Source: an uncultured Desulfovibrio sp. (GTDB taxonomy: Bacteria > Desulfobacterota > Desulfovibrionia > Desulfovibrionales > Desulfovibrionaceae). From it: a DNA stretch of 64,000 nt. The position numbers were made by a program, and so were the translations under genes. How positions within the stretch are numbered: position 1 is the first letter of the stretch; the number at the start of each line of letters is the position of its first letter. The stretch is from the NCBI GenBank assembly GCA_905235595.1, contig CAJOMG010000009.1, positions 44,845 through 108,844 of the forward strand, written 5' to 3'. The notes below the pieces were generated by a model that searched no databases, was not told the origin of the DNA, and was given only the letters and a program-made list of their open reading frames with translations. Below, piece after piece: positions 1 to 64,000 of the stretch.

Positions 1-477
1 ATACTGATTGCGTAGTTTACCCCAAAAATCCAATTCCCAAGAGGCACTTAAGGCACCTTGGTAGATAGAAGGTGCCCGTGCCAGACCGCTCACATCATAT
101 GGCGCAGTAAGATTGGGTGCACGTTCAGAAGAACTTTCGGATCTAGCGGATGCACTACCGTTTATCAAAGGGGCTAACGCAGCTGTACCCACTCCAGCCT
201 TAGCTGCTGCCGACTCGATGTTGGCCATGGATTCTGCAAGGTCTTGATTGTGCTTAAGGGCTTCTTCAACCAACGCAGTAAGCACGGGATCATTGAAACG
301 ATTCCACCAATCCGTATCTAGAGGCGCAGGCCCCATGTCAACGCTACGCCACTGCTTAGGCAAATCTATCTCAGGACGTTCATAACGCGGCGCCAGCGAA
401 CAAGCAGACAGAAGCCCTATCATTAGCGTCGCAACCCCAAGAACAGCTAAAGAACCGAACGACTTGCCGCAGCTCAT
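1..477 (-). CDS. Outer membrane efflux lipoprotein, OprM/NodT family (N-terminal part; continues past window edge)
   Basis: Minus-strand reading from ATG at 477: MSCGKSFGSLAVLGVATLMIGLLSACSLAPRYERPEIDLPKQW..., with lipobox LLSAC and the OMF-like ASWELDFWGKLRNQ motif; directly downstream of the RND pump gene. Confidence 0.85.
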   Translation of the reverse strand, partial: MSCGKSFGSLAVLGVATLMIGLLSACSLAPRYERPEIDLPKQWRSVDMGPAPLDTDWWNRFNDPVLTALVEEALKHNQDLAESMANIESAAAKAGVGTAALAPLINGSASARSESSSERAPNLTAPYDVSGLARAPSIYQGALSASWELDFWGKLRNQY

Positions 478-3400
478 ATCTCCTCCTGTTCATCCCCAAG
501 AAAATCCTTACCTGCATTTGGATCGCTCTTGCCTTGAAGCTTGAGCGAAATGGTCATGATCATCTTGAAGAAAAAAGGTACAAATAACGTGGCAATACAG
601 GTCGCAGCCAACATGCCGCCAATGACCGCCGTGCCTATCGCATGGCGGCTGTTGGCACCAGCACCCGTACTGATTGCCAGCGGTAACACACCAAGAATGA
701 AGGCAAGACTCGTCATGACAATGGGTCTGAAACGCAAACGGGATGCTCTCATGGCTGCCGCATCCAGACTACGCCCACCGCGCCAAGCTTCTACGGCGAA
801 TTCCACGATAAGAATCGCGTTCTTTGAAGCCAAACCAATAAGCGTGACGAGTGCCACCTGAAAATAGACATCGTTGGAAAGTTCACGCAGCCATGTGGCT
901 ACAAAGGCTCCAAATACTCCAAAGGGTACGGCTGTGAGCACGGCCAAGGGCAATGACCAAGACTCGTATTGCGCTGCCAGAATAAGAAAAACCATAACAA
1001 TAGCCAGTGCAAAGATCATCAGAGTATCTGCACTAGCCAGCTTTTCCTGCAGTGACGAACCCACCCAGCCAAGGGCACAGTCTGCCGGCAGAACAGCACT
1101 GGCAGCTGCCTCCATTTGCTTAAGGGTGTCACCCGAGGCGAAACCGGGTGTTGGCGTTCCCATGAGGTGTGCCGCCGGAAAAGCATTGTACCGCTCCACA
1201 ACCTGTGGGGCTGTACGTCTTTCCAGAGTCATGATTGCTGTGAGCGGCACCATCTCACCTTTGCTATTTTTCACATAAACATCCCTGAGGGATTCCGGCA
1301 GAATACGGTAGTCTTCTTCGGCCTGCATACGCACCTGAAAGGTGCGGCCCAAATAGTTGAAGTCGTTCACATAGGTTTGGCCGAAAGCAGCGCCCATGGC
1401 TTCATAGACATCGGAAATGCTAATGCCCATGTCCTTGCAACGCTCACGATCCAGATTGGCATAGAGCTGCGGCGCCCCGGTAGTGAAAAGATTGCGCACC
1501 ATGCCGATGGCAGGGTACTTGGGCGAACCGTCCTCATTGCGGGAGGTCGCCTCAGCTATTACGGCATTGGCATATCTTTCCAAGTCATAGAGCGTGCCCG
1601 CGCCACGCATCTGTATGAAACCCTCAAAGCCGCCCGTAGTACTCATGCCCTGGATGGGAGGCGGTGAAAAGGAAAGTACAAAGGCTTCGGGCTGCCTAGC
1701 ACTGATTGTCATAACCTTAGCTACCACGTCAGTATCAGACTGACCGGGTTCGGTTCTCTCCCTCCAAGGTTTCAACGATGTGAAAAAAGTGGCGTAGTTG
1801 CTCTTGATAGAAAATGAGGTAATATCCAGGCCGTCAATCACGGCTACGTCATTCACGCTGGGCAAAGCCATAGAATAGTCTGTGATAATCTTACCCACAG
1901 CCTTGGTACGTGGAATAGAAGCACCGTCTCCCAATATCGCCAAACCTATAGTATAACCCTGGTCTTCATTTGGCACTAATCCTGTAGGAACGCGCTCCAT
2001 AATAAACACTACAGCGCCTATCATGCAGAAAAAAAGTACCATGGCCCTCAGTGCAGAATTTTTAATAAAGCGCACAGCCCGCAAGTAGCCGTGAGTTATG
2101 CGCCCGAATATGTAATTGAAGCTAATAAAAAATTTAGGCGGTACATAGCCGTGGTGATGCTGCTTAAGCAATAAAGCACAGAGAGCAGGGGTAAGTGTCA
2201 ACGCTACAATACCCGAGAGCACTACAGAAACAGATATAGTAATAGCGAACTGCTTATACATCTGGCCTGCAAGGCCACCCATGAACGACACAGGAATAAA
2301 CACCGCACATAGCACCAGCACAATAGCAATAACCGGCGCCGTCACCTCGTTCATGGCCTTAGCCGTGGCCTCCTTGGGGGGCAAATGTTCGGAGCTCATA
2401 ATACGCTCCACATTCTCCAACACCACGATGGCGTCATCTACCACAATACCAATGGCCAACACCAAGCCAAAGAGAGTAAGCGTATTGATGGAATAGCCCA
2501 AGGCATACATGCCCGCAAATGTGCCAATGACTGATACAGGTACTGCAATGCAAGGGATAAGCGTGGCCCGCCAGTTTTGCAAAAAGATAAAGACCACGAG
2601 AAACACCAACACCATAGCCTCAATGAAGGTGTGGATGACCTCTTTAATGGATTCCATCACATAGTCATTGGTATCCACAACCAGCTTATAGGTCATGCCA
2701 TCAGGCATGGTTTGAGCGATTTCATTGAGACGCCGGCTTACACGCTCGCCGGTTTCGATTGCGTTTGCACCGGGCAAAAGGAACACGGCGCCCATGCGCG
2801 CGACGTTGCCGTTGAACGTCGATTCCACAGAGTAGTCTTTCCCGCCCATTTCAATCCGCGCCACATCCCTGAGGCGCAGCATGGCACTGTTCTCTTCGGC
2901 ACGCACGATGATATTGCCAAATTCCTCCGGTGTGACCAAACGCCCCTGCGTGTCTATTTGCCAAGAGAGTTGTGTTTCGTCGCCCACCGGATTATCTCCC
3001 AGGCGCCCGGGCGCGAACTGCGAGTTCTGCTCACGGATGGCAAGACCGACCTCCGCAGGGGTAAGGCCGTACTTGGCGAGCTTGTCCGGCTTAAGCCAGA
3101 TGCGCATGGAATAATCCATATAGCCGAAAACCGAACAATCGCCTACGCCAGGTACACGCTTGAGCTCGTCCACAACATTCACGTTCATCCAGTTATGGAT
3201 GTATACTGCGTCGTAACGGCCTCCAGGAGACATAAAGGCAAATATCTGCAGTATGGCCGGGGACCGCTTGACAACGGTGATACCTTGTCGTCGTACATCC
3301 TCGGGCAAGAGCGTCTGGGCAAGATTCACTTTGTTGTTAACGTTGACTAAGGCCATATCTGGATTGGTACCCAGAGCAAAAGTCACGTTAATGCTGCCGG

Positions 3401-3677
3401 ATCCCGATCCTGAAGACGCAGAAGAGTTCATATAGAGCATGTTCTCCACGCCGTTAATGTTCACCTCCAACGGTGCTAACACGGTGGAAGCAATTGTTTC
3501 TGCTGAAGCACCGGGATAATTTACTGTCACATTGACTGTAGGCGGAACAAGGTCAGGATATTGGGCGATAGGCAGAGCAATCAGAGCCAAAGCTCCCACC
3601 AGCGTGATGACAATAGAAATGACGGCCGAAAAAATGGGCCGTCGCAGAAAAAAATTAGGTTTAGTAGAAGCGGCCAT
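474..3677 (-). CDS. RND multidrug efflux permease, HAE1/AcrB family
   Basis: 1067 aa; NFFLRRPIFSAVISIVITLVGALALIALPIAQYP start and typical AcrB motifs (GLVLAIGIVVDDAIVVLENVER). Confidence 0.96.
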   Translation of the reverse strand: MAASTKPNFFLRRPIFSAVISIVITLVGALALIALPIAQYPDLVPPTVNVTVNYPGASAETIASTVLAPLEVNINGVENMLYMNSSASSGSGSGSINVTFALGTNPDMALVNVNNKVNLAQTLLPEDVRRQGITVVKRSPAILQIFAFMSPGGRYDAVYIHNWMNVNVVDELKRVPGVGDCSVFGYMDYSMRIWLKPDKLAKYGLTPAEVGLAIREQNSQFAPGRLGDNPVGDETQLSWQIDTQGRLVTPEEFGNIIVRAEENSAMLRLRDVARIEMGGKDYSVESTFNGNVARMGAVFLLPGANAIETGERVSRRLNEIAQTMPDGMTYKLVVDTNDYVMESIKEVIHTFIEAMVLVFLVVFIFLQNWRATLIPCIAVPVSVIGTFAGMYALGYSINTLTLFGLVLAIGIVVDDAIVVLENVERIMSSEHLPPKEATAKAMNEVTAPVIAIVLVLCAVFIPVSFMGGLAGQMYKQFAITISVSVVLSGIVALTLTPALCALLLKQHHHGYVPPKFFISFNYIFGRITHGYLRAVRFIKNSALRAMVLFFCMIGAVVFIMERVPTGLVPNEDQGYTIGLAILGDGASIPRTKAVGKIITDYSMALPSVNDVAVIDGLDITSFSIKSNYATFFTSLKPWRERTEPGQSDTDVVAKVMTISARQPEAFVLSFSPPPIQGMSTTGGFEGFIQMRGAGTLYDLERYANAVIAEATSRNEDGSPKYPAIGMVRNLFTTGAPQLYANLDRERCKDMGISISDVYEAMGAAFGQTYVNDFNYLGRTFQVRMQAEEDYRILPESLRDVYVKNSKGEMVPLTAIMTLERRTAPQVVERYNAFPAAHLMGTPTPGFASGDTLKQMEAAASAVLPADCALGWVGSSLQEKLASADTLMIFALAIVMVFLILAAQYESWSLPLAVLTAVPFGVFGAFVATWLRELSNDVYFQVALVTLIGLASKNAILIVEFAVEAWRGGRSLDAAAMRASRLRFRPIVMTSLAFILGVLPLAISTGAGANSRHAIGTAVIGGMLAATCIATLFVPFFFKMIMTISLKLQGKSDPNAGKDFLGDEQEEI

Positions 3678-3686
3678 GCGATATTC

Positions 3687-4841
3687 CTATTTGTTATCCG
3701 CTTCGGAAGGCTCTTTACCAGCATTCTGTGCAGACTTGGTTGACTTAATCTTGGAAAGCTCATCCATACTTGGTTGTATGGTTACCGGCATACCGGGTCG
3801 GGCTTTGACAAGTCCCTCCAGTACAATACGTTCCCCCCCCTTGAGACCGGAATCAACCAAGTATTTGTCTCCCACCGTCTCACTCACTACAATGGGTATG
3901 ATGTAAACTTTGTTGTCCTTGTCCACCCCCATGACCATGGGACCCTGCTGGGTGATCATAACACACTTTTGGGGGATGAGAATGGCATTGAGAAGGACAT
4001 CACCATCCATGAAAAGCCGTACATACTGACCTGGCATTATCTGACCAGTACTGTTGTCAAATACAGCACGCGCCTTGATAACCCCTGTAGTAGGCTGCAC
4101 CTGACTGTCAATAAAAGTCACTTTGCCTTCCCCTTGGTACATACTGCCATCCAACAGGCGCAACCGGGCCTTGTAGGTTCCCCCATCAGGAAATCGAAGG
4201 CGCCCTGCTGCTTCAAGCTGCTGCCGCCGCATACGCTCAGGAGCGGCAATGGAAAAATCAATATGCATGGGATCAGTCTGGTTAACATACGTCAGCAAAG
4301 AATTGTTGCTCACCAGGTTGCCCACAGTGAAATTCTCCTTACTGCTGTAGCCGGAAACTGGAGAAATCACCTGGCAGTAATCAAGATTGATCTTGGCAGT
4401 ACGCAGAGCTGCACGGGAGCTGTCATACGCTGCGCGAGCGCTGTCACGCTCTTTCTGGGAAACTGCGTTTTTCTCATACAGAGGACGGACACGACGCCAC
4501 TCGCGTTCGGCATTGTTAAACTGAGCCTGTGCCTGCTGTACCTGCGCCTCATAGGTATCACGCTCGATTTCGAAAAGAACCTGGCCTTCCTTTACAAAAT
4601 CACCTTCTGTGTACAAACGCCTTTCAATAATACCCTGTACGCGTGCACGCACTTCCACGGAACGGGAGCCAGAGGCCTGAGCCTGAAAAGCAGCTGGCCA
4701 GGGAGTATCAGCGGCCTTTACTTCTATTACTGACACCGGCAACGCCATGCTGGGTGCAGTTTTTTTTTCGCTTTTACATGCTACGATGCTGAAACTCAGT
4801 CCCAGCACCCCCAAACAGATCAATAGATGTCTCATTGTCAT
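3687..4841 (-). CDS. RND efflux periplasmic adaptor (AcrA/MexA-type membrane fusion lipoprotein)
   Basis: Likely start MTMRHLLICLGVLGLSFSIVACKSEKK (lipobox); VEVRARVQGIIERRLYTEGDFVKEGQVLFEI lipoyl/barrel-sandwich motif; operon with RND gene. Confidence 0.92.
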   Translation of the reverse strand: MTMRHLLICLGVLGLSFSIVACKSEKKTAPSMALPVSVIEVKAADTPWPAAFQAQASGSRSVEVRARVQGIIERRLYTEGDFVKEGQVLFEIERDTYEAQVQQAQAQFNNAEREWRRVRPLYEKNAVSQKERDSARAAYDSSRAALRTAKINLDYCQVISPVSGYSSKENFTVGNLVSNNSLLTYVNQTDPMHIDFSIAAPERMRRQQLEAAGRLRFPDGGTYKARLRLLDGSMYQGEGKVTFIDSQVQPTTGVIKARAVFDNSTGQIMPGQYVRLFMDGDVLLNAILIPQKCVMITQQGPMVMGVDKDNKVYIIPIVVSETVGDKYLVDSGLKGGERIVLEGLVKARPGMPVTIQPSMDELSKIKSTKSAQNAGKEPSEADNK

Positions 4842-5053
4842 GCTGAACTCCGAAGAGGCAAATTCGCAAAACCTAACTGCAGGTGAAGCGTGCACCGCTA
4901 ACGCTCCGCCTAAAAAACACAAATTGCTATAAAAGGCAATGGCACCAGAACTGCAGAGGAGCTCTTGTTAAAGCAAGAAATTATCAATAATTACAGACAG
5001 TTGACTTATCGTATTAAAATATATATAACATACTGTATTCATTGAATAAATTA

Positions 5054-5683
5054 TTATTCATCTTTTTCTTGCAAATGATGCCACACTTTCTTTGCCTTGG
5101 CACACGCACTGTTCAAAAAAACCGTCCACCAGACGGCATCCTTTAGCAATTCTACACGCCGGAAACGGTGCTGGTCATTATCTGCCCGCATAACCGTGGT
5201 GTCCAATACCTTTGTCTGACCGCCTTCATCCAGAAATGTGATACGCACTCCGATACGACGCAACGCTTTCAATTCAGCTGGAGAATATTGAGCCGCCACA
5301 CGCGAGGCCACATCCGTCGCCACCTGTGCGCTAGGTTTTTGTCGGGAATACGCTCCAAGATTTTTGACGCTAAAATCAACGATGAGATCTGTTTTTACAA
5401 CATTGGCAAGGTTGATTCGGCTACGATTAATGGCTTTACCCTTACGCAAAACCTTGTAGTAAAATGCCCCACGTTCTTCAGAGGCCGCCAAAATCACTGC
5501 CGTATCACCTGCTGAATGAAACACACCGATGTTAGCCGTGGCACCTGATTCAGAAACAATATCAGCTTTTTCTTCAGCAATGCGACGCGTTAGCCGCCTT
5601 GAACGTCGGCGTGCGTCCAGAAAAATGCCAATAAACGCGGCTATCAAGGCCACGATAATGGTTGTATTTATCATGATGTCCAT
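5054..5683 (-). CDS. Hypothetical membrane-anchored protein (N-terminal TM helix)
   Basis: 209-aa ORF; N-terminal INTTIIVALIAAFIGIFLDARRRSRR anchor. Confidence 0.6.
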   Translation of the reverse strand: MDIMINTTIIVALIAAFIGIFLDARRRSRRLTRRIAEEKADIVSESGATANIGVFHSAGDTAVILAASEERGAFYYKVLRKGKAINRSRINLANVVKTDLIVDFSVKNLGAYSRQKPSAQVATDVASRVAAQYSPAELKALRRIGVRITFLDEGGQTKVLDTTVMRADNDQHRFRRVELLKDAVWWTVFLNSACAKAKKVWHHLQEKDE

Positions 5684-5695
5684 CCCCGGTGTATA

Positions 5696-6286
5696 TCAAA
5701 TATCAAACCGCAAGCGCATCAGTGTTCCAGCACGTGCCGCCAGAAGTTCTGCAACCACGGCAACAGCAATTTGTTGTGGTCCCTGTGCCCCGATGCGTAA
5801 GCCCATAGGGCAACACACTGCGGCTAGTTCAGCATCAGGAACGCCATCAGTGCGCAGTTCAGCATAAACCTGTTCGCGTTTATTTCTATCTCCCAGCAAG
5901 CCAATGTACTGGGCATGGCTAGTCAAGGACTGTGCCAGGGCATTGCGGTCAGAGCTGTGATCTTCTGTAAAAATAGCTACATAATGTCTACAACCGATAC
6001 CACAGGCCTTCACAAGATTTTCGAAACCAGGCAGAACAACACACTGGCGTGCCATGGGGAAACGCTCGGCATTGGCAAACTCTTCAGTCTCATCAACCAC
6101 ATCCACTACAAATCCGCAGGCATGGGCCAAACGGGCCACCTCCACTGATATCTGACCGCCGCCGCAAAGCAGAAGCACTGGTGACGCTTCTGACAATTCC
6201 GATGCAGAATCAACAGAGACCGTTTCTGAGGAAATATCATCAGGCAGGTGAAGATTTTCTCCTGTTTCAAACAAATCAGGCATCAT
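5696..6286 (-). CDS. XdhC/CoxI family protein (XdhC C-terminal Rossmann domain)
   Basis: PVLLLCGGGQISVEVARLAHACGFVVDVVDETEEFANAERFP ... YIGLLGDRNKREQVYAEL ... CPMGLRIGAQGPQQIAVAVVAELLAAR typical XdhC_C motifs. Confidence 0.85.
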   Translation of the reverse strand: MMPDLFETGENLHLPDDISSETVSVDSASELSEASPVLLLCGGGQISVEVARLAHACGFVVDVVDETEEFANAERFPMARQCVVLPGFENLVKACGIGCRHYVAIFTEDHSSDRNALAQSLTSHAQYIGLLGDRNKREQVYAELRTDGVPDAELAAVCCPMGLRIGAQGPQQIAVAVVAELLAARAGTLMRLRFDI

Positions 6287-8516
6287 CGCTCTCCTTAACA
6301 TAGCCACACCCTTTGACAGGGCATACTATCCGTATGCCTTCACGCCCTTTCTTTTCCACAAGATAAGGGGAAGCGCAGCGAGGGCATGATTCGGGCACTG
6401 GTTTATCCCAAAGAGCGAAATCACATTGGGGGTAGTGGTCACAGGAATAAAAAATCTTTCCACGTTTGGTACTCTTTTCAACCAGCGTTCCCTTCTCACA
6501 GCGCGGACAAGGTACCCCTGTAGAAAATGGAGCAGCATACTTGCATTCAGGGTATCCCGTGCAGGCAATGAAGCTGCTGCCTGTACGAGATTTCTTGATG
6601 ACCAAATCTTTACCGCACTGTGGACACTGTCCGACCCTTTCGTATTGGGGTTTTTCTGACATGGACAAAACCACATTGCCGTCCTCCGCACGTTCAAAAT
6701 TACTGGTAAAACGGCATTCCGGATAGCCTGAGCAGGCCAAAAAAGAGCCCGCCTTGCCAAACTTTATAAGTAACGGCTTCCCACAGTCAGGACAAAGAAT
6801 ATTCGCGGGTAATCCGCCCTTGAGACTCTTCATGTTTTTGGTTGCAGCAAGCAGGGTGGGGTTGAAGTCCCCAGCAAAATGTCGCAGCAGATCAACCCAT
6901 TTCTCACGCCCCTCGGCCACCTGATCGAGATTCTCCTCCATCTGGGCAGTAAATCCCACATCCATCAGTCGAGGGAAATGTTCTAACAGTTGTCGGCAAA
7001 CCACACGCCCCAAATCTGTAGGTACAAAATGGCGCTCTTGCAAACGCACATACTCGCGATCCTGCAGCGTGGATATAATAGCCGCATAGGTAGAGGGACG
7101 GCCAATTCCCAATTCCTCCAGTTCGCGTACAAGCCCTGCCTCGCTGTAACGTGCCGGAGGTTGGGTAAACTTCTGCTCTTTCTCCACTTTCTCTGGCTGA
7201 AGGATCTGCCCTTCCACCAGCGGCGGCAACTGGGCATCTTCCTCATCGCGGCCACGAGGCATGACAGTCAGGAAACCAGGAAAGAGCAAGCGTTCGCCTT
7301 TGCCTTTCCAAAGCGTTGAGCCACATGCCACGGAAACTGTGGTATCGTGAAAGCGTGCACTCGCCATCTGCGAAGCCACAAACCGTGACCAGATAAGCCG
7401 ATAGATATTATACTGCTCTGGCGACAGATGTGGCTTGACGTCGTCTGGCGTGATAGCCACATCAACAGGGCGAACAGCTTCGTGAGCGTCCTGCGCGCCA
7501 CCTCGCGCTTTGTATATACGCTCCTTCTGAGGTAAAAACTCTTTGCCATACGACGTGTTAATATAATCCCTGGCGGCGGCACGGGCTTCATCTGCTATGC
7601 GGGTGGAATCTGTACGCATATATGTGATGAGTGCCGTTAATCCCCTGTCTCCCAACTCAACGCCCTCATATAGACGCTGGGCAATACTCATTGTCCGCTT
7701 GGCCGTATAGGAAAACCTTTGATTGGCTGTTTGTTGTAATGTAGATGTAATGAATGGCGGTAGGGGGGCACGTTCGCGCTCTTTTTCCTCCACATGTTCC
7801 ACCACAAAGGGTTTACCCTTGAAGTTTTTTTCCACAGCGCTCGCCTGTTCTGCATTACCGATAATGGCCTTTTTGCCGTCTATCCGCACCAATTCGACCT
7901 TAAAGGCTGGTGGCATCTCTGCCCGCAACATGGCATGGAACAACCAGTATTCCTCAGGCGTAAAAGCTTCGCGTGCATCCTCGCGTTCTACAATAAGCCG
8001 CAGGGCCACAGACTGTACCCGCCCTGCGGAAATGCCACGTTTGATAGTTTTCCAAAGCAGAGGAGAGATTTTATACCCCACAAGGCGATCCAGCACGCGA
8101 CGGGCTTGCTGGGCATCGAAGAGGTGAACATTGAGTTCGCGTGGATGGGCAAGAGCTTCCTTCACTGCTCTGGACGTAATTTCGTTAAACTGAATGCGCT
8201 TGATATCCTTAGCTTTGTCACGGATAAGCTCTGCCACATGCCAGGCAATAGCCTCTCCCTCACGATCCGGATCCGGTGCCAAAAAAACGGTATCGGCTTT
8301 TGCTGCTGCTGCACGCAGGTCGTTGACCACATTCTTTTTGTTCTCAATTATTTCATAGTGTGGCGTAAAGTTATTCTCTTCATCCACCCCAAGAGAACTG
8401 GATGGCAGATCACGCACATGCCCAACACTTGCCTGAACCATGTACTGCGGCCCCAAAAATTTCTTGATGGTCTTAACCTTGGCCGGTGACTCAACAATAA
8501 TAAGCTGCTTGCCCAT
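6276..8516 (-). CDS. topA: DNA topoisomerase I
   Basis: MGKQLIIVESPAKVKTIKKFLG start, TYMRTDSTRIADEA active-site region, C-terminal CxxC zinc-ribbon repeats. Confidence 0.97.
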   Translation of the reverse strand: MGKQLIIVESPAKVKTIKKFLGPQYMVQASVGHVRDLPSSSLGVDEENNFTPHYEIIENKKNVVNDLRAAAAKADTVFLAPDPDREGEAIAWHVAELIRDKAKDIKRIQFNEITSRAVKEALAHPRELNVHLFDAQQARRVLDRLVGYKISPLLWKTIKRGISAGRVQSVALRLIVEREDAREAFTPEEYWLFHAMLRAEMPPAFKVELVRIDGKKAIIGNAEQASAVEKNFKGKPFVVEHVEEKERERAPLPPFITSTLQQTANQRFSYTAKRTMSIAQRLYEGVELGDRGLTALITYMRTDSTRIADEARAAARDYINTSYGKEFLPQKERIYKARGGAQDAHEAVRPVDVAITPDDVKPHLSPEQYNIYRLIWSRFVASQMASARFHDTTVSVACGSTLWKGKGERLLFPGFLTVMPRGRDEEDAQLPPLVEGQILQPEKVEKEQKFTQPPARYSEAGLVRELEELGIGRPSTYAAIISTLQDREYVRLQERHFVPTDLGRVVCRQLLEHFPRLMDVGFTAQMEENLDQVAEGREKWVDLLRHFAGDFNPTLLAATKNMKSLKGGLPANILCPDCGKPLLIKFGKAGSFLACSGYPECRFTSNFERAEDGNVVLSMSEKPQYERVGQCPQCGKDLVIKKSRTGSSFIACTGYPECKYAAPFSTGVPCPRCEKGTLVEKSTKRGKIFYSCDHYPQCDFALWDKPVPESCPRCASPYLVEKKGREGIRIVCPVKGCGYVKESDDA

Positions 8517-8753
8517 TCCTTCCTCAATGATTGCAGATAATTTCCCATACCGAAAAACTTTGAGCACAAAGATTTCACCCTCTCAATCGGATGACAGAGG
8601 CCTCATGCGCCTTAGCTACAACGGCATAGATAGTCAATAGCGTCAAGAACGAAGTATTTGTCAAGCCCTGTCCGGCTGGACAGAGACATAAATCTGCGAT
8701 AATAATTAGAAAGAGAGTATAATATACTTACCCTCAACATTTGTGAGGACTCT

Positions 8754-9395
8754 ATGACGACGTTCCGTTGTCTGGTGTTTTTGCTATGTATTGGCATCTC
8801 TCTGCTGCCCGCTTGCGTACGTCAAAAATCTTCTGCGGTTGATACGGAAGTACTGCGTCAAGGGCAACTGAAAGCACCGCAGCAAGATGTGAACATTGCT
8901 CCTTTAGTTTATGTCAATGTACGCGACAATACCAATCGTCGCGCTACAACTCTGCGCTCCCAGACTGAAGCCGGCCTTGGTCGCATGGGGTATACTATCG
9001 TGCATACTCCCAGCGAGGCAGGTTATATTCTCCAGATTGTAGTGTTAGCTGCCGGGATCACATCTCAAGAAAAGGCCCGAGCCGTTATCAACAGTGGATA
9101 TGGCTCGCCTTCGGTACTTTCCGGCGATGGGGGCACTGCACTTGTGGCAGACGTTCTCTTGGTGCAACGGCAGGTACCAAGCTCTAAAAGACCCAGCAGG
9201 GTTAAGCTAAAAAATATTTCCAGACGAAATGCCGTTGCCAATAGCCAGATGCGCATAGGGTTGCTTATTCACAAGGAAGTCAATCTCGAAGAAGGGCTTA
9301 CCTCCTTTATGATGGAGACCCTAGCCAAGGAGCTGGCAGACGCTCTTCGCAAGGCCGATGGAGAGACATCTCCAAAAGATGCACAGCGTCCATAG
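8754..9395 (+). CDS. TraT-like outer-membrane lipoprotein (complement resistance protein family)
   Basis: Lipobox LLPAC; VYVNVRDNTNRRATTLRSQTEAGLGRMGYTIVHTPSEAGYILQIVVLAAG resembles the TraT family pattern. Confidence 0.65.
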   Translation: MTTFRCLVFLLCIGISLLPACVRQKSSAVDTEVLRQGQLKAPQQDVNIAPLVYVNVRDNTNRRATTLRSQTEAGLGRMGYTIVHTPSEAGYILQIVVLAAGITSQEKARAVINSGYGSPSVLSGDGGTALVADVLLVQRQVPSSKRPSRVKLKNISRRNAVANSQMRIGLLIHKEVNLEEGLTSFMMETLAKELADALRKADGETSPKDAQRP

Positions 9396-9526
9396 GCGTA
9401 TTGCCTCATGCACGGGTACTATAAAGGAACAGTGCTCCCCCACTATGCTGCAAACAAATCGTCATTTTTTCGACACTGTCTCCGATTTCAATCATAATCT
9501 ACTGAATTTATATAATTATTTACTTC

Positions 9527-9542
9527 TGGCATCCGAGTTGCT
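9527..9542 (+). promoter_or_regulatory. Putative sigma-54 (-24/-12) promoter
   Basis: TGGCATCCGAGTTGCT against consensus TGGCACGnnnnTTGCW, exact GG-GC spacing, 42 nt upstream of the 9584 start codon. Confidence 0.75.
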
Positions 9543-9583
9543 TTATCCTGACTGCGGGGGTACTTGCTCCGCAGGAGGAAACT

Positions 9584-10726
9584 ATGGCACTTTCCAACTT
9601 TCTTATTCATCCGCCGTCTGAATCGCCCCAGGCACATAACGGCGCACTTCGCCGTTCAAATGCTGCGCAAAATGGCTCTCCATCGGTCTTTGCCAATCTT
9701 ATGAACGGCTCCAAGGTATCCTCGGAAAATGCTGATTCCACCGGACTACGCAATACGGCTACCCCCATGGCTCTCAACAGCCAAAGAAATTTTGTACTGG
9801 CCGGTCGCACCCCAAGTGACCTCATGCGGGCACAAGTCTTCACCAAGGCTGAAGCCGACATGCGTCAAAATAAGGCTATTGAGGGTCTCATGCAAAGCAT
9901 GACCGGCAACGGATCAACACTGGATCTAGCCCGCAGCATGGGAACAGCGAGGCATCTTGGCTCCATTACGGGAGCCTTTGACAATCGCCTTCGTGGACTG
10001 AACATGGGAGATTTCGTCCACTCCCGCAACAATACCGCCAGAAATAATGCATCCACCTCCCGCACCAAACCTTCCCATCCGGTTGAAGACATGGGGCTTG
10101 GGCAGCTTTCCGCACGTTTTGAATCCGGCAGCGATGGCGTTGCTGCAGTTGGCTATGACCGCAATGGCGGCACGTCGTATGGCAAGTACCAAGTTTCATC
10201 TCGTGCAGGCAGCCTGACGGATTTTCTAAAATTTTTGGATACAGAAGCTCCCGATATTTCCAAGCGGCTGCGTGCATCCGGTCCCGGCAATACAGGAAGT
10301 CGCAAGGGAGCTATGCCAGACATGTGGCGTGCCATCGCAAGTGAACAGCCCGAACGATTTGAAAAGCTGCAGGAGGCCTTTGTACACCAAAGCCACTACA
10401 AGCCTGCTCTGGAATCCATCGTCCAGCGCACGGGCCTGACAGAGGCAACACTTTCCCCTGCAATGCGTGAGGTTATCTGGAGTACAGCTGTACAGCACGG
10501 TCCAGCCGGCGCAGCACGCATTTTTGCTCGTGCCGATACCATGAGCGGCAAGCCAACTGACCCTGCCTACGAGCGCAAGCTCATTTCCAATGTCTACAAA
10601 ATCCGTGTGGGACAATTTGGATCCTCAACCAGCAGTGTTCAAGCTGCTGTTGCAAACCGCTTCAAGCAGGAAAAGGCCATCGCCCTGAATATGCTGGATG
10701 GCAACAGAGCCTCTACTTTGGCATAG
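9584..10726 (+). CDS. Putative muramidase/peptidoglycan hydrolase with VgrG3-C-terminal-like domain
   Basis: Low-complexity N-terminus, then GQLSARFESGSDGVAAVGYDRNGGTSYGKYQVSSRAGSLTDFLKFL...VIWSTAVQHGPAGAARIF, resembling VgrG3-type lysozyme-like domains. Confidence 0.65.
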   Translation: MALSNFLIHPPSESPQAHNGALRRSNAAQNGSPSVFANLMNGSKVSSENADSTGLRNTATPMALNSQRNFVLAGRTPSDLMRAQVFTKAEADMRQNKAIEGLMQSMTGNGSTLDLARSMGTARHLGSITGAFDNRLRGLNMGDFVHSRNNTARNNASTSRTKPSHPVEDMGLGQLSARFESGSDGVAAVGYDRNGGTSYGKYQVSSRAGSLTDFLKFLDTEAPDISKRLRASGPGNTGSRKGAMPDMWRAIASEQPERFEKLQEAFVHQSHYKPALESIVQRTGLTEATLSPAMREVIWSTAVQHGPAGAARIFARADTMSGKPTDPAYERKLISNVYKIRVGQFGSSTSSVQAAVANRFKQEKAIALNMLDGNRASTLA

Positions 10727-10739
10727 CCGAGCCAGAACA

Positions 10740-12371
10740 ATGTCTACAGCAGGCACAGGCACAACACTGCTCATCAATTTGACGCGCTTCGGTGATTTGC
10801 TGCAAAGTCAGCCTCTTATTGATGAAATTCACCACAAGGGCAATCGGGTTCATTTGCTCTGCCTGGAAAATTTTTCATCAGCGCTTCCCCTGCTACGCCA
10901 TGTGGAACAGGCATGGCCACTGCCAGGTGCGCGGTTTATGGCTGATATGGACAAAAACTGGCGCACAGCTGTTTCTAATCTCCTTGACATTACCCGCACT
11001 ATACGTAAGCAGTCGTGCCCCAATTGCGTAATCAACCTCACAACAACCCTGCCGGCCCGGTTGTTGGCAGGGCTGCTCTGTGAAGATATTACCAGAATAC
11101 GCGGTTTTTGCCTAGATCGTGAAGGATTTGGACGCAATAACGGCATCTGGGCATCCTTTCTCAACGGCACCACAGCCAGTCGATTAAGTGCACCCTTCAA
11201 TATTGTTGATATGTTTCGGATGTTGGGCAACCCGGACAGCAGCGGTGACACCGCACACCTGCCTCGTTTCAGACTGGCCCCACCATTACCTAAGGCTATG
11301 GTCAAGGCTGACACTCTCTTGGCCAACGCCCCCGCAGGTACTCGCGGGTATGTTTGCATGCAACTAGGAGCCAGTGAGACACGACGGCAATGGCCAGCGC
11401 ACAGTTTTGCAACTGTGGGTGACAGGCTGTGGCAGGAACTGCGCTTATGCCCTGTGCTGCTTGGTTCCACTGCCGAAGCGCCACTCGCTAGAGCCTATAT
11501 GGCAAGTACCCATGCTCCCTGCATTGATACCATTGGGAAAACTGATCTTGAAAGCCTGGCGGCATTGCTTATCCGCTCACGTCTGCTTATTACAAATGAC
11601 ACCGGCACTATGCACCTTGCTGCAGGACTCGGGGTAACCTGTCTGGCCATATTTCTCGCCACCGCGCAACCCTGCGACACCGGCCCCTACCTGCCCGACT
11701 GCTGTTGTCTGGAACCGGCTCTGTCTTGCCATCCCTGCCAGTTCAATACTCCCTGCACGAACAATCTTGAATGCGTTTCATATATACGTCCTCAGGTTGT
11801 GAGCGAGCTTGCCCTTACCCGGCTGACACGAAGTACATGGGATACTGCCTGCCTAACCAGTATTGAAAACGAAGCTAGAATCTGGCTGACGGACCAGGAT
11901 GCTCAGGGATTTGCTTTCGTGCGTCGATTAACAGCACTGCCTCCTGATGACCGAAGCCTATGGCTCCTGCACCAACGCATCTTCTGGCGTCAATTACTCG
12001 ACACTATGAATGGACATAGTTATCCCACCCACACGCACTGTGAACAGGTACGACCAATGGTAACGGCCTATTCCGACGCCTTTGTTGAACGCATGGTTAC
12101 AGCATTGACACAAGCGAGTCATTTGTTTGCCCTCCTGACGGAACAGGGACACCTGATTGGCAAAAGCGCTATGGTCGGGCAACTTTTTCTGCGCAATTGT
12201 GACCGTGTGCAGAACGTCCTGGATGACTGTCCAGAACTGCGTTCCCTAGGCGGCTTTTGGCGTGAGCTCCGTCATGAACGTGGCGATCGCATAGACGATC
12301 TTTTGGCAATCACAGATCTACTAGAACAGCATATCGGCAACTGGCGTAACCTTTTTAAAAATGGCACATAG
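10740..12371 (+). CDS. Glycosyltransferase family 9 (heptosyltransferase-like) with C-terminal extension
   Basis: TTLLINLTRFGDLLQSQPLIDEIHHKG N-terminus; LLITNDTGTMHLAAGLGVTCLAIF GT9 motif; about 190 extra C-terminal residues. Confidence 0.85.
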   Translation: MSTAGTGTTLLINLTRFGDLLQSQPLIDEIHHKGNRVHLLCLENFSSALPLLRHVEQAWPLPGARFMADMDKNWRTAVSNLLDITRTIRKQSCPNCVINLTTTLPARLLAGLLCEDITRIRGFCLDREGFGRNNGIWASFLNGTTASRLSAPFNIVDMFRMLGNPDSSGDTAHLPRFRLAPPLPKAMVKADTLLANAPAGTRGYVCMQLGASETRRQWPAHSFATVGDRLWQELRLCPVLLGSTAEAPLARAYMASTHAPCIDTIGKTDLESLAALLIRSRLLITNDTGTMHLAAGLGVTCLAIFLATAQPCDTGPYLPDCCCLEPALSCHPCQFNTPCTNNLECVSYIRPQVVSELALTRLTRSTWDTACLTSIENEARIWLTDQDAQGFAFVRRLTALPPDDRSLWLLHQRIFWRQLLDTMNGHSYPTHTHCEQVRPMVTAYSDAFVERMVTALTQASHLFALLTEQGHLIGKSAMVGQLFLRNCDRVQNVLDDCPELRSLGGFWRELRHERGDRIDDLLAITDLLEQHIGNWRNLFKNGT

Positions 12372-12437
12372 TTTGCTTATAAAAAAGCATCATGACAACG
12401 GAAAAACTTTCCCTGTGGGGATGAGGAGGGAATACAC

Positions 12438-13043
12438 ATGATTATCGTAGACGGTACACAAAGTGAAAAGAACATTTCTACATTCGCTAATCTGGAAGAA
12501 ATTCTAAAGGACGTAATGCAGGACGAGAAGATGGAAAATCGCGTCGTGACAGATGTATTCGTCAACAACGAGGCCTTTTCTGAAATCTATCCGCATCAAG
12601 CGGAAGACATTGAAAGTTCAGAAATCACTTCTGTTGAAGTGCGCTCAATGCCTCTTTCAGAGATGGCTGTAGAGATGTCTGCTGAAATGGGCAAAGTTGC
12701 ACAAATGATGGAGCATGGTGCCCGTCAGGTTTCTCGTCTATTTCGTCAGGCAGAAGATACTGACGCTCTGGAACTCTTCCAGGATTTGCTGGACGTTACC
12801 CGTGACTTCATGGGGATGATTAGTGCGCTGCGGAGCAGGTACGCCACAGGCAATCTCGAAGATTTTGCAGAAAAGACTGAATCATTTTCCAACCTGCTTT
12901 CCGAAATGAGCGATGTGCTCGAGAATGAAGACTGGATACTTCTTGCCGATCTTCTGGAATACGAATTCATTCCCCAATGCGAAGACTGGCGTATAATCAG
13001 TGAAAATCTGCATGTACAGGTCAGTGGTCTTGTGACCCAATAA
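12438..13043 (+). CDS. Hypothetical acidic protein, possible motility accessory
   Basis: 201-aa ORF with good RBS (GAGGAGGG), in tight operon between GT9 and FlgN-like genes. Confidence 0.6.
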   Translation: MIIVDGTQSEKNISTFANLEEILKDVMQDEKMENRVVTDVFVNNEAFSEIYPHQAEDIESSEITSVEVRSMPLSEMAVEMSAEMGKVAQMMEHGARQVSRLFRQAEDTDALELFQDLLDVTRDFMGMISALRSRYATGNLEDFAEKTESFSNLLSEMSDVLENEDWILLADLLEYEFIPQCEDWRIISENLHVQVSGLVTQ

Positions 13044-13057
13044 ATGGCGGGGAAACT

Positions 13058-13381
13058 ATGAGTGAAGGAATGTGCCTTCTGAATGAAGCTTTGGATCTTG
13101 CCCGACAGGAAGCAACTGCACTGGAAGACGGAGCCTATGCAAGAGCAGTCGAACTTGCCGAACGTCGTAATGCCGTGACCGGCTTAGCCTGGAAAAACTT
13201 TGACAGTAACGAAACTGAACAGTACAAGTCATATTTAACTGAACTTGCTCGTATGCAACACTACCTGACGGGGCTCGCGACCAGAGCTTACAACGACATC
13301 AGAGCACATTTACAACGGGCACGCGTGGAACGTCGACGTATGCAGGGATATCACAAAACCGTCGGGCAGGCACTGCAATAG
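13058..13381 (+). CDS. FlgN/FliT-like helical protein (putative flagellar chaperone-like)
   Basis: 107 aa, all-helical FlgN-like pattern (LDLARQEATALEDGAYARAVELAERRNAV...). Confidence 0.45.
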   Translation: MSEGMCLLNEALDLARQEATALEDGAYARAVELAERRNAVTGLAWKNFDSNETEQYKSYLTELARMQHYLTGLATRAYNDIRAHLQRARVERRRMQGYHKTVGQALQ

Positions 13382-13466
13382 TCACAAATCTCTTTAAACA
13401 TTCCAGGGGGGCTGTCAAAGGCCCCCACTTTGCGTATACGACATAAAAAGATGATTGTAGCAACAC

Positions 13467-14111
13467 CTATATAACCCCCAACTGCATAGCCTTACGCACT
13501 TCCTCAACGCGCGCGCCGATGTCTGGAGCTGCTACAAGCTCACTTACTAAAGCGCAGCAGCGTGCGCCATGATGAACAACCGTGGCAATATTATGCCGTT
13601 TGATGCCCCCAATGGCTACAAAGGGTATACTCATGTTTTGCACCACCCAATCGAGGTAGGCATAGCCCACTGGAGCCACCACATCTTCCTTGGTTTGAGT
13701 GGCAAAAATAGGGCCAACGCCAATATAATCCGCCCCAACAGTCTGAGCCGCCATCGCCTGCTCGGGTGAATGCGTGGAGAGGCCAATGAGCATATCAGGC
13801 CCCACCAGAGTACGCACATCAGGTACGGGTATATCCTCCTGTCCCACATGCACTCCATCGGCATGTACCATCATAGCTATATCCACATGGTCATCAACTA
13901 TGAAGCAGGCACCAGCGGCTGTGGTCAAACGGCGTAAAAGACGACATTCTTCCAGCATAGCGCGACCCTTGAGTTTCTTTTCGCGATACTGAAGGATACG
14001 AACTCCTGCCCCAAGCAAGGCCGAAGCTACTTCTTCCAATGTTCTGCCCAGCGAAAGCCCGGCATCGGTAAGCGCATATATATCTGTTTCCCCGGGTAAA
14101 ATTCTCGGCAT
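13467..14111 (-). CDS. thiE: Thiamine-phosphate synthase
   Basis: IYALTDAGLSLGRTLEEV...ILQYREKKLKG...VDDHVDIAMMVHADGVHVGQEDIPV...DYIGVGPIFATQTK ThiE motifs. Confidence 0.93.
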   Translation of the reverse strand: MPRILPGETDIYALTDAGLSLGRTLEEVASALLGAGVRILQYREKKLKGRAMLEECRLLRRLTTAAGACFIVDDHVDIAMMVHADGVHVGQEDIPVPDVRTLVGPDMLIGLSTHSPEQAMAAQTVGADYIGVGPIFATQTKEDVVAPVGYAYLDWVVQNMSIPFVAIGGIKRHNIATVVHHGARCCALVSELVAAPDIGARVEEVRKAMQLGVI

Positions 14112-14137
14112 GGCATCCTCTTTGGGCAATTTACAGG

Positions 14138-15136
14138 TTATCGCTGCAATGCAGCCATGATACGGCGAATGCAACTCCGCACAAAACGTGCAGGATGAAA
14201 TGATGTATGCGCAAGCTGCGTCGGAAGACAAAAGCCTGTTGCGTCAATATCTTTTGGGCACAGCAGCGGAAATGCCACCGCTGTTCCCGCTGCAGCAGTC
14301 CCCCAAGCCTTACGGCGGGTCAGTGCGGCTCCCAAAGGGACATCTGTAGGGGTCTTGCCGAGGATGGCATAGAGCGTTTCATCCAAAGCCACAGCCGAGG
14401 CGCTGGCTCCAAGCAAACCAAGAGGAAAAGGTTTTCCCTTGGATGGGCCTGTTTCATGCATGGCTGTTATCCCGTCGGCCAGTGCGGCCACAGGGGGCAA
14501 CACGGCCCATAAGGCAGCCAGACATTCAGCGAACAATAAGGGATCTCGTCCCTCACGGGCATGGGCCACAGCCTTGTGCAAACCAGGAACACAACCAAAA
14601 CAATTTTTGACGGAGAGCGTCAGCAGCATTTGGCTGTGTGCTTTGACCCGCGGCACAGAAAGCAGAAAATCACTTTCCAGGGCACAGCGTGCAACATGAA
14701 AACGCACTTGTACACTTCGCAAGTCTTGCAGCGGCAGAGAAACAATGGAGGCTGCGCCCATGTTCTCCACGTTCAAACCCAAAGGACGCAAGGCTTCTGC
14801 AAGGCCCACCCTGCGGGCCACGGTACATGCCCGACCAAACCCAGGCGAATCAGCCACCCGCACCTGAGCGCCATAGTCAAGAAGCCAGGCGCATGCTGCA
14901 GCCACGACTTCTGGCGTTGTGCAGGCAAGGGGATTTGCCATAAGCAGATTTGGTTTGACCAAAACACGGCACCCGGGCCGCAAGGGAACAAACTTTGGCA
15001 ATTGCGATGCATCCAGCAATGAACCCACGGCAAGACGCAACGCATCTCCGTCCTTGTATTTCAAAAGAGCCACAGGTACGGCTGCGTCAGATATATTCTG
15101 TTGCATACAGACAGCATTGTTTGAGACAGTATCCAT
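14138..15136 (-). CDS. DUF362 domain-containing protein
   Basis: GCRVLVKPNLLMANPLACTTPEVVAAACAWLLDYGAQVRVADSPGFG...LKAHSQM-type DUF362 motifs. Confidence 0.85.
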   Translation of the reverse strand: MDTVSNNAVCMQQNISDAAVPVALLKYKDGDALRLAVGSLLDASQLPKFVPLRPGCRVLVKPNLLMANPLACTTPEVVAAACAWLLDYGAQVRVADSPGFGRACTVARRVGLAEALRPLGLNVENMGAASIVSLPLQDLRSVQVRFHVARCALESDFLLSVPRVKAHSQMLLTLSVKNCFGCVPGLHKAVAHAREGRDPLLFAECLAALWAVLPPVAALADGITAMHETGPSKGKPFPLGLLGASASAVALDETLYAILGKTPTDVPLGAALTRRKAWGTAAAGTAVAFPLLCPKDIDATGFCLPTQLAHTSFHPARFVRSCIRRIMAALQR

Positions 15137-15333
15137 TGTTGGACTATGCCGTGCAGTGACAGACTTGTAAAGTAGCAGTCTTTTCAAAAGTCGCGTCTTG
15201 CCGTAATCTGGGATTATGTTCATGCAAGCAGGGTATGTCTCCCATGTCTTGCCCAATGCCTATCCATAACATGCCACGGCAACGCCGTAGCGCAGCAACA
15301 AGCATGTGTCAGTAACCATAAAGGAGAAGTCTC

Positions 15334-15687
15334 ATGATTACACGTGCCGATGCTCTAGATGTATTTGACAAGGAAATTTTTGGTGGTCCCGGTGTCATCA
15401 CGTTCACAAAGATTGTTGATTCTCCGGCACTAGCGGGAAACGGTCGCCTGTTCAACATAGGTGTGCTCAAGCCTGGCAACGCCATTGGCTATCATGTACA
15501 CAAGGGCGATCTGGAAATCTATTATATTCTGGAAGGTGAAGGCAAGTATAACGACAACGGCACCGAAGTCCTTGTCAAAGCTGGGGACGTAACCATCTGT
15601 AATGACGGTGAGGGACATGGACTTCTGAACACCGGAAGCACAGATCTCAAGATGGTTGCCCTTATCCTGTTCACAGACAGGAAGTGA
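15334..15687 (+). CDS. Cupin domain-containing protein
   Basis: IGYHVHKGDLEIYYILEGEGKYNDNGTEVLVKAGDVTICNDGEGHGLLNTG cupin motifs. Confidence 0.9.
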   Translation: MITRADALDVFDKEIFGGPGVITFTKIVDSPALAGNGRLFNIGVLKPGNAIGYHVHKGDLEIYYILEGEGKYNDNGTEVLVKAGDVTICNDGEGHGLLNTGSTDLKMVALILFTDRK

Positions 15688-15769
15688 TACTCCGAACCGC
15701 CATGCTAACATGTGCACCGTCAGGACAACACACAGAGGCGTGGCGGTTCTTCATGGCGTCATTGCCCTT

Positions 15770-16597
15770 TTACAGACGTTCCAGCACGGCTACGGCACCG
15801 TCCATGAAATGCTGCTCCAGGCCCTCAATCGCTCCCTTGTCACAGGCAGAGGCCAAGGCAGGATCAATGGGCAGCTGCGCCAGAACTTTCAAGCCATAAC
15901 GCTGGGCTTCAGCGTCAATATGGCTTTCACCAAAGATCTTATATTTCTTGCCATTATCTGGACACTGAAAATAGGCATAATTTTCCACCAGACCAAGGAT
16001 GGGCACATTCATCTGCTGCGCCATGTCAATGGCCTTGCGAACGATCATGCCCACTAGCTCCTGCGGCGAGGTGACAACCACGATACCATCCACAGGCAGA
16101 GACTGAAACACTGTCAATGGCACGTCACCCGTTCCCGGAGGCATATCTACAAACATGTAGTCTATATTACTCCAGATTACCTCGGACCAAAACTGCTTAA
16201 CTGCTCCGGCAATGATAGGGCCGCGCCAGATCACGGCATCTCCGGCACTGGGCAAGAGCAGATTCATGGACATAATATCCACACCACCCTTGCTGCGTTC
16301 GGGCAGGATGCCATCATCATCGCCATGCACCTGACCCGTGAGGCCAAAAACACGGGGGATGGAAGGTCCTGTGATATCTGCATCAAGGATGGCACAATGG
16401 TGGCCCTGCCTGCTCATAGCTACGGCCAGCAATGATGTTACGAGAGATTTACCTACTCCGCCCTTGCCACTGACAACTGAAATCACCTTGCCAATATGAC
16501 TCTTAGGGTGAGGCTTGACACGGAAATCAGGTTCGCCTTCCGTGCGTTCGGCGCACGCCTCTCCGCATGAACCACATTTGTGGTTGCAATCACTCAT
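15770..16597 (-). CDS. Mrp/NBP35 family ATP-binding (Fe-S cluster carrier) protein
   Basis: VISVVSGKGGVGKSLVTSLLAVAMSRQGHHCAILDADITGPSIPRVFG deviant Walker A and Mrp signature. Confidence 0.93.
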   Translation of the reverse strand: MSDCNHKCGSCGEACAERTEGEPDFRVKPHPKSHIGKVISVVSGKGGVGKSLVTSLLAVAMSRQGHHCAILDADITGPSIPRVFGLTGQVHGDDDGILPERSKGGVDIMSMNLLLPSAGDAVIWRGPIIAGAVKQFWSEVIWSNIDYMFVDMPPGTGDVPLTVFQSLPVDGIVVVTSPQELVGMIVRKAIDMAQQMNVPILGLVENYAYFQCPDNGKKYKIFGESHIDAEAQRYGLKVLAQLPIDPALASACDKGAIEGLEQHFMDGAVAVLERL

Positions 16598-16618
16598 GAT
16601 CCAGTCCTTTTCTCAAGT

Positions 16619-17569
16619 CTAAAAAATTCCTTCTGGCAAAGAGCCAAAGGTCGCCTCATAACGTTTTGTAAAAGCATCTGCTGTGTATTCGTGTTCCTGT
16701 GTGCCCATTTTTTCAAGACAGAAACTAGCGCTAACCGCCCCCAATTTTGCCGCTTCAGGCATGGCAAGCCCGTGCATGAGCCCCTTGAGCAAGCCCGCAC
16801 GGTGCGCGTCACCAGCACCAGTGGGGTCTGTCACATTTTGAATGGATACCGCTGGAATGCGCACTTCTGTGCCATCAGCACCGCGTACCAGGGCTCCATC
16901 CGCCCCCAAGGTGGTCACCAGCCAAAGAGTGCGCCCCACTAGCTCATTCTCACTTTTGCCGGTTGCCCTGCAAATCATGTTCAGCTCGTAGTCATTTGTG
17001 ATGCATGCAAAGGAGCCCTCAATGGCCGCGAGCAGGTCTGCCCCGCTTAACACTGGTAACTGTTGGCCCGGGTCAAAAATATAACGGACGCCCTTTTCTC
17101 TGTAAAAAGCAGGCAGGCGACGCATGTCGTCAATATTGCCAGGTGAAACGATAGCCATATCCGCCTCTGGATTGAGATTGGGGAAGGCATAATCTGCTGC
17201 ACGCGCCATGGCACCGGGGTAGAAGCCGGTAATCTGATTGCTGTTCAGGTCAGTAGTAATATAGCAGAGAGCAGTAAAAATATCGTCCATACGGTGTATA
17301 CCTTCCAAGGACAGCCCCTTGGCCTTCAGGGCATCTGCATATGGCCCGAAGTCTCGCCCGGCAGCTGCTATAATGACGGGTTTTTCGCCCAATAACGCCA
17401 GCGAATAGGCTATATTGCCAGCGCACCCGCCACGTCGCTCGTCCATACCATCTACCATAAAGCTCACATTGATCATGTGAAGCTTATCCATGAGGATATG
17501 ATCCTGAAAGTTGCCAGGAAAAGTCATGATTCTGTCAAATGCCAGTGAACCGGAGATGTAGATGGACAT
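16619..17569 (-). CDS. PfkB family carbohydrate/adenosine kinase
   Basis: GGCAGNIAYSLALLGEKPVIIAAAGRDFGPY ... VTDPTGAGDAHRAGLLKGL PfkB signatures. Confidence 0.92.
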   Translation of the reverse strand: MSIYISGSLAFDRIMTFPGNFQDHILMDKLHMINVSFMVDGMDERRGGCAGNIAYSLALLGEKPVIIAAAGRDFGPYADALKAKGLSLEGIHRMDDIFTALCYITTDLNSNQITGFYPGAMARAADYAFPNLNPEADMAIVSPGNIDDMRRLPAFYREKGVRYIFDPGQQLPVLSGADLLAAIEGSFACITNDYELNMICRATGKSENELVGRTLWLVTTLGADGALVRGADGTEVRIPAVSIQNVTDPTGAGDAHRAGLLKGLMHGLAMPEAAKLGAVSASFCLEKMGTQEHEYTADAFTKRYEATFGSLPEGIF

Positions 17570-17610
17570 AGCTTCCTCTTGGATTAGGTTGATACAGCAT
17601 GCTGATGATG

Positions 17611-17988
17611 CTACGTCTTGAAATGTTCCTCTGCAGGCGTGCCCATGCATCCCAAGGGAAAGCTGTTTTCCGCGATCCAGTGCAAAAAGGGGCCATGCCC
17701 GTCAGTAATGGGCAGAGCTACAATACATGGCACTTCATAATCGTGTTGCTCACGTACAGCCTGCATACAAACTGACAAGGCCATACCGCTCACCTGCGCT
17801 AACAACAGGCACTCGTCCTTTTCACACACGGCTCCTTGCCAGTGATAGACGGACCAAACGCCCCCAATCACGTTGACGCCGGCAGCCAGGCGTTCACGCA
17901 CCAAAAAGCGAGCAAGCGACAAGGCCATTTCTCTGTTGGCTACAGTAATATAGACCAGATATGCCTTATCATCCTTAACAGCATGCAT
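17611..17988 (-). CDS. cutA: CutA1-like divalent-cation tolerance protein
   Basis: LVYITVANREMALSLARFLVRERLAAGVNVIGGVWSVYHWQGAVCEKDECLLLAQV...YEVPCIVALPITDG CutA1 pattern. Confidence 0.85.
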   Translation of the reverse strand: MHAVKDDKAYLVYITVANREMALSLARFLVRERLAAGVNVIGGVWSVYHWQGAVCEKDECLLLAQVSGMALSVCMQAVREQHDYEVPCIVALPITDGHGPFLHWIAENSFPLGCMGTPAEEHFKT

Positions 17989-18063
17989 GCTCCTATGGTA
18001 CACGTTGCCGGGCAAAAAACAACACCAAAAGTGTTCTCACTGCCTACTCGAAGAAATACCAGC

Positions 18064-18192
18064 TTACATATCCGCGCTGTGCTGCACATGCGCGCTCTGG
18101 TAGCTGGGCATACTCTCCACATATTGCCATGAAGAATATGCGCTTACACCAATGCACAGTGCAAAGAAAAGAATGGTCATATAGTTATTCAT
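18064..18192 (-). CDS. Small 42-aa single-TM protein (not in the supplied ORF track)
   Basis: MNNYMTILFFALCIGVSAYSSWQYVESMPSYQSAHVQHSADM*; GAGG ribosome-binding-like sequence just upstream of ATG (reverse complement of 18190-18192). Confidence 0.5.
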   Translation of the reverse strand: MNNYMTILFFALCIGVSAYSSWQYVESMPSYQSAHVQHSADM

Positions 18193-18202
18193 TGCATACC
18201 TC

Positions 18203-18230
18203 AGTATTGTTTGTTCGTTCAAACAATACT
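18203..18230. promoter_or_regulatory. 28-nt perfect inverted repeat AGTATTGTTTG-N6-CAAACAATACT (operator-like)
   Basis: 11-bp perfect arms, 6-nt spacer, 10 nt upstream of the small ORF start. Confidence 0.6.
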
Positions 18231-18273
18231 CACAACCAACCTTTTGTCAATATCTGCTTCCTTATGTGCAGAG

Positions 18274-19146
18274 TCACACGGGAAGGCCGACGGCAATCCT
18301 GTGATGGCGCAGGTCTTCAAGCACTGCAAAACTCACACGTAGTCCGCCGTAGCCCTTGCCTATCTTGATGTTAGGCTTGTTACCGCCATGATAGTCTGAT
18401 CCACCGCTCACCCCCAAGCCAAAACGTCTGGCAAGGGCAAGGCAATATCGTGTCTGCGTTTCAGAATGTTCACTGTGGTATGCTTCTATGGCAGTGAGCC
18501 CACAGTCCTTGAGGCGACCGATCATGGATTCCAGCCAATCTGAAGGCAATTTCCGGAGCATGGGATGTGCGAGGCTCACCGTAGCCCCCAGACCGGCCAA
18601 CAGGGACACGCTTTCTTCCGGAGAAAGGACTGTCTTTGGTAAATAAGCTTTGCCGCCATCTCCCAGATATTCCCGAAAAGCCTCCTTCTTGCTTGACACA
18701 CAGCCCTTGTCAACAAGTGCAGCAGCAATGTGTGGTCGCCCCACGCTTTCTCCCTTGGCCGCTGTCAGCACATCTTCCATTGTAATGCCAAGCCCCAGGT
18801 CCTGCAGTTTTTGTACAATATCATGATTCCTCTCTTGACGTTTCTGACGCAGCCATGCCAGTTTTTGCGTAAGCACCGCAGTTTTGTTTGGCAACCAAAG
18901 CCCCAAGACATGCAGTTCTCCGAATTCAGTGCCAGAAGAAATTTCGCAACCGCGCACGACCTCCACGCCCAGCATCTGTCCTGCTGTCTGTGCTTCTTCC
19001 AAGCCAGCAAGGGTATCATGATCTGTCAAGGCAATAGCTGCAAGGTCAGCCTCTGCAGCGGCTGCCACCACAGCGGCTGGTGTGTCTGTACCGTCAGAAG
19101 CAGTCGAATGGGTATGTAAATCCACAAATTTTGTATCAGTACTCAT
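18274..19146 (-). CDS. PHP-domain metal-dependent phosphoesterase (TrpH/YciV-like)
   Basis: VDLHTHSTASDGTDTPAAVVAAAAEADLAAIALTDHDTLAG PHP motif; GSDYHG near C-terminus. Confidence 0.92.
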   Translation of the reverse strand: MSTDTKFVDLHTHSTASDGTDTPAAVVAAAAEADLAAIALTDHDTLAGLEEAQTAGQMLGVEVVRGCEISSGTEFGELHVLGLWLPNKTAVLTQKLAWLRQKRQERNHDIVQKLQDLGLGITMEDVLTAAKGESVGRPHIAAALVDKGCVSSKKEAFREYLGDGGKAYLPKTVLSPEESVSLLAGLGATVSLAHPMLRKLPSDWLESMIGRLKDCGLTAIEAYHSEHSETQTRYCLALARRFGLGVSGGSDYHGGNKPNIKIGKGYGGLRVSFAVLEDLRHHRIAVGLPV

Positions 19147-19244
19147 TACGCTACCGTAGATATATTGCGAATCCAGAGCAAGTCTTGAACTGATTGCCAC
19201 TTATGGATACTATGAATGTATTATTGTTGCAAAAGGATGTGCCT

Positions 19245-19466
19245 ATGCCCATGACTACCGAGGAATTGCTGCAAATTCTAGCCTGTCCCAAGTGTTTAGG
19301 TCCATTGCGCGCCCTAGAGGAAAATGGTGCCCTTGTCGGCCTTGCCTGCCCTGAATGCTCAGTGCTCTATCCTGTGCGGGATGGCATACCTATCATGCTC
19401 ATTGAAGAGGCGCTGAATCTTGACTCGTGGAACGAGAAACACCCCAACGCCAAGGAACGATCCTGA
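19245..19466 (+). CDS. Trm112-like zinc-ribbon protein
   Basis: LLQILACPKCLGPLRALEENGALVGLACPECSVLYPVRDGIPIML Trm112 pattern. Confidence 0.9.
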   Translation: MPMTTEELLQILACPKCLGPLRALEENGALVGLACPECSVLYPVRDGIPIMLIEEALNLDSWNEKHPNAKERS

Positions 19467-20026
19467 TGCGCCTGCTCATTGCTTCAGACTTGCATGGATC
19501 GTTTGAAAGCCTGCATTTTTTACTGGACAGAGCGCATGCTTTACGCCCGAACGCCCTCGTGCTGCTGGGTGATCTGGTCTATCACGGACCACGCAATCCA
19601 TTGCCGCAAGGGTATGATACACGCGCAATGCTCAAGGCAATGCCAGACCTCACGGCACTAACCTGCCCTGTGGTGGCCGTGCGCGGCAACTGTGATGCCG
19701 AGGTTGACCTCGGGCAGCTCCCCTTTCCCGTAACTGAGAATGCCTGGCTAGAGGCCGATGGACTGAACATTTTTGTAAGCCACGGGCACCACCTGCCAGA
19801 ATATCCGCCCTGCCCAAACTTCCAGCAGGGAACGGTATTGCTGCGTGGCCATACCCATGTGCCACGCGGAGAATCACTTGGCGGCCTGCATTTCTGGAAT
19901 CCGGGCTCCCTTTCTCTGCCCAAGGGAGGCTCTGTACGCAGCTACGGCCTGTATGAAGATGGCGTCTTTCGCGTACTTGACATACAGGGCAACGAAGTGC
20001 TGCGCCATTCTCCCGCTGATGCCTGA
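19466..20026 (+). CDS. YfcE-type metallophosphoesterase
   Basis: MRLLIASDLHGSFESL...LVLLGDLVYHGPRNPLP...VRGNCDAEVD...VSHGHHLPE...RGHTHVPRGE; TGATG overlap with Trm112-like gene. Confidence 0.93.
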   Translation: MRLLIASDLHGSFESLHFLLDRAHALRPNALVLLGDLVYHGPRNPLPQGYDTRAMLKAMPDLTALTCPVVAVRGNCDAEVDLGQLPFPVTENAWLEADGLNIFVSHGHHLPEYPPCPNFQQGTVLLRGHTHVPRGESLGGLHFWNPGSLSLPKGGSVRSYGLYEDGVFRVLDIQGNEVLRHSPADA

Positions 20027-20045
20027 TCTTCTCTGACCACTGCTC

Positions 20046-20744
20046 ATGCCGATGCGACCTCTGTTCACGCTCTGCAACGGGCTAACGCTCATATTGGCCT
20101 CAGCTTCGCCACGACGCAGGCAATTTCTGAGGGAATGGGGTCTTCCCTTTCAAGTACACAGCGCCAATGTACCAGAACCCCGCCCTGCTTCAGGCGAAAC
20201 ACCAAATGACTATACCCGTCGTTCTGCTGTGAGTAAGGCACATGCTGTTGCGCGTGATCTGGCAAGCCAAGCAACGGCCCCACTGCATTGCATAATACTT
20301 GCCGCAGACACGGCAGTTGCCGTAGAAGGGGACATCCTGGGCAAACCTGACAATCCCGACCATGCCCTGTACATGCTCGAACGACTGAACGGACGCGAAC
20401 ATGACGTTATCAGCGCTGTCTGCCTGCTCGTACCCCGCAATACTGTTACAAAGCAACCCCCGGTTACAGTCAAGGCAGACGCTTTTGACCACTGGCTGCA
20501 ACTGGTTTTCAGTAATACAAGCCGTGTTTTTTTTTACCGCTGGCCCCATTCCATGCTACAAGCATATATTCTCACAGGTGAGCCAGTCGATAAGGCTGGC
20601 GCATACGCCATTCAGGGACAAGGGGCCTTCCTCGTGGAACGTGTGGAAGGCTCATGGAGTACCGTGGTAGGACTTCCGGTCACTGAACTGGCATGCCTGC
20701 TGTTACACTACGGACTCATAGCACCTGCTACGCCCAAGCCATAG
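20046..20744 (+). CDS. Maf-like nucleotide pyrophosphatase
   Basis: LTLILASASPRRRQFLREWGLPFQV...ILAADTAVAVEGDILGKPDN...KAGAYAIQGQGAFLVERVEGSWSTVVGLPV Maf motifs. Confidence 0.95.
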   Translation: MPMRPLFTLCNGLTLILASASPRRRQFLREWGLPFQVHSANVPEPRPASGETPNDYTRRSAVSKAHAVARDLASQATAPLHCIILAADTAVAVEGDILGKPDNPDHALYMLERLNGREHDVISAVCLLVPRNTVTKQPPVTVKADAFDHWLQLVFSNTSRVFFYRWPHSMLQAYILTGEPVDKAGAYAIQGQGAFLVERVEGSWSTVVGLPVTELACLLLHYGLIAPATPKP

Positions 20745-21067
20745 GCTTTTCGACGTCCCCTCCAGGAATACATCCTTCGTTTGCAGATTCTTGTCCGCTT
20801 GCTTGCAGTTATCTATTGGAGTATTTTGGGGACATTGTCTCTTATGAAAAAAACTTCCTAATATTTTGGTATATTATTTCCACGCGCTGACACCTGCATA
20901 ATCAGGCACACTGGAAGTCAAACGCCAGTGATATTTCAAAATAACATTCAATAATTTCAGTCGAATAGGCCTATTCTATATTTATCTTGAAAAAATCTAA
21001 ATAATATTGGTACATAAGCATCTTACGCTGTCGTTACGCTACTTCATTCGCTTCTGTGAGGCTTTGC

Positions 21068-22348
21068 ATGGACATTCGCTATATACACGCAGCCGATCTG
21101 CATCTGGACACACCTTTTCTGGGTCTCTCCCGTTTAACCACTGGTGGAGGAAGACTGACCAAGCTGCTTCAGGAGGCGACCTTCACTGCGCTGGAACGAC
21201 TTTTCCGCCTCTGCGAAACAGACAAACCGGACTTTCTCGTACTGGCGGGTGATATATACAACGAAGAGCACCATAGCGTGAAGGCCCAACTCAGGCTCTA
21301 TGACGGCTGCCGCAGGTTGTCCGATGCTGGCATTCGCGTATTTCTGGCCCATGGCAACCATGACCCTCTTTCCTCCCGCCTTACCGCAGTGCAATGGCCA
21401 GACAACGTCACCACCTTCGGCCCGGAAGTGGAGCAGCATATCCTTGAAAAAAACGGAGTGCCCGCAGCCATCATTCACGGTATCAGCCATGAAAGCATTC
21501 GTGAGGGCCGCAACCTGGCGAGCCTGTTCAGACGCAATACCGAACAGGCATGTTTTCAACTGGGCGTACTACACTGTTCAGTAGAGGGTAACAGCATTAC
21601 AGACCGCTATGCCCCATGCTCACTCAATGATCTACAAGAAACAGGTCTGGATGCATGGGCCTTGGGACATGTGCATGAACATGCAACCCTTTGTACCGCC
21701 CCCTTCATTGCCTACAGCGGCAGCACCCAAGGCTTGCACATCAATGAAGCCGGGCCTCACGGCTGCCTGCGCGTCACGGTTACCCCCTCTCCCAATGGCG
21801 GTTTTGAATGTAAAGAGGAATTTGTACGTCTTGGACCGATCCAATGGGCTAAGGTTGAAGTTGATCTTGAAGGCGTAGAGCACCTGGACGATGTGGAGCG
21901 GCGCTGTATCACGGCACTCGAGGCCGAAGCCGATGCCACAGCACCCGGCTGTGAAGCCGTGTTAGCCCGCGTACATTTATGTGGGCACACCCAGCTGGAC
22001 ACTGTCCTTCGTAAGGCCACAGCCTGCGATGATCTGGCAGAACGGCTAACGCACTTACAAACAGGCACACCGGGGGTATGGGTCACAGACATCAAAGCTA
22101 CAACTGCCACTGTCATTGATCACAAGCAATACCTGGAACGCGAAGATCTTCTGGGAGAATCCCTACGCCTCGTTCATGCGCTTGAGATTGATGACGATGC
22201 CCTGCACGGCATCGCCGACAATGCTCTGCGCCCGCTCTATGAACACGGACAGTTGCGCAAGATCCTTGAGCGTCCTGACAGAGCTCACCTGCACACTCTG
22301 CTGCAGGAGGCCGAACGCCTGTGCGCAGACATTCTGGAGGTGCGCTAA
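21068..22348 (+). CDS. SbcD/YhaO-like DNA-repair metallophosphoesterase (Mre11 family)
   Basis: MDIRYIHAADLHLDTPFLGLSR...FLVLAGDIYN...FLAHGNHDPL...LGHVHEHATL phosphoesterase motifs. Confidence 0.92.
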   Translation: MDIRYIHAADLHLDTPFLGLSRLTTGGGRLTKLLQEATFTALERLFRLCETDKPDFLVLAGDIYNEEHHSVKAQLRLYDGCRRLSDAGIRVFLAHGNHDPLSSRLTAVQWPDNVTTFGPEVEQHILEKNGVPAAIIHGISHESIREGRNLASLFRRNTEQACFQLGVLHCSVEGNSITDRYAPCSLNDLQETGLDAWALGHVHEHATLCTAPFIAYSGSTQGLHINEAGPHGCLRVTVTPSPNGGFECKEEFVRLGPIQWAKVEVDLEGVEHLDDVERRCITALEAEADATAPGCEAVLARVHLCGHTQLDTVLRKATACDDLAERLTHLQTGTPGVWVTDIKATTATVIDHKQYLEREDLLGESLRLVHALEIDDDALHGIADNALRPLYEHGQLRKILERPDRAHLHTLLQEAERLCADILEVR

Positions 22349-25300
22349 TGTACATCCGCTCCTTCCACATAGACGGTTTTGGCATCTATGCCAACATAAC
22401 GGTAGAGAATCTTGCTCCTGGCCTGACCATCTTCCTGGGTGAAAACGAAGCTGGGAAATCCACCTGTATGGAATTCCTGCGCACCATGCTGACGGGCTAT
22501 CCACATCCTAACAGCAGAGAAGCCAAGTCACTCCCCGGCCCATTGCATACCAGTCAAGCGGGTGGCAGCATGCTTCTCCACACAAATGAATGTGGTCTAC
22601 TGCGCCTGACACGGCGACCAGGCAATAACGGGGGGCTGCTCACCCTCACTGACGCAGATGGCAATCCTCTGGATCAGGAAAAGCTGCGTCAGGTACTCTT
22701 TGGCGTCAGCCGTGATGTGTATCGCAAAGTTTTCGGGTTCAGCCTGACAGAACTGGAAGATCTCAACAGCCTTACTGGCGAAGGTGTACGTAATGCCCTC
22801 TACGGAGCAAGTTTCGGCCCCGGGCTGCGTGCCCCCGGAGATGCCTTGGCCATGCTGCGCAAAAAGGCTGACGAAATTTTCAAATCTGGCGGGAGCAAAC
22901 CACCTCTCAACGCAGTGCTGCACGAGCTGAACGAACTGAGGCAACGCAAGGCTGAACTGGAGCAGGCCGGCGCTGGCTTCGATGCCTTGGCACAGGAGTT
23001 AGGCAATCGCCGTGAAGAACTGACCCATTTGCGTACGCATAGGCTGGAGTTGGAGGAAGAACGCCGGCTGCTGGAACGCCGGCTCGGGGTGTGGCAGCAG
23101 TGGAATGAATGGCGTCTTGCCAATCCCGTCTGGAACGACTTGCTCCTATGAGCGCATCATTTCCCGAGGACGGCAAGGCGCGCCTAGCACAGGCCATGGA
23201 AGCGCGAGAAGGCTGTGAACGGCATCGGGCGGCACTCAAGGAGAAATTGACACGTCTCAAAGAACGCCGAGATGCCATCCGCCCTGATGTTAGCCTACTC
23301 GAAGCCCTGCCCGAATTGCGACGTCTGTCTGAGCGCAAAAGTGGTTTTCGCCAAGCGCTGGCAAGCCAGTCTGCTGACGAGGATGCCTTGTGCCGTGCAG
23401 GAGAAGATGTACGGCGAGAACTTGCACGCCTCGGCCCCAACTGGACATGTGAACGCATCCGCAGTACTGACCGTTCTCTCTTTGCAAGGGAGGATCTGGA
23501 GCGCCTGGCAAGAGAGATGGATGCAGCCACTTCTGCCCATCAGGCTGCTGTGGACGCGCTCAATTTGTGCAACCGCGATGTGGAAAATGCCGAACGCGAG
23601 GTAGCCTCCGTTGAGGCAGCGCTGTCCCTGTTGCCAGAACCAGTAGCTGAACTGGATGGCGACACTCGTGACGATCTACGCCAGCTGCTGGCACGCCAAG
23701 AAGAAGCACGTCGCCAACGGCCTCTACGTGAACACGCTGTGCAGGAAGCCAGAACCACATTTGCCCGAGCCTACAATCCCCTCCGGCTCGCCACTGCAGT
23801 CAAGGTGGACGAACATGCCGACAGCCTGCTGGATACCTTGCTGGAACATCAGGAAGATGCGCTTGAACTGGCAGGAGCCGTGCAAAAACAAATGCATGAG
23901 GCAGATGCCGCCGCGCAAGATGTGCGACAGGCAGAAGACCAAGTCGCTGCAGTCAAAGTCCGCATGGATACGCTGCGTAAGGAACAACGTCTGGAAGGTC
24001 TTAGCAGAAACGAACTAGACACGCAGGCTGCAGCCTTGCGCAAACTGCGCGCTCTCTCTTCCACATTAGAAACAGAACAAGAACGCCTGAAAGAGTTGAC
24101 AACGCGTATCGACAGCGAGCCTCCTATGAAACGCATCAGGAGTCTGCCGTTACTCCTGCTCGGCATTCTCACAGTTCTTGTCGGGGCGGGTATGTTGCTG
24201 GCAGTTTGGCAAATGGGGCCTCTTACCATCTCCCTGGCTGAATGGTTCCAGATGCCGGGGCTGCAACTGCCTGTCGATCTCTGGTCTGGCTACCTGTTAC
24301 TGCTCTGCGGCGTGGGATTTCTGGCTGGTGCCCTGCCTCACAACGGTCAAGAGACCAAACGCCGCAAGCAAGAACTGGAACAACTTCTGAGCAGACGTGA
24401 TGCTTGCGCCCTGCATGTGGCAGAACTCCATGAACAGAGTTCTAAACTATGCGCCGAGGCCAACGTAGAGAGCATGGACCTTATTACTATTGAAGCCAGA
24501 GAAGCTCTGCTTGAACATGAACGCGAACAGTGCTTCCAGGAAGAACGCACCCGCAAAGACATGAATGACCTGAAGCAGGCTTTGGACGAAGCCCGTACAG
24601 AGACAGCTCGCCTGCAAGCTGCCCGTTCAGAAGCGGAAAGTGTGGTGCAGCAGATACGCCGTCGTTGGCATGAATTCATGTTGGGACTGCATGTGAGCAA
24701 CGTGCCCTCGCCAGAAGGGGCTGCAGCATTTTTTGCCCGTGTGGAATCCGCTCGTCTCGCCTATAGTGCTGTTGCCACTGCCGAAGCGGAACTGCACGCG
24801 CTGGACGAGGATATTGCAACAACGGAGGAGCGCATGCGCTCTGTCCCCGCAGTTTCAGAACGTATGCATGACACATATGATGCCGAAGCCTTGAAGCAGG
24901 CTGCCAGACAGGTGCTGGAATCCTGCCGGGAAGCAGATGCCGCACGCGAACAACGCATCAAGACAGAAGCCTCACTCCAGAATGCTAAAAATGAACTGCG
25001 GCGGGCCGGCACACGCCAGTGCGAAATGAACGAGGAACTGCGACAGAGCCATGACCGGCTTGAAACATCGCAAACCCAGTGGCAAGAGGCCCTGCGAAGT
25101 CTTGGTCTTGGCGAGGGTCTTGCCCCGGAGACCGTGCGCGAGGCATTCAAATATATGGATGCCTGTCTTGCTGCAGAAGCTGCTCTTGATCAAGCCCGCA
25201 CCCGCATGTCCCAAACGCGGGCGGAATTGACAGCTCTGCGGGACCCCCTGGATGCCCTGCTCTCGCGGCTTGGACGCCAGCCCATGACAGATACCGACGG

Positions 25301-26333
25301 CCGGCCAGACTGGCTTGTAAGCCTTGATACAGCTCTGGCCGATGCCGAAAAAGCATCCGATGCCCTTTCACGCCGAGAAAGCATGGAGAACGCCTTTACG
25401 GAGGCGGAAGACGAATGGCGGGCAGCCGAGGCAGAGCTGGAATCCGCACGCGCTGCTGAAGCTTCGCTGCTCTCCGTAGCTGGTGCTGCCGACGCGGAAG
25501 ATTTTCTCCGCCAGGCAGCGCTGCATGAAGAACGCGATAGCCTGACCCGTCGCATCCAAGATCTGGAAGATGCCTTGCGTCTTGCCGCAGGCAAGACTCC
25601 CTGGCAGGAATTTCTTGCCACTTTTGAAGGCACAGATCGAGAAACGCAGGAACGACGTTGTGCAGCTATTGGTGAGGAACTTTCCGATTTACGCGACCGA
25701 GAAGAAACTCTGGTCCAGCGAACGTCAGAACTGGGAGGCAGGATGGACACCCTCACCCAGTCTGATGAGCTTTCACAGTTGCTGCAGCGCGAGGCGGCCT
25801 TGCTGGACAGCATAGAACGCATGGCCTTTGACTGGAGTCGTCTGGCCCTGGCACACGATATTCTGGAGCATGCCAAGCATTCTTTTGAGCGGGAACGCCA
25901 GCCCGAAGTCATCCGCCAGGCATCACGCATCTTCGCCAGCATCACAGGTCGCCGCTGGCAAGGCATCAACGCCAAACTGGAAGATTCCAGCCTAGCCATC
26001 CTGCCGGCGCAAGGAGAACCAGTCAAGCCTGAAAACCTTAGCCGCGGAACGCGTGAGCAGGCATATCTGGCCTTGAGACTGGCCTATATTGCTGACCATG
26101 CCTCTCACGCCAACCCCTTGCCCATCATCATGGATGAAGTTCTGGTAAACTTTGATCCGCAACGGGCAGAACGTACGGCCCGAGCCTTTGTAGAACTGAC
26201 AGGCAGCGGAAAGAATGAGGCGCACCAGCTCTTCTACTTCACCTGCCAGCCGCATATCGTGGAGCTACTGCGCAAGGCCGAACCCCACGCGGCCCTGTTC
26301 ATTGTGGAAAACGGCGCTATTAAGGCTGCGTAG
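22348..26333 (+). pseudogene. YhaN-like AAA/Rad50-type ATPase, split by an apparent frameshift (N part 22348-23151, C part from about 23125 to 26333)
   Basis: N ORF has Walker A FLGENEAGKSTCMEFL; C ORF has Walker B PIIMDEVLVNFDPQRAER; one extra C at the CCC run 23125-23127 would read WNEWRLANPRLERLAPMSASFPEDG continuously. Confidence 0.8.
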
Positions 26334-26382
26334 TCTACGCACCACTGGCGTTTCTTGAACTTTTGACCTACATTAACGCAAG

Positions 26383-27042
26383 ATGACCGACGAACTGCAA
26401 AAAATCCTTCTCATGCTCTCCCAGCAGGAAGTACTCTCTCTGCCCTCGCTGGCACAAACCATGCTTGTGGCTTTAGGATGCGGGTTTGTTATCTATCTCA
26501 TCTACCGCCTGTTCTACCGTGGCATCGTCTACAGCGAGAACTACGGCGTGCTCCTGATTCTCGTGAGCGGCGTTACAGCTTTCATCATAACAACCATCGG
26601 CACTAATATTGTGCTGACTTTGGGTATGGTCGGAGCCCTTTCTATTGTGCGTTTCCGAGCGCCTATCAAAGACCCGCTGGATGTGGGCTTTCTCTACTGG
26701 TCCATTGCTGCTGGTCTGGCTTCGGGAGCGCGGCTCTATATAGTAGCCCTTTTCGGCACCGCTTTCATTGGCCTTGCGTATATTATCATGTCCTACGTTA
26801 GAGGCCAGAAACGCCAGTATCTGCTCATTGTCACGTACGCCCAGGCAGATGAACAGGAAGTCGCTCAACTGCTACGCCCCTTGAAAAGCACACTGAAGAA
26901 TAAAACCATCACAGATGGGCGCACAGAACTGACGCTGGAAGTCAAGGTATCCAAAGGGAAAACAGATTTCATGAGTGCCCTTGCAACCGCAGACTGCATC
27001 AGCAATGCAACTCTTGTGGAATACACCGGCAATTACGCATAA
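26383..27042 (+). CDS. DUF4956 family membrane protein
   Basis: TTIGTNIVLTLGMVGALSIVRFRAPIKDPLDVGFLYWSIAAGLASGA is the family's characteristic motif. Confidence 0.9.
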   Translation: MTDELQKILLMLSQQEVLSLPSLAQTMLVALGCGFVIYLIYRLFYRGIVYSENYGVLLILVSGVTAFIITTIGTNIVLTLGMVGALSIVRFRAPIKDPLDVGFLYWSIAAGLASGARLYIVALFGTAFIGLAYIIMSYVRGQKRQYLLIVTYAQADEQEVAQLLRPLKSTLKNKTITDGRTELTLEVKVSKGKTDFMSALATADCISNATLVEYTGNYA

Positions 27043-28441
27043 TTGAACACCATGGATGCACGTCTTGACGCCTTTAAGGCCTATGATATCCGCGGCAAGG
27101 TACCAGACGCACTCAATGCAACCATGGCCCAAGCCCTTGGTCAGAGCGTAGTGGAGCTTCTGCCCGCAGGGCATGTAATCGTGGGGTATGACGTACGTCT
27201 TTCAGGCCCCATGCTGCGTGATGCCCTTATTGCTGGCCTCACATCGGCAGGAGCCTGCGTCACAGATATTGGCATGTGCGGTACAGAAGAAGTCTATTAT
27301 GCCGCAGCCACCCAGCCCTTTGATGCTGGTATTATGATCACCGGAAGCCACAATCCCGCAGACGAAAATGGCTTCAAAATTGTTCGCAGCGGGGCTGTTC
27401 CCGTGAGTAGTGCATCCGGTCTCATGGCTCTACGCGACCACGTAGCCCAGATGCTTGAAGGCACAAGTGTTTCCACACCCCAGCCCCGCCCCAGAGCCGT
27501 TACACACGAATCTTTTCGTCCGTCCTATGTGCGCTGGCTTCTGGATTACAGCGGTTTTGGCAACAATAGCCTCAAAACGCCACCCCTCAAAATTGTGGCC
27601 GATGCGGGCAATGGCTGTGCCGGCCTTGTGCTGCGAGAACTTGCCGCAGTTCTGCCCCTGGACATCGTACTCTTGCATGCAGAGCCAGATGGCACCTTCC
27701 CCAACGGCGTGCCCAATCCGCTCTTGCCAGAACGGCGGGCAGCAACGGCCACAGCAGTACGCACAGCACAAGCCGATTTTGGTGTTGCTTGGGACGGAGA
27801 TTTTGACCGCTGTTTCCTTTATGACAGCGAAGGCAATTTTATTGAGGGATATTACTGTATCGGTTTGCTTGCTGCTGCGCTGCTGCGCACATTTGGTGGC
27901 GCTAAAATCGTGCATGATACGCGCGTCTACTGGAACACACGCGATATAGTGCTGGCATGCGGAGGCCAACCCGTCATGGGTAAAACCGGCCATGCCTTCA
28001 TGAAGGAACGCATGCGTGCCGAGGATGCCCTGTACGGTGGAGAAATGAGCGCACACCACTATTTTCGCGACTTTGCCTATTGTGATTCCGGCATGTTGCC
28101 CTGGCTGCTCACTTGTATTGCGAACGGGCCGTTCACTGGCTGAGATGGTTGCCGAACGTATGGCTGCTTATCCCTGCAGCGGAGAAATCAATTACCATGT
28201 ACCTGACGCTTCTTTGCTCATGCACAAGCTGCGTGACCACTATGCCCCTAAGGCTCTGCATGAAGATCATCTTGATGGCTTGAACCTGGAATTTGCAGAT
28301 TGGCGTTTCAACGTACGCATGTCCAACACGGAGCCATTATTACGGCTCAATGTAGAGACACGGGGCAATGCCGCCCTGTTAGAAGACACCACAGCCGCAT
28401 TGTGCCACCTGCTGGAGCAGAATGGAGCTACACCCGCATAA
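27043..28441 (+). pseudogene. manB: Phosphomannomutase/phosphoglucomutase, apparently frameshifted near 28110
   Basis: N ORF 27043-28143 (FKAYDIRGKVP, ITGSHNPADENGFK, GEMSAHHYFRDFAYCDSGMLPWLL) and C ORF (about 28112-28441; TGRSLAEMVAERMAAYPCSGEIN...ADWRFNVRMSNTEPLLRLNVETRG) are adjacent parts of one ManB-type protein in different frames. Confidence 0.85.
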
Positions 28442-28456
28442 CCATGTCTAAAAGCC

Positions 28457-29890
28457 ATGGAGAACAAAATGACTATGACCGATATCACCCCCGTCATACT
28501 ATGCGGTGGCAGTGGCACACGGCTATGGCCCCTCTCACGCGAGAGCTATCCCAAGCAGTTTGTAGATTTGGGTGACGGCAGGACATTGTTTGGTGACACA
28601 CTCAAGAGAGCGCTCCACATACCACAATGCACGAACCCCATCATCATCTGCAATGAAACTCACCGTTTTTATGCAGCAGCAGAACTCTATGCCTGTGGCA
28701 CACAGGGTCAGCTGATTTTAGAACCCAAGGGCCGCAACACAGCCCCAGCCCTTGCCTTGGCTGCTCTTGCCATACAGGAAGGTGGCTCAAACGGGCTTAT
28801 GCTAGCCCTGCCGTCCGACCATACCATTGGCGACTTGGCCGCCTTTCTCGAAGGCATCGAGCGTGCCAGACTCTGTGCTGCGCAGGGATATATTGTCACC
28901 TTTGGCATTCTGCCAAAACGTCCTGAAACCGGTTTTGGCTACATTCAACAAGGACAGGTACTGGACAATGGCAGCTATCGCGTAGCCCGTTTTATAGAAA
29001 AGCCCGCTACTCAGGTCGCGCAAGACATGTTGACTCAGGGCGGTTTTTACTGGAACAGCGGCATGTTTCTCATGTCTCCATCGCTTTTTCTTGCAGAATT
29101 GCATACCCATGCTCCCGCCATCCATAACGCCTGCACCAAGGCATGGGCTGAACGTAACAAAGATGGTATCTTCACAAGACCGGAAAAGGAGGCTTTCCTG
29201 TCATCTCCTGCCGACTCCATCGATTATGCAGTGATGGAGCATACTCAGAGCGCAGCCGTAACGCCGCTTACCACTGCCTGGAGTGACCTGGGTTCATGGG
29301 AAGCCTTCTATCAGGCAGGCCAACATGATGCCCATGGCAATGTGTGCCTGGGCGACGTGATGACCGAAGATGTTGAAAACTGTTATTGCAATGCCCAGCA
29401 TCGCCTGCTGGCAGCTATCGGGCTTAAAGATATGCTTCTTGTGGAAACCCAGGATGCCGTACTGGTAGCTCCACGCCATGCCGCACAACGTGTCAAGGAA
29501 ATCGTGGCACATCTGCGCAAAGATAATCGGCCTGAGTACCGTCAGCACCCGCTTGTGTACCGACCATGGGGCAGCTATGAAACCCTTGCCCTGGAGCCAC
29601 GTTTTCAGGTCAAACGCATTATTGTCAATCCAGGGGCTGAGCTCTCACTGCAAATGCACCATCACCGTGCTGAACACTGGGTGGTTGTAAGCGGTACTGC
29701 AGAAGTGCTCAAGGGAGAAACCACACAACTTTTCACGGAAAACCAATCCACCTTTATTCCCATAGGCACAAAGCACCGTCTAAAGAATCCGGGTATCATT
29801 CCTCTGGTACTGATTGAAATCCAGTCCGGAGCCTACCTGGGTGAGGACGACATCGTTCGTTTTGCCGATGAGTATGGACGTGAAGGATAA
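28457..29890 (+). CDS. manC: Mannose-1-phosphate guanylyltransferase / mannose-6-phosphate isomerase
   Basis: PVILCGGSGTRLWPLSRESYPKQFVDL and C-terminal cupin RPWGSYETLALEPRFQVKRIIVNPGAELSLQMHHHRAEHWVVVSGTA. Confidence 0.96.
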   Translation: MENKMTMTDITPVILCGGSGTRLWPLSRESYPKQFVDLGDGRTLFGDTLKRALHIPQCTNPIIICNETHRFYAAAELYACGTQGQLILEPKGRNTAPALALAALAIQEGGSNGLMLALPSDHTIGDLAAFLEGIERARLCAAQGYIVTFGILPKRPETGFGYIQQGQVLDNGSYRVARFIEKPATQVAQDMLTQGGFYWNSGMFLMSPSLFLAELHTHAPAIHNACTKAWAERNKDGIFTRPEKEAFLSSPADSIDYAVMEHTQSAAVTPLTTAWSDLGSWEAFYQAGQHDAHGNVCLGDVMTEDVENCYCNAQHRLLAAIGLKDMLLVETQDAVLVAPRHAAQRVKEIVAHLRKDNRPEYRQHPLVYRPWGSYETLALEPRFQVKRIIVNPGAELSLQMHHHRAEHWVVVSGTAEVLKGETTQLFTENQSTFIPIGTKHRLKNPGIIPLVLIEIQSGAYLGEDDIVRFADEYGREG

Positions 29891-29943
29891 CAATGGTTCT
29901 CGTCGCCTTCTATACAGTGGCTCTTTAGCCGCGCGGAGTATTT

Positions 29944-31770
29944 GTGCTTTTCAATAACGATTTCTGCACCACTTTTTGCGATATCTACAGACAGCTTCCG
30001 CAACATTTGCGCCGCAGTTTTTGGTTCACCACTGCCCTATGTCTACTGGTAGCAGTTCTTGAACTTTTGCTGGCCTTGGCGGTTTCGCTGCTTGGCGTAG
30101 CCCTGGCAACGCCCGAAGCGATTCTGGATCTCAAGCCCATCAGCATTTTTCTTGACGCTCTCCCGCAGATCAGGCCCTATGTGCAAAATCAGCGTACCCT
30201 CTTGGCCGGCCTGCTCCTGTGTATTGTCCTTGCGCTGTTCGTCAAACTTGCCCTCAGCCTGTACATGTACTGGAAACAGGGGCAGTTTGCCCAACGTATC
30301 AGCAAGCATATCACCCATCTTCTTTTCAAAGGGTACCTCTACGGGTCCTACCTCTGGCACACAGGTCAGGAAACGGCTCTCCTGCAGACACACCTTGGTT
30401 GGAATGAAAATGTTTCCATTTTCATTCTCTCAGTTCTTCTTTCCATCTCCTATATAGCCATCACGATCCTCCTGCTGGCCAGCGTACTCATTGTAGCGCC
30501 GCTCATTGGCCTCTTTGTGCTGACGGTCACTGGTTTTTGCGGTTTTCTTGTCTATCGCTGGACACACCGTGAAGTACGCAATGTGAATCAGCGCCTTGCG
30601 GACACACAGATCGGCTTCAACCATGCCACTCTTCCCGCACTCCAGGGCATACGCGAAATTATCATTTACCGGCAACAGCCCAAATTTCTTGCCCTCTGCG
30701 ACGACATCATGGACGAATTCTGCCGTCTCCGTCCAAGGCAAAGTATGCTGCCCCCCATTCCTCCACTCGCACTAGAAATTGTCGGTATGGTCATGCTGCT
30801 GCTCACCATACTGTACATGATAGCGCGCAATGTTTCCCTAGCCTACATGACGGGAACACTCACCCTAATGGCAGCAGTGGCCTGGCGTCTACTGCCCACC
30901 ATCAACCGTTTTATCGGCAGCATGATTGATGCTCAGGCCAAATTTCCCTATGTCCAGCAGGTACTGGCCCGTATTGATGAGGTACACAACTTCGGCAGCT
31001 CTGCGTCAGTCACTACAGAACCGTGTCCCCTGAACAACGGAATTCAACTGCAGGATGTCTCTTTTCGCTACCCCGAAAGCATGACGGACAAACCGGATGC
31101 CTTACGACACATCAGTCTGACTGTACATAAAGGGCAAAAAGTAGGATTTATAGGGGTGTCTGGCTCGGGCAAAAGCACTCTGATCGGCCTGCTCACTGGC
31201 CTGCTCACCCCCACGAGCGGACAAATTTGCGTTGATGACCAGCCGCTGACACCGGAACGCCGGGCAGGTTGGATGCAGGGTATCGGCTATGTTCCGCAGT
31301 CCACCTTTCTCCTCAATGCCAGCATTGCACAAAATGTCGCCTTTTCCCACTGGGGAGATCCGGTAGACCGGGAACGTGTAGAAACCTGTTGCCACATGGC
31401 AGCCATGAATTACATAAATGACCTCCCCGATGGCATACATACCATCATTGGCGAACGCGGTATCCGCCTCTCGGGCGGCCAAGTACAACGCCTTTCCATC
31501 GCTCGGGCTCTCTACAACGCTCCCCACACGCTCCTTCTTGACGAAGCCACCTCTGCGCTGGATGGAGCAGCCGAACAGGAAATAATGCAGACAATCCAGC
31601 AGCTCGACAGTACCATCACTGTGCTTATTGTAGCACACCGCCTGTCAACAGTAGAGCAGTGTGATGAAATCTTCTGGTTACGGGATGGCAGCATTGCCAT
31701 GCATGGTACAGCGGCAACAGTTTTGCCTGCCTACAAGAAGTTTCTGGATAATGGTAATACACTAGCGTAG
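29944..31770 (+). CDS. ABC exporter (TM + NBD fused), PglK/MsbA-like flippase
   Basis: Walker A GVSGSGKSTLIGLLTGLL, LSGGQVQRLSIARAL signature, IIGERGIRLSGGQ; N-terminal TM segments; in glycan locus. Confidence 0.9.
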   Translation: MLFNNDFCTTFCDIYRQLPQHLRRSFWFTTALCLLVAVLELLLALAVSLLGVALATPEAILDLKPISIFLDALPQIRPYVQNQRTLLAGLLLCIVLALFVKLALSLYMYWKQGQFAQRISKHITHLLFKGYLYGSYLWHTGQETALLQTHLGWNENVSIFILSVLLSISYIAITILLLASVLIVAPLIGLFVLTVTGFCGFLVYRWTHREVRNVNQRLADTQIGFNHATLPALQGIREIIIYRQQPKFLALCDDIMDEFCRLRPRQSMLPPIPPLALEIVGMVMLLLTILYMIARNVSLAYMTGTLTLMAAVAWRLLPTINRFIGSMIDAQAKFPYVQQVLARIDEVHNFGSSASVTTEPCPLNNGIQLQDVSFRYPESMTDKPDALRHISLTVHKGQKVGFIGVSGSGKSTLIGLLTGLLTPTSGQICVDDQPLTPERRAGWMQGIGYVPQSTFLLNASIAQNVAFSHWGDPVDRERVETCCHMAAMNYINDLPDGIHTIIGERGIRLSGGQVQRLSIARALYNAPHTLLLDEATSALDGAAEQEIMQTIQQLDSTITVLIVAHRLSTVEQCDEIFWLRDGSIAMHGTAATVLPAYKKFLDNGNTLA

Positions 31771-31784
31771 AGGAATATTTCCTG

Positions 31785-33734
31785 ATGTGCGGTATTTTTG
31801 GCTGGATTCCTTCGCCACGGTACGAACGACATGACATCCACGCCATAGCACAGGCACAGTGTGAAGCTCTCCATCACCGTGGCCCTGATGACCAGGGATT
31901 TATTGTCTTCCCTGCGGACAGGTCAATTTCACCTTTCACCGAGCAATCTGCGCCACAGCATATCCCCTTCCGTCTTCTTCTTGGGCAAACGCGCCTTTCC
32001 ATACTTGATCTCTCGCCCGCAGGGCATCAACCCATGCGCACTGACGACGGCTGCCATATCCTCGTCTATAACGGTGAGGTCTATAACTATCTAGAATTAC
32101 GCAAAGAATTGGAAGAAGAAGGTGTTCGTTTTCACTCCGCTACTGATTCTGAAGTAGTCCTGCAGGCGCTGAGCCACTGGGGGGAAAAGGCGCTGCTGCG
32201 TTTCACCGGCATGTTTGCCCTTGCCCTGTATGACGCGAGAGAAGATACACTGCTCCTGGCGCGGGACTGTTTTGGCATAAAGCCTCTCTACTGGAGCCAG
32301 GGCGAGTACGGATTTTGCTTCGCCTCAGAACTGCCGGCACTGCTGCGCTTCCCTGCAGTGCGCCGCATCGCCGATGCCAACGCTGCATACCAATTTCTTT
32401 GTTACGGGCAATACGATTGCGGCCCACGTACCTTTGTGCAAGGGGTGAACCACCTGCCCGGCGGACATGTGCTTAAAATTTCCCTGCCCTATACAACAGG
32501 GGAACAATGTCCCCAATGCTATTGGCGGCCCGACATTTCCCGTACAGCATCCTTCAATTTTTCGGACGCCGCTGCACATTTACGCGAACTTTTTTTGCGT
32601 TCCGTGCGCCTGCATCTGCGTTCAGACGTTCCCCTAGGTGTGGCTCTCTCTGGCGGCATAGACTCTTCCGCCACCACCTGTGCGATACGGCACCTGGAAC
32701 CAGATGCGCCCCTTCATACCTTCAGCTTTATTGCCCGGGGCTCTACGGTATCAGAAGAGCAATGGGCCGGACTTGTAGCCCAGACAACAGGGGCCATACG
32801 CCATAGTGTGGAGGTAAGTCCGTCAGAACTGGCCCGAGATATAGACCCCATGCTCAAGGCGCTGGGGGAACCATTTGGCTCAACGTCCATATACGCGCAA
32901 TACCGCGTTTTTCAACTGGCCCGCCAGTGCGGTATCACCGTGACACTGGATGGGCAGGGGGCTGACGAACTGCTGGCAGGCTATGCCGGATACCCTGGCG
33001 AACGCATGGCCACCCTGCTCCATGCAGGCCATCTGATTGCAGCTGCCCGCTTCTTTGCTGCCGCATCAGCCTGGCCAGGCCGTTCACCAAGCTATGTTTT
33101 TCAGCATACTGTTCGTCAATGGATTCCCGCATGGCTCATGCCGCTGGCCTTACGTATGGTCGGGCGTTCCGCTGCACCAGATTGGCTCGACATGGCGGCA
33201 CTACGCGCATGCGATGTACGCCCTTTGCGCGATGACACACGCAAGATTCGCTTTCACTCTCACCAGCACCTCAAGCAAACGCTGGCCTATCAGCTTTCCT
33301 GGTGTGGTCTGCCGCAACTGCTCCGTCATGGTGACCGTAACGCCATGGCCTTTTCCATTGAAAGCCGCGTACCCTTTCTCACCCGTGAAATAGCCGAATT
33401 CTGTCTTTCTCTGCCCGAAGAGTTTCTCTGCGACATGCAGGGGCGCAGTAAAAGCGTCTTCCGTGAGGCCATGCGTGGTATTGTGCCCGATACGATTCTT
33501 GACCGCAGGGATAAAATCGGCTTTGCCACACCGGAATACAGCTGGATGACCCATCTGGCAGACTGGGTGGAGGAAGTGCTGGCAGACAAAACCAGCATTC
33601 CATATTTGCGCCTTGATGTAGCCCGTCGTGAATGGCGCGCTATTCGTGAGGGCAAAAGAGTCTATACCGCCAGCGTCTGGCGCTGGCTTTGCTATACGCG
33701 CTGGACGCAGATATTCTCCATAGAAAATGCATAG
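31785..33734 (+). CDS. asnB: Asparagine synthase (glutamine-hydrolyzing)
   Basis: MCGIFGWIPSP N-terminal nucleophile Cys; LGVALSGGIDSSATTCAIRHL PP-loop. Confidence 0.95.
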   Translation: MCGIFGWIPSPRYERHDIHAIAQAQCEALHHRGPDDQGFIVFPADRSISPFTEQSAPQHIPFRLLLGQTRLSILDLSPAGHQPMRTDDGCHILVYNGEVYNYLELRKELEEEGVRFHSATDSEVVLQALSHWGEKALLRFTGMFALALYDAREDTLLLARDCFGIKPLYWSQGEYGFCFASELPALLRFPAVRRIADANAAYQFLCYGQYDCGPRTFVQGVNHLPGGHVLKISLPYTTGEQCPQCYWRPDISRTASFNFSDAAAHLRELFLRSVRLHLRSDVPLGVALSGGIDSSATTCAIRHLEPDAPLHTFSFIARGSTVSEEQWAGLVAQTTGAIRHSVEVSPSELARDIDPMLKALGEPFGSTSIYAQYRVFQLARQCGITVTLDGQGADELLAGYAGYPGERMATLLHAGHLIAAARFFAAASAWPGRSPSYVFQHTVRQWIPAWLMPLALRMVGRSAAPDWLDMAALRACDVRPLRDDTRKIRFHSHQHLKQTLAYQLSWCGLPQLLRHGDRNAMAFSIESRVPFLTREIAEFCLSLPEEFLCDMQGRSKSVFREAMRGIVPDTILDRRDKIGFATPEYSWMTHLADWVEEVLADKTSIPYLRLDVARREWRAIREGKRVYTASVWRWLCYTRWTQIFSIENA

Positions 33735-33739
33735 CGCAT

Positions 33740-34369
33740 TCAGGATTGCCGGCTCTTGAAATACGCTGCCACACCGGCCAGCCCCACCAACCAGCCTATT
33801 CCCCCCACAATTTCAACTACACCAGGCCTGTGTACACGCATTGCCGCCAATTCCCGACGCATGGGGCCCAACTTAGCTTCAAGGCTTGTCTCAATAATGG
33901 AACGCAGATGTGCAGCATCCATGACAGCGATGCAGGCATCTGCCGCGGGAACTGATGACGGCTGCGGCTCTCGCTCTGGCGCCGCAGCTTCCATTATTGA
34001 GGGAGACAACGCCGATGAAGGCATATCGACCGGTTCCATTGTCCACTCATTCTGGTGCCCTTCTCCGGCATTGATGCGTAGGCGAAGCCCGTGGGGAAAC
34101 ACCTCGTCCGGCGGAGTAAAGCGGAAGATACCCTGGTCGTTCGTTTCGCCTTGCAATACTGTCACCCCGCTGCGCAGATCCATAACAATCACATGCCCGT
34201 GATGCACCTTATGCCCGTTACTGAAGGAAGACTCGGTGACAACTTCTTTTCCCTCTGTCCAGGCCACAATATTCACTCTATGGGCAAACGCAGCACAAGG
34301 CAGAGAAAAAAGCATGATACATACGGCCATGCAACATTTCAGCACTGCAGTGTGAAGCGTATTGTGCAT
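33740..34369 (-). CDS. NikL/NikN-like additional component of Ni/Co ECF transporter
   Basis: Signal peptide, AFAHRVNIVAWTEGKEVVTESSFSNGHKVHHGHVIVMD and C-terminal TM; directly follows cbiM/nikM. Confidence 0.75.
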   Translation of the reverse strand: MHNTLHTAVLKCCMAVCIMLFSLPCAAFAHRVNIVAWTEGKEVVTESSFSNGHKVHHGHVIVMDLRSGVTVLQGETNDQGIFRFTPPDEVFPHGLRLRINAGEGHQNEWTMEPVDMPSSALSPSIMEAAAPEREPQPSSVPAADACIAVMDAAHLRSIIETSLEAKLGPMRRELAAMRVHRPGVVEIVGGIGWLVGLAGVAAYFKSRQS

Positions 34370-34382
34370 AGTTCTCCCCCTG

Positions 34383-34997
34383 TCAACGCCCTGTCGGCAT
34401 GTGCAGCATTTCTGGATTGACCCTCGCAATAAAACCAAGGGCAAACATGGTGATACAACCTTCTGCCAGCATGACTGGCACATGGGCGATAAAAAGAATT
34501 TTCGCAGCAGCAATAAAGCCTTCCTCGCTGAAGCCAAGAGCCAGTGCCGTCAGCAGAGCAGCGCCCGCAACACCTGCCGCCCCTCCAAGAAAGGCAGCCG
34601 TACGCTGGCCAGTATGCGTCGGCCAGCACCTGCAGATGCCCCTGTATAGCCCCCAGGCCATCACGGCTCCAAACGACATGGTGCAGGCATTTACGCCCAG
34701 GACTGCTATACCACCGAACTGAAACAACAAAGCTTGCAAAAAAAGTGCCGCAAGAATAGCCGGAAAGGCCGCCCATCCCAGCAAAACGCCCAGCAAACCA
34801 TTGAGAAGAAGATGCGCGCTTGTCACACCTATGGGCACATGGATGAGGGAACCCATAAAAAACACGGCTGCCAGCATTGCCACAGTCATCATGCGACGTG
34901 TATCCAGTCTGCGCATGCCAATTGCAGTACCAACTGCCGTCAAGGCATAACCGGCGCCCAGCACGACAGGCGACAACACGCCCTCAGCTATATGCAT
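34383..34997 (-). CDS. cbiM: CbiM/NikM cobalt/nickel ECF transporter S component
   Basis: MHIAEGVLSPVVLGAGYALTAVG (His-2 metal-binding N-terminus) and CbiM family TM pattern. Confidence 0.95.
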   Translation of the reverse strand: MHIAEGVLSPVVLGAGYALTAVGTAIGMRRLDTRRMMTVAMLAAVFFMGSLIHVPIGVTSAHLLLNGLLGVLLGWAAFPAILAALFLQALLFQFGGIAVLGVNACTMSFGAVMAWGLYRGICRCWPTHTGQRTAAFLGGAAGVAGAALLTALALGFSEEGFIAAAKILFIAHVPVMLAEGCITMFALGFIARVNPEMLHMPTGR

Positions 34998-35067
34998 GTG
35001 CTCTCCTTTTCAAATCCATATGCCATGTAGACAGCCATTATACCGGAACCCAGCAGTCACACACAGT

Positions 35068-35106
35068 CCTTGAAAAAGGGGTGACACAAGCCCCCCTTTT
35101 ACAAGG
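35068..35106 (-). terminator. Intergenic hairpin between nikK-like and cbiM
   Basis: Stem 5 bp + A/A mismatch + 8 bp (CCTTG-A-AAAAGGGG / CCCCTTTT-A-CAAGG), 11-nt loop. Confidence 0.5.
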
Positions 35107-35116
35107 AAAGTAGCAT

Positions 35117-35887
35117 CTACTTGTGCACGGGTGCAGCAAATTCCACCCAAAGCACGGCTCCCAATTCCATGTCTTTGGGTGTGCCCTTGTAGTCCATCTT
35201 TTCAGGTGCGGTGTTGAGTGCGGCAAATCCCCACCATCCGGCCCACGGCGCAGCATAGGTGAATACACCATTGTCATCGGCCTTGATAACCTGTGTCACA
35301 TAATAATCGTCAGGAGCTTTGTATTTTCCAGTCTTGTTGTAATGCTCCACTTCAATTTCTGCACCCGGTACAGGTTTGCCATCCAGCAGTACACGACCCT
35401 GAAACACGTTCCCGGCATAATTGCCAAAGGGACGAGTAAGGGGCACGATTTCCGTCTTGAGCCCCAATGGAACATCCCAGCCGTCCTCACTGCCAAAGGC
35501 GGGTACAATAGCCTTGGTGTAGTGCACAATAAAGCAGTCTTCTGCAGGCTCAAAATATGGTTGCGGTTCAACGGCAAACTGATACACACCGGGACGGTTA
35601 AACGTATACTGGGCTTTCCATGCCTTGTGCCCCATGAATGTCTGCGATTTGATCGCTGCCTTCATATCCTGTTTCTTGCCATCCAGCACCACAAAAAATG
35701 CTTTCGGGCTTTCCATGTCCATGCCATGCCCCTCAAAGGGATGCGCAAATGCCACATCCAGAGAGACGATAGCATCCTGCTTTTCAGGTACCGTAGACTT
35801 TGAGGGAATGACCATACCAAAATGAGCTTGAGCTTGAGATGCAGTGGCAAGTGTCAGAGCCAGAATAAGAACACCTGTGATGCGCAT
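35117..35887 (-). CDS. DUF4198 periplasmic protein, NikK-like
   Basis: Signal peptide [32 protein letters not shown]4198 pattern; adjacent to cbiM/nikL. Confidence 0.82.
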
Positions 35888-35919
35888 TATTTCCTCCCAA
35901 TTCTGAAGTATAGTCACAG

Positions 35920-35950
35920 TAGTAGCACGTATATTTAAAACATGCTACTA
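35920..35950. promoter_or_regulatory. Inverted repeat TAGTAGCA-N15-TGCTACTA upstream of nikK-like gene (operator candidate)
   Basis: Perfect 8-bp arms with 15-nt AT-rich spacer, 33 nt upstream of the start codon at 35887. Confidence 0.55.
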
Positions 35951-35993
35951 TTATTTTTTGAAGTAGGTACCACACTTTCCATGTGTATATCGT

Positions 35994-36875
35994 TTAGAAT
36001 AGTGTGCTTATGTACCGTAGTGCCAGTATGATAAGCGTCAACACGAGCATTGCCTTGATCAAAATGGCTGATACATACTTCTGGCACTTTGCACCGAGAT
36101 ACATACCAATCATCCCCCCAAGGCCGATAGTACACCCCAGTAATACATCGGGTGCAACAGAAATGCCGGGAAAGAAAGGCGAAAGAGCTGCGTAAAACGC
36201 TACACCACCAAAGGAAGTTATGGCAGTTGCCAGCAGTGTGGCACCAGCGACAACATAGACTGGAAGGTCAAAAAATGAAACGAGGAAAGGCGACATAATG
36301 GCTCCGCCGCCAATACCATAGATGCCGCCCACGAGTCCAACAACAAGACTGAGCAGGATAAGCCGCCTCTTGTCTACCACATACTCGTTCTCTTGAAAGA
36401 CAAAAGCCAGTCTGCTCGCGGTATTGCAGGTGATGGCAAGGGTGGTCTCCCCCTGAGGACGCTTCGAGGCAGCTGCAGTTTCCTTGAGCAAGGATTGCAG
36501 CATTCTGAGGCCAATGTACAGCAGCACAAAGCCTGCAAAAACCTTAAAGGATGTTGGATCAGGCAGAAGTGTAATTCTGACAATGGCACCGATGAAAACA
36601 CCAGGAAGTGTGCCCAAGGCAATGCTGGACGCTATGGGAACAACAAGCCTGCCTTCACGCCAATATCTGATAACCCCGGAGGGGCATGCGACGATATTGT
36701 AAAACTGGTTGGTGGCACTGACACTGGGATTTGTATATCCTAAAACGGACATCTGAAATGGCAGTAGCAGGAATGCTCCTGACACCCCGCCCATGGACGT
36801 GAAGAATGAAACAAGAATGGCAGTTCCCAGGGGAAGCAACGGATTGCATGTAATCTCAGCCGAGGAGAAATACAT
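35994..36875 (-). CDS. TauE/SafE (TSUP) family transporter
   Basis: SFFTSMGGVSGAFLLLPFQMSVLGYTNPSVSATNQFYNIVA; GIYGIGGGAIMSPFLV repeat. Confidence 0.88.
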   Translation of the reverse strand: MYFSSAEITCNPLLPLGTAILVSFFTSMGGVSGAFLLLPFQMSVLGYTNPSVSATNQFYNIVACPSGVIRYWREGRLVVPIASSIALGTLPGVFIGAIVRITLLPDPTSFKVFAGFVLLYIGLRMLQSLLKETAAASKRPQGETTLAITCNTASRLAFVFQENEYVVDKRRLILLSLVVGLVGGIYGIGGGAIMSPFLVSFFDLPVYVVAGATLLATAITSFGGVAFYAALSPFFPGISVAPDVLLGCTIGLGGMIGMYLGAKCQKYVSAILIKAMLVLTLIILALRYISTLF

Positions 36876-36885
36876 CTGGATCTCC

Positions 36886-38196
36886 TCAAAGTATATAACG
36901 GCTCAAATCCTGGTCATCGCGCACGTCCTTAAGGTGTTCCTGCACATAGGCCCTGTCAACCACAATTTGTGCGCCGGGCATTTCCGGCGCGTCAAAGGAA
37001 ATATCCGCCAAAATTTTTTCCATGATAGTGTACAGACGGCGTGCACCGATATTTTCCGTTCGGGCATTGGTGTCTTCGGCAAAGGCGGCAATTTCTTCCA
37101 AGCCATCATCTGTAAAACTGAGGCGTATCTGTTCTGTTGCCAGAAGGGCTTCATACTGCTTTGTCAGGGCATTGTCCGGCTCTTTAAGAATACGCAGGAA
37201 TTCCTCACGTCCCAGAGCTTGCAGCTCCACTCTCAAGGGGAAGCGACCCTGCAGTTCCGGTATCATGTCTGAGGGTTTGCTGAAATGGAAAGCACCTGCA
37301 GCAATAAACAAAATATGATCCGTGCGTACCATGCCATACTTGGTATTGACCACGCTCCCCTCAACAATGGGCAGCAGGTCGCGCTGCACCCCCTCGCGGG
37401 AAATATCTGAGGTACGATTTTGTGAAACACTGGCAATTTTATCGATCTCATCAATAAAAATAATACCCGTCTGCTCCACGCGCTCCCTGGCCCTGTCTAC
37501 CAGGGCATCCTGGTCCACCAGTTTTGCCGACTCTTCCTGCACCAGTACGTTAAAGGCATTGCGCACTTTCATTTTTCGACGATTGCGCTTGGGCGGAAAT
37601 GCCTTGCTGAACACATCCTTGACCTGGCTGCCCATCTGCTCCATGCCGGGGATGGCAAAGATGTCAATGCTGCCGCCCTGCTCCACGACCTCCATTTCCA
37701 CCTCGCGCTCATCCAAAAAGCCCAGGTGAAACTGCTGCAGAAGTTTCTCGCGAGTGGAAGCACGCTCCTCCATACCAAAGGAATTGGGCAGCAACAAATC
37801 CATAAGACGTGACTCAGCAGCTGTCTCCGCTGTCTTGCGTACACGGGAATTTTCTTCCTCACGCACCAGATTGACGCCAATCTCCATAAGATCACGCACC
37901 ATGGATTCCACATCGCGCCCCACATAGCCGACCTCAGTAAACTTGGTAGCTTCAACCTTGACAAAGGGCGCGCCAGACAGCTTGGCCAATCTGCGGGCGA
38001 TTTCTGTCTTTCCCACACCTGTTGGCCCCATCATGATGATGTTCTTGGGCGATACCTCGTCACGGAGTTCCGGTGCGAGGTGCTGCCGACGCCAACGATT
38101 CCGTACAGCCACCGCCACCATACGTTTAGCCTGCTCCTGCCCCACAACATATTTGTCTAGTTCCGCTACTATGCCTCGTGGCGTCAATGTGCTCAT
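36886..38196 (-). CDS. hslU: ATP-dependent protease ATPase subunit HslU
   Basis: [53 protein letters not shown]-terminal YIL. Confidence 0.96.
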
Positions 38197-38410
38197 GCTC
38201 TGCTCCTGAATAGTACGCTGCCCTCAGGCTGCTGTTTTCCATACCATGACTGTCACACTCCACATGGAAAACGGCATATAACAGTATAGGCACTGCCACG
38301 CACATGGCAATGGGCCTGGATAAATTTTCCTGAGGCACCCTGATACATCAGAGCTATTGCTACTCATTACCGATGGAGCTACTATTCTAAAAACCAGTGA
38401 GGAGAACACC

Positions 38411-38914
38411 ATGAATACCGTTACCTTTCAGGGCAATACACTACACCTTGCCGGCACCATGCCCGGCGTCGGCACCAAGTTGCAAAACTTCACTCTCACT
38501 GCCCAAGACATGAGCCCCCGCAGCCTCAAAGACTATGCGGGCAACGTGCTGGTGCTGGTCTGCGTGCCTTCCCTGGATACACCCGTATGCGATATGGAGG
38601 TGCGCCGCTTCAACAAGGAAGCTGCAGCCCTTTCCAGCAAGGTGCGCATTGTTGCTGTTAGTCGAGACCTTCCCTTTGCACAGGCCCGCTGGTGCGGCGC
38701 AGCTGGCGTCACGGCTGTGGAGACGCTGTCAGATTACCGAAACGGAAGTTTCGGTCGGGATTATGGTATTATGCTTGAAGAACTCGATCTGCTGGCCCGC
38801 GCCATTTTTGTAATCACCCCGGAAGGTTCCCTGGCCTATAGCCAGCTGGTACCCGAGGTGACCAACGAACCGGATTATGCTGCCGTGCTGGAAGCCATAA
38901 AGAAACTGCTCTAG
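38411..38914 (+). CDS. tpx: Thiol peroxidase
   Basis: MNTVTFQGNTLHLAGTMPGVG...PSLDTPVCDMEVRRFNKEAA Tpx motif. Confidence 0.94.
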   Translation: MNTVTFQGNTLHLAGTMPGVGTKLQNFTLTAQDMSPRSLKDYAGNVLVLVCVPSLDTPVCDMEVRRFNKEAAALSSKVRIVAVSRDLPFAQARWCGAAGVTAVETLSDYRNGSFGRDYGIMLEELDLLARAIFVITPEGSLAYSQLVPEVTNEPDYAAVLEAIKKLL

Positions 38915-39008
38915 CCCGTGGGCAACGATCGAGAATATCGCCCCTGACACAACACTTGGCAGTGACCGCCATTGCAAACGGGAATGGACGATCACTGCCT
39001 TCCCTTGG

Positions 39009-39275
39009 CTAACACGCATATCTCAATGTGGCAAATACACCGTGCTGGGTGCCGTGTTCGCCTGCCTCCAGATTGTAGTTCAGGCCAAGGTTGATATTGT
39101 CCTTGCCAAATTCCTGTCCAACTGTGCCGCCGTAGGGCAGATACCATGGTCTGGCTTTTCATGCTGCTCGAACCGGAAATGCCGGAAAAACGCACATCAC
39201 CACGGGCGTTGATGTCGCCCGCATTAACCGCTGGGAAGACCGGTGTCGGTTCCGGTTCGGGAGTCGGGTCATTGG
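39009..39275 (-). pseudogene. Autotransporter relic (linker + C-terminal beta-barrel end)
   Basis: Minus-strand DPTPEPEPTPVFPAVNAGDINARGDVRFSGISGSS in one frame, then YLPYGGTVGQEFGKDNINLGLNYNLEAGEHGTQHGVFATLRYAC* in another. Confidence 0.65.
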
Positions 39276-39522
39276 GAAGGATGGCATATGGCTACAGAGA
39301 CCTTGAATTTTTCAAGCTCTGAATATTGGCCATCCTCGAGGCAAAATACGCTTTTACCGGATAAACCCAAAAGAATCTGTTCCGTAGGCAAAATTTTCCG
39401 CCTCAAAAAACCGCCATATATATGGCACAAAAAAAACTGACTCACACCTTCCCCCTGTCAAATTTTTCCTATACTGACCGCATATAAAATTAACATACTA
39501 TTTTTATTATATTTTTTATTTT

Positions 39523-39538
39523 TGGCATACAACATGCA
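39523..39538 (+). promoter_or_regulatory. Putative sigma-54 (-24/-12) promoter of TPR gene
   Basis: TGGCATACAACATGCA; GG-GC spacing 12 nt; 66 nt upstream of ATG. Confidence 0.55.
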
Positions 39539-39603
39539 TTTCTTTTGACAAACAAAGCGCATACCGCGCTTAAGAAAACCTGCTTTCTATGGGGGAGGAC
39601 AAC

Positions 39604-40167
39604 ATGAGCAACCAACTCGATTACGAAATCAACAAGGAATTGGGCGAATGCTACCTGTTCATGGGTGACTTTGACAAGGCCGAGGAATACTACCGTAAGG
39701 CCGCCGGTGACAACAGCCAGTGTGCGGCACCCTATCTGGGACTGGCCACTGTGGCAGTGCAGCGCTCACAGCTGGACAAGGCACTGGTATTGTACCAAAA
39801 GGCAGCCAGTGTAGAAGAAACTGACAAGGCTCTGTGCGGCATTGGCCTCGTGTACATGGAACAGGGCGAACATGCGATGGCATTTGACTACTTTGCCCGT
39901 GCGCTTGACAAGTCGTGCGAGAACATCGTGGCCCTTAATTGCCTCGTGCGTGAAAGCTACCAGCTTGGTTGCGTAGAAAAGGTGTTGCCCTATCTAGAAG
40001 CTACCCTTGAGGCTGGCACAGAAGCCGAAGCCGTCCGTGTGACGCTGGCTGGCTGCCTCATTTATCTTGGCCGTGGCGCGGAGGCCAGGGAACATCTGGA
40101 GAGTGTGCTGGGAGCCAACCCCGCCAACCAGAGTGCCAAGGAACTTTTTGACACCATGGCTGCCTAG
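39604..40167 (+). CDS. TPR-repeat protein
   Basis: GECYLFMGDFDKAEEYYRKAAGDNSQCAAPYLGLATVAVQRSQLDKALVLYQKA TPR pattern. Confidence 0.88.
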   Translation: MSNQLDYEINKELGECYLFMGDFDKAEEYYRKAAGDNSQCAAPYLGLATVAVQRSQLDKALVLYQKAASVEETDKALCGIGLVYMEQGEHAMAFDYFARALDKSCENIVALNCLVRESYQLGCVEKVLPYLEATLEAGTEAEAVRVTLAGCLIYLGRGAEAREHLESVLGANPANQSAKELFDTMAA

Positions 40168-40202
40168 GCATGGTCGCCAGACCGGCCACAGCCTGTACAT
40201 AC

Positions 40203-40319
40203 TCCCCTCCCCACATGATTTTCCGGCCCTGGATAGGTGCCGGGGCCGGGAGATCATATAAAGGGGAACCCAAAGACGAACAGCTTTTCCGTTATGCCCA
40301 GCTGGGGCAAGGCATACGG
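40203..40319 (+). ncRNA. Candidate structured RNA / structured 3' UTR (class unknown)
   Basis: 6-bp outer helix, 15-bp helix with two G-U wobbles (40215-40229 / 40243-40257), second hairpin CCGTTATGCC/GGCATACGG, followed by an intrinsic terminator. Confidence 0.4.
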
Positions 40320-40330
40320 CGAAGGCTTTA

Positions 40331-40360
40331 GAAAACCCCTGAACATTCAGGGGTTTTCTT
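40331..40360 (+). terminator. Intrinsic terminator
   Basis: GAAAACCCCTGA-ACAT-TCAGGGGTTTTC perfect 12-bp stem followed by TT. Confidence 0.85.
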
Positions 40361-40456
40361 GTTGGCATTGACGTAGCCTGCACTGAAGGCTATGTGAATG
40401 CCCCGGCATGTTGCCGGAAAGATTCAAGTGCCGGCTGCCGGTATACGGAGCTCCCC

Positions 40457-40804
40457 ATGCAGATTCCTGTTCCCTATGCTACTGTTGGCCTACTGCTCTG
40501 CTCCAATATCTTCATGACTTTTGCCTGGTACGGGCATTTGCGTTACAAAGGCACAGCCCTTCCTCTGGTGATTCTCTCAAGCTGGGGACTGGCCTTCTTT
40601 GAATATATGTTGCAGGTACCGGCCAATCGTATTGGTTACGGCTATTTCTCCGCAGCCGAACTCAAGACAGTACAGGAAGTTATTTCCCTAACTGTATTCA
40701 TGGCCTTTTCCGCAGTCTGGCTGCACGAACCGTTGCGCTGGAACCATGCTGTGGGATTTGCGCTTATTGTGCTGGCGGCGTGGATTATTTTCAAAAAATG
40801 GTAG
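40457..40804 (+). CDS. DUF486/DMT family small membrane protein
   Basis: LLLCSNIFMTFAWYGHLRYKG...SWGLAFFEYMLQVPANRIGYGYFSAAELKTVQEVISLTVF family pattern. Confidence 0.85.
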   Translation: MQIPVPYATVGLLLCSNIFMTFAWYGHLRYKGTALPLVILSSWGLAFFEYMLQVPANRIGYGYFSAAELKTVQEVISLTVFMAFSAVWLHEPLRWNHAVGFALIVLAAWIIFKKW

Positions 40805-41613
40805 CCGGTCTCATGTTTGACTGCACGCCGCTAGTCTATGCCCTCGGCATTCTCTCTGCCTTTGGTGGAGGCTTTATTGATGCCATCGCCGGAGGCGGAG
40901 GGCTTGTGACCATGCCGGCCCTGCTGATATCCGGCGTACCGCCGCATATGGCGCTTGGCTGCAACAAAGTCAGCGCATGCCTTGGCACCTGCACAGCTCT
41001 GGGGAACTTTGCCAGAAGCGGTCTCGTGCGCTGGCGTGTGGCTCTGGCCGGGGTTGCTTTTTCACTGCTCGGGTCCTCAGCTGGATCGCAAATGGCTTTA
41101 CGGCTGGATCCGGCCATTCTGGGCAAGCTACTTGTGGCCTTGCTGCCCATAGCCATGTGCGCTGTACTTCTGCCGCCAAGAGGAAACCGACGGGCTTCCA
41201 CTAGGGCTGCTTCGCCTTTTCCCCAGCATGGAATACGATTTTTGCTGCCAGTCACTCTGGTTTGCTTGACTATAGGCTTTTATGACGGTTTTTTTGGTCC
41301 AGGAACCGGCAGTTTTCTCATTTTGACCTTCCACTGGGTGCTGCGTATGGAATTGATGGAGGCTTCTGCAACGGCAAAAGTGCTCAATCTGGCCTCCAAT
41401 CTCTCCAGCACGCTGGTATTTATTTACGGCGGCGTGGTGCTGTGGCGTCTGGCCCTGCCCATGGCGGTTGCCTGTTGTCTGGGCAACTGGCTAGGCAGCC
41501 GAATGGCCATACGTATTGGTTCAGCCGCGGTACGCCGCTTCCTGACCATTTCTTTAAGCCTACTCCTGCTGACGCTGGTCTGGCAGTATTTTCTTGCCCC
41601 GCTCCTGCACTGA
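40798..41613 (+). CDS. TauE/SafE (TSUP) family transporter
   Basis: FGGGFIDAIAGGGGLVTMPALLISGVPPHMALGCNKVSACLGT; FYDGFFGPGTGSFLIL. Confidence 0.92.
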   Translation: MVAGLMFDCTPLVYALGILSAFGGGFIDAIAGGGGLVTMPALLISGVPPHMALGCNKVSACLGTCTALGNFARSGLVRWRVALAGVAFSLLGSSAGSQMALRLDPAILGKLLVALLPIAMCAVLLPPRGNRRASTRAASPFPQHGIRFLLPVTLVCLTIGFYDGFFGPGTGSFLILTFHWVLRMELMEASATAKVLNLASNLSSTLVFIYGGVVLWRLALPMAVACCLGNWLGSRMAIRIGSAAVRRFLTISLSLLLLTLVWQYFLAPLLH

Positions 41614-41809
41614 TTGGGGCAGAGCACACTTCAGGGCACGCCCCATTCTTGTGCCGTATATACCTGCACTTGACGTGATGCGGTTCTAGCACTACAGAAA
41701 CACAGTATTTTTGTAGGCAATGGTGCAAGCTGCTGCATTGCGCCGGCTAAGATGGGGTGCTTGTCATTCGCTTCGTGCAGAATGACGGAACTATCATGGA
41801 GTAGAATCA

Positions 41810-43357
41810 ATGGGTATGGTCTGTTTTTTGTGTGCAGTCGTGCTGCTCATCCTTGGTTACGTCGTCTATGGCGTCATAGCAGAAAAAATTTTTGGCATTG
41901 ACCGTTCCCGTCCGACTCCCGTCCAGATACACGCAGACGGCGTGGACAGTGTCGTCTTGCCCCCCTACAAAATCTTTTTCATACAGTTGTTGAACATTGC
42001 CGGTCTTGGTCCCGTCTTCGGCCCCATCATGGGGGCGGTGTACGGTCCTGCTGCCTTGCTCTGGGTAGTCTTTGGCTGCATCTTTGCCGGAGCCGTACAT
42101 GACTTTCTTACAGGAGCCATGAGCCTCAGATACGGTGGCGCCTCCTATCCTGAAGTCATCGGACGCAACCTCGGCCCGTATGTGCGCTGGTTCATGCTCA
42201 TCTTTACCATCTGGTTCATGATCCTTGTTGGTGCGGTTTTCGTCAACGGCCCGGCAGGGTTGCTCTCTTTCAAAACCCAGCAACTGCTTCACACCACCTC
42301 CTGGGGAGATAATTTTTTGCAATGGCTTGTTACCTGCCCGCTGGCGTCTTTCTGCCGGGCTCCCGACGGTTCCGTAGCCTCAGGCAAGGTACTTACACTT
42401 GCCTTTGCCATTTGTATTTTTGCCTACTATTTTCTGGCCACCATCCTTCCCATTGACAAAATCATCGGGCGTGTCTACCCGCTTTTTGCCATCCTTTTGC
42501 TGTTCATGGCCGTAGGGCTCTTCATCGCTCTGCTAGTAAACCCGGCGTACACGGTACTTCCCAACCTGAATTATTCTGACTTTTTCACTAATCTACATCC
42601 CAAGGGCCTGCCCATCTGGCCTCTCTTGTTTGTGACCATTGCCTGTGGTGCCATTTCGGGCTTTCATGCCACACAATCTCCTATGATGGCCCGTTGCATG
42701 CGTTCCGAAGGACAGGCACGTACGATGTTCTACGGTGTTATGATTGCCGAGGGACTTATAGCTCTCATCTGGGTAGCTATCGGCCTTTCCTTTTATAATG
42801 GCGATCCGCAGGCATTACTTGCTGCAGGCACACCCGCCGTTGTTGTGGCCAAAACTTCTGAAGGCCTTTTGGGCGGTATGATAGGGGGTACTCTTGTCTT
42901 TCTTGGGGTAGTCATCCTACCCATTTCAACCGGCGATACAGCCTTCCGCACAGGACGGCTCATTCTTGCAGACATGCTGCACATCCAGCAAAAACAAATA
43001 AGCAGGCGTATCATAATAGCCATCCCCTTGTTTCTCCTGGGCATCTATTTTGCTGTAGGTGACTTTCGAGCTATCTGGATGGCCTTTGGCTGGACCAATC
43101 AGACACTGGCATGTGTATCTCTATGGGCCGCTGCCGTATGGCTCAGACGGCGCGACCGTCTGCACTGGATAGCCACCCTGCCGGCCCTGTTCATGACAAG
43201 CGTTTGCGGGGCATATCTCTTTTATTATGATAAATTCCCTTTCCACTGGTCGCTCACGGCGTCCACATGGACCGGCATCCTTATTGCGGCTTTGTGTTTC
43301 GTGCTATTCCTGCTCCGCGGGCATACCATGCCGACAGGCGACGAAGCTCATTATTGA
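41810..43357 (+). CDS. cstA: Carbon starvation protein A (peptide/pyruvate transporter)
   Basis: GVIAEKIFGIDRSRPTPVQIHADGVDSVVLPPYKIFFIQLLNIAGLGPVFGPIMGAVYGP CstA N-terminus. Confidence 0.95.
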   Translation: MGMVCFLCAVVLLILGYVVYGVIAEKIFGIDRSRPTPVQIHADGVDSVVLPPYKIFFIQLLNIAGLGPVFGPIMGAVYGPAALLWVVFGCIFAGAVHDFLTGAMSLRYGGASYPEVIGRNLGPYVRWFMLIFTIWFMILVGAVFVNGPAGLLSFKTQQLLHTTSWGDNFLQWLVTCPLASFCRAPDGSVASGKVLTLAFAICIFAYYFLATILPIDKIIGRVYPLFAILLLFMAVGLFIALLVNPAYTVLPNLNYSDFFTNLHPKGLPIWPLLFVTIACGAISGFHATQSPMMARCMRSEGQARTMFYGVMIAEGLIALIWVAIGLSFYNGDPQALLAAGTPAVVVAKTSEGLLGGMIGGTLVFLGVVILPISTGDTAFRTGRLILADMLHIQQKQISRRIIIAIPLFLLGIYFAVGDFRAIWMAFGWTNQTLACVSLWAAAVWLRRRDRLHWIATLPALFMTSVCGAYLFYYDKFPFHWSLTASTWTGILIAALCFVLFLLRGHTMPTGDEAHY

Positions 43358-43381
43358 ATTACTATAGACCGGAGAAATATT

Positions 43382-44545
43382 ATGAAACATCTGCAGATAT
43401 GCATTGCTGTTTTTCTCGTTTTGTCCCTCTGTGCCTGTGCTACCACGCGACGCAGCGCGGATATTGATGTCCCAACGAGAGCGAAACTCGCCCAGATTTC
43501 CGTGAATGCACAAGGCAACAATTTTCATTACTGGAACCAAACTGCCCCCTCGTTTCAGAAACTGACAGCCTATGTAAAAGAGGTTACGGACCCCGCAAAC
43601 CCCCATTTTATTCCTGTCGAGGATAGAATTGCTGTCTTCGATCTTGACGGTACACTCATCTGCGAAACGACCCCTTCATATTTTGAATGGATGCTCTATC
43701 TGGAGCGCGCACTGAACGACCCTACATACAAACCCACACCCAAGGAAAAGGAATATGCTCGGATGGTAAAGGCTGGCATCTATCACATTGGTATTCCCAA
43801 TCCTGTGGCTGGTACGGGTCTTGAGTCGAGTCCCAATGGAACGGGTCTAACGGCTCCCAAGTCACTTCCCAAGGATCTCTCCCGTGAAGAGGCGAGAGCA
43901 CAGGAAGCGGTTTTCGCCGGTATGTCCGTCGCGGACTACGATGCCTATGTAAAACGCTTCATGCAGACGCCCGCCGAAGGCATGACAAATCTTTTACGCG
44001 GTGACAGCTTCTATCTCCCCATGGTCGAAGTCCTCTCCTTTCTTTCGGCCAACCGCTTCAAGCTCTTTATTGTCTCTGGCTCCGACCGGCAGACGGTACG
44101 CATTCTGGTAGACGGAGCTCTGCCCGTGGACTCGGACAACATCATCGGAACAGACGTGAGAGAGTTTGCATCGCATCAGGGAACAACCGATGGACTTATC
44201 TACAGGTATTCGGGAGAAGATGTCATCCTGCGCGGCGAGTTCATTGAGAAAAATTTACAAATGAACAAGGTTTCGAGCATTGTCAGAGAAATAGGAAAGC
44301 AGCCAGTTCTTGCCTTTGGCAATTCATCCGGCGATTATAGTATGTTCAGCTACACTGTCACAAACAACAGGCACAAGGCCCTTGCTTTTGCCATCCTGTG
44401 CGATGATACAGAGCGTGAGCTTGGCAATCCCGGAAAAGCTGGCAAAGTTCGTGCTGCCTGTGAAGCAAATGGCTGGATTCCCATTTCCATGAAAAACGAT
44501 TTCAGGCTCATTTACGGACGGAATGTGACAAGAGCTGACAAGTAG
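43382..44545 (+). CDS. HAD-superfamily phosphatase lipoprotein
   Basis: Lipobox LSLCAC; IAVFDLDGTLICETTPSYFEWM HAD motif I; LFIVSGSDRQTVRIL motif II. Confidence 0.85.
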   Translation: MKHLQICIAVFLVLSLCACATTRRSADIDVPTRAKLAQISVNAQGNNFHYWNQTAPSFQKLTAYVKEVTDPANPHFIPVEDRIAVFDLDGTLICETTPSYFEWMLYLERALNDPTYKPTPKEKEYARMVKAGIYHIGIPNPVAGTGLESSPNGTGLTAPKSLPKDLSREEARAQEAVFAGMSVADYDAYVKRFMQTPAEGMTNLLRGDSFYLPMVEVLSFLSANRFKLFIVSGSDRQTVRILVDGALPVDSDNIIGTDVREFASHQGTTDGLIYRYSGEDVILRGEFIEKNLQMNKVSSIVREIGKQPVLAFGNSSGDYSMFSYTVTNNRHKALAFAILCDDTERELGNPGKAGKVRAACEANGWIPISMKNDFRLIYGRNVTRADK

Positions 44546-44588
44546 TTTACGATTCTGACTCGCTCTTTCCGTTTTCCCCTTATAAATT

Positions 44589-44612
44589 GAGGAGGCTTCA
44601 AGCCTCCTCTTA
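44589..44612 (+). terminator. Intrinsic terminator-like hairpin
   Basis: GAGGAGGC-TTCAA-GCCTCCTC followed by TTATTT. Confidence 0.65.
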
Positions 44613-44709
44613 TTTAACTTTTTCGCCCCATTCCCCTTCCACCCGCGCCAATCTTGAAAATTGAGAACTCTCCGCATATACTCAAAAAGAACAGCAAAGG
44701 ATACTGCTA

Positions 44710-45009
44710 ATGGCAACAGTGATTCCCCTCAAGCACCCGGAAACAGGTATTGTCAAAAACGGCCTCTACGGTTTTAGCTGGACGACTCTGTTCTTCGGCG
44801 GCATACCAGCTATTATTCGTGGAGATATTACGCCTGGGGTGCTTGTTATTATTGGCAGCTTTTTCACATGTGGGCTTGTAGGGCTTATCTGGGCATTCAT
44901 TTATAACAAACGCTATACCCTTGGGCTGATCGAAAAAGGCTACCAGCTGTGTGGCACAGAAGAACAAAACCGACAGGCACGCATAGTTCTCGGCATAGCT
45001 GAACAATGA
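44710..45009 (+). CDS. Small membrane protein, HrgC-like/hypothetical
   Basis: Two TM segments; YGFSWTTLFFGGIPAIIRGD; good start context. Confidence 0.6.
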   Translation: MATVIPLKHPETGIVKNGLYGFSWTTLFFGGIPAIIRGDITPGVLVIIGSFFTCGLVGLIWAFIYNKRYTLGLIEKGYQLCGTEEQNRQARIVLGIAEQ

Positions 45010-45094
45010 CTGCAGAAGATGTGCTTGAAAGTCCGACAAAGAGCTCTACACTCCTGCACCGCGCTTATCTATCGTACCCATACTCCGCAGAGAG

Positions 45095-45537
45095 GGGGCT
45101 GGTGTTGCAGCGCATGTATCAAGCGAAAAACTGTTTCACCTTGTTCTTGATCATCTGCATAAGAAGGGTGATTTCAGGCATGGGGGCTGCGTAGACGCGA
45201 CGGTAGTGGAATCGTCCCGACGTCCCAGGACAACACTGGAGGTGATTCCCGAGGACAAGGCTGAACCAGACACGGTTGATCAAGTTACGATGTCCCATTC
45301 GGATGATACTGAACGGCATGGCTCAAGAAAGGCAAAAAGACGTGCTACGGCTATAAGGTGCATATGGCAGCCGACGCCAGGCACGGTTTGGTTGTGGGTG
45401 GACATGTCACACCAGCCAATCGCAGTGACATGAACGAGATGGCACAGGTATTGTCTGAAATACCCTCGCAAATGCGTGGTCGATGCTATGCGGACAAGGG
45501 CTACACAAGCAGAGCCAATCGTAAAGTTGTCCGCTAA
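45095..45537 (+). pseudogene. IS5-family transposase relic (frameshifted, truncated)
   Basis: EKLFHLVLDHLHKKGDFRHGGCVDATVVESSRRPRTT... then in another frame AWLKKGKKTCYGYKVHMAADARHGLVVGGHVTPANRSDMNEM...ADKGYTSRANRKVV. Confidence 0.85.
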
Positions 45538-45926
45538 TCTTGTTCGTGCCAGAACATTGTGCTTTGTATAGGAGTAGTGCGCCCAAAATTTGGGAAAATG
45601 GGCTAAAAAGCATGAAAATTGAGCGAACTGAACGAAAAATAGCAGAAATGTAAGCCAATTTGCTGCAAAAAATGCAAACTTTTTGCTTTTACGGTCATTA
45701 TGCAGCGGTTTCACATTGTAAATATCTCATAATATATTGATATTATTTAATAAATTACATATATTCAGCATTGAATCTGAAGTTGCATATCATACAATTA
45801 TAAGGTCATTTCAATATGGTATGTATTTTTTACTGTGTTGCAGTCTTAATTTTTTTGCAAAACCGGCTGAATTTGGAAGGGATAATAAAAAGGGCTACAG
45901 CAATCCGCAGCCCTCACTAGTGATTC

Positions 45927-46004
45927 TGGTCGGGATGGCGCGATTTGAACGCGCGGCCTCAGCGTCCCGAACGCTGCGCTCTAGCCAAACTGAGCCACAT
46001 CCCG
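45927..46004 (-). tRNA. tRNA-Pro(CGG), CCA encoded
   Basis: Reverse complement CGGGATGTGGCTCAGTTTGGCTAGAGCGCAGCGTTCGGGACGCTGAGGCCGCGCGTTCAAATCGCGCCATCCCGACCA; anticodon loop TTCGGGA. Confidence 0.96.
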
Positions 46005-46142
46005 TAAAAAGATAATTTATGCGAGACATTTCAATTTAGCAAGCAATAATTTTTGTTTGTAAATTTACATAGATTGGCGTAGCGTAGTTTGGCTTCAATG
46101 GTGAAACATGTTTGCAATTGAATTCTGGAGTGGCGAAAGCAT

Positions 46143-47216
46143 ATGATCCGTGTTTTAGTGGTTGATGATTCTTCCTTTATGCGGGCGTCACTCGCCGCGC
46201 AGCTAGAAAAAGATCAAGAAATCAAGGTAGTAGGTGCAGCTCGCGATGGTTTGGAGGCTTTAACAAAAGCTAAAGAACTCGACCCGGACGTCATTACCCT
46301 TGATGTGGAAATGCCCCGACTCGGCGGTCTTGAGATGCTCAAGCAACTCATGCAGACCAACCCCCTGCCCGTCATTATGATCAGCTCACTAACGGCGGAG
46401 GGAGCGGAAACTACGCTCAAAGCGCTGGAACTGGGAGCGTTGGATTTCATTCCCAAGACCATGAGTACAGACAAAGAAAATTTTGGGGCAGAAATCCGTC
46501 GCAAGGTCAAAGCGCTCTCCCGCCGTAAAACCATTGTCAAGCTCAAGTACCGACGCATCAACCGTATTGTGGAGCCCAAAGCTTCACTTAGAGTTCCCAA
46601 TACATCACAACCGCCCGACTATGTGCAGACCCCGTGCAAGGGGCCGCGAGACCTTGTGGTTATTGGAGTTTCCACAGGCGGACCACCAGTGGTACAGAGT
46701 GTGCTTTCTGCCCTGCCTGAAAAAATTCCGGCCTGCATACTTGTGGCACAGCACATGCCAGCCTCTTTTACCGGCCCCTTTGCCAAACGTCTGGACAAGG
46801 TCTGCAAAATTACTGTTTCAGAAGCGGTTGATGGCGACAAGTTCAAAACTGGGCATGCTTATATATGCCCGGGGGGTATGCACATAGGCATTCGTATGCG
46901 AGGCCCCCTGCCCGAGATCGCCGTCACAGAAGAACCTCGTGATGCCTTATACAAACCTACAGTCAACGTACTTATGGAAACGGCCGGCAAGGCCATGGGT
47001 CTACGCACACTGGGCGTGATGCTTACCGGCATGGGGGCAGATGGTTGCGAAGGAGCCAAGGTGCTTCGTGAAAAAGGTGGTTGTCTCATTGCCCAAAGTG
47101 AAGCCTCCTGCGTTGTCTATGGTATGCCCAAGGCTGTCGTCGATGCCAAACTGGCCAATCTCATTCTTGATGCCGACGATATTGCCAATGCCATTATAAA
47201 AACGGTCAAAGGCTGA
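46143..47216 (+). CDS. cheB: Chemotaxis protein-glutamate methylesterase CheB
   Basis: REC domain IRVLVVDDSSFMRASLAAQLE and CheB catalytic GVSTGGPPVVQSVLSALP...VAQHMPASFTGPFAKRLD...LTGMGADG. Confidence 0.97.
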   Translation: MIRVLVVDDSSFMRASLAAQLEKDQEIKVVGAARDGLEALTKAKELDPDVITLDVEMPRLGGLEMLKQLMQTNPLPVIMISSLTAEGAETTLKALELGALDFIPKTMSTDKENFGAEIRRKVKALSRRKTIVKLKYRRINRIVEPKASLRVPNTSQPPDYVQTPCKGPRDLVVIGVSTGGPPVVQSVLSALPEKIPACILVAQHMPASFTGPFAKRLDKVCKITVSEAVDGDKFKTGHAYICPGGMHIGIRMRGPLPEIAVTEEPRDALYKPTVNVLMETAGKAMGLRTLGVMLTGMGADGCEGAKVLREKGGCLIAQSEASCVVYGMPKAVVDAKLANLILDADDIANAIIKTVKG

Positions 47217-47236
47217 CCCCAGAGTGGGATAGTATT

Positions 47237-49165
47237 ATGAATGAAAATGCACAACATTCCGAAATTCTTGATGCTTTACGCTCCGACAACAGTTCGGATA
47301 TTCGTGACGCTGCATTCAGCGCCGGCGACCAGGGTGTGCAAGAGGCAATACCGCTGCTTTGCAAGCATGTAAAAAGTCCTAATGTAGCCGTGCAGGAAGC
47401 AGCCGAATATGCGCTGCGCAAGATCCGCGGACCTCAGGTGGTTGACGCTCTTCTGCCCCTGCTCAGCAGCGACGATGCCCCCGTGCGTAACGTAGCCATG
47501 GATATTTTACGCGAGATCGCTCCCGACAGTATTGAAAGCCTACAGCCTTACATGCACCATGAAGATGCCGATCTGCGTATCTTTGTGACAGATATTCTTG
47601 GGTATTGCCGCACGCAACAGGCCTGCCAAATGCTCTGTCGTGCGCTGCTCAAAGATCCAGAAATCAATGTACGGTATCAGGCTGCCGTCAGCTTGGGCAC
47701 ACAGGCTTTCCCCGAAGCGGTCAATGCTCTCTGTCAAGCTATGTACGATGAGGAATGGGTGCAATTCGCCGTTGTAGAGGCACTTGCAAAAATCAAGGAT
47801 TACTCTGCCGTTAGCGCCATGGTAAAATTGCTCTCACAGGCCTCACCGCTTGTGAGTTCTGCCATTGTGGACGCTCTGGGCGATCTCGGCGATGTAAAGT
47901 CCATTCCTCTGCTTTTCAGTTCGCTTGATAACGTCAAGGAAGCTCTGCGGCACAAGATTGTCAAGGCCATTGTGCAGATCCTTGGAGGGCGCGGCCTCTC
48001 CCTGCTGGCAGGAAAATCAAAGGATCGTCTGCGTGCATATCTGCTGGAAGCACTGACAGATACGGATGAAGACGTACTTATGGCCACGCTTCAGGGCCTT
48101 GCTGCCATAGGCGATGAAAGCTGCGGCAAACCGGTCATAGACTTGGCTGCAAGAATTGACAGAGAACGTGATGCTGAGCTCTATGATAAAGTGGTGCAAA
48201 CCATAGCTGCCATCGGTTATACCAGTGCAATGCATGACGCACTGCATAGTAACGATGAAAAATATATCATTCCGACCATGGATGCATGTCATCTTATGGA
48301 CGATAAGCATATTGTAGGAGACCTTAAGGAAATTTTCTGGCAAGTCAGCCCTGAACTGCAACGGATGGCCATCAGTGATCTGGCTCGTCTTGCCGGATGT
48401 GCTGATGTGCCCTTCTTTGTCACTATTATGAATGACGGTGACGACGCTGAGGTTCTCAAGAGCGCACTGGTGTTTTTTGGCAATCAGAACAGCTGTGCCG
48501 ATGTGGACGACCTGGTCTTTGCCCAGCTGGATCATCGCTATGTGGATGTACAGGAGATGGCTCTTGAAGCGTGCATCAATCTACACAGTGCCAACCTCAA
48601 CGAACGCTTCAAAGAACGGGCCAAAAGTGAAGACCCCATGCAGCGTATGATGGCAATCTATGCGCTGGGTCGCTTCAGTGTTACTGAAAATTTGAATGAA
48701 ATCTCTGCGGCCCTTGAGGATGAATCTCCCCGCACACGGCAAGTGGCGGTGCAGGCATTCCAAAACCTTGGCACACAGGCGGAAGATTACCTTTACCTGT
48801 TGCTGCCCCGCCTGCATGATGACGCCAAGGATGTGCGCATAGCCGTTGTGGAACTGCTTGGGCTCATGGGATCTCCATCAGTGTTACCGCATATTCTTGA
48901 AGCACTGAACGATGAAGATGAATGGGTCAGGATACGTGCAGTTGAGGCGCTTGGTACGCACAAGGTCGTGGATGCTGTTCCACAACTTGCCGAACTGTTT
49001 GAGAGTTCAAGCCCCATGGTAGCACAAAAAATCATTGAGGCACTAGGTGCAATCGGCGGCAATGCGGCCTTCGGCGTTCTTTTGGGATTAATGGATCACG
49101 AGGATCCCGAAGTACAACATGCAGCGGCAGACGCAGTAGCTGCTATCCAGGCGGAACAGGAGTAG
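47237..49165 (+). CDS. HEAT-repeat protein
   Basis: Repeated HEAT/PBS-lyase-like units (VQEAAEYALRKIRGPQVVDALLPLLSSDDAPVRNVAMDIL...). Confidence 0.9.
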   Translation: MNENAQHSEILDALRSDNSSDIRDAAFSAGDQGVQEAIPLLCKHVKSPNVAVQEAAEYALRKIRGPQVVDALLPLLSSDDAPVRNVAMDILREIAPDSIESLQPYMHHEDADLRIFVTDILGYCRTQQACQMLCRALLKDPEINVRYQAAVSLGTQAFPEAVNALCQAMYDEEWVQFAVVEALAKIKDYSAVSAMVKLLSQASPLVSSAIVDALGDLGDVKSIPLLFSSLDNVKEALRHKIVKAIVQILGGRGLSLLAGKSKDRLRAYLLEALTDTDEDVLMATLQGLAAIGDESCGKPVIDLAARIDRERDAELYDKVVQTIAAIGYTSAMHDALHSNDEKYIIPTMDACHLMDDKHIVGDLKEIFWQVSPELQRMAISDLARLAGCADVPFFVTIMNDGDDAEVLKSALVFFGNQNSCADVDDLVFAQLDHRYVDVQEMALEACINLHSANLNERFKERAKSEDPMQRMMAIYALGRFSVTENLNEISAALEDESPRTRQVAVQAFQNLGTQAEDYLYLLLPRLHDDAKDVRIAVVELLGLMGSPSVLPHILEALNDEDEWVRIRAVEALGTHKVVDAVPQLAELFESSSPMVAQKIIEALGAIGGNAAFGVLLGLMDHEDPEVQHAAADAVAAIQAEQE

Positions 49166-49171
49166 ATATAT

Positions 49172-50542
49172 ATGTCTCAACCTCCTTTGTCTTTTCCCAA
49201 GAATCCACTTGGCTCGACCCGCAAAAGCAGCGTGACGGCTACCGATGATGTAACCTCTCAAGCTACTGCGCGTACCGGACTGAATGCGCAATCTCCCCTT
49301 CGATCCTCTACCTTGGCCAGCCAGTCTGCGCCTACGCTCGGCACGGGCATAACTCGCACAACCCCGCCGCCAAGTCAGCCCTACACGCGACCTCAAAGCA
49401 CACAAGGACAAACGGCTTTTGGTGCTGGCGCAACACGCTCATTGCGCCCCACCCCCACCGCCCCGGGTACGGGCATTGCGCGCACCTCTGGCGTTTCTGG
49501 CCAGTCTGCCACCGGGTCTCCCCTTGGTTCAGGAATAGCCCGTACACTCCAGGCCGGCTCAGCCACAACCACACCTTCCCGCCCTATAGCTCCATCTTTT
49601 TCATCACGCGCAACAAATCCAACAGCACCTTCCACACCGCGCATGCCTACGTTGCGGCCAACGAGCGCAACACCACCGTCTGGGGGAAGTGCCTTCAGGA
49701 AAGATATGCAGATCACCAATGAAGAATTTCTGCATCTGCGTGATTTTATTTACGAACAATGCGGTATTTTCATTGCCGAAAATCGCAAATATCTGGTTGA
49801 AAACCGTCTTTCCCATCGCATCAAGGAACTGCACCTCAAGAGCTTCAATGAATATTACAAATTTCTGCGCTACGACGCCAATCGCCAGAACGAATTGACG
49901 CACCTCTTTGAGGTAATCACCACCAATGAGACCAGCTTTTTCCGCAATCCGCCGCAACTGGAGGTATTCCAGAACATTGTGCTCCCGGATATTCTGGACA
50001 GGCAGCGCAAATCCGGCAATAAGCGCCTGCGCATATGGTCTGCCGGCTGCTCCACAGGAGAGGAACCTTACACCCTTGCCATCATTATCAGTGAAGTACT
50101 GAAGGGGGAGTTATCGGGTTGGGATGTATGCATTAATGCCTATGACCTTTCCGAGGCTGTGCTGGCCGCAGCAAGACGCGGCGTATACAATGCCTATTCA
50201 CTGCGTACCACCCCTAAGGATATTGTAGCCCGGTATTTCATTCAGGATGGAAATCAATTTACGGTGAAGCCAGAGTTGAAAAAGCTGATCCGTTTTGGCC
50301 CTATCAACCTCAATGACAAAGAACAATGCAGGCGGGTAGAGAAATCGCAGATTGTCTTCTGTCGCAACGTCATCATCTATTTTGATGATGCCATGAAACG
50401 TCGCGTCATTAATGCGTTTTACGACAATCTCGAACCCAATGGTGTGCTGCTCATCGGTCATTCGGAAACACTACACAATATCAGCCGCGCGTTTCAACTT
50501 GAGCACCACACTGGCACCATTGTTTACCGCAAGGCGAACTGA
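49172..50542 (+). CDS. cheR: Chemotaxis methyltransferase CheR with long N-terminal low-complexity region
   Basis: NEEFLHLRDFIYEQCGIFIAENRKYLVENRLSHRI...FFRNPPQLEVF...RIWSAGCSTGEEPYTLAIII; about 170-aa S/T/P/G-rich N-terminus. Confidence 0.96.
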   Translation: MSQPPLSFPKNPLGSTRKSSVTATDDVTSQATARTGLNAQSPLRSSTLASQSAPTLGTGITRTTPPPSQPYTRPQSTQGQTAFGAGATRSLRPTPTAPGTGIARTSGVSGQSATGSPLGSGIARTLQAGSATTTPSRPIAPSFSSRATNPTAPSTPRMPTLRPTSATPPSGGSAFRKDMQITNEEFLHLRDFIYEQCGIFIAENRKYLVENRLSHRIKELHLKSFNEYYKFLRYDANRQNELTHLFEVITTNETSFFRNPPQLEVFQNIVLPDILDRQRKSGNKRLRIWSAGCSTGEEPYTLAIIISEVLKGELSGWDVCINAYDLSEAVLAAARRGVYNAYSLRTTPKDIVARYFIQDGNQFTVKPELKKLIRFGPINLNDKEQCRRVEKSQIVFCRNVIIYFDDAMKRRVINAFYDNLEPNGVLLIGHSETLHNISRAFQLEHHTGTIVYRKAN

Positions 50543-50550
50543 CGCGTCAT

Positions 50551-51327
50551 ATGGGCGCGAAAATTCTGGCTGTTGCCAATCAGAAAGGCGGCGTTGGCAA
50601 GACCACCACTTCTATTACTCTTGGTGGGGCTCTGGCCAGAATGGGCAAAAAGGTTCTGCTGCTGGATTTGGATCCGCACGCCTGTGCCACTTTGCACGCA
50701 CGCATCTATCCGGAAAGCGTAACGTACAGTTTGTATGATCTTTTTTTGGCGGATGAAAAGACATGGCCCGAAGTTTGGTTTTCACTCATACGTTCCAAGG
50801 CTCTGGCGGGCGTTGATGTTGCGCCAGGGAATATTCGCCTTTCAGAACTTGAGGTTGACTTTCGTGAACGTCGCGCAAAGGGGAGTGTACTTGCCCGCAG
50901 CCTGACAGTTGTAAGAAAAGACTATGAATACATCATTCTGGACTGTCCGCCACATGTGGGAATATTGCTCGTCAATGCCCTTGTGGCTGCGGATCTTCTG
51001 ATCATCCCCATACAGACAGATTTTCTGGCATTGCATGGATTAAAATTGCTGTTTGACACATTACATACGCTCAACAAGGCATTGGGCAGACCCATTTGCT
51101 ATAAAGCCGTCCCCACGATGTACGACAAAAGAGCAAAAGCCTGTACGCGTGTGCTAGAATTAATGCAAAAAAAAATGGGAACCTCCATGTTTACCACGAT
51201 CATCGGCGTGGATACCCATTTTCGGGAAGCGAGTGCACTTGGCGGTACCATTTTTGATATTGCTCCCCACTCGCGTGGTGCACTGGCCTATACAGAACTG
51301 GCAGATGAAGTGGAACATTTATGGTAA
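50551..51327 (+). CDS. ParA/Soj-family ATPase
   Basis: KILAVANQKGGVGKTTTSITLGGALARMGKKVLLLDLDPHAC deviant Walker A; in che cluster. Confidence 0.95.
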   Translation: MGAKILAVANQKGGVGKTTTSITLGGALARMGKKVLLLDLDPHACATLHARIYPESVTYSLYDLFLADEKTWPEVWFSLIRSKALAGVDVAPGNIRLSELEVDFRERRAKGSVLARSLTVVRKDYEYIILDCPPHVGILLVNALVAADLLIIPIQTDFLALHGLKLLFDTLHTLNKALGRPICYKAVPTMYDKRAKACTRVLELMQKKMGTSMFTTIIGVDTHFREASALGGTIFDIAPHSRGALAYTELADEVEHLW

Positions 51328-51992
51328 AGACGCCAGAAGAATATTTTGCCGAGCAGAGTCTCGACATAATGCCGGTCACAAATGCTCCGCTGACAACGGC
51401 AGAACAGGCTTTTGTGCAAAAATACCTCGGTACAGATGCTCTGCAAAGCCTGCCCCAGCTGGAACCGGATGTACTGCCTGGCATCAATACTGCGGCAACA
51501 TCAGAAGCCAAGGATGTGCCCAGCTCACTGAATCTGCGCACCCGCCTTGCAGCCATGGATCAGCTGCAAATGGTTTCTTTTTACTTGCGCGGGCAAATTT
51601 TTTTACTACCGGTTTGCGTCATAGTGGAAGTGTTGCGCCATATGCCTGTAACTCGTCTGCCCATGGCCCCACGTTACATGGCGGGTGTCATCAATCTGCG
51701 TGGCAAGGTGACTCCGTTGCTCCATCTCGACGCATTACTTACTGCAGAGCAAAACCTCAAGTATACCGCCCAGAGCTGCATCATTATCTGCGGCACAAAC
51801 GATATGCAGATCGGACTCATTTTTGACAAGTTACACACCATGTATCTCGTGGAACAGAACAGAGTAAGCTGGAATGTAGAGGCATACCTCGGCTCAGGTG
51901 CTGAATTTTTATGCGGCATGGCAGACATTGATGCGCACCTGTACGCCATTATTGACCCGGAACTGATTGTAAACAAAATTCTGGAAGATTGA
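51321..51992 (+). CDS. cheW: CheW-like coupling protein with about 80-aa N-terminal extension
   Basis: VSFYLRGQIFLLPVCVIVEVLRHMPVTRLPMAPRYMAGVINLRGKVTPLLHLDALL CheW motif. Confidence 0.93.
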   Translation: MVKTPEEYFAEQSLDIMPVTNAPLTTAEQAFVQKYLGTDALQSLPQLEPDVLPGINTAATSEAKDVPSSLNLRTRLAAMDQLQMVSFYLRGQIFLLPVCVIVEVLRHMPVTRLPMAPRYMAGVINLRGKVTPLLHLDALLTAEQNLKYTAQSCIIICGTNDMQIGLIFDKLHTMYLVEQNRVSWNVEAYLGSGAEFLCGMADIDAHLYAIIDPELIVNKILED

Positions 51993-52104
51993 TGTTCCTT
52001 TTACGGTTAGGAAAAATTGCAATATTGCCATTATACGCAACTGTATCTAGAATATCCGATATTTTTTTCGGATGGCAGCCAACAACAGAGGGCAGGATCG
52101 AATT

Positions 52105-52473
52105 ATGAAAAAGCATATCCTGGTCGTTGACGACTCCAAGACAATTCGCAATCTTGTCGCCTTCGTACTCAAAGGCGAGGGATTCAAGGTGAGCACGGCA
52201 GAAGACGGCCTCGACGCCATTGAAAAGCTCTCAGCCATTGACCCTGTGGATCTGATCGTTTCAGACGTCAACATGCCGCGCATGGATGGCTTTACCTTTA
52301 TCAAGACACTCCGTGCACAAGATTCCTACAAGGATATTCCCATTATCGTTCTTTCTACTGAAGGTCAGGAAAAAGACATCCAGTACGGCATGAGCCTCGG
52401 AGCCAACCTGTACATGGTCAAGCCAGCGCAGCCTGAAAAAATGGTTCGTAATATAAAGATGCTTTTGGGCTAG
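52105..52473 (+). CDS. cheY: CheY-like response regulator
   Basis: KHILVVDDSKTIRNLVAFVLKGEGFKVSTAEDGLDAIEKL...DLIVSDVNMPRMDGF. Confidence 0.95.
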   Translation: MKKHILVVDDSKTIRNLVAFVLKGEGFKVSTAEDGLDAIEKLSAIDPVDLIVSDVNMPRMDGFTFIKTLRAQDSYKDIPIIVLSTEGQEKDIQYGMSLGANLYMVKPAQPEKMVRNIKMLLG

Positions 52474-52544
52474 CCGATAAGTAAGGCAGTAGTAACCGAG
52501 ATATTTCGGGGTGATACGCCTTCAGCCATGTAAAGGTATGGATT

Positions 52545-55500
52545 ATGAGCCAGGAATTCTTTGATCCGGAACTTTTTGCCGACTTTATTGCAGAAGCCAA
52601 AGAACATCTTGAGACCATTGAACCCAATCTGCTGGAACTGGAAAAGACACCGGATAATCTGGCATTATTGAATGATATTTTCCGACCGATGCATTCCCTC
52701 AAGGGGGCATCAGGTTTTCTGGGCCTCAATAGGATCAACCAGCTTGCGCACAAATCTGAAAACATTCTGGACGAATTGCGCAAGGGCACCATGGTTGTCA
52801 CGTCAGAGATTATGGACGTAATCTTGGCATCCACTGACGCCCTGCGCCAGATGATTGACAATCTTGAGGCCACTAACGCTGAAGGCGACGTAAAGACCGA
52901 GCATATCATGGCGCAGATTGACGCCATAATGGCTGGAGAAACAACTGCCGCTGCGAATACACCTCCGGAAGAACCAGCGACTGAAGCAGCGCCTGAGGCC
53001 CAATCCACAATGACAGTTGAAGAACCTTCCGAAGCTGCATCTGCCCAAGATGAACCCGAGCACGTTGCCCCTGCAGAAGAAGTTCCCCAGGCAAACGCTG
53101 CACCGACTACAGAAGCCACCCAGTCCACACCTTCCTCAAGCCCTGTAACAGGGTCTGGGAGCGGAATGACTGGCAAGGAATGGGTACGCACATTGCCTGC
53201 CCTCCCTGCTTATACCCTGACTGCCTTTGGTGAGGACCATCTCAAGGACTTTGTGGACGAATCAAACGAACTCATTGAAAATCTCACCAACGGTCTTCTG
53301 GATCTTGAAGAGAATCCAGTGGGGCAGGATGAGCTTGTCAATGACCTCTTTCGTTTCTTCCATAACATGAAGGGCAACAGCGGTATTATTGGCTATAATG
53401 AGCTCAATGCCCTGACCCATGAAGCGGAAACCCTGCTGAACAATGTACGTCAGGGCAAGCTTACCCCATCGCACGAACTTATTGATTTACTGCTGCTTGT
53501 TGTTGATGTGATGGAAGCCTTGGTACAAAACATCAATGTTACCAGTGGCCAGGCGACTCCCTTCGAGACGGGAAGTGTCATCAAGCAGCTCAAGGCTGCA
53601 CTGGCAGGTGGACCCATCTCTCTGCCTCATGAATTACTTTCAACCAATCATGGGCAGGCGGAGGAAGCTCCTGTTGCAGAGACGGCAGATACACCACCAG
53701 AAGATACTGTCGATGTAGTCACCCCCACAATCATACCCGTGGGAGCCGAAAATGATGACACAGAGGCATTTCGCGTCACAGTACGTCAGCAATTTGAAAT
53801 TATCCATGCTGGGCTGGAAACACTCAAGAAGGACAGTTCTCATAAGGATTCCATAGACGCCATCCACCGTTGCCTTATTGCTGTAAAGAATTCCTGTGGT
53901 TTTATGGGCTTTGATGAAATCAAGGTCTATGCAGAGCGTACGGCAGGCATTGTGGACCAGGGACGGAACAGCGGTATTGATTTTGGCCTGATGATTGACC
54001 TTCTGGAACAAGAGGTTGCTATCATCAAGGATATGGTGGACAAGGTCCTTTCTACTGATAGTACGCCCAAGCCTTCAGCACCAGCAGCTTCGACTGCACC
54101 AACGGATACCTCCAAGCAGGCACCAGCTGCAGCTGCAACGCCACCTACAGATCCTTCCTCTGCTGTTTCTGCAACGGCACCACAGCCGCCAGCTTCTGAG
54201 GCGACATCTGCAAAGGTTGCGTCAACGTCGGAGCCTAAACCCGCTGCTCCAGCTGCTGCAAAGCCCGCTACACCTGCACCAAAGCCTGCTGCACCGGCTG
54301 CTGCATCAAAGCCAGCAACTTCGGTACAAAAGCCTGCTGCACCTGTAGCAAAGCCTGCCGCACCGGCTGCTGCATCAAAGCCAGCCGGACAGCCTGAAGC
54401 CCATAAGAGTTCTTCTACTATTCGTGTTGATCATGAACGTCTTGATCATCTGATGAACCTTATCGGTGAATTGATCATCAACCGTAACCGTTACACCCTG
54501 ATCGCACGTTCACTGGAAGATACCAGCCGTGATGTAGATGTCTCCCGCGTGGCACAGGACCTTTCAGAAACCACATATGCCATGGCTCGTATTTCTGACG
54601 ACTTGCAGGACACCATCATGAAGGTACGTATGGTGCCGGTATCGTCGGTTTTTTCCCGCTTTCCACGCTTGGTGCGCGATCTCTCGCGCAAGAGCGGCAA
54701 GGAAGTTGAACTGATTATGGAAGGTGAAGAAACGGAGCTGGATAAGAGCGTGGTTGAAGTTATCGGCGACCCTCTGGTACATCTTATCCGTAACTCTGTC
54801 GATCACGGTATTGAATCAGAAGAAGAACGCAAGGCCGCAGGCAAGCCCCCCAAGGGCACGGTTACGCTTCGAGCCTTCCACAAGGGCAATTCTGTCGCCA
54901 TAGAAATTGAAGACGATGGCAAGGGCATTGACCCTGCAAAGATGCGCGAGGTTGCCATACGCAAGGGCATCATCACACAGGAAGAAGCGGCTCAACTGGA
55001 TGACCGCGAATCTCTGGAACTCATTTTTGCCCCCGGTTTCTCTTCGGCTGAGAAGATTACAGACATCTCCGGCCGTGGTGTGGGCATGGACGTGGTGCGT
55101 ACTAATATCAAGAACCTCAAGGGAAGTGTGAGCACCTACTCCGAAGTTGGCAAGGGCACGCGTTTCACCTTGAGCCTCCCCCTGACTCTGGCCATCATTG
55201 ATGCCCTCATGGTCAATGTTTCCGGCCAAATGTATGCCATACCACTTGATGCCGTATCTGAAACAACCAAGATCGAATCAGAACGACTTACAGACGTCAA
55301 GGGGCGCAAGGCTGTCACGCTGCGAGGAGAAGTGCTGGGCATTGTGGAACTTTCTGAAATGCTTGACCTTCCCCATTCGGACACCATGCCAGAGGTGCTC
55401 TCCATGGTGGTCATTCATGATAACGAACGCCGCCTTGGTCTTGTAGTGGATCGTCTGCTGGAACGCCAAGAGATCGTTATCAAACCTCTCGGCTCCTATC

Positions 55501-55700
55501 TTGGGGATCTCAAGGGTATCTCGGGAGCAACCATCCTTGGCGACGGTTCGGTGATTCTCATCCTTGACCCGCACGAAATCTATCTGATGGCGACATCCAA
55601 GGCATCAACCATAAGCCAGACGTCAGATCAGACGAAGCCGGCGGCAAAGCAGTCGCCCCCAAGTGCTTCTGCGCCAGAACAGGCAAAGCCGGCGGCATAA
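52545..55700 (+). CDS. cheA: Chemotaxis histidine kinase CheA with multiple Hpt-like domains and K-P-A-rich linker
   Basis: Hpt1 MHSLKGASGFLGL, Hpt2 FHNMKGNSGIIGY, Hpt-like 3 without His; kinase core IRVDHERLDHLMNLIGELIINRNR, HLIRNSVDHGIE, GRGVGMDVVRTNI. Confidence 0.97.
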   Translation: MSQEFFDPELFADFIAEAKEHLETIEPNLLELEKTPDNLALLNDIFRPMHSLKGASGFLGLNRINQLAHKSENILDELRKGTMVVTSEIMDVILASTDALRQMIDNLEATNAEGDVKTEHIMAQIDAIMAGETTAAANTPPEEPATEAAPEAQSTMTVEEPSEAASAQDEPEHVAPAEEVPQANAAPTTEATQSTPSSSPVTGSGSGMTGKEWVRTLPALPAYTLTAFGEDHLKDFVDESNELIENLTNGLLDLEENPVGQDELVNDLFRFFHNMKGNSGIIGYNELNALTHEAETLLNNVRQGKLTPSHELIDLLLLVVDVMEALVQNINVTSGQATPFETGSVIKQLKAALAGGPISLPHELLSTNHGQAEEAPVAETADTPPEDTVDVVTPTIIPVGAENDDTEAFRVTVRQQFEIIHAGLETLKKDSSHKDSIDAIHRCLIAVKNSCGFMGFDEIKVYAERTAGIVDQGRNSGIDFGLMIDLLEQEVAIIKDMVDKVLSTDSTPKPSAPAASTAPTDTSKQAPAAAATPPTDPSSAVSATAPQPPASEATSAKVASTSEPKPAAPAAAKPATPAPKPAAPAAASKPATSVQKPAAPVAKPAAPAAASKPAGQPEAHKSSSTIRVDHERLDHLMNLIGELIINRNRYTLIARSLEDTSRDVDVSRVAQDLSETTYAMARISDDLQDTIMKVRMVPVSSVFSRFPRLVRDLSRKSGKEVELIMEGEETELDKSVVEVIGDPLVHLIRNSVDHGIESEEERKAAGKPPKGTVTLRAFHKGNSVAIEIEDDGKGIDPAKMREVAIRKGIITQEEAAQLDDRESLELIFAPGFSSAEKITDISGRGVGMDVVRTNIKNLKGSVSTYSEVGKGTRFTLSLPLTLAIIDALMVNVSGQMYAIPLDAVSETTKIESERLTDVKGRKAVTLRGEVLGIVELSEMLDLPHSDTMPEVLSMVVIHDNERRLGLVVDRLLERQEIVIKPLGSYLGDLKGISGATILGDGSVILILDPHEIYLMATSKASTISQTSDQTKPAAKQSPPSASAPEQAKPAA

Positions 55701-55860
55701 GAGGGAAAGAATACATCTCCTGATACTGATGGAGAAACTCTTGCATTTTTCTTCTATATAGACTATGGAATTCCTTCGCGGTTATGCTCGCTTGTAAGTA
55801 GAGCGCGGGCTTGTTTTCTTGCCGCATGAAGAACTGGGTACAGGAATTACGGAGGAATGC

Positions 55861-56067
55861 ATGAGCAAGCAATGCGCTTTTTGCGGTAAGAGGCCCCAGG
55901 TTGGCAATTATGTCAGCCATTCAAACATCAAAACCAAACGCCGTTTCAGCCCCAACTTGCAGCGTGTACGTCACCAGTTTGATGACGGGACTGTTTCTAC
56001 CATTACTGTATGCACCCGCTGTCTTCGCTCTGGTGTTGTAAAAAAACCTGTGAAAAACGCAAAGTAA
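55861..56067 (+). CDS. rpmB: 50S ribosomal protein L28
   Basis: [37 protein letters not shown]. Confidence 0.97.
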
Positions 56068-56092
56068 ACTATTTTCTCTGCGCATGCTATTG

Positions 56093-56122
56093 TCCCCGGC
56101 AAATTACTGTCGGGGATTTTTT
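56093..56122 (+). terminator. Intrinsic terminator after rpmB
   Basis: TCCCCGGCA-N6-TGTCGGGGA followed by TTTTTT. Confidence 0.8.
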
Positions 56123-56325
56123 GTATTATACCGACACCAGGAAATACTGACTTCCACCTGAACAGTTTTCTGCACTGCTGCTGTCAATACAGCGGCAATC
56201 CGCGCGTTACCATAAGAATATTTTATGGGAACAGCCCATGTGCGAGCGCTGTTCGCAACTGCAAACCTACTAGAAATATTTTAGAAAACGGTATAGATAT
56301 AAGTAAAACTCGTGGGAGATGCCCA

Positions 56326-58044
56326 ATGATCAAATGGCAGGAGGTATTCAGCAAAGACGGTTTGCCCTGGTGCAATGCCGCCCAGCTTGCCGCTCCCATT
56401 GCCATTAGAGATCTCGCCAACCTTAAGCAACTGCTCGACGCGGTGCATATCCGCTTCTGTCTTGTCAAACCATATCAGGAAAGCAAACACTATCCGCTTG
56501 TTGAAGGTCGTGAGCTTCTGCCATCCTTTGACAACGACATGTTTGAATACAAAAATCTGCCCGGTTTTGCGCTTGTGGCTTTTGCTCGTCAGCTGGACTA
56601 TTTTGCAGAAATATTCCAGTTTGACAAACTCCATCCTGTACTTATCGACGGCGATGGAGCCTGTTGTCCATTAGAAAACCAGGTATTGGAGCAAAACCTG
56701 CAAACTATGGCTGCGCGTCTGCCGCGTATCCATCAAGATATCTTCCGGCAACAATTCCGTTCTGTCGACACTGTTGAAATGGAGAATTATCCAGCTCTCA
56801 TGCCTTACCTTCTCAACATGGACAGGGCACATGTACTGGCCTGGGGGCCTGACAACAACTTTCATCTTGCAGGTATCTTTGCCTCATTCCCTTCAGATAT
56901 TGACAGCGAACTCAAAAGGTTCGGCATACGCATCGGCAAATTTGTCAGTGGCGACAACGAGATGTATGAACGCAACCGCATGTTTGTGTATCAATACCTC
57001 ATGGAATTATACGGTTTCCCCATTGTTTCAGAACGTCGTACCTCCAGTGCGCTTTTCGCACGTAAGCTACACAAGATGGGAGAAAGATTTTTACTGCGCG
57101 TACTAGGGCAGACGGATCGCACTATCACAACCTATCTCTCTACCGGCGAAAACACACGCTATCCGACCTTGGAAAAAATTGCCCTGGTAGCTGTGGATGC
57201 AGATCAGGAAGAAGCTCTTAACATTATCGGCAACAATGATTTTTTTCTGGACAGAGCACATCGGGTAATCATACTGCGCATTCGCTATCGCCAACACGGC
57301 TTCAACACAGGTAATGTACGCCAAGACCGCGCACTCTCCGTACTTTCGCAGGAAGTCCTGCATCCGCTTACTGGCGAGCCCCTTAAAGGACTGAATATTA
57401 TCAAGGACACCACGAACATGTTTCTGCGCCTCAACGATATTGTGCGCGGCGAATACACGGGGCATATCACCTATAAACGCACTGAGGTGGTGGAAAATAC
57501 AGACACCCATGAAAAAAGACTTAAATTTCTCTTTAGCTGGCTGACAAAACACCAGCGTCGCATGATCAGCTACAGCGATGATTTTTTCTCCAATGTAAGC
57601 AAAGTACTTTCAAGTTATCTGTATGCGCCTGAAAATGACGATGTATTTGAATCTTTGCACGACCTGCATCAAGAGGTTTGCACACGGTTCAGCTATATTC
57701 AGCAAGCCAGACGCGTACGCATTCTAGAAGATTTGTGCCAACGCACCTTCAAGGGGCAGCGAATAACATACATCACCATGTTACGCGAAGCCGTACAGCT
57801 GCTCAACGAATTGAAATTCGAGATTGTAAGCTTCTTTCCCGCTCTTGTGGATGCAGTTATTAACGGCGTTGAAAAGATACTGCGCGACCGTTACCTGCAA
57901 CGCCACTACATAGAGCAGCCAGAAGATTCCCTAACGACAGCTGGGCAGGAAATCCGCAAAAACTATGGGCGGCTTGTAGCATTGCAGGATGGTTTTAAAG
58001 CTGTACGCAAAATACGCTCAACAAAGGACACCATGCCGGTATGA
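56326..58044 (+). CDS. Conserved-looking protein of unknown function (572 aa)
   Basis: Long ORF with good start context; ATGA overlap with rsmE; no motif recognised by eye. Confidence 0.75.
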   Translation: MIKWQEVFSKDGLPWCNAAQLAAPIAIRDLANLKQLLDAVHIRFCLVKPYQESKHYPLVEGRELLPSFDNDMFEYKNLPGFALVAFARQLDYFAEIFQFDKLHPVLIDGDGACCPLENQVLEQNLQTMAARLPRIHQDIFRQQFRSVDTVEMENYPALMPYLLNMDRAHVLAWGPDNNFHLAGIFASFPSDIDSELKRFGIRIGKFVSGDNEMYERNRMFVYQYLMELYGFPIVSERRTSSALFARKLHKMGERFLLRVLGQTDRTITTYLSTGENTRYPTLEKIALVAVDADQEEALNIIGNNDFFLDRAHRVIILRIRYRQHGFNTGNVRQDRALSVLSQEVLHPLTGEPLKGLNIIKDTTNMFLRLNDIVRGEYTGHITYKRTEVVENTDTHEKRLKFLFSWLTKHQRRMISYSDDFFSNVSKVLSSYLYAPENDDVFESLHDLHQEVCTRFSYIQQARRVRILEDLCQRTFKGQRITYITMLREAVQLLNELKFEIVSFFPALVDAVINGVEKILRDRYLQRHYIEQPEDSLTTAGQEIRKNYGRLVALQDGFKAVRKIRSTKDTMPV

Positions 58045-58793
58045 CTGTTCCCTTCTTCTATATATCCCCAGAGCATTGGGGTAATGCAGTGATCCTTGAC
58101 GGACAGGAGGCAAGGCATCTTACCCAGGTGTTACGTATTACGGAAGGCAAGCAGGTGGCCTTGCTTGACGGCATGGGGCGTACCGGCTTGTTTACAGTTC
58201 ATGCTGTCAACAAAAAAACTGTTCAGCTTTCTCGTAATTCAGAAAAGCTAACACCTGCACCAAAAGCCCGCGCTATCATGGCACTTGCATACAGCAAGGC
58301 CGTACGGCGTGGATTCTTTATGGAGAAGGCCGTTGAGCTGGGAGCGCACGCCGTATGGCTCTGGCAAGGTGATCACAGTCAGGGCAAACTTTCACCCGCT
58401 GCTGGGGAAGCATGCCGGGGGCAACTGATTGCAGGGGCGAAACAATGCGGCAATCCCTGGCTGCCTGAAGTACGTGTGCTCTCAAACGGGGTGGATGAAC
58501 TGACAGCCATGGCCCAGGAGGCTGACCACCGTATTCTCCCCTGGGAACTTCAGGATGGCGTACATATGCTCACATCTGAGCTGATAGGCCAGGAGGGAGT
58601 GACCGTGTATGTCATCGGCCCTGAAGGTGGATTCTCCAAACGCGAACTCTCGGCTCTGAGCAATGCGGGATTTATAGCCGTCAGCTTAGGTGCACGCATA
58701 CTGCGTTGCGAAACGGCGGCGACACTCTGCTTGGGGCTGCACTGGTGGGCTTCGCAACAGTTTGGCAAAGTTGACGCCACTGGAGAGGAATAG
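58041..58793 (+). CDS. rsmE: 16S rRNA (uracil1498-N3)-methyltransferase
   Basis: HLTQVLRITEGKQVALLDG...KAVRRGFFMEKAVELGAHAVWLW...VYVIGPEGGFSKRELSAL...VSLGARILRCETAA RsmE motifs. Confidence 0.95.
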   Translation: MTVPFFYISPEHWGNAVILDGQEARHLTQVLRITEGKQVALLDGMGRTGLFTVHAVNKKTVQLSRNSEKLTPAPKARAIMALAYSKAVRRGFFMEKAVELGAHAVWLWQGDHSQGKLSPAAGEACRGQLIAGAKQCGNPWLPEVRVLSNGVDELTAMAQEADHRILPWELQDGVHMLTSELIGQEGVTVYVIGPEGGFSKRELSALSNAGFIAVSLGARILRCETAATLCLGLHWWASQQFGKVDATGEE

Positions 58794-58795
58794 TC

Positions 58796-60013
58796 GTGAA
58801 TTGCCCACTACCCGAACGCATGCGCCCGGATGATCTGGCGCATTTTCTGGGCCAGTCACATCTCTCGAGTCGCTTACATTCCCTTATGCAAGCACACCGG
58901 TTGCCGAGTCTTCTTTTTTTTGGCCCTCCTGGTTGCGGTAAATCCACCCTTGCCCTGCTACTGGCCAAACATAGTGGTCGCCCCTATGTGCGGCTCAGTG
59001 CTCCTGAAGCGGGCTTACAGCACCTTCGCCGTTCACTGGCAGGAATGGAAATCCTCATATTAGATGAGTTACACCGTTTTTCCAAAGCACAGCAAGACTT
59101 TTTTTTGCCGTTGGTGGAATCAGGTGAGTTAATCTTGCTGGCAACCACAACAGAAAATCCCTCCTTCAGTGTCACACGCCAGTTGCTTTCTCGCTTACAT
59201 GTGCTGCGCCTGCGCCCTTTGGGTCATGAAGAACTTACAGATCTGGCCCAGCGCGGGGCACAAAACATGGGTCTGGAACTCACCGCTGCAGTGGCAGAGC
59301 TTCTGGCCAATGCTGCCCATGGCGATGCGCGAACCTTACTCAATCTTGTTGAATATGTAACCGCTCTGCCAGATGACAGCCGTGATTATGAACATGTTAA
59401 GGCAGCGTTACCCGAAGTGCTCATCAGACATGACAAAGACGGCGACAAGCACTATGAACTGGCCTCGGCACTTATCAAATCCATCCGAGGTAGTGATGTG
59501 GATGCTGCCCTGTACTGGCTGGCTTGCCTGCTGGAAGGGGGCGAAGATCCGCGTTTTGTCTGCCGCAGGCTCATACTCTCAGCTTCAGAAGATGTGGGTC
59601 TGGCAGATCCATCTGCCCTGCGGTTGGCCGTCGCCTGCCAGCAGGCAGTAGAATTCGTAGGTATGCCTGAAGGGTTTATTCCTCTTGCAGAAACAGTGAC
59701 CTACCTGGCCATGGCGCGCAAAAGCAACTCCGCCTATGGCGGCTATCTCAATGCCCAACGTGAAGTAAAACTCAACGGAGCACTGCCCGTCCCTCTGCAT
59801 TTACGCAATCCATCCACCCAGCTGCAAAAAGAATGGGGCTATGGCAAGGAATACAAATACCCCCATAACTACCCTGACGCATGGATTGCACAGGATTATC
59901 TGCCGCCGGAGCTTGTGGGCAGACGGTTTTACCAGCCCCGGGAACAAGGTGAAGAAGCGCGTCTCTCCCAGTGGTGGCGTAAAATTCATAACATTAAAAA
60001 GTCGGACGTTTAG
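58796..60013 (+). CDS. rarA: Replication-associated recombination protein A (MgsA/RarA AAA ATPase)
   Basis: LPERMRPDDLAHFLGQSHL...LLFFGPPGCGKSTLALLLAKHSG...GSDVDAALYWLACLLEGGEDPRFVCRRLILSASEDVGLADPSAL. Confidence 0.95.
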   Translation: MNCPLPERMRPDDLAHFLGQSHLSSRLHSLMQAHRLPSLLFFGPPGCGKSTLALLLAKHSGRPYVRLSAPEAGLQHLRRSLAGMEILILDELHRFSKAQQDFFLPLVESGELILLATTTENPSFSVTRQLLSRLHVLRLRPLGHEELTDLAQRGAQNMGLELTAAVAELLANAAHGDARTLLNLVEYVTALPDDSRDYEHVKAALPEVLIRHDKDGDKHYELASALIKSIRGSDVDAALYWLACLLEGGEDPRFVCRRLILSASEDVGLADPSALRLAVACQQAVEFVGMPEGFIPLAETVTYLAMARKSNSAYGGYLNAQREVKLNGALPVPLHLRNPSTQLQKEWGYGKEYKYPHNYPDAWIAQDYLPPELVGRRFYQPREQGEEARLSQWWRKIHNIKKSDV

Positions 60014-60015
60014 CC

Positions 60016-60846
60016 ATGCATCCCTATAATGGCCATGGTCCTTTTGAGCAAAAATTTCTTACCGGTGATTGCTACCGTACACATGCCCACCGCCCGGGGA
60101 TTCTCGATGTACTACTGCCATCGTTCAGCTTTTATAGCCGATTATTGGCTGGGCCACTTCGTTGGCTGTGCAATCGTGCAGCAAAAGGACTGTGTGATGA
60201 CGTGGCTTGGGTGTACGCCAGCGTCTGGGTTGCCGACATTCTGGAACGCATGGGTACAACAATTGCTATTGAGGGGATGAACGCCATCAATGCCATGGAT
60301 GGTCCATGTGTATTTGTGGCCAATCACATGAGCACTCTTGAAACGTTCATGCTGCCAGGCATCATCAGACCGCGTAAAAAAATAACATTTGTAGTCAAAA
60401 AAAGCCTGACGACTATGCCTTTCTTTGGCCCGGTCATGCGCTCACGCGACCCTATCGTGGTTGGGCGAAGCAATCCCCGTGAAGACCTGACAGCTGTTCT
60501 GGAAGGTGGACTGGAACGCCTTGGGGAAAACATCTCCATCATTGTTTTTCCACAACATACGCGTTCGCGTACCTTTGACCCCCAGCTCTTCAACACCATA
60601 GGTGTAAAACTGGCAAAAAAAGCAGCAGTGCCTCTTGTGCCACTGGCCCTCAAGACCGACGCCTGGGGACAAGGCAAGAAGATCAAAGAACTAGGTCCCA
60701 TCAAAACCAATCTGACTGTACACTACCGTTTTGGCCAACCACTGCGCGTACAGGGACCAGGCAAGGTTGAACACAATGCCGTATGCCAGTTCATTACCAC
60801 ATGTCTGGACCAGTGGAAGGCATTTGACTGCACCTGTAGCATATAA
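60016..60846 (+). CDS. Lysophospholipid acyltransferase (PlsC-like)
   Basis: GPCVFVANHMSTLETFMLPGIIRPRKKITFVVKKSL (NHxxxxE-like) and FPQHTRS motif. Confidence 0.88.
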   Translation: MHPYNGHGPFEQKFLTGDCYRTHAHRPGILDVLLPSFSFYSRLLAGPLRWLCNRAAKGLCDDVAWVYASVWVADILERMGTTIAIEGMNAINAMDGPCVFVANHMSTLETFMLPGIIRPRKKITFVVKKSLTTMPFFGPVMRSRDPIVVGRSNPREDLTAVLEGGLERLGENISIIVFPQHTRSRTFDPQLFNTIGVKLAKKAAVPLVPLALKTDAWGQGKKIKELGPIKTNLTVHYRFGQPLRVQGPGKVEHNAVCQFITTCLDQWKAFDCTCSI

Positions 60847-60902
60847 CGGAACCGATTCCGTCGTCACATGCGCCTTCCATTAAAGGTAAGGACGATGATA
60901 AA

Positions 60903-61883
60903 TTATGCCGCTTGGTCTTCACCGTCGGTTTGAGATACAGGCGCAGGCTCTCCAAGAATAAGTTGCAACATGCGATCTGAAAGAATGCGCAAATCCGGCT
61001 TGGCAAATTGTGCATCTGCCCCCACAGATTCACATTTTTTTGCCAATGGCTCATTTATCATGGAAGAGAAAATCGCAACCGGCAGCTTCTTGAGAATAGG
61101 ATCCTCCTTAATGCGTTTGCATAGGTTTAGGCCATCCATAAAAGGCATTTCTATATCTGATATTACCCCTTGCACAAATTCGGTAATATCCTTGCCCTCT
61201 TCCTCACACTTTGTACGCAGTGCACAGAGGTAATCCCAAGCCTTCTGCCCGTTTTCAACCTGACGCACATTGAAGCGGCCTTCCTTTCTGAAAAGGTCCA
61301 GCACGAGAGCTCGAATACTGTGAGAATCATCCGCATGCAGAATATTGTATACCTTGCCCTCGCTTTCCTTGCTGATGCTGCCCTCGAAACGTATGGCCAT
61401 ACTGGGTTCAAGCTCGGCAACGATAGCCTCGAGATCCAAAAGGAACACAACCCTGTTTTCCAGACGAACTACACCGACAACAGAACTCTTGCTGGCGTTC
61501 TGCAGGAAATTGCCGGGTGCTTCTACCTCTGTCCAGCTCAAGCGATGGATTCGATCCACCCCAGAGACCAGAAAGGCAGAAAACAGATTGTTAAATTCCG
61601 TTACAATCGTCTTCGCATCAGGGCTTTCAATGGCGCCGATTTCAAGGAACTTTCCCAGATCAATAAGGGGCACAACTCGGTCATTTCTGTGATGAAAAGC
61701 GCCACAGATAGCCGGATGCCGCATTTCCGGCATGGAGGTAATCGGCTGTCTCCGTATAATTTCCACAACTTTAGCTACGTTAACTCCGTAATGGGCCCGG
61801 TACCCATCAGGATGGTCAATGAAGAACTCGACAATTTCCAGTTCGTTTGTGCCGGATTCAAGCAGGATATTGGTTTGGGACAT
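60903..61883 (-). CDS. cheV: CheV-type chemotaxis protein (CheW domain + REC domain)
   Basis: N-terminal CheW-like domain; HADDSHSIRALVLDLFRKEGRFNVRQVENG...VQGVISDIEMPFMDGLNLCKRI REC domain. Confidence 0.93.
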   Translation of the reverse strand: MSQTNILLESGTNELEIVEFFIDHPDGYRAHYGVNVAKVVEIIRRQPITSMPEMRHPAICGAFHHRNDRVVPLIDLGKFLEIGAIESPDAKTIVTEFNNLFSAFLVSGVDRIHRLSWTEVEAPGNFLQNASKSSVVGVVRLENRVVFLLDLEAIVAELEPSMAIRFEGSISKESEGKVYNILHADDSHSIRALVLDLFRKEGRFNVRQVENGQKAWDYLCALRTKCEEEGKDITEFVQGVISDIEMPFMDGLNLCKRIKEDPILKKLPVAIFSSMINEPLAKKCESVGADAQFAKPDLRILSDRMLQLILGEPAPVSQTDGEDQAA

Positions 61884-61975
61884 GTACGAAACCCCCGTTT
61901 ATGCATGGATAACATTCTATCGGCCGAAAAACGGAAATACATTATGGTTTAATGCAGATTACAGACAGCCCCTCA

Positions 61976-63487
61976 CTATGAATTTTCCGTTTTACCAAAC
62001 TCATCGGCGATCCTGACTGCAGAATCCTTTACAGCGAAAAACGCATCCACAATCTTCGGATCAAAATGAGAACCACGTTCCTCAAGAATAATGGCAAAGG
62101 CTTTCTCGTATGGAAAACCCTTCTTATAGCTTCTGTTGGAAACAAGGGCATCAAACACATCAGCCACTGCCATGATGCGGGCGGATAAGGGAATATCCTC
62201 ACCGGAAAGACCACTGGGATAGCCTTTGCCATTCCATTTTTCATGATGGTATGTAGCCAGATTACGCGTTTCTTGGAGATATTCTGCATCAGGAATGGTT
62301 TCCATAATGTTAGAGATAATATTGCCACCCGTCGTTGTGTGGGTCTTCATCAAGGCAAATTCTTCATCTGTCAGCTTCCCTGGTTTATTCAATATTGCAT
62401 CAGGTACATTTATTTTTCCAATATCATGCAATGGTGCAGAATTGACCACATCAGTAATAAACTTATCTGTCAGCTGATCCTTATAAATACCCTCTCGAAC
62501 CATTTCATCCATAATGATCTTTGTATATGCAGCTGTTTTACGAATATGATCACCCGTATTCTTATCCCTGCTTTCTATCATATCGGCAAGCGTAAGAATG
62601 AGTGCACTATGCATCAAAGAAATAGCTTCGTTCTTACTTCGAATATCTTTAATATAACTGACGCTGTCACCTGCCATTTTAACAAATGACTCATATAAAT
62701 TTTCTATTTCGTCGCCGGTACGAATGTTAATTTTACGAATCCACTCTAAACTCCTCTCCATTGACTCTTTAGTATGAAATGCAAATTTATTCGTCGCATA
62801 TGCCATTGTGTTAATAGGTATGATTAAATTTGTATTTGAGAATAAAATAGTAACAATCAAAATGACAATATAACTACATAAAAAGATTGAACTCAGTTTC
62901 AGTAAATATTGCCTTGCCTGAATGCGCAACCAGTCCATAGATATGTCCGCTGCTGCATAGCACTGGCACACTCCTTCACTATCATATACAGGAGCGTATG
63001 CTGTTAAAAGCCACCCATATTTTTCATCTGAGATAATAGGGTCTATTGTGCCCCCAGATAACAAGGTAGGTATGTATTTTTGAAACGCATTGTCAAAAGG
63101 AACAACAGTGCCCGGTTTTTCACCAGCAGAATCCTGAGAATCAAGGTCAAAAACAACATGGCATCCATCTTCTAATATTTTATATACATACAGATATGTT
63201 ATATTTATTGTGCTATTTTTTATATTTGCTAATTTTGTCTTTGTAAGAAGATAATATTTTGCTGATTCACCTTGAGTAATATATTCATTTACCCTATCTG
63301 CATCAATGACACTGGCTGCCAGTTTCGCAACACCAGTCGCAATCTGCTTATTCTGATCTACTGATGTATCAAGAAATATTTTATAACTAATTCCCGCAGA
63401 GCATAATCCAAATATGAATAAAGCAGTTGATAGAAGTAAAATTATTTTTATGCGTAGTGAAAATTTTCTGCATATATTCTCGTTCAT
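61976..63487 (-). CDS. HD-GYP domain c-di-GMP phosphodiesterase with N-terminal TM/sensor region
   Basis: DKNTGDHIRKTAAYTKIIMDEM...APLHDIGKINVPDAILNKPGKLTDEEFALMKTHTTTGGNI...YHHEKWNGKGYPSGLSGEDIPLSARIMAVADVFDAL HD-GYP. Confidence 0.94.
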   Translation of the reverse strand: MNENICRKFSLRIKIILLLSTALFIFGLCSAGISYKIFLDTSVDQNKQIATGVAKLAASVIDADRVNEYITQGESAKYYLLTKTKLANIKNSTINITYLYVYKILEDGCHVVFDLDSQDSAGEKPGTVVPFDNAFQKYIPTLLSGGTIDPIISDEKYGWLLTAYAPVYDSEGVCQCYAAADISMDWLRIQARQYLLKLSSIFLCSYIVILIVTILFSNTNLIIPINTMAYATNKFAFHTKESMERSLEWIRKINIRTGDEIENLYESFVKMAGDSVSYIKDIRSKNEAISLMHSALILTLADMIESRDKNTGDHIRKTAAYTKIIMDEMVREGIYKDQLTDKFITDVVNSAPLHDIGKINVPDAILNKPGKLTDEEFALMKTHTTTGGNIISNIMETIPDAEYLQETRNLATYHHEKWNGKGYPSGLSGEDIPLSARIMAVADVFDALVSNRSYKKGFPYEKAFAIILEERGSHFDPKIVDAFFAVKDSAVRIADEFGKTENS

Positions 63488-63686
63488 AAATTTCATATAT
63501 TTTACTCTAAAAATGTAAAAACGGTATTCATCTATTTTCTCTAGAAATGGCAAAAGGAAGCGCAACCACACATCCTTGCCCAAGGTTTTCCACTAATTGA
63601 CGCGAAAATATCCTCGGGCTGTTTTTTTGTCAAAATACATACTCAGAAGTACACCTTTTGCATACGATTACAGTTCTCGCAAAAAT

Positions 63687-63722
63687 AATGCCCCATAAAG
63701 TTCGGAAAACTTACGGGGCATT
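63687..63722. terminator. Terminator-like hairpin upstream of the HD-GYP gene / right-edge segment
   Basis: AATGCCCC ... GGGGCATT with inner TAA(A)GTT/AACTTA pairing. Confidence 0.45.
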
Positions 63723-63951
63723 AAGAGTAACACTGGTGGGCCCACCAACTACCGAACAAAAGGCGTAACGAACTTAATTTGTTAATATTATTTTATGAAT
63801 TTTTTATTCAATGCCCCCATACTTGCCCCCATTTTTTTCATTTCCCTAAGTTCGTTCTCTACTCTATTATAAAATGAGACCGTTGCATACTGTGAAGTAG
63901 TCCCCATTTCGAACGGACACTCTCTTAAAAATTAGGAGAGGTGCTAGAGAT

Positions 63952-64000
63952 ATGGCTGGAGAGAATTCCAAAATGCAACCTCCGGTGGAGTTGGTTCAGG
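63952..64000 (+). CDS. Start of a truncated ORF of unknown function
   Basis: AGGAGAGG about 10 nt before ATG; MAGENSKMQPPVELVQ... open to window edge. Confidence 0.35.
   Translation, partial: MAGENSKMQPPVELVQ

Follow-up and report, generated by a model that had tools for sequence, protein, structure and literature searches.

Few bacterial 3'UTRs are known to pair with the ribosome binding site of their own mRNA, and those of icaR and hbs have been described as lacking conservation between close relatives (PMC7821165, PMC3868564). In Staphylococcus aureus, the sequence UCCCCUG in the 3'UTR of icaR pairs with the Shine-Dalgarno sequence UAGGGGG of the same mRNA, and both repression and RNase III cleavage were demonstrated for this pairing (PMC3868564). 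Other staphylococci lack the icaR motif (PMC3868564, PMC7821165), and the 3'UTR of Bacillus subtilis hbs is likewise reported as not conserved in relatives (PMC7821165). A further kind of self-control is represented by OppZ and CarZ of Vibrio cholerae, autoregulatory 3'UTR-derived sRNAs that are processed by RNase E and inhibit the translation of their own transcripts (PMC7398697). The question so far has been whether long-range closure between UTRs is ever a long-lived regulatory design.

The locus considered here is a TPR gene within a stretch of 64,000 nucleotides from an uncultured Desulfovibrio sp. (the window). As in icaR, a C-rich 3'UTR motif is complementary to the Shine-Dalgarno sequence of its own mRNA, and the pair CUCCCCUCCCC with GGGGGAGG has nearly the same letters. 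The gene and the phylum are different and the two RNAs are not homologous, so the likeness lies in the mechanism, which is predicted here. Unlike in icaR, compensatory changes have preserved the pairing in the TPR mRNA over several families, and a covarying hairpin stands behind the leader. The TPR 3'UTR resembles OppZ and CarZ in its predicted base pairing with its own transcript, as judged by complementarity and compensatory change only, but the pairing is explicable within one molecule, whereas OppZ and CarZ are processed by RNase E. With hbs it has in common that the two UTRs of a single mRNA pair over a long range; in hbs this gives protection from RNase Y, whereas in the TPR mRNA the Shine-Dalgarno itself is paired. 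A literature search, with most subscription journals outside its reach, returned no paper on this Desulfovibrio 3'UTR. Judging by the papers searched, the kind of mechanism is already known, and its compensatory conservation over several families, combined with the covarying hairpin and its conserved apical loop, is new.

Structured RNA in the 3'UTR of a TPR gene

A strongly structured RNA of no nameable class had been proposed downstream of the TPR gene in an earlier, sequence-only reading of the window, and this proposal was borne out. All of the helices described are present (Table 1), and the plus-strand segment 40190-40370 folds at -88.4 kcal/mol, compared with -57.0 ± 4.3 kcal/mol for 200 dinucleotide shuffles (z = -7.3), none of which folds as well. 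No Rfam 15 family reached its gathering score in the window or in 20 relatives, and the matches below threshold in the window were chance matches only. A repeat or mobile-hairpin family was ruled out by the single copy. The terminator was not flagged by a simple terminator scan, probably because its T run sits inside the stem.

Table 1. Positions of the TPR gene and of the RNA features of its transcript in the window
Feature	Position	Strand	Basis
TPR Shine-Dalgarno GGGGGAGG	39591-39598	+	complementarity to 3'UTR leader; whole-mRNA pairing
TPR gene, 187 aa, single copy (ATG 39604, TAG 40165-40167)	39604-40167	+	Pfam TPR families
C-rich leader CUCCCCUCCCC	40202-40212	+	near-invariant in relatives; own Shine-Dalgarno complementarity; folding
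Outer helix TCCCCT/AGGGGA	40203-40208 / 40262-40267	+	leader with AGGGGA arm
Main hairpin, about 14-18 bp, conserved apical GG motif	40215-40257 (arms 40215-40232 / 40240-40257)	+	fold; covariation; R1 match
Second hairpin CCGTTATGCC/GGCATACGG	40282-40327 (arms 40282-40298 / 40311-40327)	+	fold
Intrinsic terminator, perfect 14-bp stem and T-rich tail, end of TPR 3'UTR	40330-40363 (stem arms 40330-40343 / 40346-40359)	+	fold

The TPR protein matches general TPR models only (Pfam). In 167 of the 199 family genomes it has a single match, and it is 99% identical in a goat-rumen Desulfovibrio assembly, the closest named relative. A DNA search recovered conserved copies of the RNA element from most genomes in the genus. 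A covariance model, for which diverse members were used, was run on the 199 family genomes and matched 105 of them, covering 28 of 44 genera, with one strong copy in the window's own genome. In all 68 genomes that combine a model match at E <= 1e-5 with a listed TPR coordinate, the element follows the TPR gene on its 3' side, on the same strand, at a distance of 11-250 nt (median, 38). The genes downstream of the segment in the window are DUF486 and TauE, but among 74 relatives the downstream gene is DUF486 in 5, purH in 21, and neither in 48. As the element is always 3' of the TPR gene and the downstream gene varies, the structured RNA belongs to the upstream TPR gene as its 3'UTR. Control of DUF486/TauE by a riboswitch or a terminator-based leader, which the sequence-only reading had envisaged and which would fit the order of hairpins, terminator, and DUF486 in the window, is contradicted by this synteny and by the conservation of the element at the TPR gene everywhere, and is extremely improbable.

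Two further motifs were observed around the gene. L089, L090, L093, L097, L106, and L111 share a conserved CTTGCC ... TCTGGCAC motif in the interval that separates the element from purH, often followed by a short CCTCGC/GCGAGG-like repeat; where the TPR gene is followed by purH, the motif precedes purH and may be its promoter or leader. A GCGCATACnGCGC-like motif is located about 35-45 nt before the TPR start (39558-39571 in the window) and recurs in L005-L033 of the genus.

The arms of the main hairpin are 83% complementary in the window, and the R1 model matches positions 40198-40258 with 68.3 bits. Across 47 distinct sequences, both sides had changed in 11 of the 14 pairs in an alignment fitted to the covariance model, and so biased towards structure; an independent MAFFT alignment had already given 9 of 14. 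In the fitted alignment, both-side changes occupied 62 cells, compared with 8.9 in shuffles, and 97.6% of cells were paired; sliding one arm destroyed the covariation signal, the slid controls being far lower. This comparative evidence indicates that the main hairpin is selected as structure, and the strong compensatory change among homologues, together with the zero matches at the Rfam gathering threshold, leaves the proposed structured RNA standing.

Other parts of the element are kept less widely. The GGGGA arm of the outer helix, or a near variant, is retained in most sequences of the window genus but not in all other genera, and the second hairpin is found with altered sequence in the closest relatives (L006-L008) and is missing from more distant ones. 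Outside the window genus, the apical loop of the main hairpin is GCUGGCGC in many genera; much of the window genus has GGCNGGYGYC. The 5' arm of the main hairpin is preceded by the near-invariant leader, the conservation of which is unexplained by the hairpin.

Matched change of the leader and the TPR Shine-Dalgarno

The leader is complementary to the TPR gene's own Shine-Dalgarno, about 600 nt upstream, a pairing that falls outside the coordinates of the sequence-only reading and was missed by it. The window's Shine-Dalgarno reads GGGGGAGG, most of the genus has TGGGGAGGA, and nearly all other genera have GGAGGGGA; each version is the complement of part of the leader. The pairing comprises 7-13 bp in most lineages. 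With leader windows picked by eye, the TPR Shine-Dalgarno and its own leader gave a mean of -19.7 kcal/mol in 21 genomes, whereas 66 controls with a comparably strong match to 16S rRNA averaged -12.1 kcal/mol, 7.6 weaker. Just 2 of 316 start regions of neighboring genes matched the leader as well as the TPR Shine-Dalgarno did, and the window's whole genome has only 12 GGGGAGGA-N2-8-ATG sites. Pairing of a gene's own Shine-Dalgarno with its own 3'UTR was also stronger for TPR (-17.2 kcal/mol) than for control genes with strong sites (-13.6 kcal/mol; Mann-Whitney p = 2.5e-7).

Across other genera and three further families of the order, a different Shine-Dalgarno goes with a correspondingly different 3'UTR (GGAGGAGAUU/AAUCUCCUCC, GGAGGAGGAAC/GUUCCUCCUCC, and GGAGGAUGCC/GGCGUCCUCC). 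Matched pairs within the family include GGAGGAGATT/AATCTCCTCC in L117 and GGAAGGAGTC/GATTCCTTCC in L094. Outside the family, they are GGAGGAGGAAC/GTTCCTCCTCC in L271, GGAGGATGCC/GGCGTCCTCC in L274, CAGGGAGAAGG/CCTTTTCCTTG in L275, GAGGAGAGACCAT/GTGGTTTCTCCTC in L277, GGAGGAGAA/TTCTCCTCC in L282, and GGAGGAGAT/ATCTCCTCC in L302, and L289 also has a compensatory pair. The matched changes reach past the GGAGG core (AAC/GUU and AUGCC/GGCGU). An apparent compensatory match in L193 (TCCTCGT at +3) was discarded, the true leader there being unchanged.

When own pairs were compared with swapped pairs over unselected 120-nt 3'UTRs, own pairs were equalled in 0 of 20,000 permutations (n = 59, z = -6.9) and, for the other families alone, in 2 of 20,000. 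The window's family alone gave a modest signal (5 to 1,151 of 20,000, depending on the measure) because most genera share one sequence, which also accounts for the p value of 0.026 obtained initially, when 260-nt 3'UTRs and free-form duplexes were used in the permutation. In later permutations, other families were added and similar Shine-Dalgarnos were collapsed: p was below 0.0002 in every draw with about 33 distinct sites, the median p was 0.0004 with about 21 sites, and with about 12 very distinct Shine-Dalgarnos the median was 0.009 and some draws were not significant. The sequences are related, and the permutations therefore overstate the count of independent events. Since both ends have often changed together, the message probably closes on itself.

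Losses provide natural experiments. In two Mailhella genomes (L088 and L121), the element is missing and the sites are AAGGGG; a third Mailhella genome retains both parts. L184 has two tandem copies of the TPR gene (1671-2231 and 2501-3061); the first copy has the element and the G-rich Shine-Dalgarno TGGGGAGGA, and the second has no element and the Shine-Dalgarno TGCGGAGGA. Judged from these sequences, both are cases of correlated loss of the element and the matching Shine-Dalgarno. In the related L192, L193, L195, and L199, leader and hairpin are unchanged and the Shine-Dalgarno, GGACGAGGAGCAC, can form only about 4 bp with the leader; this mismatch is either a recent loss or a sign of further leader targets. 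Neither leader nor matching Shine-Dalgarno was seen in the order members L269, L273, and L286-L288. In L306, L307, and L308, which belong to one genus (g22), the best match is a divergent TPR homologue (38-40% identity) that has a AAGGATAC-type start region and is without the element.

Predicted closure of the mRNA and a proposed latch

In whole-mRNA partition functions, at least 5 Shine-Dalgarno bases were predicted to pair into the 3'UTR in 74% of 61 TPR mRNAs, versus 15% of 114 control genes of similar length. In the window, the pairing is predicted in the folded full-length mRNA: the first C-run of the leader (40202-40207) pairs with Shine-Dalgarno positions 39592-39597 at a probability of 0.4-0.7, varying with the transcript ends assumed, and the second C-run (40208-40212) pairs with the local GGGGA at 40263-40267. 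An alternative leader pairing joins CCUCCCC (40206-40212) to GGGGAGG. The folding model indicates that the two C-runs can serve the outer helix and the Shine-Dalgarno pairing at once, and both runs may be kept in the window genus because each serves one of these two helices.

The reading that we consider probable is a conserved 5'-3'UTR latch that restrains translation of its own TPR mRNA across the Desulfovibrionales. Its computed support consists of the position of the element, the hairpin covariation, the compensatory evolution of leader and Shine-Dalgarno, and the predicted closure. In such a latch, the C-rich leader would pair with the Shine-Dalgarno of the same mRNA and close the message end to end, and the strong hairpin behind the leader, together with the terminator, would keep the leader positioned and shield the 3' end. 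The paired Shine-Dalgarno would block 30S binding, and a ribosome-free mRNA would stay shut, giving negative self-control; by analogy with S. aureus icaR, the duplex may also be cleaved by RNase III. The latch could act within one molecule or between molecules, including a released 3'UTR sRNA, with the same pairing either way. A more elaborate version, in which the latch is order-wide and ancient and the adjacent hairpin and its conserved apical loop are a sensor that opens or closes it upon binding of the TPR protein or another factor, is doubtful; if true, the two ends of a single bacterial mRNA would together make up a conserved regulatory class.

Several families of one order have retained the same design, and the changes at both ends of a message of about 700 nt are matched. 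The locus yields ready-made compensatory pairs for direct tests, as well as a covariance model, and argues for adding UTR-to-UTR pairing within one gene to searches for conserved RNAs. It also points to an uncharacterized TPR protein, the dose of which is evidently worth controlling.

Alternative readings of the pairing

Leader, hairpin, and terminator might instead be released by RNase processing or from an internal promoter as a trans-acting 3'UTR-derived sRNA, the anti-Shine-Dalgarno leader of which silences a number of mRNAs whose ribosome sites are G-rich, including its own mRNA. This reading is quite possible, at somewhat less than an even chance. A stable 5' hairpin and a terminator would suit such an sRNA, autoregulatory 3'UTR sRNAs are known from OppZ and CarZ (PMC7398697), and the leader is conserved beyond the need of an 8-bp match to its own Shine-Dalgarno. 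It is also retained in L192, L193, L195, and L199, where the gene's own site no longer matches, and some of the dozen GGGGAGGA-ATG sites in the genome precede conserved genes. Nevertheless, the leader tracks its own Shine-Dalgarno even in the changed lineages, which indicates that its own mRNA is the main conserved target, and no unlinked strong copy of the element was found in the family genomes or in the window's genome. No sigma-70-like promoter was found on the plus strand, but the scan is uninformative about an sRNA promoter because it also missed any TPR promoter. Judged by eye, the GGGGAGGA-ATG sites at L147, L152, L153, and L155 look like starts of genes for an ATP synthase b-type subunit, a YkvA-like small protein, a universal stress protein, and an NrfD/HmcC-like membrane subunit; these genes are possible trans targets of the leader, sampled by sequence pattern only.

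End-to-end pairing could also stabilize the TPR mRNA by shielding its 5' region or its 3' end from ribonucleases, much as a 5'-3'UTR interaction shields the hbs mRNA of B. subtilis from RNase Y (PMC7821165). The strong hairpin and terminator suit end protection, but the core of the Shine-Dalgarno is itself paired in nearly all genomes and this should hinder ribosome binding, so that stabilization is an unlikely account.

Set against the latch and both of these alternatives is chance combined with shared ancestry, whereby the leader would be a generic CU-rich or anti-Shine-Dalgarno-like stretch that matches any strong ribosome site. Every Shine-Dalgarno resembles GGAGG, one leader is common to most family members, and the within-family permutation is weak on one measure. 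This explanation is nonetheless very unlikely in view of the poorer pairing of other genes' comparably strong ribosome sites, the matched changes beyond the GGAGG core, and the correlated loss in Mailhella and in L184.
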